Shown here: positions 1 to 64,000 of the stretch, one piece after another
How the letters are laid out: each line of letters begins with the position of its first letter
Numbering within the stretch: position 1 is the first letter of the stretch
Source: Anaeromyxobacter paludicola
Lineage (GTDB): Bacteria; Myxococcota; Myxococcia; Myxococcales; Anaeromyxobacteraceae
Assembly (NCBI RefSeq): GCF_023169965.1
Contig: NZ_AP025592.1
Coordinates: 2,728,001 to 2,792,000, forward strand
DNA length: 64,000 nt
Direction: 5' to 3'
Translations under genes and position numbers: made by a program
Notes under the pieces: model-generated
Told to the model about the DNA's origin: nothing
What the model saw: the letters and a program-made list of their open reading frames with translations, nothing else
Databases searched by the model: none

Positions 1-551
1 CGCTCGTCGGGATGGTCGGCCGGCTCGCCGAGCAGAAGGGGCTCGACCTGGTGGCCGCGGCGCTCCCCGACCTCCTGCGCCAGGACGTGCAGGTCGCGGT
101 GCTCGGGAGCGGGCGGCACGACTACGAGGAGCTCTTCCGGCGGGTGGCGCGCGAGCAGCCCGACCGGCTCGCCGCCCACGTCGGCTTCGACGAGGGGCTG
201 GCGCACCGGATCGAGGCCGGCGCCGACGTGTTCCTCATGCCGAGCCGGTTCGAGCCCTGCGGCCTCAACCAGATGTACAGCCTGCGGTACGGCACCGTGC
301 CGGTGGTCCGGGCGGTGGGCGGGCTCGAGGACACGGTCGAGGACTACGACGGGTTCCGCAGCGGCACCGGCTTCAAGTTCCGGGAGTACCAGCCGCGGGC
401 GCTCCTCACCGCCGTGCGCCGGGCCCTCGACCTCTACCGCGATCGGCGCGCCTGGGCGGGGCTCCAGGCGCGGGGCATGGCCCAGGACTTCAGCTGGGAC
501 CGGAGCGCGCAGACGTACGAGCGGCTGTTCGAGTCGCTCGCCGCGCGCTGA
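1..551 (+). CDS. glgA: Glycogen (starch) synthase, C-terminal part (5' truncated by window)
   Basis: Only the last ~182 codons are in the window; the frame is open from base 3 with no need for the internal ATG at 12. The product transfers glucose from ADP-glucose to growing glycogen (GT5 family). The fragment is the C-terminal Rossmann half: a GRLAEQKGLDLV segment typical of the family start of this domain, then RFEPCGLNQMYSLRYG, the nucleotide-sugar site with the conserved Glu, then the VGGLEDTV and GTGFKF segments that follow it in GlgA. It ends normally with TGA after a short helix. The neighbours downstream are unrelated. The family call is firm; whether the missing N-terminus is normal cannot be seen. 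Confidence 0.93.
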   Translation, partial: LVGMVGRLAEQKGLDLVAAALPDLLRQDVQVAVLGSGRHDYEELFRRVAREQPDRLAAHVGFDEGLAHRIEAGADVFLMPSRFEPCGLNQMYSLRYGTVPVVRAVGGLEDTVEDYDGFRSGTGFKFREYQPRALLTAVRRALDLYRDRRAWAGLQARGMAQDFSWDRSAQTYERLFESLAAR

Positions 552-645
552 CCGGGCCGCCGGCGGCGGGCGCGCCCGCGCGGCCATTAGCCCCTCTTCG
601 CGGCCCCCCATTGGCCCCGGGCGCGCGCGTGGCCATGTTCCCCCC

Positions 646-936
646 GTGCCCAAGAGAACCCGCCCCTTCGACGACGACGAGACCGCGCTCGGCGAGGAGC
701 CGACCGCCCAGCCTTCCCAGCGCCCGCGCTACGACGACGACGCCGAGGACCGGGTGGTGCCCACGGCCAACGTGGGCGGCGCCGCGCCCACCGAGCTCGG
801 CGGCGACTCGGGCGGCGACCTCCCCGGCTCCATCGACGACCTCTCGAGCCTCTCCGAGCCCGAGCCCCCCGAGCCGCCCGAGGTGGACGCGCTGCACGTG
901 AGCCGCTCGGTCGAGAGCGACCGGCGCCGAGGCTAG
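646..936 (+). CDS. Small acidic protein of unknown function
   Basis: 96-residue ORF with a GTG start, opening with a short basic stretch (MPKRTRP) and then strongly acidic, rich in Asp, Glu, Pro and Ser (DDDETALGEEP, YDDDAEDR, EPEPPEPPE). No signal peptide, membrane segment or fold motif is visible; it looks disordered. It sits 23 bases before rpe on the same strand, so the two may be co-transcribed. The competing frames here encode only Pro/Arg-rich shadow peptides, and this is the frame with the acidic, structured codon use expected of a real gene. Function unknown. Confidence 0.55.
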   Translation: MPKRTRPFDDDETALGEEPTAQPSQRPRYDDDAEDRVVPTANVGGAAPTELGGDSGGDLPGSIDDLSSLSEPEPPEPPEVDALHVSRSVESDRRRG

Positions 937-959
937 CCCGCGGGTGGTATCCTCGCCGG

Positions 960-1643
960 ATGGCGCTCCCCATCCGCATCGCTCCCTCCATCCTGTCCGC
1001 CGACTTCGGCCGCCTGGCCGAGGAGGTGCGGGCCGTCGAGGCGGCCGGCGCCGACGTGGTCCACGTGGACGTGATGGACGGCCGCTTCGTCCCGAACATC
1101 ACCATCGGCCCGCTCGTGGTCGAGGCGGTCCGCAAGGTGACGAAGCTCCCCATCGACTGCCACCTCATGATCGTGGAGCCGGAGCGGTACGTCGCCGACT
1201 TCGCCCGGGCCGGCGCCGACCTCGTGAGCGTCCACGCCGAGGTCTCGCCCCACCTCCACCGCACCCTGCAGGCCATCCGCGACGCCGGGGCCAGGCCGGC
1301 GGTGGCGCTCAACCCCTCCACGCCCCTCGACTGCCTCGACTACGTGCTCGGGGACTGCGAGATGGTGCTCCTCATGACGGTCAACCCGGGGTTCGGGGGG
1401 CAGAAGTACATCGCCGCCTGCACCGAGAAGGTGCGCCGCCTGCGGGCCCTGGCCGACGCGCGCGGCCAGGCGCTCGAGATCGAGGTGGACGGCGGCGTGA
1501 AGCCCGACACCATCGCCGAGGTGGCGGCCGCCGGGGCCAACGTGTTCGTGGCCGGGTCGGCGGTGTTCGGGGCGAAGGACTACCGGCAGGTCATCGCGGC
1601 GCTGCGGGGGAACGCGGAAGCGGCGCGCGGGCGGGTCGTCTAG
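960..1643 (+). CDS. rpe: Ribulose-phosphate 3-epimerase
   Basis: Interconverts D-ribulose 5-phosphate and D-xylulose 5-phosphate in the pentose phosphate pathway; cytosolic TIM barrel. The 227-residue length is normal. Family landmarks appear in order: PSILSADFGRL at the N-terminus, HVDVMDGRFVPNI with the metal-binding His and catalytic Asp, DCHLMI with a second metal His, MTVNPGFGGQKYI, the phosphate loop with its conserved PGFGGQ, and EVDGGVKPD with the second catalytic Asp, followed by VAGSAVFG. The ATG start follows a weak purine-rich region. The stop codon lies in the first unit of a 29-base tandem repeat (1618-1675). Confidence 0.96.
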   Translation: MALPIRIAPSILSADFGRLAEEVRAVEAAGADVVHVDVMDGRFVPNITIGPLVVEAVRKVTKLPIDCHLMIVEPERYVADFARAGADLVSVHAEVSPHLHRTLQAIRDAGARPAVALNPSTPLDCLDYVLGDCEMVLLMTVNPGFGGQKYIAACTEKVRRLRALADARGQALEIEVDGGVKPDTIAEVAAAGANVFVAGSAVFGAKDYRQVIAALRGNAEAARGRVV

Positions 1644-1675
1644 CGCAAGCGGCGCGGGCGCAGATCGTCTAGCGC
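1618..1675. repeat. 29-base tandem duplication supplying two convergent stop codons
   Basis: Two adjacent 29-base units (1618-1646 and 1647-1675) match at 25 positions. Both start with aagcggcgcg and end with tcgtctagcgc. Because CTAG reads TAG on both strands, unit 1 provides the stop of rpe (plus strand, 1641-1643) and unit 2 the stop of the RlpA-like gene (minus strand, 1669-1671). Confidence 0.7.
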
Positions 1676-2040
1676 GCCGCCTCCACCTTCACCCGCGCCA
1701 CCCCGCGCTCCAGGATCCCGAGCGCGCGGGCGGCGGCGAGGGAGAGGTCCACCACCCGCCCCTTCACCCACGGCCCGCGGTCGTTCACGGTCGCCTCCAC
1801 GCTGCGACCGGTCTCGAGGTCGGTGACGCGGACGCGGCTGCCGATCGGGAAGGTCCGGCTGGCGCAGGTGAGCGCGGCCGGGTCGTAGCGCTCGCCGCTG
1901 GCGGTCCGCTTGCCGTGGAAGTCGCGGCCGTAGAAGCTCGCCAGCCCCACGTCCACCGGGGCCTCGCGCTCGGGGCGGGCGTGCGCGCAGGCCGAGAGGG
2001 CCGCGGCGAGGAGGACGGCCGGGGCGAGCCGGCCCCTCAG
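1669..2040 (-). CDS. RlpA-like double-psi beta-barrel lipoprotein
   Basis: The mature part is a complete RlpA/double-psi beta-barrel domain: ASFYGRDFHGKRTASGERYD, then LTCASRTFPIGSRVRVTD, then VEATVNDRGPW and the RVVDLSLAAARALGI segment. RlpA proteins bind or cleave peptidoglycan (some are lytic transglycosylases acting on denuded strands). There is no SPOR domain, so this is the minimal form. The first ATG/GTG/TTG in frame (GTG at 1956) would leave no export signal. Reading from CTG at 2040 gives a classical lipoprotein leader, with LAPAVLLAAALSAC placing the lipobox Cys at residue 18. That CTG overlaps the TGA of the upstream glycosylase gene as CTGA, like the GTGA/ATGA couplings seen elsewhere here. 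The start is therefore an inference. Confidence 0.82.
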   Translation of the reverse strand: MRGRLAPAVLLAAALSACAHARPEREAPVDVGLASFYGRDFHGKRTASGERYDPAALTCASRTFPIGSRVRVTDLETGRSVEATVNDRGPWVKGRVVDLSLAAARALGILERGVARVKVEAAR

Positions 2041-2693
2041 GCGGAGCTCCTCCGGCCGGCCTTGAAGGTCCGGCGCACCTCGGGGTGACGCGAGAGGAGC
2101 GCGAGGGCCTCCTCGAGCCGCGTCTTCCCCGGCTCCATCTTGAACCAGGTCGAGGCGCCGCTCGGGTGCGGCAGGCAGACCACGTCGCTCTCCACGCCGT
2201 GATAGTGGAGGCGCAGCCGCTTGCCGACCACCTCCTCGAGGGGCGGCTTCCGCCCGAGCACCTGCTCGATGGCGAGGCGGCCGACCGGGATCACCAGCGT
2301 GGGGCGCAGGATCTCGATCTCGCGCGCGATGAACCCGCGCGACGCCTCGATCTCCTCGGGGCTCGGCACCCGGTCGCCGCCGCCCTTGGCCTTGCCCGGG
2401 AAGCAGCGCACCACCGCGGCGATGTAGACCCTGCGGCGCACCTCCTCCTCGGCCGCGCCGGTGGCCCGCTCGAGCCAGCGGAAGAGCGTCTTGCCGGCGG
2501 TCCAGGCGAACGGGCGGCCCAGCTCGCCCTCGTGCGGCCCGGGCGCCTGGCCGATGAGGAAGATCCGGCTCGCCACCGGCGGCCCGTGCACCGCCGGCCC
2601 CATGAAGCCGGGCAGCGTGAGGGCCCGGATGTCCTCGTGCACGGCCTCGAGCGCGGCGACGACCTCGGCTTCGGAGGCTACTCGTCGCGCCAC
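2037..2693 (-). CDS. Uracil-DNA glycosylase-family protein
   Basis: 218 residues of the UDG superfamily, which removes uracil or related lesions from DNA. The first active-site motif is IGQAPGPHEGELGRPFAW (family 4/5-like GxAPG with a GRPF turn) and the second is LPHPSGASTW near residue 180, equivalent to the HPSxxS/N motif that contacts the DNA minor groove. A central RCFPGKAKGGGDRVPSP segment resembles the region after the beta strand in family 4 enzymes. The N-terminal Cys pair that ligates the iron-sulfur cluster in family 4 is absent and only two Cys remain, so it is not a standard family 4 enzyme. GTG start; it overlaps the upstream DUF429 gene by 16 bases, which implies co-transcription. 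Confidence 0.85.
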   Translation of the reverse strand: MARRVASEAEVVAALEAVHEDIRALTLPGFMGPAVHGPPVASRIFLIGQAPGPHEGELGRPFAWTAGKTLFRWLERATGAAEEEVRRRVYIAAVVRCFPGKAKGGGDRVPSPEEIEASRGFIAREIEILRPTLVIPVGRLAIEQVLGRKPPLEEVVGKRLRLHYHGVESDVVCLPHPSGASTWFKMEPGKTRLEEALALLSRHPEVRRTFKAGRRSSA

Positions 2694-3619
2694 GGTTCCT
2701 CGCGCACCGAGTAGATCCAGCCCTCGCTCCGCGGCACGTTGGCGGGCACGCCCTCGAAGCCGGCCGCCGCCGCCGCGCCCGCGCCGACCGCCGCGAGCAC
2801 GGCCCGCATCCCGTCGCCCCGCTCGTCCTCGACGATGCTCGCCGCCGTCTCCATGTCGAACTCGAGCTTGGAGGCGGTGCGCATGGTGCGCAGCAGCACC
2901 GCGCGCTGGTTGGAGCGGCTCACGCCGTCGCGGGCGTCGTCGGCGAAGGCCTGCGAGCCGGTGAGCACGCGGGCCACGTGGAACGGGCAGACCTCGACCA
3001 CCGACGTCTGCCCCGCCACCGGCGGGTCCCAGGGCACGAAGTTCACGTCGTCGCCGAGCTTCGAGAGCGCCACCAGGCCGAAGAAGGTGTGGCGGTAGAG
3101 CTTCTGGCCGGCGGGCGAGTTGGGGGTGGCGCGGTAGCCGTCGGTGAGCCGGACGCGCTCCTTGCCGAGCTGGTCGCGGAAGACCTCGGCCGCCTCGCTG
3201 AAGTCCACGCCCTGCGGCAGGAAGCGCTCCTCGATGGCCTTGCCGAGCGCGGCCGGCCCGCGGATGGCCTGGCGCAGCAGGTTGAGCTGGCGCAGGTGCG
3301 TCTCGGAGAGGCTGAAGGGGAAGTCGAAGCCGACCACCAGCTTCCCCTCGGCCCAGCGGGCGGCCTCGGCGAGGAACTCGGGGAGCCGCTGCAGCACGTC
3401 GCGCCGGCCGGGCGCGTCGGTGAACGGGCGCCAGACCTGTGACAGCTTGGCCTTGGTGGCGCCCAGGTCCACCTTGGCGACCATGATCTGGTTGCCGGCG
3501 CCCTGCGCGCCGCTCCAGCCGACGCCGAGCAGCACGCCCTTCTTCGGCAGCGCCACGCGGGGCGGCGACGCCCGGCCGAACCCCCCTGAGCTGCTGCCGC
3601 CTCCGTTCGAAGAGACCAT
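2678..3619 (-). CDS. DUF429-like predicted RNase H-fold protein
   Basis: 313 residues. After a Gly/Ser-rich N-terminus the domain starts with GVLLGVGWSGAQGAGNQIMVA and has a second core motif VGFDFPFSLS near residue 95, the paired acidic strand motifs of the DUF429 family, a predicted RNase H-like nuclease fold of unknown substrate. Further family-like elements are EVCPFHVARVLTG and EDERGDGMRAVLAAVGA, and the C-terminal GWIYSVREEPWRDE. No membrane segment. Encoded upstream of, and overlapping, the UDG-family gene, so a nucleic-acid-related role is plausible but unproven. Start is ATG. Confidence 0.72.
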   Translation of the reverse strand: MVSSNGGGSSSGGFGRASPPRVALPKKGVLLGVGWSGAQGAGNQIMVAKVDLGATKAKLSQVWRPFTDAPGRRDVLQRLPEFLAEAARWAEGKLVVGFDFPFSLSETHLRQLNLLRQAIRGPAALGKAIEERFLPQGVDFSEAAEVFRDQLGKERVRLTDGYRATPNSPAGQKLYRHTFFGLVALSKLGDDVNFVPWDPPVAGQTSVVEVCPFHVARVLTGSQAFADDARDGVSRSNQRAVLLRTMRTASKLEFDMETAASIVEDERGDGMRAVLAAVGAGAAAAAGFEGVPANVPRSEGWIYSVREEPWRDE

Positions 3620-3649
3620 GAGCCGGTTATCGCTCCGTCACATCGGGTG

Positions 3650-4423
3650 TCAATCGACCTTTGCGCCACGCCCCGACAGGCTCGCGCCGGGGCGAGGGCC
3701 CGCCGCCCGGCGGACGAGGCGCCGGCGCAGGGCGTCGAGGCCGCGGAGCGCGAAGAGGGTCCCGAACGCGGCGGCGAACAGGAGGGGCTCGGTGTGGTCC
3801 TTCTTCACCCGCCAGAGGAAGTGGACCACGCCCAGCACGCCCGCCGCGTAGGCGAGCCGGTGGAGCCGCTTCCAGCGCGCGTGGCCGAGCCGGCGCACCA
3901 TGGCGTCGCTCGAGGTGAGCGCGAGCGGCGCGAGCACGAGCAGGGTGACGAAGCCGACGCCGATGAAGGGGCGCCGGGCGAGGTCGGCGCCGATGATCTG
4001 CCAGTCGAAGAACTGGTCCACCGCGACGTAGGTGGTGAAGTGGAGGCAGGCGTACAGGAAGGCGAGCAGCCCGAGCGCGCGCCGGACGCGCACCGGCCAG
4101 GAGATCCCGAGGAACGCCCGGGCGGGCGTGGGCGCGAGCGAGAGCAAGAGGAAGGTGAGGGTCCAGAAGCCGAGCCGGTTGAGCACCTTCTCGATCGGGT
4201 TCGCGCCGAGCCCCGGCGCGAGCAGGCCGTCGTAGGCCACCTTGGCGATGGGGAGGAGCCCCAGCGCCCAGGCGAGCGGGACGAGCCAGCGCCGCCCGCC
4301 CGCCCGGCGGGCGCGGGACGGCGGCGGCGCGGCCCCGGCGGCGCGCGGGGGCGCGGGGGCGGTGGGCGCGGGGGTGGCGGAGGTCGCAGCCTCCGCCGCC
4401 GGCGTCGGGGTGGAGGCCGCCAT
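3650..4423 (-). CDS. msrQ: MsrQ, haem-binding membrane subunit of the periplasmic methionine sulfoxide reductase
   Basis: 257 residues with about six membrane helices of the ferric-reductase-like fold. It passes electrons from the respiratory chain or cytosolic flavin to MsrP. Visible landmarks: WALGLLPIAKVAYDG, LNRLGFWTLTFLLLSLAPTP, a helix with LYACLHFTTYVAVD (haem-ligand His) and WKRLHRLAYAAGVLGVVHFLWRVKKD, which carries the second and third ligand His residues and is diagnostic of MsrQ. The first ~40 residues are an Ala/Pro/Thr-rich extension. The ATG overlaps the msrP stop as ATGA, so the two are translationally coupled. A longer reading of this frame upstream to 5464 is a shadow of msrP. 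Confidence 0.94.
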   Translation of the reverse strand: MAASTPTPAAEAATSATPAPTAPAPPRAAGAAPPPSRARRAGGRRWLVPLAWALGLLPIAKVAYDGLLAPGLGANPIEKVLNRLGFWTLTFLLLSLAPTPARAFLGISWPVRVRRALGLLAFLYACLHFTTYVAVDQFFDWQIIGADLARRPFIGVGFVTLLVLAPLALTSSDAMVRRLGHARWKRLHRLAYAAGVLGVVHFLWRVKKDHTEPLLFAAAFGTLFALRGLDALRRRLVRRAAGPRPGASLSGRGAKVD

Positions 4424-5373
4424 CAGTAGAGCTTCCTCGGGTCGAGCCCGGCGTAGAGCTGCGCCACCTGATCGCCGTAGCCGTTGAAGGGGAGCGTCTT
4501 GCGCCGGAAGAACTCGCCGATGCGCCGCTCGCGGGCCTGGCTCCAGCGCGGGTGGTCCACCGCCGGGTTCACGTTGGCGTAGAAGCCGTACTCGTCCGGC
4601 GCGGCCTCGTTCCAGGTGGTGCGCGGCTGCTCCTCCGTGAAGGTGATGCGGACGATCGACTTGGCGCCCTTGAAGCCGTACTTCCAGGGCACCACGAGCC
4701 GCACCGGCGCGCCGTTCTGGCCAGGGAGCACGCGGCCGTAGAGGCCGAGGGCGAGGAGCGGCAGCGGGTTCGTCGCCTCGTCGATGCGCAGCGCCTCCAC
4801 GTAGGGCCAGTCGAGCACGTGCCGCCGCTGGCCGGGGAGCTGCGCCGGATCCTCGAGCGTGGTGAACTTCACGAACTTCGCCTTCGAGGTGGGCTCCATC
4901 CGCTTCACGAAGTCGGCGAGCGGGATCCCGTCCCACGGGATCACCATCGACCAGGCCTCGACGCAGCGCATGCGGTAGATGCGCTCCTCCACCGGGAACA
5001 GCCGGGCGAGCGCGTCCACGTCGAGGGTCTGCGGCCGCTTCACCTCGCCGTCCACCTGCACCGTCCAGGGGCGCGGCCGGAGCGAGCCGGCGTTCCGGGC
5101 CGGGTCCTCCTTGCCGGTGCCGAGCTCGTAGAAGTTGTTGTAGCCGGTGACGTCCTTCCAGGGCGTCGGCTTCTCGCCGCCGGCGAGCTCGGCGCGCTTC
5201 GCCGGCGGCAGGGCGGCGCCGGTGGGCTCGGCCCCCGCCTCGGCGAGGGCGGCGCGCGGGAGGAGCGCCCCCACGGCGCCGGCGGCCCCGAGCGCGAGGA
5301 ACTCGCGGCGGCGCAGGTAGAGCCGCTCCGGGGTGACCTCCGATTCCCCGAGCTCGGGCCGGAAGGGAGCCAT
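4423..5373 (-). CDS. msrP: MsrP, molybdopterin-dependent periplasmic methionine sulfoxide reductase
   Basis: 316 residues. Reduces oxidised methionine in envelope proteins using a mono-pyranopterin molybdenum cofactor. A Tat signal is clear: [21 protein letters not shown], with cleavage after ALA. The sulfite-oxidase-fold domain contains [15 protein letters not shown], where Cys137 is the expected Mo ligand, followed by [12 protein letters not shown], and [27 protein letters not shown], which is close to the family consensus. It ends with the family's [19 protein letters not shown] tail. Coupled to msrQ by ATGA. No regulator of the MsrPQ type lies next to it. The call is firm. Confidence 0.96.
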
Positions 5374-5441
5374 GTGCTCCCCATAAGCGGGGCGCGGCGG
5401 CGGCGCCCCGAGATCTCGGCGGACGAGCGAGGGCCGCGGGC

Positions 5442-5493
5442 GCTCCTGGCCGCCCCTCCCCCACCCTCCCCGCCCGAGCGGGGAGGGAGTGCG
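5442..5493. repeat. GC-rich palindromic repeat, type A, intergenic copy
   Basis: Perfect 10-bp stem ccctccccgc (5464-5473) / gcggggaggg (5478-5487) with a four-base loop, preceded by ggccgcccctccc. The same unit recurs at 10191, 11756 (inverted), 29411 (inverted) and 59371. This copy lies between msrP and the TRAP binding-protein gene and could also act as a transcript-end hairpin, although no T-tract follows on either strand. Confidence 0.75.
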
Positions 5494-5500
5494 ACCGGTC

Positions 5501-6487
5501 CTACTTGTGAGAGGCCCGGTACTCGTCCCGGGCCCGCTTCACGTCGTCGAAGAAGGCGGCCGGGACCACCTTGCCCCGCACCACCGGCCAGGCCCGCTCG
5601 GCGGCGGCGCGCCACGGGGCCGGGTCGGCCTTCACCACGTTCAGCCCCTGCCGCTTCATCGCCGCCACCGCGTCCTCGTTCTGCTTGCGGACCTCGGCGT
5701 CCACCCGCTGCCCGAGCTCGCGCGCCGCGGCGATGAGCTTGGGGCGGAGCTCGGCCGGGACCTTGTTCCAGGCGTCCTTGCGGACGAGCGTGGCGCCGAT
5801 GAGGTAGCCCCAGTTCACGTCGATCATGTTCGGCGCCCGGTCGTGCAGGCGCGCCGCGAGCACGTACGACGGCACGTTGGCGATGCAGTTGATCATGCCG
5901 GTCTGCAGGGAGGGCATCATGTCGGTGGAGGAGAGCACCACCGGGCGGAAGCCGGCCGCCTTCCAGGCCTCCACGCTCGCGGGGTCCCCGTCCCAGGCGA
6001 AGATCTTGGCGTCGCCCATGGCCGCCGGCGTCTGGTAGGGCTTGGTGCAGAAGAACTTGATGAAGCCGATCTGGGCCCACTGCAGCGCCACGTAGCCCTT
6101 CTGCTCGAGGAGCTGGTCGAGCTTCGGCTCCACCTTCGGGAACACCGCCTGGAACTCGGCCTGGCTGTCGATCATGCCCGGCACCGAGAGCGCCTGCGGC
6201 TCCTTCACCACGTCGTGCATGCCGACGGCGCTGATGGAGGCGGCCTGCAGCTGGCCCACGCTCATCTTGCGGACCATGTCGCCCTCGGAGCCCTGCGTCC
6301 CGCCGGCGTAGATCCGGAGCTTCACCTTGCCGCCGGAGAGCTGGCTCCACCGGTCGGCGAGCTCCTTCAGGAGGTTGTGCCAGGTGGAGCCCTGCGGGGC
6401 GAGGGTGGCGAGCTTGATGACCACGTCCTCCGCCCGGGCGGTCTGGGCGAGGAGGGCGAGGCAGAGGGCGACGAGGAGCTTTCTCAC
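5501..6487 (-). CDS. TRAP transporter substrate-binding protein (DctP/TatP type)
   Basis: 328 residues. Captures an organic-acid-type ligand in the periplasm and delivers it to the DctQM permease. A Sec signal peptide ([19 protein letters not shown]) precedes [19 protein letters not shown], the standard DctP N-terminus. Later landmarks are [22 protein letters not shown] and [25 protein letters not shown]. The usual ligand carboxylate Arg is in the central domain, but the substrate cannot be read. The start is GTG at 6487, with GGAGAA seven bases upstream. The frame continues upstream only as a shadow of tatT. The gene follows tatT in the same direction after 68 bases; the permease is divergent. 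Confidence 0.92.
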
Positions 6488-6555
6488 GGGGTTCTCCGTG
6501 CGGCGAGAGGGTCGAATGATAAGGGGCAGGCGAGCGCCGCGCAGGCGCGGCCGGA

Positions 6556-7458
6556 TCAGGGGAAGAGGTCGTCCTCGTGGGCGAGCAGGAGCTTCGCCCG
6601 CCTCTGGGCGATGAGGTTGGCGAGCCGGTACTGCGGCGCGTCCTCGGCGTCGTACGCCGTCACCCGGCGCAGGAGCGACTCGAACTCCGGCTTGTCCTGG
6701 GCCTGGACGCTCACCCCCTCGGCGTAGGAGACGAGGCCGCCGAGCCGCTTGCCCTGGCACAGCTCCAGGGCCCGGTCGAGGTGGGCGCGCGCCGCCTTCG
6801 GGTCCCCGCGCGCCGCGGAGAAGGCCACGAAGAACTCGTGGATGGCGCCGTGGTCCCAGGTCTCGTCGAGCGCCAGCGCGCGCTCGGCCAGCGCCTGCGG
6901 CACCGGCAGCTCCGCCACGAGGTCCATGTGCTCCTTGCCGTTGGCGATGGCGAGCGCCCAGCTCGCGGCCGTCCAGTAGAGGAGCGGGACGTCCTCCTTC
7001 TCGGCGTCCTTCAGCGCGGCCGGCAGGTCCTTCACCGCCTGGAGCTTCGCCGCCATCCCCTCGTGCCGCGCGTCGAGCCCGCGCAGGCCGTAGTCGCGGG
7101 CCCGCAGGAAGAGCTTGCGGGCGCGCTCGCGGCCGGCGCGCGCGTCGCCGGAGCGCCCCTCGAGCTCCGCCTGGTCGGCGTCGGCGGCCACGAAGGCGTA
7201 GGCGTACTGGGTGAACCCGCTCGTCAGCGAGGTGAGGAGCCCCACGTGCCGCGGCTGCTCCTCGAGCACGCTCTCCATGGTCTTGAGGCCGAACGGCACC
7301 GCGTCCTTCACGAGCTGCGGGTCGTCGTCGGCCGCGAAGGCCTTGGAGTTGGGGCCGCCGGCGGAGAGCGCGTTGGCGAGCACCTTCGAGGCGGCGGTGG
7401 AGCAGGCGGCGAGCGAGAGGAGCCACGCGAAGGCGGCACACAGGGCGATGCGCTTCAC
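6556..7458 (-). CDS. TRAP-associated TatT lipoprotein (TPR-type helical repeat protein)
   Basis: 300 residues with a lipoprotein signal: MKRIALCAAFAWLLSLAAC, lipobox Cys19. The mature chain is all-helical with repeats matching the TatT family first defined in Treponema (Tp0956), a trimeric TPR-like protein that partners the TRAP binding protein. Typical elements are PFGLKTMESVLEEQP, LYWTAASWALAIA, ALDETWDHGAIHEFF, and RRAKLLLAHEDDLF at the end. It lies upstream of the DctP-type gene and divergent to the fused permease, matching the TatT-TatP-TRAP arrangement. A second TatT-like gene lies at 58607 without a transporter. Confidence 0.9.
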   Translation of the reverse strand: MKRIALCAAFAWLLSLAACSTAASKVLANALSAGGPNSKAFAADDDPQLVKDAVPFGLKTMESVLEEQPRHVGLLTSLTSGFTQYAYAFVAADADQAELEGRSGDARAGRERARKLFLRARDYGLRGLDARHEGMAAKLQAVKDLPAALKDAEKEDVPLLYWTAASWALAIANGKEHMDLVAELPVPQALAERALALDETWDHGAIHEFFVAFSAARGDPKAARAHLDRALELCQGKRLGGLVSYAEGVSVQAQDKPEFESLLRRVTAYDAEDAPQYRLANLIAQRRAKLLLAHEDDLFP

Positions 7459-7504
7459 GATCTCCTCACCTCTTCTCGCGTCCGGTTCGTGCTAGTCATA
7501 GGTT

Positions 7505-7519
7505 CCCCTCGTCGAGGGG
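7505..7519. promoter_or_regulatory. Perfect inverted repeat between divergent TRAP genes
   Basis: cccctcg-t-cgagggg: seven-base arms around one central base, in the 73-base gap between the divergently transcribed tatT (start 7458) and dctQM (start 7532). The position suits an operator that controls both directions, but no cognate regulator gene is nearby. Confidence 0.35.
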
Positions 7520-7531
7520 TCAATTTCGTTC

Positions 7532-9496
7532 GTGAGCGCTCCCGCCGCAGATCCCGCCGCGTCGCCCGTTCCCGCTCCGGGAGCGGCGTCGCCGCGCGCC
7601 GGCACCCGCCTCGAACGGGGCGCGGTGGCGGTGCTGCTCCTCGCCATGGTGGCGCTCCCCGCCGGCGAGACCCTCTCCCGGCGGCTGCTCGGGCGCGGCA
7701 TCCCCGGCTCCGCGGTGGTGGTGCAGCACCTCACGCTCTGGGTCGGCTTCCTGGGCGCGCTCCTCGCCACCGCCGCCGGCAAGCACCTCGCGCTCTCCAC
7801 CGCCGAGGCGATCCCGGCCGGCTGGCCGCGCCGCGCCGCCGGCTTCCTCTCCAGCACCGTCGCGGCGGTGGTCTGCGCGCTCCTCACCGTCGCCGCCGCC
7901 ATCCTGGTGAACGAGGAGCGCGGCAGCGCCCGCACCCTCACCTTCGGCATCCCGTTCTGGTGGAGCGAGCTCGTCGTGCCGGTCGGCACGGCCTTCATGG
8001 CGGTGCGCTTCGCCTGGCGCGCCGGCGAGGGTCGCCGCGCCGGGCTCGCCCGCGCGGGCGCGTTCGCCGCCATCGGCCTCGTGCTCCTCGTCGGCGAGGC
8101 GGCCCACGCCACGCCCGACGACTTCCCGCTCTCGGCGCTCGGGCCCCTCGGCCACGCGATCTCGGCCGCCGCCGCGTTCCTCGAGGCGCACGCCGGGGCC
8201 CTCACCGGCTCTCCGCACCTGCTCGTCTGGATCTACGGCCTCGCGCTCCTCGTCGCGTTCCTGCTGGGCGCGCCGGTCTTCGTGGCCATGGCCGGGCTGG
8301 CGATGGCGCTGTTCTTCAAGGACGGCACGCCCATCGCCGCGGTCCCCACCGAGACCCTGCGGCTCGTCACCAACCCCACCCTCCCCGCCATCCCGCTCCT
8401 CACGGTGGCCGGCTACGTGCTCGCCGAGGGCGGCTCGGCGAAGCGGCTGGTGCGCGCCTACAAGGGGCTCTTCGGGTGGATGCCGGGCGGGATCGCGGTG
8501 ATGGCGGCCTTCGTCTGCGCCCTCTTCACCACCTTCACCGGCGCGTCCGGCGTGACCATCCTCGCGCTCGGCGGGCTCATCCTCCCGGCGCTCCTCGACG
8601 AGGGCTACCCGGAGGACTTCTCGGTCGGCCTCGTCACCGCCGCCGGCTCGCTCGGGCTCCTCTTCCCCCCCTCCCTGCCGGTGATCCTCTACGGCGTGGT
8701 GGCGCAGACCCCCATCGACCACCTCTTCCTCGGCGGGCTGGTGCCGGGGCTCATCATGGTGCTGCTGGTGGCGGCCTACGGCATCTTCGTGGGCGTGCGC
8801 GCCAGGGCGCCGCGCCAGCCCTTCCAGCCGGGCGAGGCCTGGCGGGCCCTCTGGGACGCGAAGTGGGACCTCGGCCTGCCCACGCTCGTGGTGCTCGTGG
8901 TCGGCACCGGCTTCGCCACCGTGGTGGAGGCCTCGGCGCTCGCCTGCGCCTACTCGATCGTGGTCGAGATGGCGGTCTTCCGCGAGGTGCGCCCGCTGCG
9001 CGACCTGCCGGACGTGCTCGCGCACGCGGCGACGCTGGTGGGCAGCGTGGTCATCCTGCTCGGCGTCGCGCTCGGGCTCACGAGCTGGTTCGTGGACGCC
9101 GAGATCCCGACGCAGCTCGTGGACTGGATGACGGCCCACGTCCACAGCCCGGCGCTGTTCCTGCTGGTGCTCAACGTGGCCCTGCTGGTGCTCGGGAGCG
9201 TCCTCGAGATCTACTCGGCCATCGTGGTGCTGGCGCCGCTGGTGGCGCCGCTCGGCGTGGCCTACGGGATCGAGCCGGTCCACCTCGGGGTGGTGTTCCT
9301 CGCGAACCTCGAGCTCGGGTTCCTGTTCCCGCCGATGGGGCTCAACCTCTTCCTCTCGGCGTCCCGGTTCCAGAAGCCGCTGCCGTACCTCTACAGGAAG
9401 ACCCTCCCCTTCCTCGTCATCATGGCGATCGGCGTGCTGCTCATCACCTACCTGCCGGCGATCACCACCGGCGTGGTGCGGGCGGTGAAGCCGTAG
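7532..9496 (+). CDS. Fused TRAP transporter permease (DctQ-DctM)
   Basis: 654 residues, longer than DctM alone (~430). Residues ~30-200 form a DctQ-like four-helix small subunit (LTLWVGFLGALLATAAGKHLALST is in its second helix region). From ~220 onward is the DctM large subunit, with WIYGLALLVAFLLGAPVFVAMAG, LTVAGYVLAEGGSAKRLV, CALFTTFTGASGVTILALGG, AAGSLGLLFPPSLPVILYG and LANLELGFLFPPMGLNLFL, which are the two Na+/substrate-binding repeats. It drives Na+-coupled uptake of ligand brought by the DctP-type protein at 5501. GTG start. The N-terminal ~28 residues are Pro/Ala-rich. Divergent from tatT-dctP. Fusions of Q and M are known in the family. Confidence 0.95.
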   Translation: MSAPAADPAASPVPAPGAASPRAGTRLERGAVAVLLLAMVALPAGETLSRRLLGRGIPGSAVVVQHLTLWVGFLGALLATAAGKHLALSTAEAIPAGWPRRAAGFLSSTVAAVVCALLTVAAAILVNEERGSARTLTFGIPFWWSELVVPVGTAFMAVRFAWRAGEGRRAGLARAGAFAAIGLVLLVGEAAHATPDDFPLSALGPLGHAISAAAAFLEAHAGALTGSPHLLVWIYGLALLVAFLLGAPVFVAMAGLAMALFFKDGTPIAAVPTETLRLVTNPTLPAIPLLTVAGYVLAEGGSAKRLVRAYKGLFGWMPGGIAVMAAFVCALFTTFTGASGVTILALGGLILPALLDEGYPEDFSVGLVTAAGSLGLLFPPSLPVILYGVVAQTPIDHLFLGGLVPGLIMVLLVAAYGIFVGVRARAPRQPFQPGEAWRALWDAKWDLGLPTLVVLVVGTGFATVVEASALACAYSIVVEMAVFREVRPLRDLPDVLAHAATLVGSVVILLGVALGLTSWFVDAEIPTQLVDWMTAHVHSPALFLLVLNVALLVLGSVLEIYSAIVVLAPLVAPLGVAYGIEPVHLGVVFLANLELGFLFPPMGLNLFLSASRFQKPLPYLYRKTLPFLVIMAIGVLLITYLPAITTGVVRAVKP

Positions 9497-9525
9497 GCCA
9501 CCCGGCGCGCGGCGGGCCCCGCGCG

Positions 9526-10395
9526 CTAGCCCGGCGCCGCCGCGGGGCGCGGCCGCCACTCGCGCAGCGCGAAGAGCGCGAAGGTGAAGGCGTAGGCCCC
9601 GAGCACGTCCACCGTGTAGTGGAGGTGCGAGAGGAAGACGCTCGCGACCACCAGCACGTGCCCGATGAGCGCCGCCGCGCGCAGCCAGGGGCGGCGCCAC
9701 ACGTAGAGCAGGATGAGCAGCGTGGTGGCGGTGTGGCCGGAGAAGAAGAGGTCCTTCGTGAGGTAGGCGCTGGCGGTCCCGCGGGCGAAGACGCCGAGCG
9801 GCGAGCAGAGGTCGGCCCAGGCCTCGAGGAAGGAGCGGCCGCCGATCCCCGGGCCGGCGTGGGCCGGGTCGGGCGGGCCGAGCCCGGTGGCGGCGATGCA
9901 GAGGCCGCGGGCGAGCGAGACGAGGCCGCCCGTCACCATGTAGCGGACCCAGCGGCGCGGCTCGCTCCAGAGGAAGGCGAGCGTGAGGGGCAGGTAGCAG
10001 AGGAGCCAGAGCAGGTAGTTGGCCCGGCCGACCCACGGGACGTAGGGGACGAGCGCCAGCACCGCGTCGGGCAGCGTGGGCGCGGGGCGCAGCTCCGAGT
10101 GGAGCGCGAGCGCGGTCATCGCGGCGTAGCAGAGGGCGCGGAAGGCGAGCGCGAGGAGGATCGCGGGGAGGAGGGCGACGAGGGCCGCTCGCCGCCCCTC
10201 CCCGGCCCTCCCCACGCGGTGGGGAGGGTGGACCTCGAGCGCCGCCGGGGGGAGCGCCGGGCTCGCCGTGGGGGCCTCGAGCCCGGCGCCCGAGGCGGCC
10301 CCCGGGCTCCCCTCTTCCCCTCTCCCGCGGAGCGGGGGAGGGACAGGGAGGGGGTGCGACGCGAGGCGCTCCGGGGCGCCCGGCCGGCGGCTCAC
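9526..10395 (-). CDS. PAP2_C / sphingomyelin-synthase-like membrane protein
   Basis: 289 residues if it starts at GTG 10395, which overlaps the TolC stop as GTGA. About six membrane helices. The diagnostic motifs are KDLFFSGHTATTLLILLYVW and LSHLHYTVDVLGAYAF, matching the SGHT and HxxYTxDV catalytic His/Asp motifs of the sphingomyelin-synthase branch (PAP2_C), which transfer phospho-head-groups between lipids. The first ~60 residues are Pro/Gly/Arg-rich and come from two palindromic repeats (10191-10362). A shorter start at GTG 10215 would avoid most of that. The coupling to an RND-TolC operon is unusual. Substrate not known; a phosphatase rather than a transferase role is possible. Confidence 0.82.
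   Translation of the reverse strand: MSRRPGAPERLASHPLPVPPPLRGRGEEGSPGAASGAGLEAPTASPALPPAALEVHPPHRVGRAGEGRRAALVALLPAILLALAFRALCYAAMTALALHSELRPAPTLPDAVLALVPYVPWVGRANYLLWLLCYLPLTLAFLWSEPRRWVRYMVTGGLVSLARGLCIAATGLGPPDPAHAGPGIGGRSFLEAWADLCSPLGVFARGTASAYLTKDLFFSGHTATTLLILLYVWRRPWLRAAALIGHVLVVASVFLSHLHYTVDVLGAYAFTFALFALREWRPRPAAAPG
10191..10362. repeat. Composite palindromic repeat (type A + type C) in the 5' coding region of the PAP2_C gene
   Basis: The type A unit at 10191-10233 has a perfect 10-bp stem (10206-10215 / 10219-10228) with a three-base loop. The type C unit at 10301-10362 has an imperfect ~11-bp stem around cggag. They are separated by ~70 bases of spacer. The same A-spacer-C order occurs inverted at 11619-11804 and directly at 59371-59535. 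All of it is open in the frame of the minus-strand gene at 9526. Confidence 0.8.
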
Positions 10396-11831
10396 GGGAA
10401 GTGCCCGGTCGCCGCCAGGAGGTCGAGGCGCGACTGCCGGACGGCGTCCTCGGCCTGGACCGCGGCGGTGTCGGCGTCGCGGGCGCGCTGCTCGGCGTCC
10501 ACCACGTCGATGTTGGTGGTCGCGCCGGCTCGGTAGGAGGTGGTCGCGAGCTGCAGCGTCAGGTTGGCCCGCTCGGCGGCCCGCCGCGCCGCCACCAGGG
10601 CCTGCTCGGCGTGCTGCAGCGCCTCGAACGAGACGCGCACGTCGGAGCGGGCCTGGCGCAGGAGCCCGTCGAGCTGCGTCCGGGCCTCGTCGGCGAGGGC
10701 GTCGCGCTCGTGCCGCTGGCCCACCCGCAGGAAGCCCTCGAAGAGCGGGAAGGAGAGGACGAGCTGCGCCTGCCAGCCGGTCTCCGGGGTCGTGAGGCTG
10801 GCCGGGTGCTGGTAGAAGGGCTGCGCCGAGCCGAGGAGCGTGGGGAGCCAGTCGGCCCAGCTGTCCTTCGCCACCCGCTCGGCGGCGCGGGAGCGCTCGC
10901 GCGAGGCCCGCACGTCGGCGCGCAGGTCCTGGGCGTCCTCGAGCGCGCCCTGGGGTGCGGGCGCCCGGAGCTCCGGCTCGGCCTGGGCGTCGAGCGGCTC
11001 GTCGGCGCCGGCGGCCTGGCCGAGCGCCTCCTGGGCGCGGGCGAGCGCGGTGTAGGCGTTCTCGAGCTGGGCCTCGGCGGTGGCGAGCTGCTGATCGGCG
11101 CGGGCCTCGTCGAGCGCGTTGCCGACGCCGCCCTGCCGGCGCGCCCGCGAGAACTCGAAGTGGGCGCGGGCGGCCGACACCGAGCGGCCGGTGACGTCGA
11201 TGACCCGCTTCTGCGCCACCACCGCGAGGTAGGAGCGCGCGGCGAGGAGGGTCACCTGCCGGCGCACGTCGGCCTCGCTGGCGCGGGCGACGTCGAGCTG
11301 GTCGGAGGCGTGCGACCACTGGTACCAGCGCGAGGGCGCGAGGAGCGGCACCGTGAGCGTGACGTTGGCGCTCTGCTGGTCCCTGGCGGCGTAGAGCTGG
11401 CCCGTGGAGGAGCGGCGGTCGCCGTCGAGCCGGGTCAGGGTGCCGTTGGCGGCGAGGCTCGGCAGCGAGCCGGAGCGGGCCTGCTCGAGGAGCCCGTCCA
11501 CCCGGCGGAGCTCCTGCTGGGCCACGACGGCGTTCACGCTGCGGGCGGCGGCGCGGGCGACCGCCTCGTCGAAGGAGACGGCGCGGAGGGCGGGGCGGGG
11601 CGCCGCGACGGGGCCACCGCCCCCTCCCTGGCCCTCCCCCGCTGCGCGGGAGAGGGGAAGAGGTGAGCCCGGGGCGCCCGCGGTCGGCGCGCCGCGGGAA
11701 GCGCTCCCTCCCCGAGGCGAGCCGGCGGCAGCGGCCTCGGGCAGCGCGCCCGGGGTTCCCCCTCCCCGCTCGGGCGGGGAGGGCTGGGGAGGGGCGGCCA
11801 GGAGGATCAGCCCGAGCGCGGCCCCGATCAC
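10392..11831 (-). CDS. TolC-family outer membrane efflux protein
   Basis: 479 residues from GTG 11831, which overlaps the RND stop as GTGA. Forms the outer-membrane channel of the tripartite pump. A short signal (VIGAALGLILLAAP) is followed by ~70 Pro/Gly-rich residues derived from the repeat at 11619-11804. The two OEP repeats then follow: AVSFDEAVARAAARSVNAVVAQQELRRVDG opens repeat 1, LTVPLLAPSRWYQWSHASDQ is the first beta region, LVLSFPLFEGFLRVGQRHERD the second, and LATTSYRAGATTNIDVVDAEQRARDAD the last helix pair. There is no lipobox Cys. Length is normal only after counting the inserted linker. Confidence 0.92.
   Translation of the reverse strand: MIGAALGLILLAAPPQPSPPERGGGTPGALPEAAAAGSPRGGSASRGAPTAGAPGSPLPLSRAAGEGQGGGGGPVAAPRPALRAVSFDEAVARAAARSVNAVVAQQELRRVDGLLEQARSGSLPSLAANGTLTRLDGDRRSSTGQLYAARDQQSANVTLTVPLLAPSRWYQWSHASDQLDVARASEADVRRQVTLLAARSYLAVVAQKRVIDVTGRSVSAARAHFEFSRARRQGGVGNALDEARADQQLATAEAQLENAYTALARAQEALGQAAGADEPLDAQAEPELRAPAPQGALEDAQDLRADVRASRERSRAAERVAKDSWADWLPTLLGSAQPFYQHPASLTTPETGWQAQLVLSFPLFEGFLRVGQRHERDALADEARTQLDGLLRQARSDVRVSFEALQHAEQALVAARRAAERANLTLQLATTSYRAGATTNIDVVDAEQRARDADTAAVQAEDAVRQSRLDLLAATGHFP
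11619..11804. repeat. Composite palindromic repeat, inverted orientation, inside the tolC-like gene
   Basis: A type C unit (11619-11674) and a type A unit (11756-11804), both inverted relative to those at 10191-10362, so the composite reads A-spacer-C on the minus strand. Type C here and at 10301 are nearly identical when one is reverse-complemented over ~55 bases. It encodes the linker between signal peptide and mature TolC-like domain, including [12 protein letters not shown] and PLPLSRAAGEGQGG. Confidence 0.8.
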
Positions 11832-14800
11832 GTCGCGCTCTCCGGCGTGAGGTCCTCGTCGTCCTCGGCCTTGTCGTGCTTCGAGAACCGCTCCAGCAGC
11901 GTGTAGAGCGCCGGGATGAGGAACAGCGTGAAGAAGGTGGACACGGTGAGCCCGCCGATGACGGCGCGCGCCAGGGGGAGGTTGGTCTCGCTCCCCTCCC
12001 CGATGCCGAGCGCCATGGGGATGAGCCCCACGATGGTCGCGATGGTGGTCATGAGGATGGGCCGGAGCCGCGTCTTGCCGGCCTTGACGGTGGCCTCGAG
12101 GAGCGGCTCGCCGCGGGCCTGGAGCACGCGGGCGAAGTCCACCAGCAGCACGCCGTTCGACACCACGATGCCGACCATCATGATGATGCCCATGAAGCTG
12201 TTCACCGACAGCGTGGTGTGGGTGGCCCAGAGGATGGCGAAGACGCCGGTGATGCCGAGCGGCACCGAGAACATGATGACGAGCGGGTCGAGCAGCGACT
12301 TGAACTGCGAGGCGAGGATCATGTAGACGAGCGCGATCGCCATCAGCGCCGCGAAGCCGAGGCCCGCGAAGGCCTCCTTCTGCGCCTGGGTCTGGCCGCC
12401 GAGCTGCGCGGTGTAGCCCTCCGGCGGCGGCAGCTCGTCGATCGCCTTCTGCACCGCGGCGCTGGCGCTGCCGAGGTCCTTGCCGGGCGCCACGTTGGCG
12501 GTCACGTCGATGATCCGCTGCAGGTACTTGCGGCTGATGGTCACCGGGCCCGAGCCGCGCTTCACGGTGGCGATGTTGGCGAGCGAGACCATCGCGCCCG
12601 AGGGCGCCTTCACGAAGACGTCCTTGAGGTCGTCCACGTGGCTCCGGTACCGGTCGTCGAGCCGCACGTTGATGTAGTACTGGTTGCCGGTCTTGTCGTC
12701 GATGTACGGGATGGGCTGGAACTGCGTCGAGCCCACCAGGCTGGTGAGCACGCTCTGGGCCACCGCCTGCTCGCTGATGCCGAGGGTGCCCGCCTTCTGG
12801 CGGTCCACCACCACGTCGAGCTCGGGGTAGTCCTCCTCGCGCGAGATCTGCACGTCGGTGAGGAGCGGCTTCCCCTCGGCGTCGCCCAGCTGCCGCACCT
12901 TGGCGGCGAGCCGCTTGGCGTAGTCGCCGCCGGCCTGCAGGTCGTACCCCACGATCTCCACGTCGATGGGGGCGGCGGCGCCGAAGTTGAGGATGCGCTT
13001 CACGATGCCGCCGACGAACGTGTAGACCTGCGTGCCGGGGAGCGAGTCGCGCAGCGCGGCGCGCACCTTCTCGTTGGCCTCGACGTCGGTGAGGCCGCGG
13101 TCCTCGTGCGACACCAGGTTCACGCCCAGGTTGGCGGAGTGCGGCCCGGTGTTGGTGGTGAAGAGCGCGGTGCGCCCGCCCGGGAGGCCGGTGTCGGAGA
13201 GCACGGTGGTGTAGACCGGCCCGCCCCCCTTCGCCTTCTCGCCGCCGAGCGCCTTCGCCACCGCCGCCTCGACCCGCTTGGTCACCTCCTCGGTCCGCTC
13301 GACGCGGGTGCCGATGGGCGTCTTGTAGATGATCGAGAACTGGCTCTCGTCGGTGTCGGGGAAGAACTCGGTGCCGATCTTCTTCGAGAGCAGGAGCGAG
13401 GCGGCGAAGAGCAGGAGGATGCCGGCGATCACCGGGAGCCGGTGGCCGAGCACCCAGCGCAGCGCGCGGGCGTAGGCCTCGTCGAGCGCGTCGAGCCGCC
13501 GGGTGATCCAGCCGCCGAAGCGGCTGCCGTGGCCGGGCTCCTCGGCCTTCAGGTACTTGAGGCAGAGGAGCGGCGTCACCGTGCGCGACACGAAGAAGCT
13601 CATGATGAGCGCGAAGGCGATGGTGAGCGCCAGCGGCAGGAACAGGTTGCGCGCCACGCCGCCGAGGAAGGTGACCGGGAAGAACACCACGATGGTGGTG
13701 ATGGTGGAGACGAAGATCGGCATCGCCACCTCCTGCGCGGCGTTCAGGACCGCGGTCTTGCGGTCCTGCCCGGCGGCGAGGTGGCGGTGGATGTTCTCGA
13801 GCTCCACGATCGAGTCGTCCACGAGCCGGCCCACGCCGAGCGCGAGGCCGCCGAGCGTGAACACGTTGAGCGTCTGGCCGGTGAAGTAGAGCAGGATGAA
13901 GGTGGCGACGATGGAGAGCGGGATGGCGACCGCGATGATCCCGGTGGCGGAGAAGCTCACCAGGAAGATCAGGATCACGAGCACGGCGAGCAGGCCGCCC
14001 GTGACCGCCTCGTGCTCGAGCGACGAGATGGCCGCCCGGATGTAGGAGGACTGGTCGAAGCTGATGGCGAGCTTCACGTTCTGCGGCACGCCGCGCAGGT
14101 TGGCGATCTGCTTGCGCACCGCGTCCACCACCGAGACGGTGTTCGCGCCCGGCTGCTTGAGGACGCGGAAGTAGACGCCGCGCTGCCCGTTGATGCGGAC
14201 GATCTCGGCCTGGTCCTGGATCCCGTCCTCCACCTGGGCCACGTCGGAGATCCGGACCGGCCCGGAGTAGTCGCCGCCCGCCGGGGGCCGGCCCTCGCGG
14301 ATCACCACGTCGCGCAGCGGCCGCGCCTGGCCCAGGCTCGAGTTGGAGAAGACGTTGTAGTCGCGGTCGCCGGCGCGCAGGTCGCCGGAGGGGAAGAGCA
14401 GGTTCGTGCCCTTGACCGCGTTCACCACGTCGAGCACGGCGAGGCCGCGCGCGCGCAGGGCGTCGCGCCGGACCTTCACCTCCATCTCGCGGATCTGCCC
14501 GCCGCCGACGGTGGCGCTCGCCACGCCGGGGATGCGCTCGAGCTGCGGCTCGATGACGTTGTAGCCGAGGTCGTAGAGCTGCTTCTCGTCGAGCCCCTCG
14601 CCGCTCATCGCCACCTGCACCACCGGGATGTTGGTGACGTCGAACTTGATGATGAAGGGCTGCTGGATGCCCGGCGGCAGGGTGTTCAGGATCTGCGCCA
14701 CCCGCTGCGACACCTCGAACTGCGCGTTGTCGAGGTTGGTGCCGTACTGGAACCAGACCGAGACCAGCGAGACGCCCTGCTTCGAGGTGCTCTCCACCCT

Positions 14801-15034
14801 GTCCACGCCCGGCGACGCCGACACGGCGCGCTCGACGGGCATGGTGATGGACTTCTCGATGTCGACCGGGCCGGCGCCCGTGTAGAAGGTCGCCACCCGG
14901 ATGATGGGGATGTCGATGGACGGGAACAGGTCCACCGAGAGCCGGCCGACGGAGACCCACCCGAGGGCGAGCACCATCAGCGACATCATCAGGATGAAGA
15001 CCGGGTTCCGGAGCGCGAGGCGGGTCAGCCACAT
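11828..15034 (-). CDS. RND-family multidrug/solute efflux pump (HAE1-like inner-membrane subunit)
   Basis: 1068 residues, normal for the family, with 12 membrane helices and two large periplasmic loops. It exports drugs or solutes using the proton gradient. The start MWLTRLALRNPVFILMMSLMVLALG is TM1 with preceding amphipathic helix. Conserved elements include GRLVDDSIVELENIHRH in TM4 with the proton-relay Asp pair, FFVSRTVTPLLCLKYLK, and the C-terminal SVPLGITGVFAILWATHTTLSVNSFMG with GIVVSNGVLLVDFAR. Divergence from AcrB is considerable, and the closest style is the RND permease of adaptor-RND-TolC operons in Proteobacteria and Acidobacteria. Coupled at both ends to adaptor (18 bases) and TolC-like genes. 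Confidence 0.96.
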   Translation of the reverse strand: MWLTRLALRNPVFILMMSLMVLALGWVSVGRLSVDLFPSIDIPIIRVATFYTGAGPVDIEKSITMPVERAVSASPGVDRVESTSKQGVSLVSVWFQYGTNLDNAQFEVSQRVAQILNTLPPGIQQPFIIKFDVTNIPVVQVAMSGEGLDEKQLYDLGYNVIEPQLERIPGVASATVGGGQIREMEVKVRRDALRARGLAVLDVVNAVKGTNLLFPSGDLRAGDRDYNVFSNSSLGQARPLRDVVIREGRPPAGGDYSGPVRISDVAQVEDGIQDQAEIVRINGQRGVYFRVLKQPGANTVSVVDAVRKQIANLRGVPQNVKLAISFDQSSYIRAAISSLEHEAVTGGLLAVLVILIFLVSFSATGIIAVAIPLSIVATFILLYFTGQTLNVFTLGGLALGVGRLVDDSIVELENIHRHLAAGQDRKTAVLNAAQEVAMPIFVSTITTIVVFFPVTFLGGVARNLFLPLALTIAFALIMSFFVSRTVTPLLCLKYLKAEEPGHGSRFGGWITRRLDALDEAYARALRWVLGHRLPVIAGILLLFAASLLLSKKIGTEFFPDTDESQFSIIYKTPIGTRVERTEEVTKRVEAAVAKALGGEKAKGGGPVYTTVLSDTGLPGGRTALFTTNTGPHSANLGVNLVSHEDRGLTDVEANEKVRAALRDSLPGTQVYTFVGGIVKRILNFGAAAPIDVEIVGYDLQAGGDYAKRLAAKVRQLGDAEGKPLLTDVQISREEDYPELDVVVDRQKAGTLGISEQAVAQSVLTSLVGSTQFQPIPYIDDKTGNQYYINVRLDDRYRSHVDDLKDVFVKAPSGAMVSLANIATVKRGSGPVTISRKYLQRIIDVTANVAPGKDLGSASAAVQKAIDELPPPEGYTAQLGGQTQAQKEAFAGLGFAALMAIALVYMILASQFKSLLDPLVIMFSVPLGITGVFAILWATHTTLSVNSFMGIIMMVGIVVSNGVLLVDFARVLQARGEPLLEATVKAGKTRLRPILMTTIATIVGLIPMALGIGEGSETNLPLARAVIGGLTVSTFFTLFLIPALYTLLERFSKHDKAEDDEDLTPESAT

Positions 15035-15052
15035 GGACGGGGTACCTGCCGG

Positions 15053-16177
15053 CTAGTTCGAGGGGGTGCGCTCGGCGGTGACCGCCTGGCCGGTGAACGG
15101 GTCCACGTTCCGCTGGGCCCGCACGGCGGCGCCGTCGGAGAGGACGTCGGCGCCGGCCGTGACCACCTCGTCGTCCTTGGCGAGGCCGCTCGTCACCTCG
15201 AGCCAGTCGCCCCCGTCCACGCCGGTCTGCACCTCCACCCGCTTCACCTTCTCCCCGCGCAGCACGAAGGCGTACTGCTTGCCCCCGGAGAGCTGGACCG
15301 AGCTCGCCGCCAGCACCAGCGCGGCCGGGTGGACGTCGGTGACGATGGCGCCGCGGCCGTACATGCCGGCCCGCAGCTCGCCCGGGTTCTGGAGGTGGAC
15401 CTCGGCGTCGAGCGTGCGCGCCACCGGGTCGAAGCCCGGCGAGAGGCGCACCACCTTGCCCCGGTAGCTCCTACCGGGCACCGCGTCGAGCTCGACGTGG
15501 GCGTCCTGGCCGAGCTGGACCTTCGTGACGTCCCGCTCGTTCACCGGGACGAAGACGCGGAGCACGTCGATCCGGGTGACGGTGAGGATGGGGCCGGTGG
15601 AGGAGCCGACGAGCGCGCCGGGGTCGAGCTTGCGGACCGAGACGTAGCCGTCGAGGGGCGACTCGATGCGGGTCTCGCCGACCTTCACGGCCAGGGCCGC
15701 CACGTTGGCCCGGGCGGCGTCGCGCGCCGCCTCGGCGGTGGCGAGGGCGGTCACGTTCTGCTGCAGCTCCTGCTGGGAGACGACGCCGGAGGGGGCGAGC
15801 CGCTCGGCCCGCTCCTTGTTGGCGCGCGCCAGGTCCACCGAGGCCTGCGCCTGGGCGAGCGCGCCGCGGGCGCTCGTGAGCTGGTCGGGGAGGTCGGCCG
15901 GCCGCACCAGCGCGAGGAGCTGTCCCTTCTTCACCCGGTCGCCGCGGTCCACGAAGACCGCGTCGAGGTAGCCGAGCACCTTCGAGCCGAGGTCGGCCTG
16001 GACGATGGGGCGCAGATCGACGGGGGCCTTCACCTCCACCGGCACGTCGCGCACCTGGGGCCGGGCGACGGTGACCGACGGCGGGGGGCGGGTGCGGGGG
16101 GCGCTGCCGGACCCCTTGCTGCAGGCGGTGGTCAGGGCGGCGGCCAGCGCCGCGGCGACGAGGAGCTTGGTGGGCAC
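15053..16177 (-). CDS. RND efflux periplasmic adaptor lipoprotein (HlyD/AcrA family)
   Basis: 374 residues. Lipoprotein signal MPTKLLVAAALAAALTTAC with lipobox Cys19. Mature domains in order: N-terminal beta strand VTVARPQVRDVPVEV, first lipoyl half with LGSKVLGYLDAVFVDRGDRVKKGQLLA, an alpha hairpin (residues ~110-165), second lipoyl half with IESPLDGYVSVRKLDPGALVG, and a beta-barrel with VELDAVPGRSYRGKVVRLSPGFD, then a membrane-proximal domain with VQTGVDGGDWLEVTSGL. Joins the RND pump to the outer-membrane channel. First gene of the operon (adaptor-RND-TolC-PAP2_C); its promoter lies in the 102-base gap upstream. Confidence 0.95.
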   Translation of the reverse strand: MPTKLLVAAALAAALTTACSKGSGSAPRTRPPPSVTVARPQVRDVPVEVKAPVDLRPIVQADLGSKVLGYLDAVFVDRGDRVKKGQLLALVRPADLPDQLTSARGALAQAQASVDLARANKERAERLAPSGVVSQQELQQNVTALATAEAARDAARANVAALAVKVGETRIESPLDGYVSVRKLDPGALVGSSTGPILTVTRIDVLRVFVPVNERDVTKVQLGQDAHVELDAVPGRSYRGKVVRLSPGFDPVARTLDAEVHLQNPGELRAGMYGRGAIVTDVHPAALVLAASSVQLSGGKQYAFVLRGEKVKRVEVQTGVDGGDWLEVTSGLAKDDEVVTAGADVLSDGAAVRAQRNVDPFTGQAVTAERTPSN

Positions 16178-16203
16178 GGGGGCGACTGTTAGTGCGATGG
16201 GGG

Positions 16204-16242
16204 TAAAAACACAATCCCCGCGGGCGCGCGGCGAGAGCCCGC
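16204..16242 (-). terminator. Possible intrinsic terminator after the methyltransferase gene
   Basis: On the minus strand, six-base arms gcgggc/gcccgc (16237-16242 and 16220-16225) are followed about ten bases later by a T-run (complement of the aaaaa at 16205-16209). It would end transcription from the methyltransferase gene at 16280 before the RND operon start. The spacing to the T-run is longer than usual. Confidence 0.3.
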
Positions 16243-16279
16243 GCGGCGGGTGAAAACGGACCCTCGCCTGCCCGGAAGG

Positions 16280-17149
16280 TCAAGCGCCGGCCGGGGTCCC
16301 GGCCGGGGGCTCTCCCGGCGCCGCGGCGAGCGACCGGATCAGCTTCGGCCGCACGCCCGTCGCCTCGAGGAGCGATTCGAGCCGCGCCCGCGCCTCGCGC
16401 CCCTCCCGGCGGACCTTCTTCGCGAGGATGAGCTCGTTCTTGAGCGAGTGCTCCCAGCCGGCGAGCTCGGTCACCGTGACCCGGTAGCCGTGCGCCTCGA
16501 GCGCCAGGGCCCGGACGACGTTGGTGAGGTGCGAGCCGAACTCGCGCCGGTGCCAGGGGTGCGCGAAGAGCGCGTCGAGCGGCGCCCTGGCGGCGGCCCC
16601 CTCGAGCTGCCGCGCCACCTCCGCCTGGCAGCAGGGCACGACCGCCACGTGGTCCGCCCCGCGGCGGATGGCGAGCGCGAGCGCGTCGTCGGTGGCGGTG
16701 TCGCAGGCGTGGAGCGCGGTCACGAGGTGGAGCCGCTCCGGCACCTCGGCCGACTCGACCGCGCCGGTGACGAAGCGCATGCGCCGGTAGCCGAGCCGCC
16801 CGGCCCGCTCCTCGGCGGCCTTCGTGAGCTCGGCGCGGGTCTCGATGGAGAGGACGGTCCCCTTCCCCGCCGGCTCGACGAAGAGCTCGGCCAGGATGAA
16901 GCCGAGGTACCCCTTCCCGGCGCCGCAGTCGGCGATGACCGGCTCGCCGAAGCGCCCGAGCACGTCCTCCACCGCCGGCTGGAGCAGCCGGACGAGGTGG
17001 TTCACCTGCTTCAGCTTCCGCAGGCTGTCGGCGTTGAGCTGGCCGTCGCGGGTGAGGAGGTGCAGCTCCTTCAGCAGCCCGGGCGAGGTGCCGGGGAGGA
17101 GCTCCCGCGACACCGCCTCCCCCTTCACCTGCCGGCGGGCCTTGTCCAT
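16280..17149 (-). CDS. SAM-dependent methyltransferase (Methyltransf_32-like)
   Basis: 289 residues. A class I methyltransferase Rossmann domain begins near residue 70: PVIADCGAGKGYLGFILAE is the SAM-binding motif I, TVLSIETRAEL holds the acidic residue of motif II, VTALHACDTATDDALALAI and HVAVVPCCQAEVARQL (~residues 140-175) form the catalytic-side motifs. The combination GAGKGY + LHACDT + VPCCQ is typical of the Methyltransf_32 group, whose substrates are mostly unassigned (some relatives act on RNA). The C-terminal third is charged. It is a lone gene, followed by the RND operon and preceded by a hairpin array. Confidence 0.8.
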   Translation of the reverse strand: MDKARRQVKGEAVSRELLPGTSPGLLKELHLLTRDGQLNADSLRKLKQVNHLVRLLQPAVEDVLGRFGEPVIADCGAGKGYLGFILAELFVEPAGKGTVLSIETRAELTKAAEERAGRLGYRRMRFVTGAVESAEVPERLHLVTALHACDTATDDALALAIRRGADHVAVVPCCQAEVARQLEGAAARAPLDALFAHPWHRREFGSHLTNVVRALALEAHGYRVTVTELAGWEHSLKNELILAKKVRREGREARARLESLLEATGVRPKLIRSLAAAPGEPPAGTPAGA

Positions 17150-17168
17150 GGAGTTGAAGTTACCTCAG

Positions 17169-17306
17169 GGTGGGGTCCCACCGCAGGTGGGGAGGGCGGA
17201 GCCCTCCAGGGCGGGCGAGCTTCGCCGCAGGCGAAGCGTAAGGGCCCCGCCGAGCGGAGGGTGGGGCCCCACCAGCTCTGCTGGTGGGGCGGGACAGCAT
17301 GTCCCG
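17169..17306. repeat. Array of about six short stem-loops, most with three-base loops
   Basis: Consecutive perfect stems: 17177-17182/17186-17191 (loop gca), 17191-17197/17201-17207 (loop gga), 17219-17226/17230-17237 (loop gca), a 14-base palindrome at 17260-17273, 17266-17276/17280-17290 (11 bp, loop tct) and 17290-17296/17300-17306 (loop gca). It fills the gap between the ABC-F stop (17309) and the methyltransferase start (17149). The last stem follows the ABC-F stop directly and may double as its terminator. Stem sequences differ from one another, so this is not a CRISPR or simple tandem repeat. Confidence 0.75.
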
Positions 17307-17308
17307 TT

Positions 17309-18907
<1,599 letters not shown>

Positions 18908-19106
18908 GGGAGCGGCGCTCTTGTAACCGAAACGGGACCGGTTGGCGAGGTGGCCGGACGGCCGCCAGCCCAGGCGGCGGCCGGCCCGGGACCCGCCCGC
19001 GCCCGGGGGGCCCCAGGAGATCCGGCGCCCCCGCCCCGAGGGACCGTGGCGCCGCGCCGGCGCGGCGGCATGGGGTGGCCCGTCGCACCGCGAACGGGAG
19101 GTCCCC

Positions 19107-19430
19107 ATGTCGCCACGTCTCTTCGTCGCCGTGACCGCCGCCGCGCTCGGGCTCGCGGGCTGCGCCCACGAAGGCGCCTCCGGCGCCGCGATGTCGGAGC
19201 AGCAGCGAGCCTCGGCCGGGCCCACCACCGGCTCGCCGAGCGATCCGAACGCGCGCGAGCAGGCGGCGAGCATCCGCCCGCAGTCGAGCCCGCGGACCCC
19301 GGGCCCCGCCTCGCTGGGCGGCACCGCCGCCGGCGCGCGCGCGCCCGCGCTCGAGCCCGTCACCGAGGTACCGGCCGACGAGGCGGGCCCGGCGCCCGCC
19401 GCCCCCGCGCCGGCGGAGTCGCCCAGGTAG
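19107..19430 (+). CDS. Small lipoprotein of unknown function
   Basis: 107 residues with ATG 19107 preceded by GGGAGGT. Lipoprotein signal MSPRLFVAVTAAALGLAGC, lipobox Cys19. The mature part is low in complexity, rich in Ala, Pro, Ser, Gly and Glu, without recognisable domains, and probably disordered. It is divergent from the ABC-F gene across 199 bases that hold no other ORF. A hairpin (19442-19469) follows its stop. Confidence 0.72.
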   Translation: MSPRLFVAVTAAALGLAGCAHEGASGAAMSEQQRASAGPTTGSPSDPNAREQAASIRPQSSPRTPGPASLGGTAAGARAPALEPVTEVPADEAGPAPAAPAPAESPR

Positions 19431-19441
19431 CCTCCTCCGGG

Positions 19442-19469
19442 CCGGCCGTTCCGAGGTAAGAACGGCCGG
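19442..19469 (+). promoter_or_regulatory. Hairpin overlapping the start of the next gene
   Basis: Perfect nine-base arms ccggccgtt (19442-19450) / aacggccgg (19461-19469) around a ten-base loop, ccgaggtaag, which holds the only Shine-Dalgarno-like GAGGT. The GTG start of the methyltransferase at 19469 begins at the last base of the 3' arm. It could be a terminator for the lipoprotein gene, a translation-control structure, or both. Confidence 0.45.
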
Positions 19470-20416
19470 TGACGACCGAACGCGCCTTCGCCGCCTGCGC
19501 CCCCGGGCTCGAGCCGCTCCTCGCGGGCGAGCTCGCCGCGCTCGGGCTGCGCGCCCGCGCCACGCCCGGCGGCGCCGAGCTGGAGGGCGAGGACGCGGTG
19601 GCGCTGGCCTGCCTCGGGAGCCGGCTCGCCGACGCCGTCTCGCTCCGGCTCTACGAGGGGCCGGAGCGCGGCCTCGACGCGGCGCGCGCCGAGGCCCGGC
19701 GACGCTACGGCCCGGGGGCGCGGCCGGTGGCCCGCGTCCGCGGCGGCCTCGCCACCCTCTCGCTCGACGCGGCCGGCGCGCCCCTCTACAAGCGCGGCTG
19801 GCGGCAGCGCGTCGGGGCGGCCCCGCTGCGCGAGAGCGTCGCGGCCGCGCTCCTACGCTTCGGCGGCTACGATCCGGCGCGACCGCTCCTCGATCCCATG
19901 TGCGGCTCCGGCACCCTGCCCATCGAGGCGGCGCTCCTCGCCGCGGGGCGCCCGCCCGGCGCCGGCCGCGCCTTCGCCTTCGAGCGCTGGCCCGGCACCG
20001 ACGCCCGGCGCGTGGCCGCGATCCGGGCGCGGCTCACGGCCGGCCGACGCCCGCCCCCCGCCGTCATCCAGGCCTCCGACCGGAACGCGGGCGCCCTCCG
20101 GCTCGCGCAGAAGAACGCCGCCGCGGCGGGCGTCGCCGAGGCGATCCGCTTCGCGCGGATCGACGCCGCCCAGGCGGCGCCGCCGCCCGGGCCCGGCCTC
20201 TGCGCGGTCAACCCGCCCTTCGGCGTCCGCATCGACGAGGGGGCGGCCGAGGCCTGGAAGGCGCTCGCCGCGCTCCTGCCCCGGCTCGCCGGCTGGACCC
20301 TCGCCGTCGTGGCGCCCGACCGGGGCTTCGAGCGGCTCCTGCCGGCGCGGCAGGCCGCCGTGCTGCCGTTCGTGGACGGGGGGCTCGCGTGCAAGCTCCT
20401 CCGGTACCAGCTTTGA
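19469..20416 (+). CDS. RlmL/TrmN-like class I SAM RNA methyltransferase (UPF0020), short form
   Basis: 315 residues. Likely methylates a guanine N2 in rRNA or tRNA. The N-terminus (FAACAPGLEPLLAGELAALGL) is the typical opening of RlmL/Trm14 proteins, followed by a reduced THUMP-like region. The catalytic domain starts with LYKRGWRQRVGAAPLRES and has PLLDPMCGSGTLPIEAALLAA (SAM motif I), IQASDRNAGALRLAQKNAAAAG and CAVNPPFGVRID, the NPPF/Y catalytic motif of N2-guanine methyltransferases. It is ~100 residues shorter than the paralogue at 38612. GTG start, chosen for the conserved N-terminus. Confidence 0.85.
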   Translation: MTTERAFAACAPGLEPLLAGELAALGLRARATPGGAELEGEDAVALACLGSRLADAVSLRLYEGPERGLDAARAEARRRYGPGARPVARVRGGLATLSLDAAGAPLYKRGWRQRVGAAPLRESVAAALLRFGGYDPARPLLDPMCGSGTLPIEAALLAAGRPPGAGRAFAFERWPGTDARRVAAIRARLTAGRRPPPAVIQASDRNAGALRLAQKNAAAAGVAEAIRFARIDAAQAAPPPGPGLCAVNPPFGVRIDEGAAEAWKALAALLPRLAGWTLAVVAPDRGFERLLPARQAAVLPFVDGGLACKLLRYQL

Positions 20417-20497
20417 CGGGTGTCCCGATCCACCCGCGCCCTCCCGAACCAGGCGAGCAGGCAGGCGAAGCGCGCCTCGCCGCGACATGCTTCCAAG

Positions 20498-21430
<933 letters not shown>

Positions 21431-22120
21431 GATCGGGCCCTGGCCGCACCACCTCTTCCCCGGGCCGGTGGCGGTGGCGCGCAGCTTCTGGCTCATGCTG
21501 CAGGACGGGCGGCTCGGCGCCGCGGTGCTGCGCTCGCTCTCGCGGCTGGCGCAGGGGTACGGCCTCTCCGCGGCCATCGGGCTGCCGCTCGGCGTCGCCA
21601 TCGCCCGCATCGGGTGGGTCAAGCTCGCGATCCGGCCGCTGGTGCTCGGGCTCCAGGCGCTCCCGTCCATCTGCTGGCTGCCCCTGGCGGTGCTCTGGTT
21701 CGGGCTCACCGAGTGGGCCATCCTCTTCGTGGTGGTGATGGGCTCGCTCCTCGCCATCACCATCTCCACCGAGGACGGCGTCTCGGCCATCGACCCGCTC
21801 CTGCTGCGCGCCGCCGGCACGCTCGGGATCAAGGGCCCCCGCTTCTACGGCGGGGTGCTCGTGCCGGCCGCGCTGCCCGGCATCGTCACCGGCCTCAAGC
21901 TCGGCTGGAGCTTCGCCTGGCGGGCCCTCATGGCCGGCGAGCTGCTCTTCGTGGCGGGCGGGCTCGGGCAGCTCCTGGCGCAGGGGCGCGAGCTGCTCGA
22001 CGTGCCGCAGGTGATGGCGGTGATGGCGGCCATCGTGGCGATCGGCTCGGCGGTGGACCAGGTGCTCTTCCACCTCGCCGAGGTGCGGGTCCGGCGCCGC
22101 TGGGGCCTGGCGGAGGCGGC

Positions 22121-23152
22121 GTGAGGCGGCGCGAGCAGCTCCGGCGCTCGGCCTCGGCGGTGGTCGCGGTCGCCCTGCTCGTCGCCCTGGCGGTGGCGCT
22201 CGTGCTGCTCTCGTCCTGCCGCCGCGCGCCGCCGCCCGGCGGGCCGCTCCGCGTCGGCTACTTCCCGAACGTGACCCACGCGCAGGCGCTGGTGGGCGAC
22301 GCGGAGGGCGCCTTCGCCGCCGCGCTGGGCGGCAGGGGGATCACCGCGCGGACCTTCAACGCCGGCCCGAGCGCGATGGAGGCGCTCCTCGCGGGAGAGC
22401 TCGACCTCTGCTACGTCGGCAACGCGCCGGCCGCGCTCGCCTACCTCCGCTCCCACGGCGGGCTGCGCGTCGTCGCCGGGGCGGCCTCGGGCGGCGCGTC
22501 GCTGGTGGTGCGCGAGGCGCGCGGGCCGGCCGACCTCGCCGGGAAGCGCGTCGCCTCGCCGCAGCTCGGCAACAGCCAGGACGTGTCGCTCCGGTGGTGG
22601 CTGCGGGAGGCCGGGCTCCCGATCGGTGAGAAGCCGCCGGCGGTCAACGTGAGCCCCATCGCCAACGCCGAGATCCTGGCGCTCTTCCAGCAGGGGCAGC
22701 TCGCCGGGGCCTGGGTGCCGGAGCCGTGGGCGTCCCGGCTCGTCGCCCAGGCGGGCGGGCGGATCCTGGTGGACGAGCGCGACCTCTGGCCCGAGCGGAC
22801 CTTCCCGACGACGGTCGTGGTCGTGAGCGAGCGGGCGCTGCGCGACCGGCGCCCCGACCTCGTCTCGGCGCTGCGGGCGCACCTCTCGCTCACCGAGCGC
22901 TGGCGGCGCGATCCCGCCGGGTTCGCCCGCGCCGCCAACGCCGCCTTCGGCAAGCTCGCCGGCCATCCGCTCCCGGAGGCGGTGCTGCAGGCGGCCTTCT
23001 CGCGGCTCGAGCCGACCGACGACCCGATGGCCGACAAGCTCGCCACCGCCGCCCGGCGCGCCGCCGCCCTGAAGCTCGCGCCCGAGGGCGACCTCTCCGG
23101 GCTGGTGGACGGGAGCCTCCTCTCCGAGGCCCGCGCGGCGGCCGCTCGTTGA
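22121..23152 (+). CDS. ABC transporter substrate-binding protein (SsuA/TauA/NrtA type)
   Basis: 343 residues from GTG 22121. The N-terminus has a basic stretch, a long hydrophobic helix and a Cys at position 33 (LVLLSSC), which suits a lipoprotein. The mature domain opens with PLRVGYFPNVTHAQALVG, and has LCYVGNAPAALAYL, GKRVASPQLGNSQD and QLAGAWVPEPWASRLV, all typical of aliphatic-sulfonate/nitrate-type binding proteins (NMT1-like domain). The ligand cannot be deduced. No desulfonation or nitrate genes lie next to it. Confidence 0.93.
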   Translation: MRRREQLRRSASAVVAVALLVALAVALVLLSSCRRAPPPGGPLRVGYFPNVTHAQALVGDAEGAFAAALGGRGITARTFNAGPSAMEALLAGELDLCYVGNAPAALAYLRSHGGLRVVAGAASGGASLVVREARGPADLAGKRVASPQLGNSQDVSLRWWLREAGLPIGEKPPAVNVSPIANAEILALFQQGQLAGAWVPEPWASRLVAQAGGRILVDERDLWPERTFPTTVVVVSERALRDRRPDLVSALRAHLSLTERWRRDPAGFARAANAAFGKLAGHPLPEAVLQAAFSRLEPTDDPMADKLATAARRAAALKLAPEGDLSGLVDGSLLSEARAAAAR

Positions 23153-23199
23153 GAGGGCCCCGTCCCCGGCTCCTGCCCCTCGACCAGGGGGCTGGCCGC

Positions 23200-23213
23200 G
23201 ATGGCGCGCCATC
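23200..23213. promoter_or_regulatory. 14-base perfect palindrome upstream of the PAP2 phosphatase
   Basis: gatggcgcgccatc, a perfect palindrome in the 124-base gap between the importer operon and the PAP2 gene. It could be a regulator-binding site or, given the GC content, chance. A second inverted repeat, cggccgc/gcggccg, follows at about 23234-23254. Confidence 0.3.
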
Positions 23214-23276
23214 CAAAAGTTACAGGCGTGCCCCGGCCGCGCCTTCCGCGGCCGCGACCCTGGGCACCGGAGCTGG

Positions 23277-23903
23277 ATGGACCAGCGCCGTTCGGAGGAC
23301 GCGATGGAGAGGCCCGCAGCGCTGCAGTCGCCCGAGGAGCTGGTGGGAGGTGGCGCCGCCGCCCTCCCCGGCGCCCTCGCGCCCTCGCGCCTCCACCGGC
23401 TCCTCTCGTTCGACGAGACGCTCCTCCTCGGGGTCCGCCGCTTCCACGGGCCCTGGCGCACGCGGCTCGCGCGGCTGCTCACCGCGGCCGGCGACGCGCG
23501 GAGCTGGACCTTCGCGAGCCTGGTGCTCCTCGCGAGCATGCGCCCCACCGGGCTCCACCTCGGGCTGCGCGTGGCCGCCGGCAGCAGCCTCGCCGCGCTC
23601 CTGGCCCAGGGGCTGAAGCGGACCCTCAACCGGGCCCGCCCCTCCTCGGCCATCGAGCAGTTCGAGGCGCTGGCCGACAACCCCGACGCCTTCAGCTTCC
23701 CCTCGGGCCACACCGCCGCCGCGTTCGGCGTGGCGGTCGCCCTCGCGGGCGAGCCCTTCTGGGCGGGACCGATCGCCACCGTCCTCGCGGTAGGGATCGG
23801 CCTCTCGCGCGTCTACCTCGGGGCGCACTACCCGCTCGACGTCGCCGCCGGCTCGGTGCTGGGCGTCGCCGCCGGGGTGCTGGCGCGCCTGCTCGTCGCC
23901 TAG
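23277..23903 (+). CDS. PAP2-family lipid phosphatase
   Basis: 208 residues, about five membrane helices. Dephosphorylates a lipid phosphate (phosphatidate, undecaprenyl pyrophosphate or similar) at the membrane. All three phosphatase motifs are present: KRTLNRARP (motif 1), FPSGHTAAAFG (motif 2) and SRVYLGAHYPLDVAAG (motif 3, nucleophilic His). Two starts have good ribosome sites, ATG 23277 (GGAG upstream) and ATG 23304; the longer is reported. The N-terminal ~40 residues are soluble. Nine bases separate it from the zinc-ribbon gene. Confidence 0.9.
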   Translation: MDQRRSEDAMERPAALQSPEELVGGGAAALPGALAPSRLHRLLSFDETLLLGVRRFHGPWRTRLARLLTAAGDARSWTFASLVLLASMRPTGLHLGLRVAAGSSLAALLAQGLKRTLNRARPSSAIEQFEALADNPDAFSFPSGHTAAAFGVAVALAGEPFWAGPIATVLAVGIGLSRVYLGAHYPLDVAAGSVLGVAAGVLARLLVA

Positions 23904-23911
23904 GAACCACC

Positions 23912-24127
23912 ATGAACGAACCGCTCGATCCCACCACCTGCCACATGTGCGGCTGCAAGCTCGAGGGCGAGCGCGCCGCCGCCCCCACCGGCGACCTGCC
24001 CCTCTGCCCCGACTGTCACGAGGCCTTCCTGGCCGACGGCGAGCCCGACGCCTTCCTCGACGAGGCGTTCTGGCTCGAGCTGCGGCTCAAGCGCCGGCCG
24101 GTGCCGCCAGAAGAGCTCCCGGCGTGA
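23912..24127 (+). CDS. Small zinc-ribbon-like protein
   Basis: 71 residues with ATG 23912, too short for many gene finders. A Cys cluster CHMCGC (residues 10-15) pairs with a second knuckle CPDCHE, giving four or five Cys ligands spaced as in a rubredoxin-type or zinc-ribbon fold. The C-terminus is acidic then basic (DAFLDEAFWLELRLKRRP). It follows the PAP2 gene by eight bases and is probably in its operon. Its last 41 bases overlap, tail to tail, a small minus-strand ORF. Function unknown. Confidence 0.75.
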   Translation: MNEPLDPTTCHMCGCKLEGERAAAPTGDLPLCPDCHEAFLADGEPDAFLDEAFWLELRLKRRPVPPEELPA

Positions 24128-24305
24128 TCGGCCGGCCGGCGAGCTCCTCGACCTCCACCGCGACGGCGGAGGACAGGCCGCCGCGCCGGAGCGCCTCCCG
24201 GTAGGCGCGGGCCGCGGCCTGGGCGTCCCAGGCCTGCAGCACCAGCTCCTCGGTCCCGGCGTCCTGGGACCGGCAACGGAAGAATCGCTCGCGCTTCGTG
24301 CTCAT
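24087..24305 (-). CDS. Small protein of unknown function
   Basis: 72 residues from ATG 24305 (MSTKRERFFRCRSQDAGTEE). It has a plausible mixed alpha/beta composition, VLQAWDAQAAARAYREALRRG followed by AVAVEVEELAG, reminiscent of small one-domain proteins that handle sequence-divergent partners, but no family is recognised. It overlaps the zinc-ribbon gene by 41 bases in convergent orientation. The reading frame could extend to 24371, but the shorter start leaves the better leader. It may be a shadow. Confidence 0.5.
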   Translation of the reverse strand: MSTKRERFFRCRSQDAGTEELVLQAWDAQAAARAYREALRRGGLSSAVAVEVEELAGRPITPGALLAAPAGA

Positions 24306-24544
24306 CGGGAGCCTCGGGGAGGGGTGTGCGATCCGATCCATAGGCCCCGGGAGCGGGGTCGTCGGTGACAAGACGGTGTCGAACCCCTCCCACGGCCGGG
24401 GGAGTCCTCAAGCGTCCGTTTACAGAGGCGAATCGGCGCGCCGCTTTCGGGCGCGCCCCAGAAGACCGCGGCCCCGGGACCGTCACCGACCCTTCACCGA
24501 ACCGTCGCCGCGGGCGCTCGCGGCGCCGTGTTACTCGCCTCCCG

Positions 24545-25729
24545 ATGCTGAGCGCCGGCGATCTCGTCACCTCCCGGGAGAGCGTCCCCCCGTCGATGCC
24601 GGTCCGGCGCGTGGCCGACCGGTTCTTCGATCAGCCGGAGCTCGACGCCCTCGCGCTGGTGGACGACGGCGCGCCGCGCGGCCTCGTCACCCGCCCGAAG
24701 CTCCTCCTCAAGCTGCTCCGCAACTTCGGCTACGAGCTCTTCGGCCGCGGCCCGGTGCAGCGGATCGCCGAGACCGCCCCGCTGACGGTCCCGGCGGCGG
24801 CGCCGCTCGCCGACGTGGTGGACCGGGCGCTGTCGCGCCCCCGGGCGCTCGTCTACGACGAGCTGCTGGTGGAGGACGGCGGGCGCTTCGTCGGCCTCAT
24901 CTCGGTCCGGGACCTGGCGCTGCACCAGAGCGCCGCGCTCGCGACGAGCATGTCCCAGCGCGAGCTCGCGACCGCGCGCGCCGCCGAGCTGGAGCGCGAG
25001 AACGCGCTGCGCTCGCGCTTCCTCGCCCACGTCACCCACGAGCTGCGCTCGCCGGTGAACGCCATCATCGGGCTCGCCGAGCTGGCCCGGCGCGCCAGCG
25101 CCCGCGGGCAGCCGGAGGCGGTGGACGAGCGGCTCGGGCTCCTCCTGTCGAGCGCCGCCGGCCTGCGCGCCATCGTCGGCAACGTGCTCGACCTCTCCAA
25201 GCTCGACGCCGGCCGCATGGACGTGGTGCCGGAGGAGGTGGACCTCTCCGCGCTGGTGACCGAGCTCGCCGCGACCGCGCGGGTGCTCGCCGGGCAGAAG
25301 CCGGTGCGCGTCTCGGTCGAGGCGCCGCCCGAGCCGGCGCGGGTGCGCTCCGATCCGCAGAAGCTCCGCCAGATCGGCCTCAACCTGGCCGGCAACGCGG
25401 TCAAGTTCACCGACCGGGGCGAGGTGGCGCTCTCGCTCGCGCGCGAGGGCGAGGCCTGGGCGCTGCGGGTGCGCGACACCGGCATCGGCATCCGGGCCGA
25501 GGACCTCCCCCGCCTGTTCCTGCCGTTCCACCAGTGCGAGGACGCCCGGGTGCGCCGGCACGAGGGGACCGGCCTCGGGCTCGCCATCGCGCGCAGCATG
25601 GCCGAGCTCGTCGGCGCCCGGCTCGCGGTCGAGAGCGTCCGCGGCCAGGGCTCCACCTTCACCCTCACCATCCCCTCCCTCGACGAAGGACCCCCGCGAT
25701 GCCCACCGCCAAGCCCGTCGTGCTCGTGA
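24545..25729 (+). CDS. CBS-domain sensor histidine kinase
   Basis: 394 residues from ATG 24545. Residues ~1-135 look like a CBS pair (LSAGDLVTSRESVPPSMPVRRVADRFF; LALVDDGAPRGLVTRPKLL; ELLVEDGGRFVGLISVRDLALH). A short coiled coil (SQRELATARAAELERENALRSR) leads into HisKA with FLAHVTHELRSPVNAIIG, phospho-His165, then HATPase with NLAGNAVKFTD, RDTGIGIRAEDL and GTGLGLAIARSMAEL. No membrane segment, so it is a cytosolic kinase that probably senses an adenine nucleotide through its CBS pair. The 3' end overlaps its receiver gene by 31 bases. The upstream 239 bases carry promoter-sized space only. Confidence 0.9.
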   Translation: MLSAGDLVTSRESVPPSMPVRRVADRFFDQPELDALALVDDGAPRGLVTRPKLLLKLLRNFGYELFGRGPVQRIAETAPLTVPAAAPLADVVDRALSRPRALVYDELLVEDGGRFVGLISVRDLALHQSAALATSMSQRELATARAAELERENALRSRFLAHVTHELRSPVNAIIGLAELARRASARGQPEAVDERLGLLLSSAAGLRAIVGNVLDLSKLDAGRMDVVPEEVDLSALVTELAATARVLAGQKPVRVSVEAPPEPARVRSDPQKLRQIGLNLAGNAVKFTDRGEVALSLAREGEAWALRVRDTGIGIRAEDLPRLFLPFHQCEDARVRRHEGTGLGLAIARSMAELVGARLAVESVRGQGSTFTLTIPSLDEGPPRCPPPSPSCS

Positions 25730-26115
25730 TCGACGACGACCCCACGCACCTCTACCTGACGCGCAGCCTCCTCGAGGACGAGGGGCTCCAGGTGCACTGC
25801 CACGAGGGCGCGTTCGGCGCGACCCAGCGGCTGCGCGACGTCGAGCCCGACCTCGTGCTCCTCGACGTGAACATGCCTGGGCTCTCCGGAGAGACCCTCG
25901 CCGGCATCCTGCGCCGGGCCGAGCAGCGGCGGGCGAGCTGGGCGGGCGGCGCGCCGCGCGGCGCCCCCATCGTGCTCTACTCGTCGAACGACGAGGACGT
26001 CCTGCGGCAGAGCGTGAGCGCGCTCGGGGTGGCGGGCTACGTCTGCAAGGGCGACCTCGGGATGCTGCGCGAGCGCGTCTGGCGGGTCCTCGGGACGTGG
26101 GCCCGCGGGGCCTGA
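25699..26115 (+). CDS. Stand-alone response-regulator receiver domain
   Basis: 138 residues, a CheY-like domain with no output domain. The acidic cluster VIDDDPTHLYLTRSLL (Asp12-14), phospho-acceptor Asp56 in DLVLLDVNMPGLSG, the Thr/Ser position in IVLYSSNDE and the Lys in GYVCKGD are all present. It overlaps the kinase gene at 24545 and is its evident partner. The output is not in this window. Confidence 0.92.
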   Translation: MPTAKPVVLVIDDDPTHLYLTRSLLEDEGLQVHCHEGAFGATQRLRDVEPDLVLLDVNMPGLSGETLAGILRRAEQRRASWAGGAPRGAPIVLYSSNDEDVLRQSVSALGVAGYVCKGDLGMLRERVWRVLGTWARGA

Positions 26116-26231
26116 ACGCGCCGGCCCCGGCGCCCCGCCCCGCCGAGTTCGCGCGCTCCTCACGCGCTCGCCGCGCCCCCGACACGCACCCTTGGTCTAG
26201 TCCGTCGCGCCACCCGCCGGAGGACGACTCG

Positions 26232-27047
26232 ATGCCCACGCTCGCCCACCTCTCCGATCTCCACCTCGGCCGCGACGAGGCGACCGGGGCCGCCGCCCGC
26301 CGCCTCGCCCGGGCCCTCCTCGCCGCCGGCGTGGACCGGCTGCTCCTGACCGGCGACCTCACCCACCGCGGCCAGCGCGGCGAGCTGCACGAGTTCGAGG
26401 AGGTCTTCGCCCCCTGGCGCGACGCCGGGCGGCTCACCCTCGTGCCGGGGAACCACGACCGGCTCGGCCACGACCTCGGGGGCGCGCTCATGCCGGGCGA
26501 CCGGGTCCAGGTGGAGGAGCACGAGGGGCTGCACCTCGTGCGGCTCGACTCGACCGGTCCCCACAACCGCTCCTTCCTCTCCGGCCACGGCGCGCTCGCG
26601 CCGGGCGACCTCGACCTCGTGGACCGGGCGCTCGCCGCCGCGCGCCCCGGCGCGCTGCGCGTCCTCATGCTGCACCACCACCCGCTGCCGCTCCCGGAGG
26701 ACTGCCTCGTGGAGCGGCTCTCCTCCTGGCTGGGCCGCCCCTGGACCGCCGAGCTCGCGCTCGGCCCGGCGCTCCTCGCGCGGATCGCCGGGCGCTGCGA
26801 CCTCGTCCTGCACGGCCACCGGCACGCGGCCTCGCGGGTCGAGCTCGAGGGCGCCGCGGGCGCGCCCCTCGCCGTGCTCAACGCCGGCTGCTCCACCGAG
26901 CTCGAGGCCGCCCGGCTCCTCGACTACGCGGACGGGCGGGTGGCCGGGGAACGGTGGCTGCACTCGGACGCCGGCGTGGCCCCGATCCTCGCGCCCAGGC
27001 CGGCGGCGCGGGCGCCGCGGCCGGTCGATCCCGGGCTCGCGGCCTGA
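26232..27047 (+). CDS. Calcineurin-like metallophosphoesterase
   Basis: 271 residues, cytosolic (no signal). The five metal motifs appear in order: LAHLSDLHLGR (DxH), LLTGDLTHRG (GDxxxxG), VPGNHDR (GNHD), MLHHHPLPLPED (H) and LHGHRHAA (GHxH). Substrate cannot be assigned from motifs. Its 3' end meets the lipid-type glycosyltransferase operon tail to tail, four bases apart. Its size and motif layout resemble PlcP-type phospholipases C that work with glycosyltransferases in phosphate-starved bacteria, a weak analogy. Confidence 0.87.
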   Translation: MPTLAHLSDLHLGRDEATGAAARRLARALLAAGVDRLLLTGDLTHRGQRGELHEFEEVFAPWRDAGRLTLVPGNHDRLGHDLGGALMPGDRVQVEEHEGLHLVRLDSTGPHNRSFLSGHGALAPGDLDLVDRALAAARPGALRVLMLHHHPLPLPEDCLVERLSSWLGRPWTAELALGPALLARIAGRCDLVLHGHRHAASRVELEGAAGAPLAVLNAGCSTELEAARLLDYADGRVAGERWLHSDAGVAPILAPRPAARAPRPVDPGLAA

Positions 27048-27051
27048 GAGG

Positions 27052-28356
27052 TCAGGCCGGGCGCGCGGCGGCCCGGAGCTCCTCCAGGATCCGGTAGAGC
27101 CCGAACTTCGGGAGCCGGAGGAAGCCCGAGAAGGCGGCGCCGGCCAGCGTCCCGTCGGCGAGCCACTCCGGCAGCCACTCGGCGGCGAAGCGCGGCTCCC
27201 CCTGCTTCAGCCCCGCGCCGGCCTGCAGGAGCCAGCGCCGGTTGTACTTCTCGTGGGCGCCGACGGGCCAGGCGCAGATCACCGGGAGCCCGAGCGCGGC
27301 GTAGAACGAGAGCTCCGAGGGCTTCGTCCAGAGCGCGTCGGCGCGGGCGAGCAGCCCGTTGAAGGCGCGGTAGTAGCCGCCGAACGACGTGGCCTCGACG
27401 AGCTCGAGGGCGCCCGGCGGGAGCGCCCCCAGGCCGGCCGCGTCGATCGCCTCGCGGAAGGCGTCGCCCACCTCGCGCCGGAGCCCGGCCACGAGCGCGA
27501 GCCGGAGCCGCCCCGCCTCCAGCGCCGGCCGGAAGCCGGGCAGGAAGCTCGCCGCGAGGCCGGCCTGCGCGCCCGCCCCGCCCACCGCGAACACGAGCAG
27601 CGGCGGCCGCCCCTCCTCCTCGTCCGGCAGCGGCCCGAGGAAGCGCGACAGCTCGTGCCGGAAGTCGCGCCGGAACTCGCGCTCCGGGTCGAGCCGCACC
27701 AGCCGCGCCGCGAGGTTCCGCGTGAGCGCGGGGAGCTCCGGACCGCCGACCAGCTCGTCGGGGAGCGGGAAGCCGGTGAGGACCACCCGCTCGCGGGGCA
27801 CGCCGTAGGCGACGAGCCGGCGCACCGCGCGCGGGGTCGGGGCGAGGTAGCGGATCCGGCTCGTGGCCGGCTCGGCCGGGGCCCAGATCCGGTGGAGGTC
27901 CGAGTCGGTGACCACGCAGTGCACGCCGCGGCAGCCGGCCCGGTCGGCCGCGAGCGCCGGCGTGTAGAACGTGGTCACGAGCGGCGCGCCGCTCCGCCGC
28001 AGCTCCTCCACCAGCCCCTGGCCGAGCTTGCCGCCGCCGAGGAGCCGCTCCAGCGCGCGCACCGGGCCGGTGGCGGCGGAGAGGTCCCGCAGCGGGTGGA
28101 GCGGCTCGATGGCGGTGGCGGCGTCGAGCGCGGCCCGCAGCGGCGCCCCGACCACCGGCCACTGCGAGAGGCGCGAGGTCAGCTCGTAGGCGGCCCGGGT
28201 GCGGGCCCAGAGCCGCTCCTCCTCGGCGCCGGCGAGCGGCGGCCGGTCCACCTCGCGCACCTCCACCCCGAGCGCCTCGGCGATGGGCCAGGCGGCGCGG
28301 AGGTGGCCGTAGCCCATGTCCGCCGCCACGACGAGCGGCGCCGCGGCTCCGGTCAC
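27052..28356 (-). CDS. GT28-like (MGDG-synthase/MurG fold) glycosyltransferase
   Basis: 434 residues. The N-terminal domain opens with LVVAADMGYGHLRAAWPIAEALG, comparable to the GGGHR motif of monogalactosyldiacylglycerol-synthase and MurG-like GT28 proteins. The C-terminal domain contains FAVGGAGAQAG, then LWTKPSELSFYAALGLPVICAW and PVGAHEKYNRRWLLQAGAGL, the usual nucleotide-sugar and acceptor region. No membrane helix or signal. The GTG start overlaps the GT21 stop as GTGA, so the two are coupled. A lipid-glycosylation role is an inference; the sugar and acceptor are unknown. Confidence 0.62.
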   Translation of the reverse strand: MTGAAAPLVVAADMGYGHLRAAWPIAEALGVEVREVDRPPLAGAEEERLWARTRAAYELTSRLSQWPVVGAPLRAALDAATAIEPLHPLRDLSAATGPVRALERLLGGGKLGQGLVEELRRSGAPLVTTFYTPALAADRAGCRGVHCVVTDSDLHRIWAPAEPATSRIRYLAPTPRAVRRLVAYGVPRERVVLTGFPLPDELVGGPELPALTRNLAARLVRLDPEREFRRDFRHELSRFLGPLPDEEEGRPPLLVFAVGGAGAQAGLAASFLPGFRPALEAGRLRLALVAGLRREVGDAFREAIDAAGLGALPPGALELVEATSFGGYYRAFNGLLARADALWTKPSELSFYAALGLPVICAWPVGAHEKYNRRWLLQAGAGLKQGEPRFAAEWLPEWLADGTLAGAAFSGFLRLPKFGLYRILEELRAAARPA

Positions 28357-29561
28357 GCCGCCCTCGCCGCGGGCGCGGCGCGGCCGAGGCGGCGGGGCCG
28401 GGCCGGCTCGAGGCGCGAGCCCGGCAGGACGCGCAGCCGGTTGCCGCGCCAGACCACCTCGCGGGCGAAGAGGCCGTGGGCCCAGGCCGCGCCGAGCACG
28501 AGGTCCTTCACCGGCGCGGCGGCGGCGGCGAGGCCGTAGCCCCGGCCGCGGAGGAGGCGGGCACAGCCCTCGTCGTGGAGGGCGCGGGCCGCGGCCACCG
28601 CCGCGAGCGCGCCGAGGGTGCGCGGGCAGGGGGCGAGGGCCGCCGCGCCGGTGGCGAGCAGCGTCGGGTTGAGGAGCCCCTGGGCGGCGTGGAGCGCGGG
28701 GCCGGCGAGGGCCCGCTGCAGCACGCTCCAGCGCTGGTAGCGCGAGAAGAAGTCGGCGACGCTGCGCCGCTGGCTCACGTTCCGGACCGGCCGGCGCGCC
28801 ACCGCCACCCGCTTGCCGAGGACCGCCGGGACCATGCGGCCGAGCACGAAGTCCTCGGCGAGCACGTCCTTCACCGCGGCGAAGCCGCCGAGCGCGTCGA
28901 GGTCCGAACGGCGGAAGGCCATCGACTTCCCCACCACGATGTCGTGCCCGGCGAGCCGCTTCGCCGCCACCACCCCGGGCGCCACGCCCCCCGCGAGCTG
29001 CAGCCCGTCGAGCACCGAGCCGAGCCGCTCCTCGCCGACGCCGACGATGGGGTGCGTCACCAGGCCCACCGCCGGATCCCGCAGCAGCACCGCGATCTCG
29101 GCGAGGTAGTCGGGGTGCACCTGCACGTTCGAGTCGCTCACCACCAGGAGCTCCCCCCGGGCCACGCGCGCGAGGGTGAGGAGCTGGTTCACCTTGGGGT
29201 TCATGCCCGGCTCGCCCCGCTGGAGGCAGAGCCGGAACCGGCCGGGGTGGCGGGCCATGGCGGCGCGGGCGACCGCGCAGGCCGGGTCGCGCGGGCTGCG
29301 GACGCCGAGGAGCACCTCGTAGTCGGGATAGTCGAGGGCGGCGAAGGTGTCGAGGTTGGCCGCGAGGTCGTCGTCGGCGCCACAGAGGGGCTTCAGCACC
29401 GAGACGACCGGCGCTCCCTCCCCGCTCGGGCGGGGAGGGCCGGGGAGGGGCGGCCGTGACGCTCCCCTCAGGTGCCCGCGCAGCGCGAGGTACTGCCCCG
29501 CCAGCAGGAGGAGGCCGCCGAGGGCGGCGGCGAGGAGCAGGCTGCTCAGGGCGACGGCCAC
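28353..29561 (-). CDS. GT21-like ceramide/lipid glucosyltransferase (HpnI-like)
   Basis: 402 residues, a membrane-anchored GT-A enzyme. TM1 (ALSSLLLAAALGGLLLLAGQYLAL) is followed by a repeat-encoded linker, then VVSVLKPLCGADDDLAANLDTFAALDYPDYEVL (D1 region), LLVVSDSNVQVHPDYL (D2 DxD-like), VLAEDFVLGRMV (D3) and RYQRWSVLQRAL, the (Q/R)xxRW motif of GT21. C-terminal hydrophobic helices follow. The closest named types are ceramide glucosyltransferase and the hopanoid-associated HpnI. The start is GTG with AGGAGGT upstream. The gene lies downstream of phoU beyond a strong hairpin. A palindromic repeat (29411-29455) is read in frame right after TM1. Confidence 0.85.
   Translation of the reverse strand: MAVALSSLLLAAALGGLLLLAGQYLALRGHLRGASRPPLPGPPRPSGEGAPVVSVLKPLCGADDDLAANLDTFAALDYPDYEVLLGVRSPRDPACAVARAAMARHPGRFRLCLQRGEPGMNPKVNQLLTLARVARGELLVVSDSNVQVHPDYLAEIAVLLRDPAVGLVTHPIVGVGEERLGSVLDGLQLAGGVAPGVVAAKRLAGHDIVVGKSMAFRRSDLDALGGFAAVKDVLAEDFVLGRMVPAVLGKRVAVARRPVRNVSQRRSVADFFSRYQRWSVLQRALAGPALHAAQGLLNPTLLATGAAALAPCPRTLGALAAVAAARALHDEGCARLLRGRGYGLAAAAAPVKDLVLGAAWAHGLFAREVVWRGNRLRVLPGSRLEPARPRRLGRAAPAARAA
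29411..29455. repeat. GC-rich palindromic repeat, type A, inside the GT21-like gene
   Basis: A single inverted type A unit containing ccctccccgctcgggcgggg, followed by agggccggggaggggcggcc. On the minus strand it encodes [17 protein letters not shown], between TM1 and the catalytic domain. The TolC-like gene reads a nearly identical unit in a different frame ([12 protein letters not shown]). Confidence 0.75.
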
Positions 29562-29580
29562 GGCGGTACCTCCTGCGCGG

Positions 29581-29610
29581 GTCTCGCTCCGGAACCGGCC
29601 GGAGCGAGAC
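29581..29610 (-). terminator. Strong hairpin after the pst-phoU operon
   Basis: Perfect 12-base arms gtctcgctccgg (29581-29592) / ccggagcgagac (29599-29610) with a six-base loop, between the phoU stop (29684) and the GT21-like start (29561). No T-tract follows on the minus strand, so it may be a terminator that needs a factor or an attenuating hairpin. Readthrough into the glycosyltransferases is possible. Confidence 0.6.
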
Positions 29611-29683
29611 GATCGTGCAGGGGGCGCGTGGCGCGCCCGGGGCGCCGGCGAGACCGGCCGGCGAACCCCGGGTGACGAATCGG

Positions 29684-30370
29684 CTACGCCGCGGGCTCGC
29701 GGCTGCCGGGGTGGCGCACGTCGGTGCCGCGCACCATGAAGATCACCATCTCGGCGAGGTTGATGGCGTGGTCGCCGAAGCGCTCGAGGTGCTTCGCCAC
29801 GAACATGAGGGCGGTGGCCCGCCGGATGACGCGCGAGTCCTCCATCATGAGCGCGAGCAGCTCGTTGAAGATCTCGAGGTACAGGGCGTCGAGCAGGTCG
29901 TCGCCCTTCATGACCTCCTCGGCCTTGGCGGCGTCGCGCGAGACGAAGGCGTCGAGCGCCTTCTTGAGCTGGGCCTCGGAGAGCTCGGCGAGCCGCGCCA
30001 GGCGGTGCTGCGGCGCCAGGGCCGGCGCGCTCGCGAGGTCGAGCGCCCGCTCGGCGACGTTGACCGCGAGGTCGCCCATGCGCTCGAGGTCGGTCACGAT
30101 CTTGAGCGCGGTGGTGATGAAGCGCAGGTCGCTCGCGGCCGGCTGGCGGAGCGCCAGGAGGCGGCGGCAGGCGGAGTCGATCTCCACCTCGAGCCGGTTC
30201 ACCTCGCGGTCGTCGTCCTTGACCCGCTCGGCGAGCTCGGGCGTGCGCTCCAGGATGGAGCGGACCGAGAGGGCGATGGCGGCCTCGACCTTGCCGCCCA
30301 TGGCCAGCAGCTTGTCGCGGAGGTCCTGCAGCTCCGCCTCGTAGGCGCGATCGGTGTGGATGGTGACCAT
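29684..30370 (-). CDS. phoU: Phosphate-signalling regulator PhoU
   Basis: 228 residues, two PhoU three-helix repeats. It represses Pho signalling by linking PstSCAB to PhoR when phosphate is high. Family segments: HTDRAYEAELQDLRDKLLAMGGKVE at the start, ERVKDDDREVNRLEVEIDSAC with the acidic metal-binding E/DxxxD motif, LRFITTALKIVTDLERMGDLAVNVAERAL in repeat 1, and VAKHLERFGDHAINLAEMVIFMVRG in repeat 2. Follows pstB by eight bases; the last gene of the phosphate cluster, with a 12-bp hairpin beyond it. Confidence 0.96.
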   Translation of the reverse strand: MVTIHTDRAYEAELQDLRDKLLAMGGKVEAAIALSVRSILERTPELAERVKDDDREVNRLEVEIDSACRRLLALRQPAASDLRFITTALKIVTDLERMGDLAVNVAERALDLASAPALAPQHRLARLAELSEAQLKKALDAFVSRDAAKAEEVMKGDDLLDALYLEIFNELLALMMEDSRVIRRATALMFVAKHLERFGDHAINLAEMVIFMVRGTDVRHPGSREPAA

Positions 30371-30378
30371 CGGCGCTC

Positions 30379-31140
30379 CTACCCGAACTTCCCGGTGACG
30401 TAGTCCTCGGTCCGCTGCTCCCGAGGGTTGGTGAAGATGGTCTCGGTGTCGCCCACCTCGACGAGCTCGCCCATGTAGAAGAAGGCGGTCTGGTCGGAGA
30501 CGCGGGCGGCCTGCTGCATGTTGTGGGTCACCACCACGATGGTGTACCGCACCTTGAGCTCGTGCATGAGCTCCTCGATGCGGGCGGTGGCGATGGGGTC
30601 GAGCGCGCTCGCCGGCTCGTCCATGAGCAGCACCTCCGGCTCGACCGCCAGGGCGCGGGCGATGCAGAGCCGCTGCTGCTGGCCGCCGGAGAGCGAGGTG
30701 GCCGCGGTGTGGAGCCGGTCCTTCACCTCGTCCCAGAGCGCCGCCTGGCGCAGGCAGCGCTCCACGATCTCGTCGAGGTCGCCCTTCCAGCCGTTGAGCC
30801 GCAGGCCGGCGGCGACGTTGTCGGAGATGGACATGGTGGGGAACGGGTTGGGGCGCTGGAACACCATCCCCACCCGCCGCCGGATGGAGACCGGGTCCAC
30901 GCTCCGGTCGTAGAGGTCCTCGCCGTCGAGCGTCACCTTGCCGGTGGCGCGCCCGCCCGGCACGAGCTCGTGCATGCGGTTGAGGCAGCGCAGGAAGGTG
31001 GACTTGCCGCAGCCGGACGGGCCGATGACGGCGGTGACCGAGAGCGGCTGGACGTCGATGGAGACGTCGCGGACGGCGTGGTTCGGGCCGAACCAGGCGT
31101 CGAGCCCCTCGACGCGGATCTTGGGCTCCTGGGCGTTCAT
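30379..31140 (-). CDS. pstB: Phosphate ABC transporter ATP-binding protein PstB
   Basis: 253 residues. Powers high-affinity phosphate uptake. Walker A is [19 protein letters not shown], followed by the PstB-type [21 protein letters not shown]-loop, [33 protein letters not shown] (signature plus Walker B) and [26 protein letters not shown] with H-loop. ATG 31140 overlaps the pstA stop as ATGA. The longer frame to 31452 is a shadow. The call is firm. Confidence 0.97.
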
Positions 31141-31982
31141 CGGCTGCTCCCGAGGCGGCTGCGCAGGGCGAGCCGGGCGAGGAGGTTGAGGCCGCCGACC
31201 ACGAGGAGGAGCACCAGCGCGGCGCTCCACGCCTTCTGGTGCCAGTCCTCGTACGGGCTGATGGCGTAGTTGAAGATCTGCACGGTGAGCGAGGCGGTCG
31301 GCTGGTCCGGCCGCAGGTTCCAGTACTGGTTGTTGAGCGAGGTGAAGAGCAGGGGCGCCGTCTCGCCGGCCGCGCGGGCGATGGCGAGGAGCGCCGCGGT
31401 GACGATGCCGCCGCGGGCGGTGCGCAGGACGATCCGGAGGCTCGTCTTCCACTGCGGCACCCCGAGCGCGAGCGAGGCCTCCCGCAGCGACCCCGGCACG
31501 AGCCGCACCAGCTCCTCGGTGGCCCGGGCCAGGGTCGGGATCATGAGGAGCCCGAGCGCGAGCGCGCCGGCGAGCGCCGAGAAGCGGTGCATGGGGATGA
31601 CCACCAGGCCGTAGGCGACGATGCCGACCACGATGGAGGGCACGCCGGAGAAGACCTCGGCGGTGAAGCGGACCGCGCGGCCGAAGAGGCCGTCGCCCCG
31701 CTCGGCCAGGAAGACGCCGGCGCCGATCCCGATCGGCAGCCCGACGACGCAGGCGAGGCTCACCAGCATGGCGGTGCCGGCGACCGCGTTGCCGACGCCG
31801 CCGCCGGGCTCGCCGACCGGCGTGGGGAGCGCGGTGAAGAAGGAGAGGGAGAGCCCGGGGACGCCGCGCGACACCACGAGCCAGAGGAGCGAGGCGAGCG
31901 GCGCGAGGGCGAGGAGCACCCCGACCGCGCAGAGGGCGGTCATGAGGTGGTTCTTCGCCCGGCGCAGGAGGAGCGAGCGCAT
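31137..31982 (-). CDS. pstA: Phosphate ABC transporter permease PstA
   Basis: 281 residues, six membrane helices. Segments typical of Pst[80 protein letters not shown] (EAA-type coupling loop with APQW-like [12 protein letters not shown]) and [14 protein letters not shown]. Coupled to pstB by ATGA and three bases after pstC. It shares the phosphate-cluster promoter. Confidence 0.97.
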
Positions 31983-31985
31983 GGG

Positions 31986-33008
31986 CTAGGAGGCGGAGAC
32001 GCGGGCGGGCCCCGAGGAGACCATCCGCACGAGGAGCCGCGCCGCCGAGTTGAGGATGAGGCTCACGCCGAAGAGGACCAGCGCCAGGCCGGCGAGCGCG
32101 CCGGTGTGCACGTCGCCGGTGGCCTCGGCGAACTCGTTGGCGATGACCGCCGGGAGCGAGTACCCGGCCGCGAAGAGCGAGGTGCTGATGGTGGGCGAGT
32201 TCCCGATCACCATGGTGACGGCCATGGTCTCGCCGAGCGCGCGCCCGAGCCCGAGCAGCGCGGCGCCGAGCACGCCGGCGCGGCTGTAGGGGAGGATGGC
32301 CATCCGGATCGCCTCCCAGCGGGTGGCGCCGAGCGCCAGCGCGCCCTCCTTGAGCGACGCCGGGACCGTCTTCAGCACCTCGATGGTCACCGAGGCGATG
32401 GTCGGGAGGATCATGACCGCCAGGATGAGGCCGGCGGCGAGGTAGCCGAGGCCGATGGGCGCGCCCTGGAAGATGGGGAGGAAGCCGAGGGTGCGCGCGA
32501 GGAACGGCTCGACCGAGTCGCGCAGCCAGGGGACCATCACGAACAGGCCCCAGAGGCCGAAGATGACGCTCGGGATGGCGGCCAGCGTCTCGATGGCGAA
32601 CGAGACCACCGGGCGGAGCCGGCGCGGCCCCATCTCCTGGAGGAACAGCGCGAGCCCCACCGAGATGGGCACCGCCACCGCGATGGCGACCACGCTCGTC
32701 ACCACCGTGCCGTAGATGAACGGGAGGGCGCCGAAGGAGCCGGAGACCGGGTCCCAGTCGCTCGAGGCCACGAAGGTCCCCGCCCCGGCCTTGAGCGCCG
32801 GGCGGGCCACGTGGACGAGCGACAGGACCACCAGGCCGACCAGCGCCAGCACCGCCCCGCCGAGCAGGCCGAGCAGCGCCGCCCAGGCGCGGTCGCCGCG
32901 GTTGCGGCCGCGGGCGGCCCGCCCCGGCGCCCCGGCGCGGACGCCGGGGGCCGGTGCGGAGGCGGTCGAGCGCGCGCGCTCGAGGGAGACGTCAGTGCTG
33001 GGCGGCAA
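31986..33008 (-). CDS. pstC: Phosphate ABC transporter permease PstC
   Basis: 340 residues with six membrane helices after a basic, Ala-rich ~35-residue N-terminus. Typical segments: [117 protein letters not shown]. The best start is TTG 33008, which overlaps pstS by 17 bases; no in-frame ATG or GTG lies nearby. The N-terminal extension is not part of the conserved permease and may be shorter in reality. Confidence 0.95.
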
Positions 33009-34023
33009 GGGAGACGTGCTTCCCCTGGACGGTGAGGCCCTTGATCGTGGCGGTCACCTCGTCCACGACCTTCTTCGGGAGCGGGGCGTAGTCGAGCGGC
33101 GCGGCGGCGGCCTGGCCCTCGTGCACCGCCCAGTTCAGGAAGTTCACGAGCGCGGCGCCCTTGGCGGCGTCGTGCTGGTCCCGGTAGACGAGCAGGTAGG
33201 TGAAGGAGGCGATGGGGTAGGCGCCCTTGCCGGTCGCGTTGGTGATGGAGACGCGGTAGTCGGCCGGCATCTTCACGCCGGCGGCCGCCTCGGAGGTGCT
33301 CTGGATCGACGGCTTCACGAAGGCGCCGTCGTGGTTCTTGAGCGAGGCCATCTCGAGGTGGTTCTGGTTGGCGTAGGCGAGCTCCACGTAGCCGACGGCG
33401 CCGGGGGTCTGCTTCACGAGGCCGGTGACGCCCTCGTTGCCCTTGGCGCCGAGGCCGGTCGGCCACTTCACGCTCTTGCCGGCGCCCGGGCCGGCCTTCC
33501 ACTCCGGCGAGACCTTGGCGAGGTAGTCGGTGAAGATGGCGGTGGTGCCGGAGCCGTCGGAGCGGTGGACGACCGCGATGGCCTGGTTCGGGAGGGACAC
33601 GCCCGGGTTCTCCCTGGCGATGGCCGGGTCGTTCCACTTCGTGATCTTGCCGAGGAACACGTGCGAGAGGACCTCGCCGGTGAGCTTCAGGTCCTTCACC
33701 GGGGCGTTGTAGGTCACCACCACGGCGCCGAGCACGGTCGGGATGTGCTGGATGCCGGGGGCCTTCGCCAGCTCCTCGTCGGTCATCGGGGCGTCGGAGG
33801 CGCCGAAGTCCACCGTCTTCTCGGTGATCTGCTTGATGCCGCCGCCCGAGCCGATCGACTGGTAGTTGAAGCGGAGGTCCGGGTGCTGCTTGTTGTAGTC
33901 GCTGAACCAGCGCGAGTAGAGCGGGAACGGGAAGGTGGCGCCGGCGCCGGTGATGAGGAGGTTGTCGGCGCGGGCCGCCAGGGCGGCGCCGGCGAGGAGC
34001 AAGGTCGCGAGGAGCTTTTTCAT
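32992..34023 (-). CDS. pstS: Phosphate-binding protein PstS
   Basis: 343 residues with a Sec signal (MKKLLATLLLAGAALAARA). Binds inorganic phosphate in the periplasm. The mature start DNLLITGAGATFPFPLYSRWFSDYN, the phosphate loops QSIGSGGGIKQITEKTVDFGASDAPM, HRSDGSGTTAIFTDYL and VKWPTGLGAKGNEGV are all classical PstS sequence. The promoter region carries Pho-box-like repeats (34071-34110). It overlaps pstC and precedes the porin gene's 3' end by ~200 bases. Confidence 0.97.
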   Translation of the reverse strand: MKKLLATLLLAGAALAARADNLLITGAGATFPFPLYSRWFSDYNKQHPDLRFNYQSIGSGGGIKQITEKTVDFGASDAPMTDEELAKAPGIQHIPTVLGAVVVTYNAPVKDLKLTGEVLSHVFLGKITKWNDPAIARENPGVSLPNQAIAVVHRSDGSGTTAIFTDYLAKVSPEWKAGPGAGKSVKWPTGLGAKGNEGVTGLVKQTPGAVGYVELAYANQNHLEMASLKNHDGAFVKPSIQSTSEAAAGVKMPADYRVSITNATGKGAYPIASFTYLLVYRDQHDAAKGAALVNFLNWAVHEGQAAAAPLDYAPLPKKVVDEVTATIKGLTVQGKHVSLAAQH

Positions 34024-34070
34024 CTCTGTCTTCCTCTCTTCGTTTGGTTGCGGGGTTTCTTAGAGGCGGA

Positions 34071-34110
34071 GCGTGACGCGGCGGTGGCTGCGTGTGACGT
34101 TCGTGTGACG
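34071..34110 (-). promoter_or_regulatory. Pho-box-like direct repeats upstream of pstS
   Basis: On the minus strand cgtcacacg occurs at 34102-34110 and again at 34091-34099, exactly 11 bases apart, with a third cgtcac at 34073-34078 about two turns further. Eleven-base spacing of GTCAC-like half-sites is the hallmark of PhoB binding. It lies ~50-90 bases before the pstS ATG. This supports PhoB control of pstSCAB-phoU. Confidence 0.7.
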
Positions 34111-34218
34111 GCTACGTGAAGACGAGGCGAAACGGGCACGCCCCCTCCCAGGCCCGCCGCCCGCCGAGGGCACGGGAGACCGGAGAGGGGGCGGCCACGG
34201 GAGGGAACGGCGGGACGG

Positions 34219-35523
34219 CTAGAACTTGAGCTGCGTGACGAAGAAGACCTCGTCCGCCGAGACGTCGCGGGCGTCGTCGTTGTTCCGGTAGTAGTCGAGC
34301 TGGAGCTTGACGTTCTTCACGAGCTTGGGCGGGACCTCGTAGTTCAGGCCCACCGAGACGGTGGTGTCCTTCACGCAGCGGGCGTTGCCGGCGAAGGCGC
34401 CGGCGGCCGCGGTGGAGGGGGCGCCCTTGCACTGGCTCACCGGGGTCTGGGAGTCCGAGTCCCAGTGGTCGTAGCGGGCGACGAGGTTCCAGATGCCGTA
34501 CTGCGCGGCGTCGTAGCGGTACCCGGCGGTCAGGTAGTAGCCGACCGGCGCGAGGCTGTAGAAGGTGGCGCTGCCGCCCTTCGCGACCAGCGCGGCGGCG
34601 TCGGGGGCCTGCCCCTCGCGGCCGCCCATCCACTCGCCCTTCACCGTGAAGCCGGCGTACTCGAGCGCGGCCTCGACACCGCCGCGGTTCTTGGTCTTCT
34701 TCACGAGCCCGCCGCCGAAGGCGGGATCGAAGGTGCCGCCGATGGCGCCCGAGGCGCCGACGCTCACGCCCGGGATGGGCTTCAGCACGACGCGGCCGGC
34801 CACGTCCTTGGTCGGCTGGTTGTCGTACACGTTCTGGCCGGTGCCGTTGAAGACGCCCACCTCGTACTCGACGAACGGCAGGTCCTTCGTCGAGGCCGCC
34901 ATGAGCCCGATGTCGCGCTGGTTGCCGAAGTTGTTGCCGAGGAAGGACCGCTCGGCGAAGTCGAGCTTCGCGGAGGAGCCGAAGCCCTCCATGGTGAGCG
35001 GCGTCTTCATCTGGCCGAGCCGCAGCTCGGTGTAGGGGAGGACGTAGGCGCTGAACCAGGCGTCCTGGAGGATGTCCTTCACGCCGAGCGAGGTGGCGGC
35101 GGCGGTGCAGGTGGGGGCGGCGCCGGCGGTCGCGCCGGCCTTGCAGGTGATGGTCTCGGCGGGCACCGCGACGTTGCCGTTCTGGATGCGGGCCGGATCG
35201 ACCATCACGTGGTAGCCGAAGAGGCCGCCGAGGGTGTTGTCGTAGGAGATCTCGCTGCGGCGGATCTTGAAGGTGGAGTACCCGGCGTTGGGCTGGCCGC
35301 CGCCGCCGTTGCTCGAGAAGTCCTTCTTGGTCACGCCGGCGTTGAAGCGGGCGTCGGAGTCGGCCTGGAACCAGCCCTGCAGCAGGAGGCCGAAGCCACC
35401 GGCCTGTTCCTTCACCGAGGGGGCCGGCTTGGGCGCCTCGGGGGCGGCCGGCGGGGCCACGTCGGTCTCGGCGGCGAGCGCGAGCGCGGGCAGGAGGGCG
35501 AGGAGGGCAACGAGCTTCTTCAT
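34219..35523 (-). CDS. Phosphate-selective porin (OprP/OprO family)
   Basis: 434 residues with a Sec signal (MKKLVALLALLPALALAAE). Predicted 16-strand outer-membrane barrel that lets phosphate or polyphosphate through. The start of the barrel, GLLLQGWFQADSDARFN, and repeated alternate-hydrophobic strands such as ISYDNTLGGLFGYHVMVDPARIQ and ARYDHWDSDSQTP fit; it ends with aromatic FFVTQLKF, as outer-membrane barrels do. Encoded between phoR and pstS, same strand. The two Cys (CKAGA..CTAA; CKGAP..CVKD) suggest disulfide-closed loops. ATG 35523 is chosen because it starts the signal peptide. Confidence 0.9.
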   Translation of the reverse strand: MKKLVALLALLPALALAAETDVAPPAAPEAPKPAPSVKEQAGGFGLLLQGWFQADSDARFNAGVTKKDFSSNGGGGQPNAGYSTFKIRRSEISYDNTLGGLFGYHVMVDPARIQNGNVAVPAETITCKAGATAGAAPTCTAAATSLGVKDILQDAWFSAYVLPYTELRLGQMKTPLTMEGFGSSAKLDFAERSFLGNNFGNQRDIGLMAASTKDLPFVEYEVGVFNGTGQNVYDNQPTKDVAGRVVLKPIPGVSVGASGAIGGTFDPAFGGGLVKKTKNRGGVEAALEYAGFTVKGEWMGGREGQAPDAAALVAKGGSATFYSLAPVGYYLTAGYRYDAAQYGIWNLVARYDHWDSDSQTPVSQCKGAPSTAAAGAFAGNARCVKDTTVSVGLNYEVPPKLVKNVKLQLDYYRNNDDARDVSADEVFFVTQLKF

Positions 35524-35594
35524 GAGAGGTCCTTTCACCGTTCGAAGTGTGCGCGGGTTTTCGCAGCGCTCGGTGTCGCGCGCGTGCTGCACGC

Positions 35595-35610
35595 GTGACG
35601 ACTCGGTGAA
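35595..35610 (-). promoter_or_regulatory. Pho-box-like half-site pair upstream of the porin gene
   Basis: On the minus strand, ttcac (35606-35610) and gtcac (35595-35599) start 11 bases apart, ~75 bases before the porin ATG. A weaker match than the pstS box, but with the same 11-base spacing. It would place the porin under PhoB. Confidence 0.45.
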
Positions 35611-35683
35611 CCCTGGCGGGTCCTCTCGACGACGTTCACTGAGGGAGGAGCAGGCCGCCGCAGGCGCGACGGCGCTCGGGGCC

Positions 35684-36823
35684 CTAGTCCGCCGCCGGCA
35701 GCCGGACCCAGAACCGGCTCCCGCCGGCCCCGCTCTCGACGCCCACCGCGCCGCCCTGCGCGTGCGCGAGGTGCTTCACGATGGCGAGCCCGAGCCCGGT
35801 GCCGCCCTGGTCGCGGCCGCGGCCGGCGTCGGCGCGGTAGAAGCGCTCGAAGAGCCGCGGCAGGTGGTGCTTGTCGATGCCCGGGCCGGTGTCGGTCACC
35901 GCGAGCGTGACGCTCGGCCCCTCCGCCGCGCCCGAGAGCGTCACCGCGCCGCCGGCCGGCGTGTACTTGATGGCGTTCTCGACGAGGTTCACCAGGATCT
36001 GCTCGAGCGCGCGCGCGTCGGCCTGCACCCGCAGCGCCTCGGGCAGCGCGCTCCCGAGCGCGAGCCTCCGCTCGGCGGCGGGCGCCGCGTAGAGGTCGAG
36101 GAGGTTGCGCGCCAGCGGCACCACGTCGAGCGGCCCCACGTTCATGGCCCACTGCCCCGACTCGATGCGGGAGAGGTCGAGGAGGTCGCGCGTGAGCCGC
36201 GCCAGCCGGTCGGCGTGGCGGGCGATCATCTCGACGAAGTGGCGGGCCTGCTCCGGCTCGGCCAGCGCGCCGCCGAGGAGCGTCTCGGCCGCCCCGTGGA
36301 TGGCCGTCACCGGCGTGCGCAGCTCGTGGCTCGCGTTGGCGACGAGGTCGCGGCGGGCGCGCTCGGCCTCGCGCTCGCGGGTGACGTCGCGCAGGATGAG
36401 GAGCACCTCGCCGCGCAGGAGCGGCGTGAGGTGGGCCACCAGGGTCTGGCGCCCGCCGGGGAGCTGCAGCTCGAGCTTGCGGGAGCTCCCCTCGAGGGCG
36501 CGCTGCACCGCCTCGGAGAGCTCGGCGCTGCGGGTGAGCTCGAGGGCGGTGAGCCCGGCGGCGCGGCCGTCGGCGGCGAGCGCGTCGGCGGCGACGTTGG
36601 CGGCGCGGACGCGGCCGTTCTTGCCCACGAGGGCGGCGGCGTCGGGGATCGCGGCGAGGAGCTCCCGCTCCGGCTCCTCCTTGGGCCGGAGCCGCTCCGC
36701 CCGCGCCTCGAGGAGATCCGAGAGGAGCTGCACCTCGGGGATGAGCTCCGCGCGCGAACCGCCGGCGAGCTCGGCGCGGAGCGCCTCCACCGCCTCGGGC
36801 ACCGGGTTGCGGAACCGGGCCAA
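35684..36823 (-). CDS. phoR: Phosphate-sensor histidine kinase PhoR, soluble form
   Basis: 379 residues. A PAS-like region (~60-140: LLAAIPDAAALVGKNGRVRAANVAADAL) precedes HisKA with LVANASHELRTPVTAIHGAAETLL, phospho-His166, then HATPase with LVENAIKYTPAGG, VTDTGPGIDKHHLPRLFERFYR and GGTGLGLAIVKHLAHAQGG. No membrane helix is visible anywhere, unlike Escherichia coli PhoR, so it would sense phosphate through the Pst complex or PhoU from the cytosol. Follows phoB after three bases on the same strand. Phosphorylates PhoB when phosphate is scarce. Confidence 0.92.
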   Translation of the reverse strand: MARFRNPVPEAVEALRAELAGGSRAELIPEVQLLSDLLEARAERLRPKEEPERELLAAIPDAAALVGKNGRVRAANVAADALAADGRAAGLTALELTRSAELSEAVQRALEGSSRKLELQLPGGRQTLVAHLTPLLRGEVLLILRDVTREREAERARRDLVANASHELRTPVTAIHGAAETLLGGALAEPEQARHFVEMIARHADRLARLTRDLLDLSRIESGQWAMNVGPLDVVPLARNLLDLYAAPAAERRLALGSALPEALRVQADARALEQILVNLVENAIKYTPAGGAVTLSGAAEGPSVTLAVTDTGPGIDKHHLPRLFERFYRADAGRGRDQGGTGLGLAIVKHLAHAQGGAVGVESGAGGSRFWVRLPAAD

Positions 36824-36826
36824 CGC

Positions 36827-37522
36827 TCACGCCCCCGCGCCGGGGGCCACCAGCCGGTAACCCACCCCGCGCACCGTCTCGAGCAGCTCGCGCGCCGAGC
36901 CGAGCTTCTCGCGCAGCCGCTTCACGTGCGTGTCCACGGTGCGCGTCTCCACCTCGGCCGACATCTCCCACACGTCGGTGAGGAGCTGGTCGCGCGACTG
37001 CACGCGCCCGAGCCGGGCCATGAAGGTGGTGAGGAGCTTGAACTCGAGGGCGGTGAGCTCCACCTCGGCGCCGTCCACGAAGCAGCGGTGCGCCTCGAGG
37101 TCCACGCGGATGGGCCCGACCTCGGACGGCGGGCGCTGCTCGGCCGGCGCGGCGGCGGCGCGGCGGAGCACCGCCTTCACCCGCAGCACCAGCTCCCGGA
37201 CGCTGAAGGGCTTCGTGACGTAGTCGTCGGCGCCGAGCTCGAACCCGACCACGCGGTCCACCTCGTCGGAGCGGGCGGTGAGCATCACCACCGGCACCGC
37301 CCGGGTCCGGGGGTCGGTCTTCACCTTGCGGCAGATCTCGACCCCGGAGACGTCGGGGAGCATGAGGTCGAGGAGGATGAGGTCGGGCACGCGGCGGCGG
37401 AGCCAGCCGAGGGCCTCCTCGCCGCTCTGCGCGAGCAGGGTCTCGAACCCGGCCTGCCGCAGGTTGAAGTCGAGCAGGGAGACCAGATCGCGCTCGTCGT
37501 CGACGATCAGCACCGAGGGCAC
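36827..37522 (-). CDS. phoB: Phosphate response regulator PhoB (OmpR family)
   Basis: 231 residues from GTG 37522. Receiver domain with acidic pair Asp8-Asp9, phospho-acceptor Asp52 in DLILLDLMLPDVSG, Thr in VVMLTARSDE and Lys in DDYVTKPFSVRELVLR. Winged-helix DNA-binding domain (residues ~130-231) with VELTALEFKLLTTFMARLGRV and the recognition helix ETRTVDTHVKRLREKLG, ending in ETVRGVGYRLV. Directs transcription of the pst and porin genes through 11-base-spaced boxes. First gene of the phosphate cluster; divergent from a GGDEF gene. gtgac half-sites 33 bases apart (37546 and 37579) may allow autoregulation. Confidence 0.95.
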   Translation of the reverse strand: MPSVLIVDDERDLVSLLDFNLRQAGFETLLAQSGEEALGWLRRRVPDLILLDLMLPDVSGVEICRKVKTDPRTRAVPVVMLTARSDEVDRVVGFELGADDYVTKPFSVRELVLRVKAVLRRAAAAPAEQRPPSEVGPIRVDLEAHRCFVDGAEVELTALEFKLLTTFMARLGRVQSRDQLLTDVWEMSAEVETRTVDTHVKRLREKLGSARELLETVRGVGYRLVAPGAGA

Positions 37523-37565
37523 GGCCCCTTTATAACGGGCGGCCGGTGACGGACCGGAAGCGTTC

Positions 37566-38615
37566 TTGCAACGCCCCGGTGACGCGCGCCGACGGGTGGT
37601 TGGATGTCCTACCTGGCGAAACGTTGACAAGCCGTTCCCGCGCTGGCTGATCTCGGGGCTCGAGCCCCGCTTGGTCACCTCCCCGCGCCCGCCCCTCCCG
37701 GACGAGTCCACCCCCCTGCCCGGCGCCCTGCCGCACCGGACCGGGGCGCTCCCCATCGCCGCCTGGTTCGGCCAGCTCACGCCGGGGCTCGCCCTCGCCC
37801 TGGCCGTGCTGATGACCGCCTGCGTCGCGGTGGGCGACCTGCTCACCGGCGCGGAGATGGTCTTCACGCTCCTCTACCTCGGGCCGGTGGCCTTCGCGAC
37901 CTGGTTCGTGGGCGCCCGGGCCGGCGCCGCGCTCTCCGCCGCGTCGGCGGCCGCCTCGGTCGCGACCGACCTCGCCACCCGGACCACCCCGCTCCCCGCC
38001 GCGATCCTCACCTGGAACCTGCTCGTCCAGCTCGGCGTGCTCCTCGCCCAGGTGATGCTGCTCGACGCCTTCCGGTCGCGGCTCGAGGCCGAGTCGCAGC
38101 TCGCCCGCACCGATCCGCTCACCGACATCCCCAACCGGCGCGGGTTCCTGGAGGCGGCGCAGCTCGAGGTCGAGCGCGCCCGCCGGCACCGCCGGCCGCT
38201 CACGGTGGCCTACGTGGACGTGGACGATTTCAAGGGCGTGAACGACCGGCTCGGCCACGCCGGCGGCGACCTCCTCCTCGCCACCGTCGCCGCGGCGCTG
38301 CGCGGCAGCACCCGGGCGGTGGACGGCGTGGCCCGGCTCGGCGGCGACGAGTTCGGCCTGCTCCTGCCGGAGACGGACGGGCCGACGGCCGAGGCGCTGC
38401 TCGCCCGCGTGCGCGCCACGCTCGCGGCGGCGGCGCGCGAGCAGGGGTTCGAGGTCACCTTCAGCGCCGGCGCGGTCTGCTTCGTCGAGCCGCCCGGCAG
38501 CGTGGACGAGCTGCTCCGCCGGGCCGACGACCTCATGTACGAGTGCAAGCGCCAGGGGAAGAACCGGATCCGTTTCGCGCAGGTCGGCGGGGAACGCGCT
38601 AGGTTGCGCGGATGA
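37566..38615 (+). CDS. Diguanylate cyclase with membrane sensor region
   Basis: Up to 349 residues. Four hydrophobic segments between residues ~65 and 170 form a membrane input region, followed by GGDEF. The active site is ARLGGDEFGLLLPE, with the I-site RxxD (RAVD) five residues ahead, so product inhibition is expected. Substrate-binding GHAGGD is present in NDRLGHAGGDLLL. Makes cyclic di-GMP. The start is uncertain: TTG 37566 is reported, and a later start is possible because the first ~55 residues are Arg/Pro-rich. The stop overlaps the RlmL-like gene as ATGA. Confidence 0.88.
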   Translation: MQRPGDARRRVVGCPTWRNVDKPFPRWLISGLEPRLVTSPRPPLPDESTPLPGALPHRTGALPIAAWFGQLTPGLALALAVLMTACVAVGDLLTGAEMVFTLLYLGPVAFATWFVGARAGAALSAASAAASVATDLATRTTPLPAAILTWNLLVQLGVLLAQVMLLDAFRSRLEAESQLARTDPLTDIPNRRGFLEAAQLEVERARRHRRPLTVAYVDVDDFKGVNDRLGHAGGDLLLATVAAALRGSTRAVDGVARLGGDEFGLLLPETDGPTAEALLARVRATLAAAAREQGFEVTFSAGAVCFVEPPGSVDELLRRADDLMYECKRQGKNRIRFAQVGGERARLRG

Positions 38616-39850
38616 GATTCTTCGCCACCTGCGCCAAGGGCACCGAGGGCCCGCTCCGGACCGAGCTCTCCCGGATGGGCTTGAAGCACCTCAAGGGCGA
38701 CCGCGGCGGCGTGCGCTTCGAGGGCAAGCTCGAGGCCGGCATGCGCGCCTGCCTGCACAGCCGGATCGCCATGCGCGTCCTGCTCGAGCTCGCCACCTTC
38801 CCGGCGCCCGACGCCGACGCGCTCTACGAGGGCGCCCGCGCCGTCGCCTGGCAGGAGTGGCTCACCGAGCGCACCACGCTCGCCGTGGACGCCTCGGTGA
38901 AGGACTCGGCGCTCACCCACTCGCAGTTCGCCGGGCTGAAGCTCAAGGACGCGGTGGTGGACGTCCTGCGCGACCGGCTGGGCGCCCGGCCCGACGTGGA
39001 CCCGAAGGACCCGGACGTCCGGATCGTCCTGCACGTCGCGCGCGACGAGGCGACCGTCTCGCTCGACCTCGCCGGCCACCCGCTCCACCGGCGCGGCTAC
39101 CGGGCCGCCATGACCGACGCGCCGCTCAAGGAGACGCTGGCCGCGGCGGTGCTGGCGCTCGGGCAGGTGGACCCGGCGAAGCCCTTCGTGGACCCGATGT
39201 GCGGCTCGGGCACCCTCGCCATCGAGCACGCGCTGGCCGCGCGGCGGATCGCGCCCGGGCTGGGCCGGCCCTTCGGGTTCCAGCGCTGGCCGGTGTACCG
39301 CGGCCAGCCACAGTCGCGCTGGGACCAGCTCAAGGAGGAGGCCCGGGCGGCGGTGCTGCCGGCGGCGCCGGCGCCCATCGTGGCGCGCGACTTCGCCGCC
39401 AAGCCGCTCGAGGCGACGCGGCTCTGCGCCGCCGCGGCCGGCGTGCTCGCCGATCTCCGCGTCGAGCGGGCCGACGTGCGCGACCTCGCGCCGGAGTGGC
39501 CGGAGGGGACCCTCTGCACCAACCCGCCCTACGGCGAGCGGCTCACCGGCACCCACGCCGAGCGCGAGGCGCGGCGCGGCGAGGAGGACCGGCGCGGACC
39601 GCGCGGCGGGCGCCCCTCGCCTCACCGCGAGGCCCCGCCCGATCCGCACGAGGAGCGGATAAATCTCAAGAAGCTGACCGGCCTCTACCGCCAGATGGGC
39701 GAGACCTTCCTCAGGCACTCGGGCTGGGAGGTGGTGATCCTCTCCGGCAGCCCGCTGCTCGAGGAGGCCTTCCCCTTCAAGCCGCTCGTCTCGCACCGGC
39801 TCTGGAACGGGCCGATCGAGGCGCGAATGCTCCGTTACCGGATGCCATAG
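38612..39850 (+). CDS. RlmL/TrmN-like class I SAM RNA methyltransferase with THUMP domain
   Basis: 412 residues. N-terminal RFFATCAKGTEGPLRTELSRMG and a THUMP domain (~residues 45-165) bind RNA. The catalytic domain has HRRGYRAAMTDAPLKETLAAAVL, FVDPMCGSGTLAIEHALAARRIAPGLGRPFGFQRWP (SAM motif I plus the RlmL-typical continuation) and LCTNPPYGERL (NPPY catalytic motif). It corresponds to the N2-guanine-methylating half of RlmL; the RlmK half is missing. A charged insert of ~35 residues after NPPYGERLTG is rich in Arg, Glu, Pro and Gly. The ATG overlaps the GGDEF stop as ATGA. Rfam-level target unknown. Confidence 0.9.
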   Translation: MRFFATCAKGTEGPLRTELSRMGLKHLKGDRGGVRFEGKLEAGMRACLHSRIAMRVLLELATFPAPDADALYEGARAVAWQEWLTERTTLAVDASVKDSALTHSQFAGLKLKDAVVDVLRDRLGARPDVDPKDPDVRIVLHVARDEATVSLDLAGHPLHRRGYRAAMTDAPLKETLAAAVLALGQVDPAKPFVDPMCGSGTLAIEHALAARRIAPGLGRPFGFQRWPVYRGQPQSRWDQLKEEARAAVLPAAPAPIVARDFAAKPLEATRLCAAAAGVLADLRVERADVRDLAPEWPEGTLCTNPPYGERLTGTHAEREARRGEEDRRGPRGGRPSPHREAPPDPHEERINLKKLTGLYRQMGETFLRHSGWEVVILSGSPLLEEAFPFKPLVSHRLWNGPIEARMLRYRMP

Positions 39851-40073
39851 CGCGGCGGTGCGCGAGCGCCGGGCCCTCGCCGCGCGGCGTGGCGGCCCGG
39901 CCCGGCGCGCCCCGGCCGGGCCGACTGCACGAGGGGGCCTCCGCGCCAGTCCCGCGGACGCGGGAGGCCTCGCTCCCGATAAGCGGTCTGTGACTCCCAA
40001 CGTGGTCCGCGGCGCGCCGCGCGCGACCTGAAACACTGCCCCCACTCCGCAGAGGCGGAGAGGGGAGGATCAC

Positions 40074-42086
40074 ATGAATCGCAGGGAGTTCCTGAGGTGG
40101 ACCGCGCTCGGCGGCGCGGCGCTCGCGTTCCGGCCGAGGCTGGCCTGGGCCTTTTCCCAGACGGTGAAGCTGCGCAAGTTCATCCAGCCCTTGCCCGGGC
40201 TGGGCGCGGGCGGGATCCCGCTCGCGACGCCGGACCGCGCCTCCATCCCCGGCACCGACCTCTACACCATCGAGGCCGGCGAGTACCGCCACCAGTTCCA
40301 CCCCGACCTGCCGCCCTCCCGGCTGTGGGGCTACGCCGATCTGAACGGCGTGCACGGCTACCTCGGCGGCCTCATCGTCGCCACGCGGGACCGGCCGGTC
40401 CGGCTCCGGGTCCACAACCGGCTGCCGGCGCAGCACCCGCTCCCGGTCGATCGCACCCTCTGCGGCGCCGAGGGCCCGGACAACCGCATCGCGGTCCATC
40501 TCCACGGCGGGTTCGTGCCCTGGACCAGCGACGGCGGGCCGACCTCCTGGTTCTCGCCCGGGAACCTGCAGGGCGAGACCTGCCTCAACCGCAACCCCGA
40601 CGGCTCGGCCGAGTACTACTACCCGAACCAGCAGTCCGCGCGGCTCATGTGGTACCACGACCACGCCATGGGCATCACCCGGCTCAACGCCTACGCCGGG
40701 CTGGCCACGGGCTACCTCGTGACCGACGACGTCGAGCAGGGCTTCCTCTCCGGCGGCGCCCTGCCCTCCATCGGCATCCCGCTCGTCCTCCAGGAGAAGA
40801 CCTTCGTGGACGGCAAGGATCCCAACTACACCTGGGGCCAGGTCGGCGACCTCTGGTACCCGTACCTCTACGAGTGGCAGAGCCCGACCGGCCGCTGGGA
40901 CTACGCGCCCTTCGCGGAGCCGCCGGGCGCGGTCTCGGGGCCGCTGCCGGTGCCCTCCTGCGTCCCGGAGTTCTTCGCCGACACGCCGGTGGTGAACGGC
41001 GCCGCCTACCCCTACCTCGAGGTGCAGCCGCGCCACTACCGGTTCCGGATCCTGAACGGCTCGCAGGCGCGCTTCTACAACCTGCAGCTCTACTACGCCG
41101 ACGCCAGCGGCGCCGAGGCGAACCTCGGCCGGCCCGGCCCGGCCATGGTCCAGATCGGCACCGAGGGCGGCTTCCTCCCCGCGCCGGTGACGCTCAACGC
41201 GCCGCCGCAGCCGATCGGCTTCGACCCGGCCGGCAACGCGGTCCGCTACACGCTCCTGCTCGCGCCGGCCGAGCGGGCCGACATCGTCATCGACTTCTCC
41301 AACGTGCCGCCCGGCTCGCGGCTCGTCCTCTACAACGACGCCCCGGCGCCGTTCCCCATGGGCGACCCGCTCAACGACTACTTCACCGGCGACCCCGACC
41401 AGACCGCCGCGGGCGGCGCGCCCACCACGAGAGCCGGCTTCGGGCCCAACACCCGCACCCTCCTCCAGTTCCGCGTCCTGCCGCTCCAGGGCGCCCGCGA
41501 TCCCGCCTCCTACGACGCCATCGCGCGCGGCCTCGTCCCGCTGCCGCCCGTGCCGGCGCTCGATCCCGCCCACGCCAAGGTCCGCGACCTCACGCTCAAC
41601 GAGGACTTCGACGAGCTGGGCCGGCTCATCCAGCGGCTCGGCACCGCCAGGCAGGCCGGGGTGGACAGCCAGGGGCTGCCGACCTGGGGCCGCAACTACA
41701 TGGACCCGGCCACCGAGACGCCGCGGGCCGGCGACGTCGAGGTCTGGCGCGTCTTCAACCTCACCGGCGACACCCACCCCGTGCACTTCCACCTCGTCAA
41801 CGTCCAGGTGCTGTCGCGCCAGCCGTTCGACCCGGGCGCCTGGAACGGGAAGCCGCGCTTCACCGGCCCGGCTCGCCCGCCCGACGCCAACGAGCGGGGC
41901 TGGAAGGAGACGGTGCGGATGAACCCCGGCGAGTGCACCACGGTCATCATGCGCTTCGACCTGCCGCAGGTGCCCTTCGCCGTGCCGCAGAGCCCGCGCA
42001 CCGGCGGCTACGAGTACGTCTGGCACTGCCACATCCTCGAGCACGAGGAGCACGACATGATGCGGCCGCTGGTCGTGACGCCGTGA
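40074..42086 (+). CDS. Tat-exported multicopper oxidase (CotA/laccase-like)
   Basis: 670 residues. Oxidises a phenol or metal substrate with O2 reduced to water; export through Tat is shown by MNRREFLRWTALGGAALAF. The four copper motifs are intact: HLHGG (His142, His144), WYHDHAMG (His195, His197), HPVHFH (His568, His571, His573) and HCHILEHEEHDMM (His651, Cys652, His653, His657, and Met662 as type-1 axial ligand). Domain order is normal for three cupredoxin domains. Longer than CotA (~510) because of Pro/Gly-rich loops. Strong ribosome site (aggggagg, 40061-40068) preceded by a short hairpin (40045-40060). Function could be bilirubin-oxidase-like, manganese or copper oxidation. Confidence 0.92.
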   Translation: MNRREFLRWTALGGAALAFRPRLAWAFSQTVKLRKFIQPLPGLGAGGIPLATPDRASIPGTDLYTIEAGEYRHQFHPDLPPSRLWGYADLNGVHGYLGGLIVATRDRPVRLRVHNRLPAQHPLPVDRTLCGAEGPDNRIAVHLHGGFVPWTSDGGPTSWFSPGNLQGETCLNRNPDGSAEYYYPNQQSARLMWYHDHAMGITRLNAYAGLATGYLVTDDVEQGFLSGGALPSIGIPLVLQEKTFVDGKDPNYTWGQVGDLWYPYLYEWQSPTGRWDYAPFAEPPGAVSGPLPVPSCVPEFFADTPVVNGAAYPYLEVQPRHYRFRILNGSQARFYNLQLYYADASGAEANLGRPGPAMVQIGTEGGFLPAPVTLNAPPQPIGFDPAGNAVRYTLLLAPAERADIVIDFSNVPPGSRLVLYNDAPAPFPMGDPLNDYFTGDPDQTAAGGAPTTRAGFGPNTRTLLQFRVLPLQGARDPASYDAIARGLVPLPPVPALDPAHAKVRDLTLNEDFDELGRLIQRLGTARQAGVDSQGLPTWGRNYMDPATETPRAGDVEVWRVFNLTGDTHPVHFHLVNVQVLSRQPFDPGAWNGKPRFTGPARPPDANERGWKETVRMNPGECTTVIMRFDLPQVPFAVPQSPRTGGYEYVWHCHILEHEEHDMMRPLVVTP

Positions 42087-42158
42087 GGACCGCGTGACGA
42101 GGCGGCGCGCGGGCCGGTCGCGTCCGGCCCCGCGCCGCCGCGGCGCCCACCGCTCCGC

Positions 42159-44375
42159 TCACCGCCCGTCGATCGCGGCGCGCACGCGCGCCAGCAGCTC
42201 CTCGGCGGTGAAGGGCTTCGGGACCAGCGGGACGCCGGGCGGGAGGAGCTGGGTCCCGTCGAGCCGGTCGCCGGCGTAGCCCGACATGAAGAGCACCCGC
42301 AGGCCGTCGCGCTCGGCGACGAGCGTGCGCGAGAGCTCCCAGCCGTTGCGCTCGGGGAGGAGGACGTCGCTCACGAGGAGCGCGATCGGGCCGGGGTGGC
42401 CTCGGGAGGCCGCGAGGGCGGCCGACGGGCTCGCCGCGTCGAGCACCTGGTACCCCGCGCGCTTGAGGGCGCGCCGGGCGATGCCGCGCACCGCGTCGTC
42501 GTCCTCGACCAGCAGCACCGTCTCCGAGCCGCGGGTGGACGCCGCCTTCGCGGGCGCGGCCGGCGAGGCCGCCAGCGCCGGGGCGCGGCGCGGGAAGAGC
42601 GCGACGAACTCGGTCCCCTGGCCCGGCGCCGAGCGCGCCTGGATGGTCCCGCCGCTCTGGGTGACGAAGCCGTAGACGGTGGCGAGGCCGAGCCCGGTCC
42701 CCTTCCCCGGCGGCTTGGTGGTGAAGAAGGGCTCGAAGAGGTGCTCCATCACCTCGGGCGCGATGCCGCCGCCGGTGTCGCGCACCGAGAGCGCCGAGAG
42801 CGGCCCGGCCGGCAGCCCCGGCCCGCCCGAGCGTCCGCCGTCGCGCTCGTCCACCGTGAGGGTCAGGCGGCCGCCCCCGGGCATGGCGTCGCGGGCGTTG
42901 AGCGCGAGGTTCAGGAGCAGGAGCTCGAGCTGCGCGGGGTCGGCCTCCACCGGGCCCGGCGCGCGCACCTCGACCACCACCTCGATCTCCTCGCCGAGCA
43001 CGCGCGCCAGCATCTGCTCGAGCGAGCGGACCGCGTCGGCGAGCGTGATGAACCGGGGCGCCAGCCGCTGGCGGCGCGCCAGCGCGAGGAGCTGGCGGGT
43101 CAGCGCCGCCGCCCGCTCGCCGGCCGCGACGATGGCGTCGGCGTCGTCGCGCCCGGGGGCGCCGGGCGGGAGCCGCTCCTGCAGGAACCGGCCGCAGGCC
43201 AGGATGGCGGTGAGCAGGTTGTTGAAGTCGTGGGCCACGCCGCCCGCGAGCTGGCCGAGGGCCTTCATCTTCTGCCCCTGGCGGAGCTGCTCCTCGAGCT
43301 GCTCCCGCTGGCGCGCCAGCGCCTGCAGCGACTCCGCCATCCCGTCGAAGGCGCGCACCAGCTGGCCGAGCTCGTCCTCGCCGGCGCGCAGCCCGCTGCG
43401 CGCGCCCTCGTCGCCGCGCGCGATCCGGCCGGCGGCCGCGATGAGCGCCCGGATCCGGCGGACGAGCAGGTGCTCGCCCGCGAGCACCGCGCCGCCGAGC
43501 GCGAGCAGCGACACCAGCCCGAGCGCCAGCAGGTTGCGCCGGACCGCCTCGTTGACGTGGCCGTAGATGTCCGCCGAGGGGACGCCCACCACCACCCGCA
43601 TCGCCAGCTCGCCCACCGAGGTGGCGACCGGCGCCGACGCGTAGATGCGCTCCACGCCGTCCGGGCCGGCGAGATCGAGCGGATCGGTGCGCGCCGCGAG
43701 CCGGGCCAGGAGCGCCGGGTCGAAGGGCGTGCCGGCCTGCCCCTGCGCCGCGGGCCGGACGGCGAGCTGCACCCCCTCGCGATCCATGACCGCGACGGTC
43801 ACGCCGGGCGGGAGCGGCAGCCCCTCGAGCTGCCGCTGCAGCGCGGCCAGGTCGAGGGAGGCGAAGGCGACGGCCGCGAGCTCGCCGCGGTCGCCCCAGA
43901 CCGGCTGCCCGAAGGGCATGGTGAGGACGCCGCGGAGCCGGGAGACGGTGTAGCCGCCCGAGGCGAACCGGCCGGTCTCGATGGCGCGCCGCATGAAGGC
44001 CCGGTCGCCGAGGTTGGTCGGGCGCGCCGCCGGGAAGGCGGTGCAGAACACCTGGCCGCTCGGGAGGACGGCGCCCACGTTGGCGTACGCCGGGGCCGCC
44101 TCGAGGAGCGGCGCCAGGGAGGCGTTGCAGGCGGGGGAGCGCGCGCGCACCTCGGCCATGCGGGAGATGGCGAGGAGCAGCCCGTGGATCCCGTCCACCG
44201 CCCGCTGCTGCTGCTCGGCCACGAGCAGCGCGCGCGTGTGCGCCGTCTCGCGGGCGTCGCGCAGGAGCCGCTGCCGCTCGCTCCGGGCCGCCTGGAGCTG
44301 CAGCGCCAGCGCCGGCACCACCGCGACCAGCACCAGGGCGAGGAGGAGGAGGCGGAGGCTCTTCAGGGAGGCCAG
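42159..44375 (-). CDS. Hybrid sensor histidine kinase (extracytoplasmic sensor, HAMP, HisKA, HATPase, receiver)
   Basis: Residues ~30-270 form a periplasmic Cache-like sensor with [16 protein letters not shown] and [18 protein letters not shown] helix near 275-300 leads to HAMP, then HisKA with [20 protein letters not shown] and HATPase ([54 protein letters not shown]), and a C-terminal receiver with LLVEDDDAV and [13 protein letters not shown]. The standard start would be GTG 44333, which leaves only half of TM1. CTG 44375, with AGGA six bases upstream, restores the full hydrophobic helix ([19 protein letters not shown]), so the longer gene is reported. Encoded after the O-methyltransferase gene. 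Confidence 0.9.
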
Positions 44376-44442
44376 GGCGGGTCCTTTCGAACGCTGCCCC
44401 CCATGAAACGCCTTTCGAGGGCCCGGCGCCAGCGCGGCGTGC

Positions 44443-45123
44443 TCAGCGCACCTTCACGCCCATCGCCAGGCCCTCCTCGGTCGGGAGCATGGTGGCGCGG
44501 AGGCGGCCGCCCTTCGCGAGCCGCTCGTTGAAGCGCTTCAGCGCCTCGACGCCCTCGGGCGCGTGGCGCCCCTCGTAGCGCTCCTGCGCCACGCCGCCCC
44601 AGCCGAAGGCGTTGTCGGCGAGCACCGTGCCGCCGACGCGGAGGTTCTCCTCCGCCCAGGCGAGGTACTCGGGGTAGCCGGTCTTGTCGGCGTCGATGAA
44701 GACCAGGTCGAACGGCCCCTCGCGATCGATCTCGCGCAGCGCGACCCGCGCGTCGCCGACGTGGAGCCGGACCTGCCGCTCGAGCCCGGCCCGGCGGAAG
44801 GTCTCGGCGGCCACCTCGGCGGTGGCGGGCTCGCGCTCGAAGGTGTGGAGGAGGCCGCCCTCGCCCATGCCGCGCAGCAGGCAGACGCCGCTGTACCCGC
44901 CCAGCGTCCCGATCTCGACCGCCCGCCGCGCCCCCGCGGCGCGCGCCAGCACCTCGAGGTGCAGCCCGTCGAACGGGCCCACCTGGATCGGCCGCAGCCC
45001 GGCCGCGACGGTGCGCTCCCGGATCTCGCGCAGGAGCGGGTCCTCCGGCTGGAACACCCGGTCCACCCAGCGCGCCAGCTCCTCGCTGCCCTGCCCGAAG
45101 CCCTTCTCGCCCGCCGCGCTCAT
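44443..45123 (-). CDS. Class I SAM-dependent O-methyltransferase (catechol/caffeoyl-CoA type)
   Basis: 226 residues. Motifs: RRAVEIGTLGGYSGVCLLRGM (motif I), LHTFEREPATAEVAAETFRRAG (acidic residue at the ribose position), and FDLVFIDADKTGYPEYLAWAEENLRVGGTVLADNAFGWG, the DxDK metal-binding and catalytic region of the AdoMet-dependent catechol/caffeoyl-CoA family. It ends with a normal MGVKVR strand. The ATG overlaps the TGA of the thioredoxin-fold gene at 45120 (ATGA), so the two are coupled. The substrate cannot be read. Confidence 0.93.
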   Translation of the reverse strand: MSAAGEKGFGQGSEELARWVDRVFQPEDPLLREIRERTVAAGLRPIQVGPFDGLHLEVLARAAGARRAVEIGTLGGYSGVCLLRGMGEGGLLHTFEREPATAEVAAETFRRAGLERQVRLHVGDARVALREIDREGPFDLVFIDADKTGYPEYLAWAEENLRVGGTVLADNAFGWGGVAQERYEGRHAPEGVEALKRFNERLAKGGRLRATMLPTEEGLAMGVKVR

Positions 45124-46517
45124 GGCCGCGCTCCCGATCCTGGCTCGTCGCCGAGCCGCCGCTGCATCTTCGAGAGGATGCGCTCCTCGCGCGCCCCGCG
45201 CTGGCCCGGGGGGAGCGCGGCGCCGTAGGCCACCGCCTCGGAGAGCAGGGCGCGCTCGCCGGGGCGATCGCCCTTCCTCGCGAGGATGGAGGCGGCGAGC
45301 TCGTAGACCCGGAGCTTGCGCGGGCCGTAGACGCGGGAGAGGGCGCGCCGCGCCGCGTCGAGCGCCTCGTCCTCGCGCCCGAGCTCGCGGTAGAGCAGCG
45401 CCAGCCGCGCCGGCGGGTTGTAGTCGGCCGGGAGCGCCTGCTCCGAGGCGAGCAGCGCCGGGACCGCCCGCGCCGGATCCCCCAGGGCGAGCGCCGCCTC
45501 CACGCGCGCCGAGTCGAACGCCGCGCGGGCCTCGGGGCCGGGCGCCCGGGCGGCGCGCTCCTCGAGGTAGCGCCACCAGCGCTCGGCCACCGCCCGCGCC
45601 CCGGCCGCGTCGCCGCGCGCCTCGCGGGCCGAGGCGAGCTCGCCGTAGAGCCCGGCCACGTCGTCCTCGAGGGCGCCCTTCGCCTCGAGCCCCTCGCGCC
45701 CGAGCCGCTCCAGCCGGTCGAGGGCCGCCGCGCGCCAGGGCGCCGACTCGGGGGCCGAGAGCGCGCACGAGAGCGCCAGCGCGGCGGCGTTGGCGAAGCT
45801 GCCGTCGCGCGCCAGCCCGGGGAGGAAGGCCTGGCCGTCGCGGGCGCAGCCCTCCCAGTCCTCCACCTCGCTCGCGGCGAGGAGCAGCGCCCCGAGCGCG
45901 CGCCCGCGGCCGGCCCACCCCGGCCCGCCGCGGGCGAGCGCCTCGCGGTAGAGCGGGATCGCCTCCGCGACCTGGCGGGCCCCGTGGGCGCGGTCGGCGC
46001 GCGCGAGCGCCGCGTCGGCCGGACCGGACCGCGCCGCGGTCTCGGCCCCGAGCCGCACGGCCCGCTCGCCGTCGGCGAGGAGCCGCACCAGATCCCCGTG
46101 CCCCGCGCTGCCGAGCCACTTGAGCACGGCGCGCTCCTCGACCGGCTCGATCACGAAGAGCGTCGGCCAGGCGTCCATCGGGAACCGCTCGAGGAAGGGC
46201 GCGTTCCCGGGCTTCTCGGTGTCGATGCTGAGCCAGACGAACCGCCCGGCCTGCTTCCGGAGCCTCGGGTCGGTGAAGACCTGGGCCCGCATGAAGCGGC
46301 AGGTGTGTCACCAGGGCGCCCAGGCGTCCACGAAGAGCGGGAGCTTGCGCGCCCGCGCGAGCGCCAGCGCCTTCGGGTAGTCGTCCTCGATGAAGGGGAG
46401 CGCGGGGCGCGGCGCCGCCCGGGCGCGCGACACGGCGCCGCCGGACGTGGCCGCGGCCGGCGAGAGCGGGGCCGCCGCGGAGAGGGCGGCGAGGAGCGTG
46501 GCGGCGGCGAGCCTCAT
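45120..46517 (-). CDS. Thioredoxin-fold/TPR protein with in-frame TGA (candidate UxxC selenoprotein)
   Basis: 465 codons from ATG 46517. A signal peptide (MRLAAATLLAALSAAAPLSPAAA) leads to a thioredoxin-fold segment FIEDDYPKALALARARKLPLFVDAWAPW, then TGA at codon 70 (46308-46310), then HTCRFMRAQVF. Thioredoxins have WAPWCxxC here, so the TGA stands exactly for the first active-site Cys (Sec70-x-x-Cys73). The rest of the fold follows: the cis-Pro loop DAWPTLFVIE, and then five or more TPR-like helix pairs to the end. The frame is open for 395 codons after the TGA, and the stop overlaps the O-methyltransferase start as ATGA. Reading as two separate ORFs (to 46308 and from 46292) is the conventional annotation. 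Alternatives are a single-base TGC-to-TGA mutation or sequencing error. Confidence 0.8.
46279..46304 (-). ncRNA. Possible SECIS-like stem-loop just after the in-frame TGA
   Basis: On the minus strand ACCUG-CCGC-UUCAU-GCGG-(GCC)-CAGGU: four plus five base pairs, a three-base bulge and a five-base loop, starting three bases after the TGA. Its apical loop begins ~12 bases after the TGA and has no G in its first two positions, so it does not fit the usual bacterial SECIS rule. A second hairpin at RNA positions ~30-43 (GGUC/GACC) is an alternative. Confidence 0.3.
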
Positions 46518-46708
46518 GGTGGCGGGCAATATACCGGCGAAGCGGCGGGGCGTCCGCTCGGAAGCGGACGGACGAGCGGGCCCCGCCCGCCTCGCGCGCC
46601 TTGCGCGCGGCGGCGCGAGCGCGTGAGCCGGCGTCACTTGCGGGTGTGGGACCGGGTGCGCAGGTTCGTCGCCACCGCCTGATGAACACCCTGACGACCG
46701 AGGTCTCC

Positions 46709-47785
46709 ATGCGCCGCACGCTCCTCGCCCTCCTGCCCGCCCTCGCCGTCGCGTGCGCCGCCTGCGGCGGCCCCGCCTCGGCCGGCGCCGACGCCGGGGT
46801 GACCGCGGCCTCCGGCGGGCAACCGCCCGCGGCGCAGCCGATCGGCGCGCCGGCGACGCCCACCCCCTCGGCCGCCGACGCCGGGAGCGGCGCCGCGGCC
46901 ACCTCGGCGAGCGCCTGGCAGCCGTGCGCCGCCTCGATCGCCGCCGGCCAGGGGATCCGCGCCGTGTCGGGCTCCGGCGCCTCGGACCTCTGGGCCGTCG
47001 GGCCGGCGGGGATGGCGCTGCACCGCACCTCGGACGGCTGGACCGCCTACTGCAAGGCCGGCGGGCCGGCGCTCGCCGCCGTCTGGAGCGCGGCGGCGAA
47101 CGACGCCTGGATGGTGGGCGGCGCGACCGTGCTCCACTGGGACGGCGCGGCGGTCTCGGAGGTGAGCGCGCCGGCGCCGGCCCAGCCGTTCACGGCGGTG
47201 TGGGGGCTCGGGCCCGCCGACCTCTGGGCCCTCTCGAGCGCCGAGGTGCTCCACTTCGACGGGCGCGGCTGGACGCGCTCCACCGCGGCCGACATGCGGA
47301 CCCTCGGGTTCGACTTCGGCGCCTTCCGCGACGTCTGGGGCGCCGGGCCCGGCGAGGTGACCATCGCCGCCGAGCGCGGGGCGCTGCGGTACGACGGCAC
47401 GGGGTGGTTCGCGAGCCTCGCCGCGCCGGCCGACCAGCTCATCTCGAGCACCTGGTCGGCGGGCCCCGGCGACGGCTGGGCCGCCGGCAAGAACCTCGAC
47501 GGCGGGAGCGCGCTCTGGCGGTTCAGCGGAAACGCCTGGGCCCAGCAGGCGTTCGTGCAGCGGCCGGTGCTCGACGCGGTGCGCGGCAGCAGCCGGACCG
47601 ACCTCTGGTTCCTCTCCGGGAGCGACCTGCTCCACTGGGACGGCGCCGCGGTGGCGACCGTGGCGGCGCCGGCCGCGCCGGCGGGGGCGCCCCACGTGCT
47701 CGGCCCGGCGGAGATCTACCTCCCGGACGCGCTCGGGATCGCGCGCTGGGACGGCGCGGCCTGGAGCCGGGTGCTCGCCAAGTAG
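46709..47785 (+). CDS. Lipoprotein with WD/beta-propeller-like repeats
   Basis: 358 residues from ATG 46709, which has GAGG seven bases upstream; an ATG nine codons earlier (46682) is possible. Lipoprotein signal MRRTLLALLPALAVACAAC. A Gly/Ala/Pro-rich linker (~residues 20-75) leads to repeated ~40-residue blades with DLWAVG, AWMVGGATVLHWDG, DLWALSSAEVLHFDG, DVWGAGPGEVTIAA and DLWFLSGSDLLHWDG, typical of myxobacterial surface propeller lipoproteins. No catalytic residues. Divergent from the thioredoxin-fold gene across 191 bases. Confidence 0.85.
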   Translation: MRRTLLALLPALAVACAACGGPASAGADAGVTAASGGQPPAAQPIGAPATPTPSAADAGSGAAATSASAWQPCAASIAAGQGIRAVSGSGASDLWAVGPAGMALHRTSDGWTAYCKAGGPALAAVWSAAANDAWMVGGATVLHWDGAAVSEVSAPAPAQPFTAVWGLGPADLWALSSAEVLHFDGRGWTRSTAADMRTLGFDFGAFRDVWGAGPGEVTIAAERGALRYDGTGWFASLAAPADQLISSTWSAGPGDGWAAGKNLDGGSALWRFSGNAWAQQAFVQRPVLDAVRGSSRTDLWFLSGSDLLHWDGAAVATVAAPAAPAGAPHVLGPAEIYLPDALGIARWDGAAWSRVLAK

Positions 47786-47834
47786 CGGGCGGCCCGAACC
47801 GGCCTCCCGCCGCGCGCGCCGGAGGGCGCCGCGC

Positions 47835-48299
47835 TCACCGGCGCTTCAGCGCGAGCCCCATCGTGAAGCGCGCCACCGGCTCGTCGCCGTACCTCGCGGG
47901 GACGGTGGCCAGCACCTCGACCGGCACCACCTCGCGCTCCCCGGACGCCTCGGTGCGCAGGAGCGCGTCCTTCACCTCGCGCCCCTGCCGCATCTCGAAG
48001 CGCACGTCGCCGTCGGCGCGCTTCAGGAACTCGGCCTTCACGTCCTTGAAGACGAGCTGCACGCCCCGGTGGCCGCCGAACCAGATGAGCTTCGCCGCGT
48101 TCAGGCCGGCGGCGACGTCGGCGCCGGCGCAGAGCGCGCCGAAGTACATCGAGCCGAGGTGGTTGCGCGACCGGAGCCCGAGCGGGATGGAGATGGCGCA
48201 GCCCTCCTCGTCGAGCCGCTCCACCCGCGGGCCGAGGAAGAGGAGCACCGGGATGCGGAGCCCGAGCAGCCGGACGAGCGCGGTTTCCTTGAGGAGCAC
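47835..48299 (-). CDS. DUF4442/PaaI-like hot-dog thioesterase
   Basis: 154 residues from GTG 48299. Hot-dog fold with LGLRSRNHLGSMYFGALCAGADVAAGLNA, the central helix with the conserved NHxGSxY pattern of the DUF4442 family, and the beta-sheet segments VQLVFKDVKAEFLKRADGDVRFE and VPVEVLATVPARYGDEPVARF. Likely hydrolyses an acyl-CoA or acyl carrier thioester. No operon partner close by. Confidence 0.85.
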   Translation of the reverse strand: MLLKETALVRLLGLRIPVLLFLGPRVERLDEEGCAISIPLGLRSRNHLGSMYFGALCAGADVAAGLNAAKLIWFGGHRGVQLVFKDVKAEFLKRADGDVRFEMRQGREVKDALLRTEASGEREVVPVEVLATVPARYGDEPVARFTMGLALKRR

Positions 48300-48369
48300 G
48301 AGGGACCTCCCGACGGGAGTGTAAGCGGGCGGGGGATCGGCTGCCGCGCCAACGCGCCGGGACGCCGGG

Positions 48370-49683
48370 TCAGGCCGCCTGGAAGGCCGCCATCCGGTAG
48401 CGCCGCGCCACGAGCACGAACAGCACCGTGCAGGCGAGGACCAGGCCGGCGAAGAACGCGAAGTAGGCCGCGCCCTGGAAGCGGTTCAGCTCCGACACCC
48501 AGGCCGTGAGGAGGTTGCCGGCGGCGATGGTGAGGAACCAGAGGCTCATCACGGTGCTCTTCATGCTCCGGGGGGCCTGGGTGTAGGCGAGCTCGAGGGC
48601 GGTCACCGAGACCAGCACCTCGCCCACGGTGAGGAAGAGGTACTGCACCGCCTGCCAGGCCGCGGGCGGGTGGCCGCCGGCGTCGATGGCGCGCTGCAGG
48701 AGCGCCGCGCAGACGAAGGAGAGCGTGGTGCAGACCATCCCCGTCGCGATGCGCCGGAGCGGCGTCGGGTCGAGGCCGCGCCGCTCGAGCCAGGGGAAGA
48801 CCACCCCGCTGAAGAGCGGGATGATCCCGAGCACCAGGATCGGGTTCATCGCCGAGAGCTGCGACGGCTGCAGCGTCACGCCGCCGAGCCGCAGGTCCAG
48901 CGCCCGCGCCTGGATCACCCAGGACGAGCCGTGCTGGTCGAAGAGCGCCCAGAAGCCGAGGAGCGCGGCGAAGAGCCCCATCACGCGCCAGGCGGCGGCG
49001 GCGCCGGCCACCGCCTCGGGCGGGTGGCGATCCTCGCGCCCGCGCAGCCGCGAGAGGGTGACGCGCAGGAAGCCGTGCGGGTTGGGACCGGTGGGGGGCA
49101 CGTGCCGGTAGTGGCGCCGCCCGGCGAGGAAGACGACCAGCGCGAGGGCCATGAGGACGCCGGGGAGCCCGAACGCGACCCGCGGGCCGAAGCGCGCCAG
49201 GAGCCAGGGGATGAGCAGGGTCGAGCTGAACGAGCCCATGTTCACCGACCAGTAGAAGAGCGCGTACACCTTCTCGACCAGCTTCTCCTGCCCCTCCCGG
49301 AACTGGTCGCCGACGAAGGCGGAGACGCACGGCTTGATCCCGCCCGAGCCCGCGGCGATGAGGGCGAGCCCGGCGTAGAGCCCGGCGCGGCTCTCGAAGA
49401 GCGCGATCACGGCGTGTCCCGCCACGTAGCCGAGCGAGAGCCACAGGATCACCGCGTAGCGCCCGAAGAACCGGTCGGCGAGCCACCCGCCGGCGAGCGG
49501 CGTGAGGTAGCAGGCCATGACGAAGAGGTGGTAGTTGGCGGCCGCCTCGTGGTCGGGCAGGCCGAGCCAGCCGGCCATGTAGACGGTCAGGATCGAGCGC
49601 ATCCCGTAGAACGAGAAGCGCTCGCACCCCTCGTTCCCGACGATGTACCGGATCTGCGGCGGGAACCGCTCCGCCGCGCTCAC
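48370..49683 (-). CDS. POT-family proton-dependent oligopeptide transporter, copy 2
   Basis: 437 residues with 12 membrane helices. The POT signature is FPPQIRYIVGNEGCERFSFYGMRSILTVYM at the start (ExxERFxYYG), then YLTPLAGGWLADRFFGRY and GGIKPCVSAFVGDQF, the substrate/proton motif. Imports di- or tripeptides with protons. It starts at GTG 49683, overlapping the stop of copy 1 (GTGA). Copy 1 and copy 2 are clear tandem paralogues (~50 per cent alike by eye). Confidence 0.95.
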   Translation of the reverse strand: MSAAERFPPQIRYIVGNEGCERFSFYGMRSILTVYMAGWLGLPDHEAAANYHLFVMACYLTPLAGGWLADRFFGRYAVILWLSLGYVAGHAVIALFESRAGLYAGLALIAAGSGGIKPCVSAFVGDQFREGQEKLVEKVYALFYWSVNMGSFSSTLLIPWLLARFGPRVAFGLPGVLMALALVVFLAGRRHYRHVPPTGPNPHGFLRVTLSRLRGREDRHPPEAVAGAAAAWRVMGLFAALLGFWALFDQHGSSWVIQARALDLRLGGVTLQPSQLSAMNPILVLGIIPLFSGVVFPWLERRGLDPTPLRRIATGMVCTTLSFVCAALLQRAIDAGGHPPAAWQAVQYLFLTVGEVLVSVTALELAYTQAPRSMKSTVMSLWFLTIAAGNLLTAWVSELNRFQGAAYFAFFAGLVLACTVLFVLVARRYRMAAFQAA

Positions 49684-51068
49684 GCCGCCTCCTCGCCGGC
49701 CACCGGCCAGTCGGCCCCGCGGTAGCGCCGGGCCACCGCGACGTACCAGAGCGCGCACCCCAGCATCAGCCAGGCGAAGAAGGCGAAGTAGGCGGTGCCG
49801 TGGAACCGGTTCGCGGCCGACACCAGCGCGGTGACGAAGTTGCCGAGCCCGATGGCGAAGTACCAGAGCCCCATGATCGTGCTCTTCATGGTGGGCGGGG
49901 CCTGCGTGTAGGCGAACTCGAGCGCGGTCACCGAGACCAGCACCTCTCCCATGGAGACGAAGAGGTACTGCGGGACCTGCCAGGCCACGCTCACCGGGAT
50001 CCCCGCCTCGAGCGCGTGCTCCACCAGCCAGGCCGCCACGAACGAGAGCACGGTGACGAACATGCCGGCCCCCATCTTGCGGAGCGCCGTCACCTGCACC
50101 CCGCGCCGCTCCAGCCAGGGGTAGAGCCCGCCGGCGAAGAGCGGGATGAGCGCCATGACGAAGATCGAGTTGAGGAAGGAGACCTGCGAGGAGGCGAGGT
50201 GCAGCCCGAGCACCTCGCGGTCCATCCGCTCCGCCTGCAGCACCCACGACGAGCCGTACTGGAAGAAGAGCGCCCAGAAGCCGACGATGGGGGCGAAGAT
50301 CCCGCAGACGCCGAGCACCGCGCGGGCGCCGGCGATCGCCTCCGGAGGGTGGCGCGTGGCGGCGCGGGAGAGGAGGCCCGCGCCCGGGGCCGCGGGCGCC
50401 CCGCGCGCCGCGAGGGCGTCCCGGACCACCGCCAGGAACCCGTGCGGCCGCGGCCCGCTGGGCGCGAGGTACCGGTAGCGCCGGCGCCCCAGCCAGAAGA
50501 CCAGCAGCGCCACCGCCATGGCGAGCCCCGGCAGCCCGAAGGCGACGCGCGGCCCGACCCGGTCGAGCAGGAGCGGGATGGCGAGCGTGCCCACCGTCGA
50601 GCCCAGGTTGATCATCCAGTAGTAGAGGTCGTAGACCTTCTTCAGGAGCCCGCGGTTCTCGCGCGTGAACTGGTCGCCCACGAAGGCCGCGGCGCAGGGC
50701 TTGATGCCGCCCGCGCCGACCGCGATGAGCGCCAGGCCGGCGAACAGCCCGGCCGGGCTCTCGAAGGCGGCGATGGTGGCGTGCCCGAGGACGTACGCGA
50801 ACGAGAGCCAGAAGACGGTCCGGTAGCGCCCCCAGAACCGGTCGGCCACCCAGGCGCCGAGCAGCGGCGTGAGGTACACCGCGGTGCCGAAGAGGTGGTA
50901 GGCGGCCTCGGCGCTGCTCTCGCGCAGGAGGAGGTTCCGCACCATGTGGATGGTGAGGACCGAGGTCACGCCGTAATAGGAGAACCGCTCGCAGGCCTCG
51001 TTCCAGGCGAGGAACTTGATCTGCGGCGGGAAGCGCTGCGGGCGGTCGATCGCGCTCGGCTCGGCCAT
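49680..51068 (-). CDS. POT-family proton-dependent oligopeptide transporter, copy 1
   Basis: 462 residues from ATG 51068. POT motifs QIKFLAWNEACERFSYYGVTSVLTIHM, YLTPLLGAWVADRFWGRYR and GGIKPCAAAFVGDQFTRENRGLLKKVYDLYY are intact. A Pro/Ala/Arg-rich cytosolic loop of ~30 residues (AARGAPAAPGAGLL) lies between helix halves and is absent from copy 2. GTGA coupling to copy 2 suggests they are made together, possibly with different peptide preferences. Divergent from the rhodanese gene. Confidence 0.95.
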   Translation of the reverse strand: MAEPSAIDRPQRFPPQIKFLAWNEACERFSYYGVTSVLTIHMVRNLLLRESSAEAAYHLFGTAVYLTPLLGAWVADRFWGRYRTVFWLSFAYVLGHATIAAFESPAGLFAGLALIAVGAGGIKPCAAAFVGDQFTRENRGLLKKVYDLYYWMINLGSTVGTLAIPLLLDRVGPRVAFGLPGLAMAVALLVFWLGRRRYRYLAPSGPRPHGFLAVVRDALAARGAPAAPGAGLLSRAATRHPPEAIAGARAVLGVCGIFAPIVGFWALFFQYGSSWVLQAERMDREVLGLHLASSQVSFLNSIFVMALIPLFAGGLYPWLERRGVQVTALRKMGAGMFVTVLSFVAAWLVEHALEAGIPVSVAWQVPQYLFVSMGEVLVSVTALEFAYTQAPPTMKSTIMGLWYFAIGLGNFVTALVSAANRFHGTAYFAFFAWLMLGCALWYVAVARRYRGADWPVAGEEAA

Positions 51069-51129
51069 GTGCCGGGCAGAATGCCACACTCGCTGGCGGG
51101 CCGGGCGCCGCGCGGTTATCTCCGGCCGC

Positions 51130-51447
51130 ATGCCGGTGACGCGGCTCGGACCCTGCGAGGCCTGCCACCTCCTCGCGCGCGGCGAGGTCGACCTCGTGGA
51201 CGTGCGCGAGCTGCGCGAGTGGCTCGGCGGCCGGATCCCCGGCGCGCGCCTGGTGCCGCTCGGCCGGCTCGTCGCCGATCCGCGCGCCCACTGCCACCGC
51301 GACGGCATCCTCTTCGTGTGCGCCCACGGGGTCCGCAGCCTCGAGGCGGCGGCGGTGGCCGAGGGCGCCGGCTTCTCGCAGGTCTACAGCCTCGACGGCG
51401 GGCTCGCGGCCTGGACGGCGGAGGGGTTCCCGGTCGAGCGCGGGTGA
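51130..51447 (+). CDS. Single-domain rhodanese
   Basis: 105 residues. Transfers a sulfane sulfur to a thiol acceptor. The domain runs from CHLLARGEVDLVDVRELREWLGGRIPGARLVPL to the active-site loop ILFVCAHGVRSLEAAAVAEGAG, with Cys as the catalytic residue in CAHGVRS, and YSLDGGLAAWTAEGFPVE at the end. No signal or membrane part. Divergent from the POT pair over 61 bases. Confidence 0.93.
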   Translation: MPVTRLGPCEACHLLARGEVDLVDVRELREWLGGRIPGARLVPLGRLVADPRAHCHRDGILFVCAHGVRSLEAAAVAEGAGFSQVYSLDGGLAAWTAEGFPVERG

Positions 51448-51459
51448 GGAGGTCCCGGT

Positions 51460-51828
51460 TCAGCCGCGGAGCGCGGCCCACGCCAGGGCCGCCCACCCGG
51501 CGAGGAAGCAGACGCCGCCGAGCGGGGTGATCGCCCCGAGGCCGCGGACGCCGGTGAGCGCGAGCGCGTAGAGGCTCCCGGTGAAGACGAGCGTGCCGGC
51601 GACGAAGAGCCACCCGCCCGCGACGGCGGCGCCCCCGGGCCAGCGCGTCGCGGCCCAGGCCGCCGCGAAGAGGCCGAGCGCGTGGTACATCTGGTACCGG
51701 GCGCCGGTCTCGAAGACGGCGAGCAGGTCGGGAGCGAGGCGCGCCTTGAGCGCGTGGGCGCCGAAGGCCCCGGCCGCCACCGAGACGAGCGCGGAGAGGG
51801 CGCCGAGCGCGAAGAAGAGCCGGTCCAT
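51460..51828 (-). CDS. DUF423 membrane protein (YgdD-like)
   Basis: 122 residues, four hydrophobic helices. Family segments: ALGALSALVSVAAGAFGAHALKARL, FETGARYQMYHALGLFAAAWAA, GGWLFVAGTLVFTGSLYALALTG and GAITPLGGVCFLAGWAALA, which match DUF423 well, including the conserved RYQxYHAL. Function unknown. Start ATG 51828. Tail-to-tail with the rhodanese gene, 12 bases apart. Confidence 0.93.
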   Translation of the reverse strand: MDRLFFALGALSALVSVAAGAFGAHALKARLAPDLLAVFETGARYQMYHALGLFAAAWAATRWPGGAAVAGGWLFVAGTLVFTGSLYALALTGVRGLGAITPLGGVCFLAGWAALAWAALRG

Positions 51829-51852
51829 CCCCCGGACGTTAATGGGAACGGC

Positions 51853-52179
51853 ATGGACTGGCGAACGAAGAAGTGCGTCCCGTGCGAGGGCGGCGTGCCG
51901 GCCATCCCGGCGGAGCGGGCCGCGGCGCTGCTCGGCACGCTCGACGGCTGGTCGCTGCGCGACGGGAAGCTCTGGAAGCAGCTCCGCTTCCGCGACTTCC
52001 GCGAGGCGATCCGGTTCGTGGACGCCGCGGCGGAGGTGGCCGAGGCGGAGGGGCACCACCCCGACCTCTCCCTGCACGACTACCGGCTCCTCGACGTGAC
52101 GCTCTCGACCCACGCCATCGGCGGGCTCTCCGAGAACGACTTCATCCTCGCGGCGAAGCTCGACGCCCTGCCCCGCTGA
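51853..52179 (+). CDS. Pterin-4a-carbinolamine dehydratase
   Basis: 108 residues. Dehydrates 4a-hydroxytetrahydropterin, the by-product of aromatic amino-acid hydroxylases. The core motif is EAEGHHPDLSLHDYRLLDVTLSTHAIGGLSENDFILAAKLD, with the two adjacent His and the later H of the [E/D]GHHPxxxxxYxxVxxxxxTH pattern complete. The N-terminal ~15 residues carry an unusual CVPCEGG. Divergent from the DUF423 gene. Confidence 0.94.
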   Translation: MDWRTKKCVPCEGGVPAIPAERAAALLGTLDGWSLRDGKLWKQLRFRDFREAIRFVDAAAEVAEAEGHHPDLSLHDYRLLDVTLSTHAIGGLSENDFILAAKLDALPR

Positions 52180-52223
52180 ACGAACCGCGAGCCTCCGGCC
52201 CCCCGCCGGGTTAGCATTCCGGG

Positions 52224-53417
52224 GTGAGCCGCACCGTCCACCTCGCGATCTTCCTCTCGATCTTCGTCGCCGTCCTCGGCGGCATCCACTTCTACCTCTG
52301 GGCGCGGCTGGTGAGGGACACCGGCCTGCCCGGCCCCTGGAGGAGGACGCTCACCGGGCTCCTGGTCCTCGCGGCGGCGAGCCTGCCCCTCACCCTGATC
52401 GCGCTGCGCGCCACCCCGCGGCTGGCGCGCGCCCTCGCGGCGCCGGTCTTCTTCTGGCTCGGCCTCTCCTTCATCCTGCTGGTCGCGCTCGCGGTGGGCG
52501 ACCTCGCCCGGCTGGTCGCCGCGGCGGCCTCCTCCCTCGCCGGCCAGGGCGGCCTGCCGGAGGACCCGGCCCGCCGGCTCTTCCTCGGCCGCGCGCTCGC
52601 CGGCGGCGCGGTGCTGGTCTCGGGCGGTTGCGCCGCCGCCGGCACGCACAGCGCGCTCGGCGACCCGATGATCCACGAGGTCGCGGTGGCGCTGCCGCGG
52701 CTGCCCCCGGCGCTCTCGGGCTTCACCCTCGCGCAGCTCTCCGACCTGCACGCCGGCCCCACCATCGGCGAGCGCGAGATCCGCCGGATGGCCGAGCGCA
52801 CCCGCGCCCTCCGCCCCGACGCCGTGGTGATCACGGGCGACCTCGTGGACGGGAGCGTCGCCGACCTGGCGCGCGCGGTGGCGCCGCTCGCCGACCTCGG
52901 CGCGCCGCACGGGACCTGGTTCGTCACCGGCAACCACGAGTACTACTCCGGCGCCGAGGAGTGGCTCGCGGCGCTCCGCCGGATGGGCATCCGCGTCCTC
53001 GCGAACGAGCGGGTGGCGCTCGGCGACGCCGGCCCGGGCGGCGCCCGCTTCGACCTCGCCGGCACGCACGACTGGGCCTCGGGCCCCTTCGGCCACGGTC
53101 CGGACCTCGACGCCGCCCTCGCCGGCCGCGATCCCGAGCGCGCCCTGGTCCTCCTGCAGCACCAGCCGCGCGGCATGGGCGAGGCGGTGCGCCGCGGCGT
53201 GGGGCTGCAGCTCTCCGGCCACACCCACGGCGGCCAGATCGTGCCCTTCAACCTGCTCGTCCGCGCCGCCTACCCCTACGTCGCCGGGCTCTACCGGCAC
53301 GAGGAGGCGGGCGCGTCCGGGCAGATCTTCGTCTCGCGCGGCGCCGGCTTCTGGGGGCCGCCCATCCGGCTCGGCGCGCCCGCCGAGATCGCCAAGATCG
53401 TGCTCACGCCGGCGTGA
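52224..53417 (+). CDS. Membrane-anchored metallophosphoesterase (YkuE-like)
   Basis: 397 residues, GTG start. Three hydrophobic helices in residues 1-105 and a short hydrophobic stretch (FLGRALAGGAVLVSGGC) precede the phosphoesterase domain, which lies at ~165-397. Metal motifs: LAQLSDLHAG, VVITGDLVDG, FVTGNHEYYSG, LLQHQP and SGHTHGGQIVPF. The last is the GHTHGG of the YkuE/YaeI group, some of which act on lipid A precursors or pyrophosphates in the envelope. Location of the active site relative to the membrane is uncertain. Confidence 0.92.
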   Translation: MSRTVHLAIFLSIFVAVLGGIHFYLWARLVRDTGLPGPWRRTLTGLLVLAAASLPLTLIALRATPRLARALAAPVFFWLGLSFILLVALAVGDLARLVAAAASSLAGQGGLPEDPARRLFLGRALAGGAVLVSGGCAAAGTHSALGDPMIHEVAVALPRLPPALSGFTLAQLSDLHAGPTIGEREIRRMAERTRALRPDAVVITGDLVDGSVADLARAVAPLADLGAPHGTWFVTGNHEYYSGAEEWLAALRRMGIRVLANERVALGDAGPGGARFDLAGTHDWASGPFGHGPDLDAALAGRDPERALVLLQHQPRGMGEAVRRGVGLQLSGHTHGGQIVPFNLLVRAAYPYVAGLYRHEEAGASGQIFVSRGAGFWGPPIRLGAPAEIAKIVLTPA

Positions 53418-53442
53418 GGCCGGGCCGCGCCGCCGCCCCCGC

Positions 53443-54267
53443 TCACGCGGCCGGCAGCAGCGCCCGCACGATCTCCGGCAGCCGCTCGGAGGCGCTCCCG
53501 CGGGCGAAGAAGCCGCGGCCGCTCCGCTCCGCCAGCTCGGCGAACGGGTTCGGCTCGGGGTTCACGTCCACGAGCGCGATCTGCCGCCGGAAGGCGAGCT
53601 GGCCGATCTGCATGGGCAGGTTGGTCGCGCCGCTCGTGCCGACCACCAGGAGCAGGTCGGCGGACCAGGCGGCGCCCAGCGCCGTGTCCATCCGGTAGTG
53701 CTCCTCGTCGTAGCACTCGTCGAACCAGAGCACGTGCGGGCGCAGCCAGCCGCCGCAGCGCGGGCAGGCGAGCCGCGCGCGGTCGGCCGCGGTGAACGGG
53801 TCCGCGGCCCCGCGCCGGCCCATGTCGGGCAGCGGCAGGAGCCCGGGGCAGCCCTGGGCGCAGCGCACCCAGGCGGCGTCCCCGTGGATGCAGCAGGTGC
53901 GGGCCTCGGACGAGCCGGCGCGCCGGTGCAGGCCGTCGATGTTCTGGGTGACGAGCGTGAAGCGGTCGCCGAGCCCGCGCTCGAGGGCGACGAGGGCGCG
54001 GTGCCCCTCGTTCGGCAGGGCGTCCTTGCAGACGCCGAACCGGTAGAGGTACCAGCGCCAGACCTCGTCCGGCGCGCGCTCGAACATCTCGAGCGTGGCC
54101 ATCTCCTGCGGCATGTAGTTCCGGGAGCCGACCACCCAGTAGCCCTCCGCGCCGCGGAAGGTGGGGATGCCGCTCTCGGCGGAGATGCCGGCGCCGGTGA
54201 GGACCACGACGCGGCCGCGGCGCGCGCGCACCGGCTCGAGGACCGACTGCAGGGCAGGTTCCATCAC
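53443..54267 (-). CDS. Sir2-family NAD-dependent protein deacylase
   Basis: 274 residues. Removes acyl groups from protein lysines using NAD+. Motifs in order: VVLTGAGISAESGIPTFRGAEG, LVTQNIDGLHRRAGS (NAD and substrate pocket), IHGDAAWVRC with the catalytic His of HGD, a Cys4 zinc site CAQGC ... CPRCGG, then LRPHVLWFDECYDEEHY and VVGTSGATNLPMQIG. The CxxxC spacing at the first knuckle differs slightly from CxxC types. Lies between a metallophosphoesterase and the MshEN gene, with no clear operon. Confidence 0.94.
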   Translation of the reverse strand: MMEPALQSVLEPVRARRGRVVVLTGAGISAESGIPTFRGAEGYWVVGSRNYMPQEMATLEMFERAPDEVWRWYLYRFGVCKDALPNEGHRALVALERGLGDRFTLVTQNIDGLHRRAGSSEARTCCIHGDAAWVRCAQGCPGLLPLPDMGRRGAADPFTAADRARLACPRCGGWLRPHVLWFDECYDEEHYRMDTALGAAWSADLLLVVGTSGATNLPMQIGQLAFRRQIALVDVNPEPNPFAELAERSGRGFFARGSASERLPEIVRALLPAA

Positions 54268-54317
54268 CGCCCCATTCTAGGGGCAGGGCGGACGCGGCGC
54301 CGGGGACCGGGCGGGCG

Positions 54318-55340
54318 CTACCGGCGCGACAGCGCCTGCGCCACCTCGGCCGGCGTGACGACCTTCTTGTCGAGGAGCAGCCGGATCAGCCCCGCCGCGA
54401 GCCGCTGCGGCGACAGGATGGCGGGGTCCACCGGCTCGCCGCGGGCGAGCTTCAGCACCGCCTCGACGAGGAGCTGCTCGCCCGGGGCGAGCGGCCGGCC
54501 CGCGGGAGGCTCCGCCGGCGCGAGCTCGCTCACGTCGAGGATCTCGTCCTCGTCGAACAGGTCGAGCGGCGGGCGGGCGCCCACGCCGGCCGGGGGCGGC
54601 GCGAGCCGGGCGGGCGGCGGCGGCGCGGCGCGCACCGGCGCGGGAGCGGGCGCGGGCCGGGCGAACGCGGCCGGTGGGGTGACGGCGCGCGGCGCGGGCG
54701 CGGGTGGAGCCGGGGCGCGCGCCGGGGGCGCCGGCGGGCGCGGCGCGGGGGCCGCCGCGGGCGGCTGGCGCGCCATCTCGTCGAAGAAGCTCTGGAGCGA
54801 GCCGAAGGGATCGGTGGTCGTCTCCATCTGGAGGGGGGCCGGCTCCGGATCGGTCTCGAGCGTGATGGGCTCGACCGTCCGCTCCGCCTCCTCCTCGGCG
54901 TAGTAGAAGCGCCGGATGGCGTCGTAGACCTCGCGGTCGCCCGCGAGCGCCACCTTGATCCGCTTGCCGGTCCGGAACGAGAGCTCGTCCACCGCGGCGA
55001 TGTTGGAGGGGTCGCTCATCGCGATGGAGAGGCTGCCCGTGTCCACCGCGAACGGCAGGAAGGTATGGCGCGTGGCGAGGTCGCGCGAGACGAGGGCCAG
55101 GGCGGCGTCGAGGGCCGGGCTCGGCCGCAGGTCGCGCAGGTTGACCACCTCGTAGCCGAACCGCCGCGCGAGCGCCTCGACGATGTGCGCCTCGGTGGTC
55201 ATCTTCATGTCCACGAGGGACTGACCGAGCTTCCCGCCCCAACGCCGCTGGTGGCCGAGGGCGGCCTTGAGCTGCGTGTCGTCGATGACCCCGGCTTCGA
55301 TCAACATCTCGCCGAGACGTTTCTTCGGGGGCGGGCTCAT
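54318..55340 (-). CDS. MshEN-domain (GspE N-terminal-like) protein
   Basis: 340 residues. Residues ~5-140 are an MshEN/T2SSE-N domain with KRLGEMLIEAGVIDDTQLKAALGHQRRWGGKLGQSLVDM and the paired segment FGYEVVNLRDLRPSPALDAAL and VVNLRDL plus FLPFAVDTGSLSIAMSDPSNIAAVDEL. In related proteins this fold binds cyclic di-GMP. A Pro/Ala-rich linker (~195-275) leads to a C-terminal helical domain. There is no ATPase domain, so it is a stand-alone regulator or adaptor for a secretion or pilus ATPase encoded elsewhere. Confidence 0.85.
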   Translation of the reverse strand: MSPPPKKRLGEMLIEAGVIDDTQLKAALGHQRRWGGKLGQSLVDMKMTTEAHIVEALARRFGYEVVNLRDLRPSPALDAALALVSRDLATRHTFLPFAVDTGSLSIAMSDPSNIAAVDELSFRTGKRIKVALAGDREVYDAIRRFYYAEEEAERTVEPITLETDPEPAPLQMETTTDPFGSLQSFFDEMARQPPAAAPAPRPPAPPARAPAPPAPAPRAVTPPAAFARPAPAPAPVRAAPPPPARLAPPPAGVGARPPLDLFDEDEILDVSELAPAEPPAGRPLAPGEQLLVEAVLKLARGEPVDPAILSPQRLAAGLIRLLLDKKVVTPAEVAQALSRR

Positions 55341-55372
55341 TTGGGTTCTCTCTGGAAATCCTACAGCGGCGC

Positions 55373-55388
55373 TCGACCCTGGTCGAGT
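55373..55388 (-). terminator. Possible terminator hairpin beyond exbD
   Basis: ctcgacc (55373-55379) / ggtcgag (55382-55388), perfect seven-base arms around two bases. It lies in the 127-base gap between the exbD stop (55468) and the MshEN gene start (55340). No T-run follows, so the call is weak. Confidence 0.3.
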
Positions 55389-55467
55389 CGAGCGAACGGG
55401 TCAATCGGCTGGCGACCGCGCACCCGATCGGGCCGCCCGGAGCCACTCATGCATCGAGCGGGCCTGG

Positions 55468-55929
55468 CTATTGCCCCGCGGAATCGGCCCGGGTGGCGAT
55501 GGCGAGCCGCGACAGCCCGTGGCGCCGCGCCAGATCCATGACGGCCACCACCTTGCCGTGGGCGACGCCCTGGTCGGCCTGCACCAGCACGAGCGTGTCG
55601 GGGTTCTGCTTCGCCGCCTCGTCGAGGAGCCCCGAGAGCGCCGACTCGTCCACCACCTTGCCGGCGACCACCGTGCGCCCGTCCTCGAGCACCGCGATGG
55701 CGAGGTCGTGCACCTCCTGCACCGCGTCGCTGCGGCCGCCCTTCGGCAGGTTCACCTTGAGGCCGCCGTTCTGCCCGCCCTGCTCCGCGATGGCGGTGGT
55801 GGTGACCATGAAGATGATGAGCAGCACGAGGAAGATGTCGGTGAGCGGCGTGATGTTGATGTCGGCGAAGATGCCGCCGCCCTCGCCGCCCTCGGCGTCG
55901 TCGCCGCCGCCCGGACCGCTCACGGCCAT
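55468..55929 (-). CDS. ExbD/TolR-family biopolymer transporter
   Basis: 153 residues. One membrane helix, with DINITPLTDIFLVLLIIFMVTTT, which carries the conserved Asp in the membrane needed for proton coupling, and a periplasmic domain (TAIAEQGG to end). Together with the gene at 55920 it forms an energy transducer for outer-membrane transport or gliding-type machinery. The 5' end overlaps the ExbB-like gene by ten bases. Confidence 0.93.
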   Translation of the reverse strand: MAVSGPGGGDDAEGGEGGGIFADINITPLTDIFLVLLIIFMVTTTAIAEQGGQNGGLKVNLPKGGRSDAVQEVHDLAIAVLEDGRTVVAGKVVDESALSGLLDEAAKQNPDTLVLVQADQGVAHGKVVAVMDLARRHGLSRLAIATRADSAGQ

Positions 55930-56591
55930 GGCAGGGACTCCTTCACGATCTCGAGGTACTCCTCGGTGAGGAGGCGCATCTGCAGCGAGAGCTTCTGCAC
56001 GTGCGTGTTGAGGAAGTTGAAGACCACCACCGCCTCGATGGCGACCGCGATGCCGCCGGCGGTGGTGATGAGCGCCTCCGAGATGCCGGCGGCGACGACG
56101 CTGAAGCCGCCCGCCCCGGTGACGCCCATCTGGTGGAAGGCGCGCATGATGCCGACCACGGTGCCGAAGAGGCCGATGAAGGGGGCGGTGGCGCCGATGG
56201 TGCCGAGGATCCAGAGCCGGGCCCGGAGCTTCACGTTGAGCTGCTGCCGCTCCCGCTCGACCGCCGCCGCGACCTTCTCCGGGGTCGGCCGGGCCCGCGC
56301 CGGGGGCGCCGCCGGGGCGCCGGCCGCGGGGGCGGGCGCGGTCACCAGGGCGGCGAGGAACACCTCGGCGGCGGGCGAGCCGGAGCGCTCGCACTGGGCG
56401 CGGGCGTCGTCGAGGTCGCCCCGGAAGAGCGCGCGCGTGACGGCGTCGGCGAGCCCCCGCGCCTTCTCCACGAAGCGCCAGAGGGCGATGCCGCGCTCCA
56501 GGCCCACGGCCACCGCCGCCACCGAGCAGAGCCCGATGAGCCACATGGCGACGCCGCCGGTCTTCAGGACGGTGAGGAAGTCGAGGTTCAC
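55920..56591 (-). CDS. ExbB/TolQ/MotA-family proton channel
   Basis: 223 residues from GTG 56591. Three membrane helices, with LKTGGVAMWLIGLCSVAAVAVGLERG at the start and LWILGTIGATAPFIGLFGTVVGIMRAFHQMG and GISEALITTAGGIAVAIEAVVVFNFL, the conserved TolQ/ExbB core. Pro/Ala-rich cytosolic loop (~85-105). Pairs with the ExbD-like protein. One base separates it from the DUF4292 lipoprotein gene, which precedes it in the same operon. Confidence 0.95.
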   Translation of the reverse strand: MNLDFLTVLKTGGVAMWLIGLCSVAAVAVGLERGIALWRFVEKARGLADAVTRALFRGDLDDARAQCERSGSPAAEVFLAALVTAPAPAAGAPAAPPARARPTPEKVAAAVERERQQLNVKLRARLWILGTIGATAPFIGLFGTVVGIMRAFHQMGVTGAGGFSVVAAGISEALITTAGGIAVAIEAVVVFNFLNTHVQKLSLQMRLLTEEYLEIVKESLPWP

Positions 56592-56592
56592 T

Positions 56593-57408
56593 TCAGCGCT
56601 GCTCCTGGCCGCTCCCGAGCTCGACCACCCGCGCGCCCTTCGGCGGGTTCATCTCGAAGAGCTTCGGATCGACGCGGCCGTTGATGTCGAGGTCCTCGCC
56701 CCACGTCAGCTCCACCGTGGAGCGCGCGGAGGGGGCGATGAGCTTCAGCTCCAGAGGGAATACCACGCCGGCGCGGTGGCGGCGCAGGTTGAGGTCGAGG
56801 TCGTAGGCCGGCGCGTCCTCCACCTCGCGGCCGGCGGCATCGCGGCCGAGGCGGCGGACGCGGGAGGAGCTGATGGCCGCGAGCTCGCCGACCTGGAGCC
56901 GCTGCCCGACCGCCCCCTGCGCGAGGGTGAGCAGGAGGGAGCCGTCGCCCGGCTGCACCGAGACCGGCCGGCCGGGCAGGATGGGGGCCGAGCCGCACAG
57001 GATCGTGACGAGCTCCTCGACCGGGAGGAGCACCGGCAGGAACCGCGAGACGTTCTCCGGCGTCGCCTCGCCGCGGTAGAGCACGTGCTCGCGGGCGTCG
57101 TAGAGCGCGAAGCGGCCGCCGCTCGCGACGAGCACCGCCGCGACGTTGCCGAAGAAGTCGAGGGTCTCGAGGTGGAGCCGGTCCGGCTTCTCCGCCGCCA
57201 CGAACTCCTGCAGGCCGCCCGGCACCTTCATGCCGGGCGCGTCGATGCGCACCCGCGCGCTCCCCTGCACGCTGCGCACCTTGTCCTGCGTCGCCCGCAC
57301 CGCGGCGAGCAGCGCCGCCGGGTCCTGCGACAGGTCGGGGGGCGGCGGCGCCCGCCGCGCGCAGGCCGCCGCGGCGAGGAGGAGCGCGGCGAGGAGCGGC
57401 CGCCTCAC
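56593..57408 (-). CDS. DUF4292-like lipoprotein
   Basis: 271 residues from GTG 57408, which overlaps the trans-sulfuration stop as GTGA. Lipoprotein signal VRRPLLAALLLAAAAC (lipobox Cys16). The mature chain is a LolA/LolB-like beta fold with SVQGSARVRIDAPGMKVPGGLQEFVAAEKPDRLHLETLDFFGNVAAVL, then LPVEELVTILCG and a C-terminal TVELTWGEDLDINGRVDPKLFEMNPPKGARVVEL, typical of DUF4292. Probably carries a lipid or lipoprotein in the periplasm. First of lipoprotein-exbB-exbD. Confidence 0.85.
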   Translation of the reverse strand: MRRPLLAALLLAAAACARRAPPPPDLSQDPAALLAAVRATQDKVRSVQGSARVRIDAPGMKVPGGLQEFVAAEKPDRLHLETLDFFGNVAAVLVASGGRFALYDAREHVLYRGEATPENVSRFLPVLLPVEELVTILCGSAPILPGRPVSVQPGDGSLLLTLAQGAVGQRLQVGELAAISSSRVRRLGRDAAGREVEDAPAYDLDLNLRRHRAGVVFPLELKLIAPSARSTVELTWGEDLDINGRVDPKLFEMNPPKGARVVELGSGQEQR

Positions 57409-58580
57409 GCCCGCTCCAGCGCCTGCAGGAGATCGGCGACGAGATCCTCGGGATCCTCGAGCCCCACCGAGAGGCGCAGGGTTCCCCGGTCGATGCCGGC
57501 CGCCGCCAGCTCGGCGTGGGTGGCGTGCCGGTGCGAGGAGATGACCGGGATGGAGGCGAGGCTCTCGACGCCCCCGAGCGAGCTCGCGCGCGCCACGATC
57601 CGGAGCGCGTCGTGCACGCGGCAGATGGCCTCGTAGCCGCCCTTGGCGCTGAAGGCGAGCACGCCGCCGCCGCCCCGCAAGAGCCGCTTCGCGAGCGCGT
57701 GGTCGGGGTGGGAGGGGAGCATCGGGTACGAGACCCGGGCCACCTTGGGGTGGCCCTCGAGGGCGCGGGCCACCTGCAGCGCGGTCTCGTTCTGGCGCAG
57801 CACCCGGACCTCGAGCGTCTTCACGCCGCGGACGAGGTCGTAGGCGACGGCCGGGTCGAGGTTGGCGCCGGTGGAGCGGCGCACCTTCTCCACCTCGGCC
57901 ACGAGCGCCTTCCCGCCCGCGACGACGCCGGCGAGGTGGTCCGAGTGGCCGTTCAGGTACTTGGTGGCGCTGTGGAGCACGAGGTCCACGCCGTAGGAGA
58001 GCGGCCGGAGGTTCACCGGCGTCGCGAAGGTGGCGTCGAGGATCGAGGTGAGGCCGCGGCGCCGGCAGGCGTTGGCGACCGCCGGGACGTCGGCCACCCG
58101 CGCCATCGGGTTGGCCGGCGTCTCGAAGAGGAGCGCCCGCGCGTTCGAGGGCGCCTCCTCCACGGCCTGCGCGAGCCCGGCGATGGGCGCGCTCCGCACC
58201 TCGACGCCGAACTTCGCGAGCACGTCGCGGCAGAGCCGCAGGCTCTCGCCGTAGAGCGCGTCGGAGACGAGGAGCAGGTCGCCCTGCTTCAGCACCGCGA
58301 GCAGCGCGGCGGTGACGGCGGCCATGCCGGAGGCGAAGCAGAGCGCCGCCTCGGCCCCCTCGAGCGCGGCGAGCTTCCGCTCCGCGGCGAGGACGGTCGG
58401 GTTCTCGAGCCGGCTGTAGAGCCACTTGCCGCGCGGGTCGTCGAGGTAGGCCTCCGCCGCGGCCGCGTCGGCGAAGCGGTAGGTGGTGCTGAGGTAGACG
58501 GGGACGTTGACGGAGGGGACCTCGAGCACCTCGTCCTCGCCGGCGTGGACGGCGAGGGTGCCGAGCTTCTGGGTGTTCAT
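57405..58580 (-). CDS. Trans-sulfuration PLP enzyme (cystathionine gamma-synthase/beta-lyase family)
   Basis: 391 residues. Handles sulfur amino acids through a PLP aldimine. Motifs: VYLSTTYRF and KWLYSRLENPTVLAAERKLAALEGAEAALCFASGMAA (PLP-phosphate and active-site region), DATFATPVNLRPLSYGVDLVLHSATKYLNGHSD with the Schiff-base Lys, and VESLASIPVISSHRHAT at the end. Which of gamma-synthase, gamma-lyase or methionine gamma-lyase it is cannot be decided from motifs. Coupled to the DUF4292 gene by GTGA. Confidence 0.93.
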   Translation of the reverse strand: MNTQKLGTLAVHAGEDEVLEVPSVNVPVYLSTTYRFADAAAAEAYLDDPRGKWLYSRLENPTVLAAERKLAALEGAEAALCFASGMAAVTAALLAVLKQGDLLLVSDALYGESLRLCRDVLAKFGVEVRSAPIAGLAQAVEEAPSNARALLFETPANPMARVADVPAVANACRRRGLTSILDATFATPVNLRPLSYGVDLVLHSATKYLNGHSDHLAGVVAGGKALVAEVEKVRRSTGANLDPAVAYDLVRGVKTLEVRVLRQNETALQVARALEGHPKVARVSYPMLPSHPDHALAKRLLRGGGGVLAFSAKGGYEAICRVHDALRIVARASSLGGVESLASIPVISSHRHATHAELAAAGIDRGTLRLSVGLEDPEDLVADLLQALERA

Positions 58581-58606
58581 CTGGGACGTGACCTCTCGTG
58601 CTTCCT

Positions 58607-59590
58607 TCAGAAGAGCCGATCCGCCCGCTTGCGCAGGGCGGCGGCGAGGCGCCGGGACAGCGCGTTCTCCGGCGCGACCGCGGGGGCGCGGCCGGGCTCG
58701 GAGCCCGAGACCTCCGCCAGGAGCCGGTCGAAGAGCGCGCGGTCCTGGAGGAGGACCGCGAGCCGCTCGGCCTCGCGCACCCGGGTGAGTTGATAGTCCG
58801 GCGCCAGCGCGAGCGCCCGCTCGAAGTGCGCCCGCGCCTTCGCCGCGCCCCCGCCCACGGCGGAGGGCAGGCCGGCGAGGAGGTCGCCGAGGACGCGGCG
58901 CGGACCGGCGTGGTCCACCGTCTCGTCGAGGGCCACGGCGCGGCCGAGGCCGGCGAGCACCGCGTCGCGCACGGCGAGCACGGCGGCGAAGCCGCGGGCG
59001 CGCGCGGCCTCGAGGCTGGCGTAGGAGAGCCAGTAGAGCGCCTCGGCGCCGGGGGCCTTCACCGCCGCGAGCGCCTTCTCGGGCGGCTCGCCGCCGTCCA
59101 CCGCCGCCGCGAAGGCCGGGTCCTGGGCCCGCAGCGCGCGCTCCGCCGCGCGCGCGGCGGCGTCGCAGGCGCCGGGGGTCTCGGCGGGCGCCGCGAGGGC
59201 GAGGAGCATCCAGGCGCGCGCGAGCGGGAGCTCGGCGCGGGGATCCCCGGGCCGCTCGGCGGCGGCGTCGCCGTAGGCGCGGATGGCCTCGCGCAGGAGC
59301 CCCTCGTCGGCGCGCCCGGCGAAGGCGCGATCGCCGCGCGCGAGCGCCTCGGCGAAGCGGTCGGGCGCGGGCTCCTGGCCGCCCCTCCCCGGCCCTCCCC
59401 GCCCGGCGGGGAGGGTGGACCCCGGGGTCGGCGCGGGGGCTGTTGCCGCGGAGGCTGCTGCCGCGGGCTGCGGCGCCTCGCCGTCGGTCCCCTCCCCCGC
59501 GCCGCGGGGGAGGGCGAGGGAGGGAGTGGCCGCGACGAGCCAGGCGGCCCCCGCGGCCGCCAGCGCGGCGCGACGCGACCTCGCGGCCAT
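58607..59590 (-). CDS. TatT-like TPR protein with repeat-encoded linker
   Basis: 327 residues. A signal-like N-terminus (AALAAAGAAWLVAATPSLA) is followed by ~55 residues encoded by two palindromic repeats (59371-59535), then TatT-type helix pairs: RFAEALARGDRAFAGRADEGLLREAI, EALYWLSYASLEAARARGF, AVALDETVDHAGPRRVLGDLLAGLP, ARAHFERALALAPDYQLTRVREAERLAV and LRKRADRLF. It matches the TatT protein at 6556 in the YW, DETxDH and final (R)xxLF positions. It has no lipobox Cys. No TRAP gene is nearby. 26 bases upstream of the trans-sulfuration gene. Confidence 0.82.
   Translation of the reverse strand: MAARSRRAALAAAGAAWLVAATPSLALPRGAGEGTDGEAPQPAAAASAATAPAPTPGSTLPAGRGGPGRGGQEPAPDRFAEALARGDRAFAGRADEGLLREAIRAYGDAAAERPGDPRAELPLARAWMLLALAAPAETPGACDAAARAAERALRAQDPAFAAAVDGGEPPEKALAAVKAPGAEALYWLSYASLEAARARGFAAVLAVRDAVLAGLGRAVALDETVDHAGPRRVLGDLLAGLPSAVGGGAAKARAHFERALALAPDYQLTRVREAERLAVLLQDRALFDRLLAEVSGSEPGRAPAVAPENALSRRLAAALRKRADRLF
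59371..59535. repeat. Composite palindromic repeat (type A + type C) inside the TatT-like gene
   Basis: Type A unit 59371-59420 (ccctccccgcccggcgggga stem) and type C unit 59481-59535, separated by ~60 bases. Same order and orientation as 10191-10362. Read on the minus strand it yields PSLALPRGAGEGTDG and STLPAGRGGPGRGGQEP, between the signal sequence and the helical domain. Confidence 0.78.
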
Positions 59591-59598
59591 CCGCTCCC

Positions 59599-60684
59599 TC
59601 AGCGCCTCTTCCTCGCGGACGGCTTCTTGCCGGGCGCGCTGCGGCCGGCCCGCGAGGCCGGCTTGAGCGGCGGCAGGGAGCGGGCCGGCTTGGGGCTCGC
59701 CGGGTGCGGCTTCGGCTTGCCGTGCGCGCTCGGGCGCGGCGGGGACTTGGCGGCCGGGCGGGCCGGCGGCTTCGAGGGCCTCGCGGCCTTCTTCGGCGCG
59801 GGCCGCGCCGCCACCGCCTTCGCGAGCCCCGGCGTCTTCGCGACCGGACCCGCCTTCGCCGGCGGAGCGGGGCGCGCCTTCGCGGCCGGACCCGGCTTCG
59901 CGACCGCCGCCGGCTTCGCGGCCGGAGCCGGCTTCGCCGCCGGGACGGGCTTCGCCGCCTGGACCTTCGGGGCCGCGGCCGGCTTCGCCGCGACCACCGG
60001 CCTCGCGGGGAAGGCCGGCTTCGACACGGCGGCGGGCCTGGCGGGGGCGGGCGCCTTGGCGGGCGGGCCGGCCTTCGGCGAAGGCCTCGCGACCGCGGAC
60101 GGGGTCGGGGCCGGCTTCGCCGCGGGGGCGGGCGCCGGGGCCGGCTTGCGCGGCGGCGGGTGCAGCTTCGCGAGCCGCGCCGCCTCCTCGGCCTCGGTGA
60201 CCACGAGCGGCGGCTGGCCGGCGTGCTGCCGGGCGTCGTCGTCGGCGTTGTAGTAGAGCTGCGCCGTGACCTGCCCGCGGAGCACGAGCTCGCCGCGCTG
60301 GTTCTCCACCCAGACCTCGAGGTCGGCGAGGTAGGTGCCCGGCTCGCCGAAGCGGCGCTCCACCACCTTGCCGCGGCAGGTGAGCACGTCGCCCGGCCAG
60401 ACGATCTTCACGAAGCGGGCGCTGAAGCGGCGCAGGCGCGCGGCCCGCAGCCAGTCCACCACCAGCTCGCCGACGAAGCCCATCGCCAGCATCCCCGGCA
60501 CGATGACGCTCGGGAACCCGGCGTTGCGGGCGTGCGGCTCGTCGATGGAGAGCGGGTTGAACTCGCCGGTCGCGCCGGCGTACCGCGCGCTCTGGATCCG
60601 GTCGATGGGCGGCTTCACGAGGGGCGGCAGCTCGTCGCCGACCTTCACCGCCTCGAAGTAGAGCTGTCGCGCGAGCAGGCTCAT
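59599..60684 (-). CDS. MaoC/hot-dog-domain protein with long Lys/Pro/Ala tail
   Basis: 361 residues. Residues ~1-150 are a MaoC-like hot-dog domain: ARYAGATGEFNPLSIDEPHARNAGFPSVIVPGMLAMGFVGELVVDWL is the usual hydratase motif, but the catalytic Asp and His of GDFNPLH are replaced by Glu and Ser (GEFNPLS). Residues ~170-361 are almost only Lys, Pro and Ala (PAAKPAP, KAGPPAKAP, KPKPHPASPKP), like the tails of histone H1 and of bacterial H1-like proteins. It is five bases from the partner MaoC gene at 60689, as in HadAB pairs. The tail suggests binding to nucleic acid or an acidic surface, which is an inference. Confidence 0.88.
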   Translation of the reverse strand: MSLLARQLYFEAVKVGDELPPLVKPPIDRIQSARYAGATGEFNPLSIDEPHARNAGFPSVIVPGMLAMGFVGELVVDWLRAARLRRFSARFVKIVWPGDVLTCRGKVVERRFGEPGTYLADLEVWVENQRGELVLRGQVTAQLYYNADDDARQHAGQPPLVVTEAEEAARLAKLHPPPRKPAPAPAPAAKPAPTPSAVARPSPKAGPPAKAPAPARPAAVSKPAFPARPVVAAKPAAAPKVQAAKPVPAAKPAPAAKPAAVAKPGPAAKARPAPPAKAGPVAKTPGLAKAVAARPAPKKAARPSKPPARPAAKSPPRPSAHGKPKPHPASPKPARSLPPLKPASRAGRSAPGKKPSARKRR

Positions 60685-60688
60685 CCGT

Positions 60689-61126
60689 TCACCCTCGCCG
60701 GAGCACGAGCGTCTGCCGGGCCCGGAACAGCAGCGCCCCGCTCGCGTCGCGCCCCTCGTCCTCGATCACCAGCAGCTCCGCCGGACCGCTCGGCCCCGGC
60801 CGCTCCGAGACCTCGGCCACCCGGCTGCGCACCGTCACCCGGTCGCCCGCCACGAGCGGCCGGCCGTACTCGAACGACTGCTCGCCGTGCAGGAACGAGC
60901 CGGGGTCGAGCCCGAGCGACTGCCGGAAGCGGTCGTTCCCGGCCAGCACCGACGGGAAGGTGGGCGGGGTGGCGAGCGCCGCGAAGCCGGCCGACCGGGC
61001 CGCCGCCTCGTCCTCGTAGATGGGGTTCTGATCGCCGATCGCCTCGGCGAAGCGGCGGATCGCGCCGCGCTCCACCTCGACCGTGACCGGCTCGCTCTCC
61101 CGGCCGACGAGTGACCTGTCGAGCAT
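60689..61126 (-). CDS. MaoC N-terminal (HadA-like) hot-dog protein
   Basis: 145 residues from ATG 61126. FAS1-type dehydratase N-terminal domain: RFAEAIGDQNPIYEDEAAARSAGFAALATPPTFPSVLAGND is close to the GDxNPxYxDE of HadA-like subunits, and FLHGEQSFEYGRPLVAGDRVTVRSRVAEV the hot-dog beta edge. In HadAB dehydratases this subunit binds the substrate while its partner carries the catalytic pair. It precedes the tailed MaoC gene by five bases. Substrate unknown. Confidence 0.88.
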   Translation of the reverse strand: MLDRSLVGRESEPVTVEVERGAIRRFAEAIGDQNPIYEDEAAARSAGFAALATPPTFPSVLAGNDRFRQSLGLDPGSFLHGEQSFEYGRPLVAGDRVTVRSRVAEVSERPGPSGPAELLVIEDEGRDASGALLFRARQTLVLRRG

Positions 61127-61149
61127 CCGCGTTCTCCTCTCCCGGACGG

Positions 61150-62139
61150 CTAGCGGCCGGAGGGAAGGTCCAGCACCGTGACCAGGCCGCGCAGCTCGCC
61201 GATGGCGGTCGCGGCGTTCACCACCAGCCAGGCTGTCGCCTGGTCGCCGGCGAGCCCGCCCGGGATCTGCACCTTCACCGGCGGGTCGGCGTCGAGCTCC
61301 ACCTCGTCGCGCGGCTCCTCCGCCCCGACGGCGATGGTCACGTCGAGCCGCACCACCTCGCGGCCGTCCACGAAGCCGGTCGCCACCTGGCGCATCCCGG
61401 CCACCTGCCCCTTCTTCACCGGCACGGCCGAGTCGTGGTCGCGGTCGGCGAGGATGGGCTCGATCTCCTCCTCCACCTCGTCGAGCTCCATGCCGCACCC
61501 GAGCGCCGCCAGCGCCGCCGACTCGGCGAGGCCGATGTGGCCGAGGTCGCCCCGATCCACCGCGGCCTCGAAGACCTCCTCGGTGAGGCTCGCGCCCACC
61601 TTGCGCTGCAGCGCGGGGCGGCGCTTCGCCGCGTCCACCACGCGCAGGCCGCGGATGTGGCGCACCGGCCCGGCGACCTGGGAGAGGAAGGCGGGCAGGC
61701 GGTCGAGGGCGAAGCCCGGGTTCACGCCCACGCCGAGGACGCCGAGGTCCTTCTTGAGGCAGAGCCGGTCGAGCGCGTCGGCCTCGTCCTTGAACCGGAG
61801 CCAGGGGAAGGCGAGCTCCTCGCAGGTGGAGACCACCGAGAGCCCCGCCGCGAGCGCCTGCTCGATCTGCGGCACCACGTCCTGGAAGGAGGAGGTGGTG
61901 GCCTGCAGCATCACCCCGCCGCGCGCCGCCGCGAAGGCCTTGGAGGGCTCGGCGTAGACCGGCACGTTGGGGCACGGGACGCCGAGCAGGGCCTCGAGCT
62001 TCTGGCTGTGGAGCGCCGGCGCGCGGTCCACCGCGGCGACCAGCCGCAGGTCCGGCCCGGCGAGCACTGCGCGGGCGATGGCCCGGCCGATGTCGCCCAG
62101 GCCCATCACCACCACCGGGATACCGCCGCGATCGGCCAA
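61150..62139 (-). CDS. DapB-fold NAD(P)-dependent dehydrogenase (diaminopentanoate-dehydrogenase-like)
   Basis: 329 residues. Rossmann motif VVVMGLGDIGRAIARAVLAGPDLRLVAAVDRAP at the N-terminus; LQATTSSFQDVVPQIEQALAAGLSVVSTCEELAFPW is the typical DapB/diaminopentanoate dehydrogenase second motif and GVNPGFALDRLPAFLSQVAGPV the active-site region. The related enzymes act on amino acids such as ornithine-derived diamines; whether this one does is not shown. 23 bases upstream of the MaoC pair, same strand, so probably one operon. Confidence 0.8.
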   Translation of the reverse strand: MADRGGIPVVVMGLGDIGRAIARAVLAGPDLRLVAAVDRAPALHSQKLEALLGVPCPNVPVYAEPSKAFAAARGGVMLQATTSSFQDVVPQIEQALAAGLSVVSTCEELAFPWLRFKDEADALDRLCLKKDLGVLGVGVNPGFALDRLPAFLSQVAGPVRHIRGLRVVDAAKRRPALQRKVGASLTEEVFEAAVDRGDLGHIGLAESAALAALGCGMELDEVEEEIEPILADRDHDSAVPVKKGQVAGMRQVATGFVDGREVVRLDVTIAVGAEEPRDEVELDADPPVKVQIPGGLAGDQATAWLVVNAATAIGELRGLVTVLDLPSGR

Positions 62140-62241
62140 GGGCTTCCTCCTCCGAGTGAAACTGCGCGTGACTCGGGGTTTATAATCGAGCCCGGCGGCC
62201 GGACCAAGCTCAGAGGATCCGGGCGCCCCGGACCGCGCGGC

Positions 62242-62877
62242 TCAGCCGCGGATCAGCCCTTCGAGGTACTCGCGGGCCGCCGGGTCGCTCCAGTTGCAGG
62301 CGTCCGGCACGTAGGCGATCAGCCGGCCCCGGGCATCCACCAGATAAGACTCAGGGAACTGGAAGTTCTTGGGGCAAGCCCCCCGCGCGGCGCAGAAGTA
62401 GGCCTGGGTCGCCGAACCGTCGACATCGCGGGCCACGAGCACCCCCGGGGGACCCGCCTGGGCGAAGAACTGCTGCACCGCCTCCCAGCTGTCGTCCACC
62501 GAGATGGCGAGCAGCTTGAACCTGCCCGGGTAGCGGGCCTCGAGGTCGCGCCCGAGCCGGACGAGGCCCGGCAGCTCCTCCCGGCAGGGGGGGCACCAGG
62601 TGGCCCAGAAGTGGACCAGGGTCACCTGCCCCTTCACGTCGACCAGGGAGACCGGCGCGCCCGTTGCCGCCTGGACCCGGAACGGCGGGGCCGGCAGGTC
62701 GGTCGCCAGCATCCCGAGCTGCGCCGGGACCGGGGGCGCCTTGGGCGCCCGCGTCTGCGCCACCATCCAGCCCGCCACCGCCGCCACGAAGAGCCCCACC
62801 GCCCCGGCGGCGAGCCACAGGCCCCGCCGGCCGGCCGGCGCGCCCGACTGCGCCTTCGCCGCTCCGTTCTCGCTCAT
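62242..62877 (-). CDS. TlpA/ResA-like periplasmic thioredoxin
   Basis: 211 residues. N-terminal membrane anchor (RGLWLAAGAVGLFVAAVAGWMVA) and a thioredoxin domain with VHFWATWCPPCREELPGLVRL, a standard CPPC active site, and a cis-Pro region at FQFPESYLVD. An extra Cys pair (FCAARGAC) in a loop near residue 165 and CNWSD near the end may form disulfides. Reduces periplasmic disulfides, for example in cytochrome c maturation. 64 bases separate it from the divergent DUF4388 gene. Confidence 0.94.
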   Translation of the reverse strand: MSENGAAKAQSGAPAGRRGLWLAAGAVGLFVAAVAGWMVAQTRAPKAPPVPAQLGMLATDLPAPPFRVQAATGAPVSLVDVKGQVTLVHFWATWCPPCREELPGLVRLGRDLEARYPGRFKLLAISVDDSWEAVQQFFAQAGPPGVLVARDVDGSATQAYFCAARGACPKNFQFPESYLVDARGRLIAYVPDACNWSDPAAREYLEGLIRG

Positions 62878-62941
62878 GCGGCCCTTCTACCGCGATGAGC
62901 GACCTTGCCGCCAGACGGCGGACGGGCGACCATTCGAGCGA

Positions 62942-64000
62942 ATGCGCGGGCTCATGGGCCACTTCGCGGTGATGCCGCTCCTCGAGGTGCTCGAGCTCCT
63001 CCTCCGGCGCGAGCTCACCGGCACGCTCACCTGCGAGCGCGGCACGGTCCGCAAGACCATCTACGTGGAGCGCGGGCTCGCGCTGGGGGCCGCCTCCAAC
63101 GATCCCCGCGAGTACCTCGGCCAGCTCCTCATGAACTTCGGCCACCTCACCGAGGAGCAGCTCACCAAGGCCTTCTCCACGCAGGAGGAGACGCACGTCC
63201 GGCTCGGGAAGGTGCTCACGCTCGCGGGGGTGGTCACGCCGGAGGTGGTGAAGCAGGTGCTCGCGCTCAAGATCCGCGAGACCCTGCTCGACGCGCTGGT
63301 GTGGGACTCGGGCGTGTTCCAGGTGGACGCCGCCCCGCCGCCCCCGCGCGAGGAGCTCGACGCGGCGGTCCCGCTGGCGGAGGTGATCCGCGAGGCCGAC
63401 TTCCGCGCCACCGCCTGGCGCGCCTTCCGCAGCGTCTTCCCCTCCGGGACCCTCTCGCTCGAGGTGGACGAGCAGAAGACGGCGCGCGCCGGCGAGCTCG
63501 AGCGCCGGCTCGTGCAACTCGCGCGCGAGCGGCGGACCATCGACGAGATCGGGCTCGCCCTCCACGCCACCGACTTCCACCTCTACCAGCGGCTCTACGC
63601 GCTCCACCGCCAGGGGCTGCTGCGCCCGGCCCGCGCCGAGGACGCGGCGCCCGCCGCCGGCACCTCCCCGACCCCCGAGCCGCGCGTGGCGAGCGACCTC
63701 GTGAAGGACGGGCGGGCCCACCTCGCCGCCGGTCGCGCGGCCCGCGCCGAGGAGGCGGCGGTCCGGGCGCTGTCGCAGGACCCGCAGGACCCGCTCGCGC
63801 GCGCTCTCCTGGCCGAGGCGACCGAGGCGCTCGCGGCCGACCTGCGCCCCCGCTTCCTCGACCCGCCCCGCACCCCCTCCCTCAAGGTGCGCGCCCAGGA
63901 CCTCGCGCTGATGCGGCTCCCGGCGGCCGAGAAGTACCTCCTCTCCCGCTGCGACGGCACCCGCGACCTCCGCCAGATCGTCCAGCTCGCGCCCATCCCC
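62942..64000 (+). CDS. DUF4388 (PATAN-type) protein, N-terminal part (3' cut by window)
   Basis: The frame is open from ATG 62942 to the last base, so ~353 codons are visible and the stop is outside. Residues ~1-135 form the DUF4388/PATAN domain: VMPLLEVLELLLRRELTGTLTCERGTV and ERGLALGAASNDPREYLGQLLMNFGHLTEEQL. A second half repeats the helical layout, followed by a Pro-rich linker and TPR-like helices (HLAAGRAARAEEAAVRALSQDP). Such proteins occur in Myxococcota signalling and motility complexes. An alternative start is ATG 62954. Divergent from the TlpA gene. Confidence 0.88.
   Translation, partial: MRGLMGHFAVMPLLEVLELLLRRELTGTLTCERGTVRKTIYVERGLALGAASNDPREYLGQLLMNFGHLTEEQLTKAFSTQEETHVRLGKVLTLAGVVTPEVVKQVLALKIRETLLDALVWDSGVFQVDAAPPPPREELDAAVPLAEVIREADFRATAWRAFRSVFPSGTLSLEVDEQKTARAGELERRLVQLARERRTIDEIGLALHATDFHLYQRLYALHRQGLLRPARAEDAAPAAGTSPTPEPRVASDLVKDGRAHLAAGRAARAEEAAVRALSQDPQDPLARALLAEATEALAADLRPRFLDPPRTPSLKVRAQDLALMRLPAAEKYLLSRCDGTRDLRQIVQLAPIP

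Follow-up and report, generated by a model that had tools for sequence, protein, structure and literature searches.

Selenocysteine (Sec) in UxxC thioredoxins has long been known, and the selenoproteins of the thioredoxin (Pfam: PF00085) and thiol:disulfide interchange (Pfam: PF13098) families carry it first in the motif and have Cys homologues. The protein analysed here, hereafter the Trx-TPR protein, shares these features but differs from both families in its best match (Pfam: PF13899), its probable signal sequence and its 300-residue TPR superhelix. The Trx7/PDZ (seleno)protein (NF041199) likewise combines Thioredoxin_7 with Sec, but in a CxxU motif and with a PDZ domain rather than in UxxC and with TPRs (15.7 bits against a cut-off of 300), while the DsbD-type thioredoxin segment of TsoB, a rhodanese/DsbD fusion-like protein (NF045694), aligns with the Trx-TPR protein but belongs to another architecture, with a UxxxxU motif (22.9 bits against a cut-off of 805). 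None of the NCBIfam models reaches its cut-off with our protein. The C-terminal domain of DsbD, which is periplasmic and thioredoxin-like, is a neighbour by sequence profile (2fwe, E 2.4e-12), but the two differ, DsbD combining Cys with a membrane domain and the Trx-TPR protein Sec with TPRs. An N-terminal thioredoxin followed by C-terminal TPRs is also found in the CnoX/YbbN chaperedoxins, which are not known to have Sec or a signal peptide. The architecture, which an earlier note on this DNA did not recognise in connection with Sec, is thus known as such without Sec, and the sole unusual point is its occurrence together with Sec and export.

The window, a stretch of 64,000 nucleotides from the genome of Anaeromyxobacter paludicola, contains on its minus strand two ORFs in the same frame that are split by one TGA, as the earlier note described, except that the upstream ORF, when called mechanically, starts at a GTG at 46637; the true start of the gene is likely the ATG at 46517. 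Read through from this ATG, the frame encodes a single protein of 465 aa that ends at the stop TGA at 45120-45122, and the whole gene (45120..46517; 465 codons plus stop) has orthologues along its full length. The translation places the inner TGA (46308..46310, minus strand), as claimed, in WAPW-U-HTC (locally FVDAWAPW-U-HTCRFMR), at residue 70 and the first position of a UxxC motif whose resolving cysteine, Cys73 (46299..46301, minus strand), is invariant. On comparative grounds, the two apparent halves almost certainly belong to a single protein with Sec at its redox active site, since relatives have the same TGA or a Cys codon there, and nothing else. The end of the gene at 45120 overlaps by ATGA, as noted before, with a downstream gene (44443..45123, minus strand) whose product resembles, by eye, a SAM-dependent methyltransferase. 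A shared pathway with this neighbour, suggested by the overlap, was dropped, as the neighbour is kept at only 3 of 119 loci, across which the gene neighbourhood is not conserved. A scan of the window for TGAs with coding-like composition on both sides gave two other matches, both by eye ordinary gene ends. Elsewhere in the window, two adjoining genes (48101-51327, minus strand) resemble POT/PTR-type peptide transporters, and a multicopper-oxidase-like protein with a signal sequence is encoded at 40074-42086 (plus strand), both assigned by eye.

The Trx-TPR protein begins with a probable signal peptide (residues 1-24; 46446..46517, minus strand), as the earlier note had it, judged by eye and with an approximate boundary. 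Across the homologues, N termini resemble signal peptides, with lipoprotein-like starts (e.g., LLAC) in many relatives outside the family (by eye), which suggests that the protein is probably exported. The thioredoxin domain follows at residues about 44-137 (46107..46388, minus strand) and matches Thioredoxin_7 (PF13899) with 40.2 bits, above the gathering cut-off of 27. PF00085 scores 17.4 bits, below its cut-off of 23.5, which two relatives barely pass, and PF13098 also stays below its cut-off, although both models match every aligned relative with an E of 0.01 or lower. The predicted cis-Pro after the motif is P118, which is invariant in the alignment together with W66, W69, C/U70 and C73. 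The remainder, residues about 140-456 (45150..46100, minus strand), forms the TPR superhelix; its Pfam TPR matches are weak in our protein and stronger in relatives. In line with this, the AlphaFold model (pLDDT 91.9) shows strands and helices ordered as in a thioredoxin domain, and after it helices only. Searched against the PDB, the family profile matches best with 2kuc, 2lst and C-terminal domains of DsbD, and the nearest solved relatives by sequence are a disulphide isomerase, a thioredoxin and DsbD C-terminal domains. By structure, the matches are to TPR superhelices, with the N-terminal part resembling the thioredoxin-like domains of 2lst and 3f9u. The VIA-align matches say little about the thioredoxin half because TPR and 14-3-3 chains dominate them, with a few thioredoxin-like chains (e.g., 2lst and 3f9u) and YbbN absent.

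Among 124 aligned homologous copies from the order, to which a few genomes contribute two, the codon at the site is TGA in 27, TGC in 66 and TGT in 31, and no other codon occurs. The earlier note had named as refuting a situation in which close relatives all have TGC or TGT; instead, all 19 genomes of the same family with a copy covering the site, the source genome included, have TGA, and its presence in the 18 other members is far beyond what chance could explain. A pattern restricted to TGA, TGC and TGT is what an exchange of Sec and Cys produces, and neither a sequencing error nor a stop codon would give it. In a gene tree of 117 proteins, built by a quick method with the Sec residue masked and containing several long branches, about seven changes between TGA and Cys are found, at least four of them forced by well-supported branches. 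The most recent separate two proteins of 91.5% identity, one with TGA (L048) and one with TGC (L045), and two of 83.4% identity, with TGA (L056) and TGT (L053), respectively. Outside the order, matches with E < 1e-80 are confined to three further families of the same phylum, and no plasmid homologue was found. A scan of the genome contig, the motif-spanning patterns reading the codon as Cys, returned only three loci, none with TGA.

Some copies depart from this general picture. A relative of the same genus (L010; 1474-2013, minus strand) lacks the TPR region while retaining both TGA and thioredoxin domain, its ORF ending about 109 codons past the TGA and still overlapping the methyltransferase start; as the genome is a draft, this may be a misassembly. 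In genus g33, some genomes (L091, L093, L099, L100) have a tandem second copy with an altered motif (e.g., ATAGWCTAC or ALASGCVTC) beside a normal WAPWCHTC copy. In one member of the same family (G005, 100% complete), no full-length orthologue was found despite a strong tRNA-Sec, an apparent loss of the gene.

The source genome (one contig, 4.59 Mb, 99.97% complete) encodes selA, selB, selC and selD, whose presence the earlier note had made a check of its proposal. Its tRNA-Sec scores 75 bits and is called by ARAGORN as tRNA-SeC with anticodon tca; the proteins score 514 (SelA), 295 (SelB) and 391 bits (SelD). SelD has an in-frame TGA of its own at SHGAG-U-AC, and the formate dehydrogenases of the genome carry TGA in U-H-x-P. 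The organism is therefore equipped for Sec and has other genes that need the machinery. Counted by hand, 26 of the 27 genomes with TGA have a tRNA-Sec above 60 bits, the exception being an 80%-complete draft, and a complete genome with neither tRNA-Sec nor SelB over the cut-off (G076) has TGT at the site.

The RNA downstream of the TGA gave a divided answer, with a structured stretch specific to TGA genes but no canonical SECIS loop. Compared with shuffles that preserve peptide and codon usage, the 60-nt stretch that follows the TGA (+4..+63, with the U of UGA as +1) folds with a mean z of -1.58 in TGA genes (n=26) and of 0.02 in Cys genes (n=97), which, since the sequences are related and the z-scores non-independent, supports Sec decoding without deciding it. 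The excess is modest in the window gene by itself (z -1.1), and windows from +49 onward show none. The prediction gives a long hairpin spanning +8 to +65 (46246..46303, minus strand), with an apical stem at +30..33/+40..43. In two versions of it, the pairs form in 74-77% of cells in TGA copies and 53-58% in Cys copies, a comparison biased by the derivation of the structures from the TGA copies; there is little covariation, and RNAalifold on the TGA copies gives two short hairpins only. Under the published bSECIS model (PMC13188914), the apical loop lies 16-37 nt from the UGA and has a G as its first or second base; scanning the window gene with these constraints gave no solution, while selD (loop GUC) and three fdhA copies (GGUCU or AGUCU) of the same genome conform to it. 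A subset of putative bacterial SECIS elements violates this model (PMC13188914), so that the canonical form is a usual rather than a defining feature, and the putative, non-canonical element of the window either represents another class of SECIS or has a true structure other than the predicted one. A GTC at +31..33, considered as a signal for SelB, was rejected, as it occurs in 26 of 26 TGA copies but also in 74 of 93 Cys copies.

Two other readings of the TGA have to be weighed against these observations. It could be a real stop, in a decayed gene, through a sequencing error or between two genes, the second starting at the ATG at 46292; calling with table 11 does yield two ORFs, with this ATG lying six codons past the TGA. 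Such a start would, however, remove the thioredoxin motif, the Cys orthologues are single ORFs, and the same TGA is retained in 27 genomes with both halves of the protein conserved, so that we find a real stop scarcely credible. The UGA could also be read through without SelB, with insertion of Cys, Trp or another residue, for which the missing canonical SECIS loop might be adduced; with tRNA-Sec present in all but one of the TGA genomes, TGA exchanging with Cys codons only and the fold excess confined to TGA copies, we consider this very unlikely. It is instead highly probable that the TGA encodes Sec in a UxxC motif, decoded by SelB, in a probably exported Thioredoxin_7-TPR protein that would likely act as a periplasmic thiol-disulfide reductase. 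The earlier proposal of Sec at a thioredoxin active site is thus upheld by orthologues with Cys or TGA, the machinery and the TGA-specific RNA structure.

Comparative sequence evidence shows the equivalence of TGA and Cys, the Sec machinery and the predicted fold; we infer decoding in the cell, export, redox direction, electron donor and clients in the following scheme. In thioredoxins, the nucleophile at the first position of the motif attacks disulfides and the second Cys resolves the bond. Here, SelB and the Sec-tRNA would decode the UGA, aided by structured RNA directly after it; the selenolate of residue 70 would attack a substrate disulfide, Cys73 would resolve the mixed bond, and a DsbD-like protein encoded elsewhere in the genome would reload the electrons. 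The source genome does encode a DsbD-like Cys paralogue (L011), which could be this supplier. The TPR surface probably holds client proteins. The main functional rival to a dedicated reductase is a periplasmic chaperedoxin, in which the TPRs hold unfolding clients and the Sec-thioredoxin protects or repairs their thiols. The domain order is that of YbbN/CnoX, and YbbN is listed by Foldseek as match 24 of the model, but its global superposition is poor (TM 0.19/0.31, rmsd 25), the thioredoxin subfamily is another (PF13899) and the Trx-TPR protein is probably exported, which makes this role rather unlikely.

A further question is whether this selenoprotein has been catalogued before. A table in the 2006 survey gives "thioredoxin (2)" for the selenoproteins of Anaeromyxobacter dehalogenans (PMC1794560), and in a PF00085 search of five genomes of the family, the Trx-TPR protein is the sole TGA-bearing match; it may therefore have been one of these two. 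On the other hand, no Trx-TPR family is included or mentioned in an inventory from 2026 that covers 119 families of selenoproteins. The main text of the deep-Sep study (PMC12013277) makes no mention of thioredoxin, TPR or myxobacteria. We judge the chances of an earlier count to be even, and the Trx-TPR proteins may form a new family, albeit one possibly counted in 2006. Our wider reading, of an uncatalogued family of exported Trx-TPR selenoproteins in Myxococcota, with a longer, non-canonical SECIS where selD and fdhA keep the canonical one, and with several switches between Sec and Cys, even within genera that retain the Sec machinery, is put forward as a tentative possibility.

Standard gene calling splits or truncates the Trx-TPR protein in many myxobacteria, and the protein becomes whole again once the TGA is taken as Sec. 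For SECIS elements of bacteria that depart from the standard model, the gene can serve as a test case, and the pair of TGA and Cys proteins with 91.5% identity, both from genomes with Sec machinery, offers a natural experiment on keeping versus dropping selenium.
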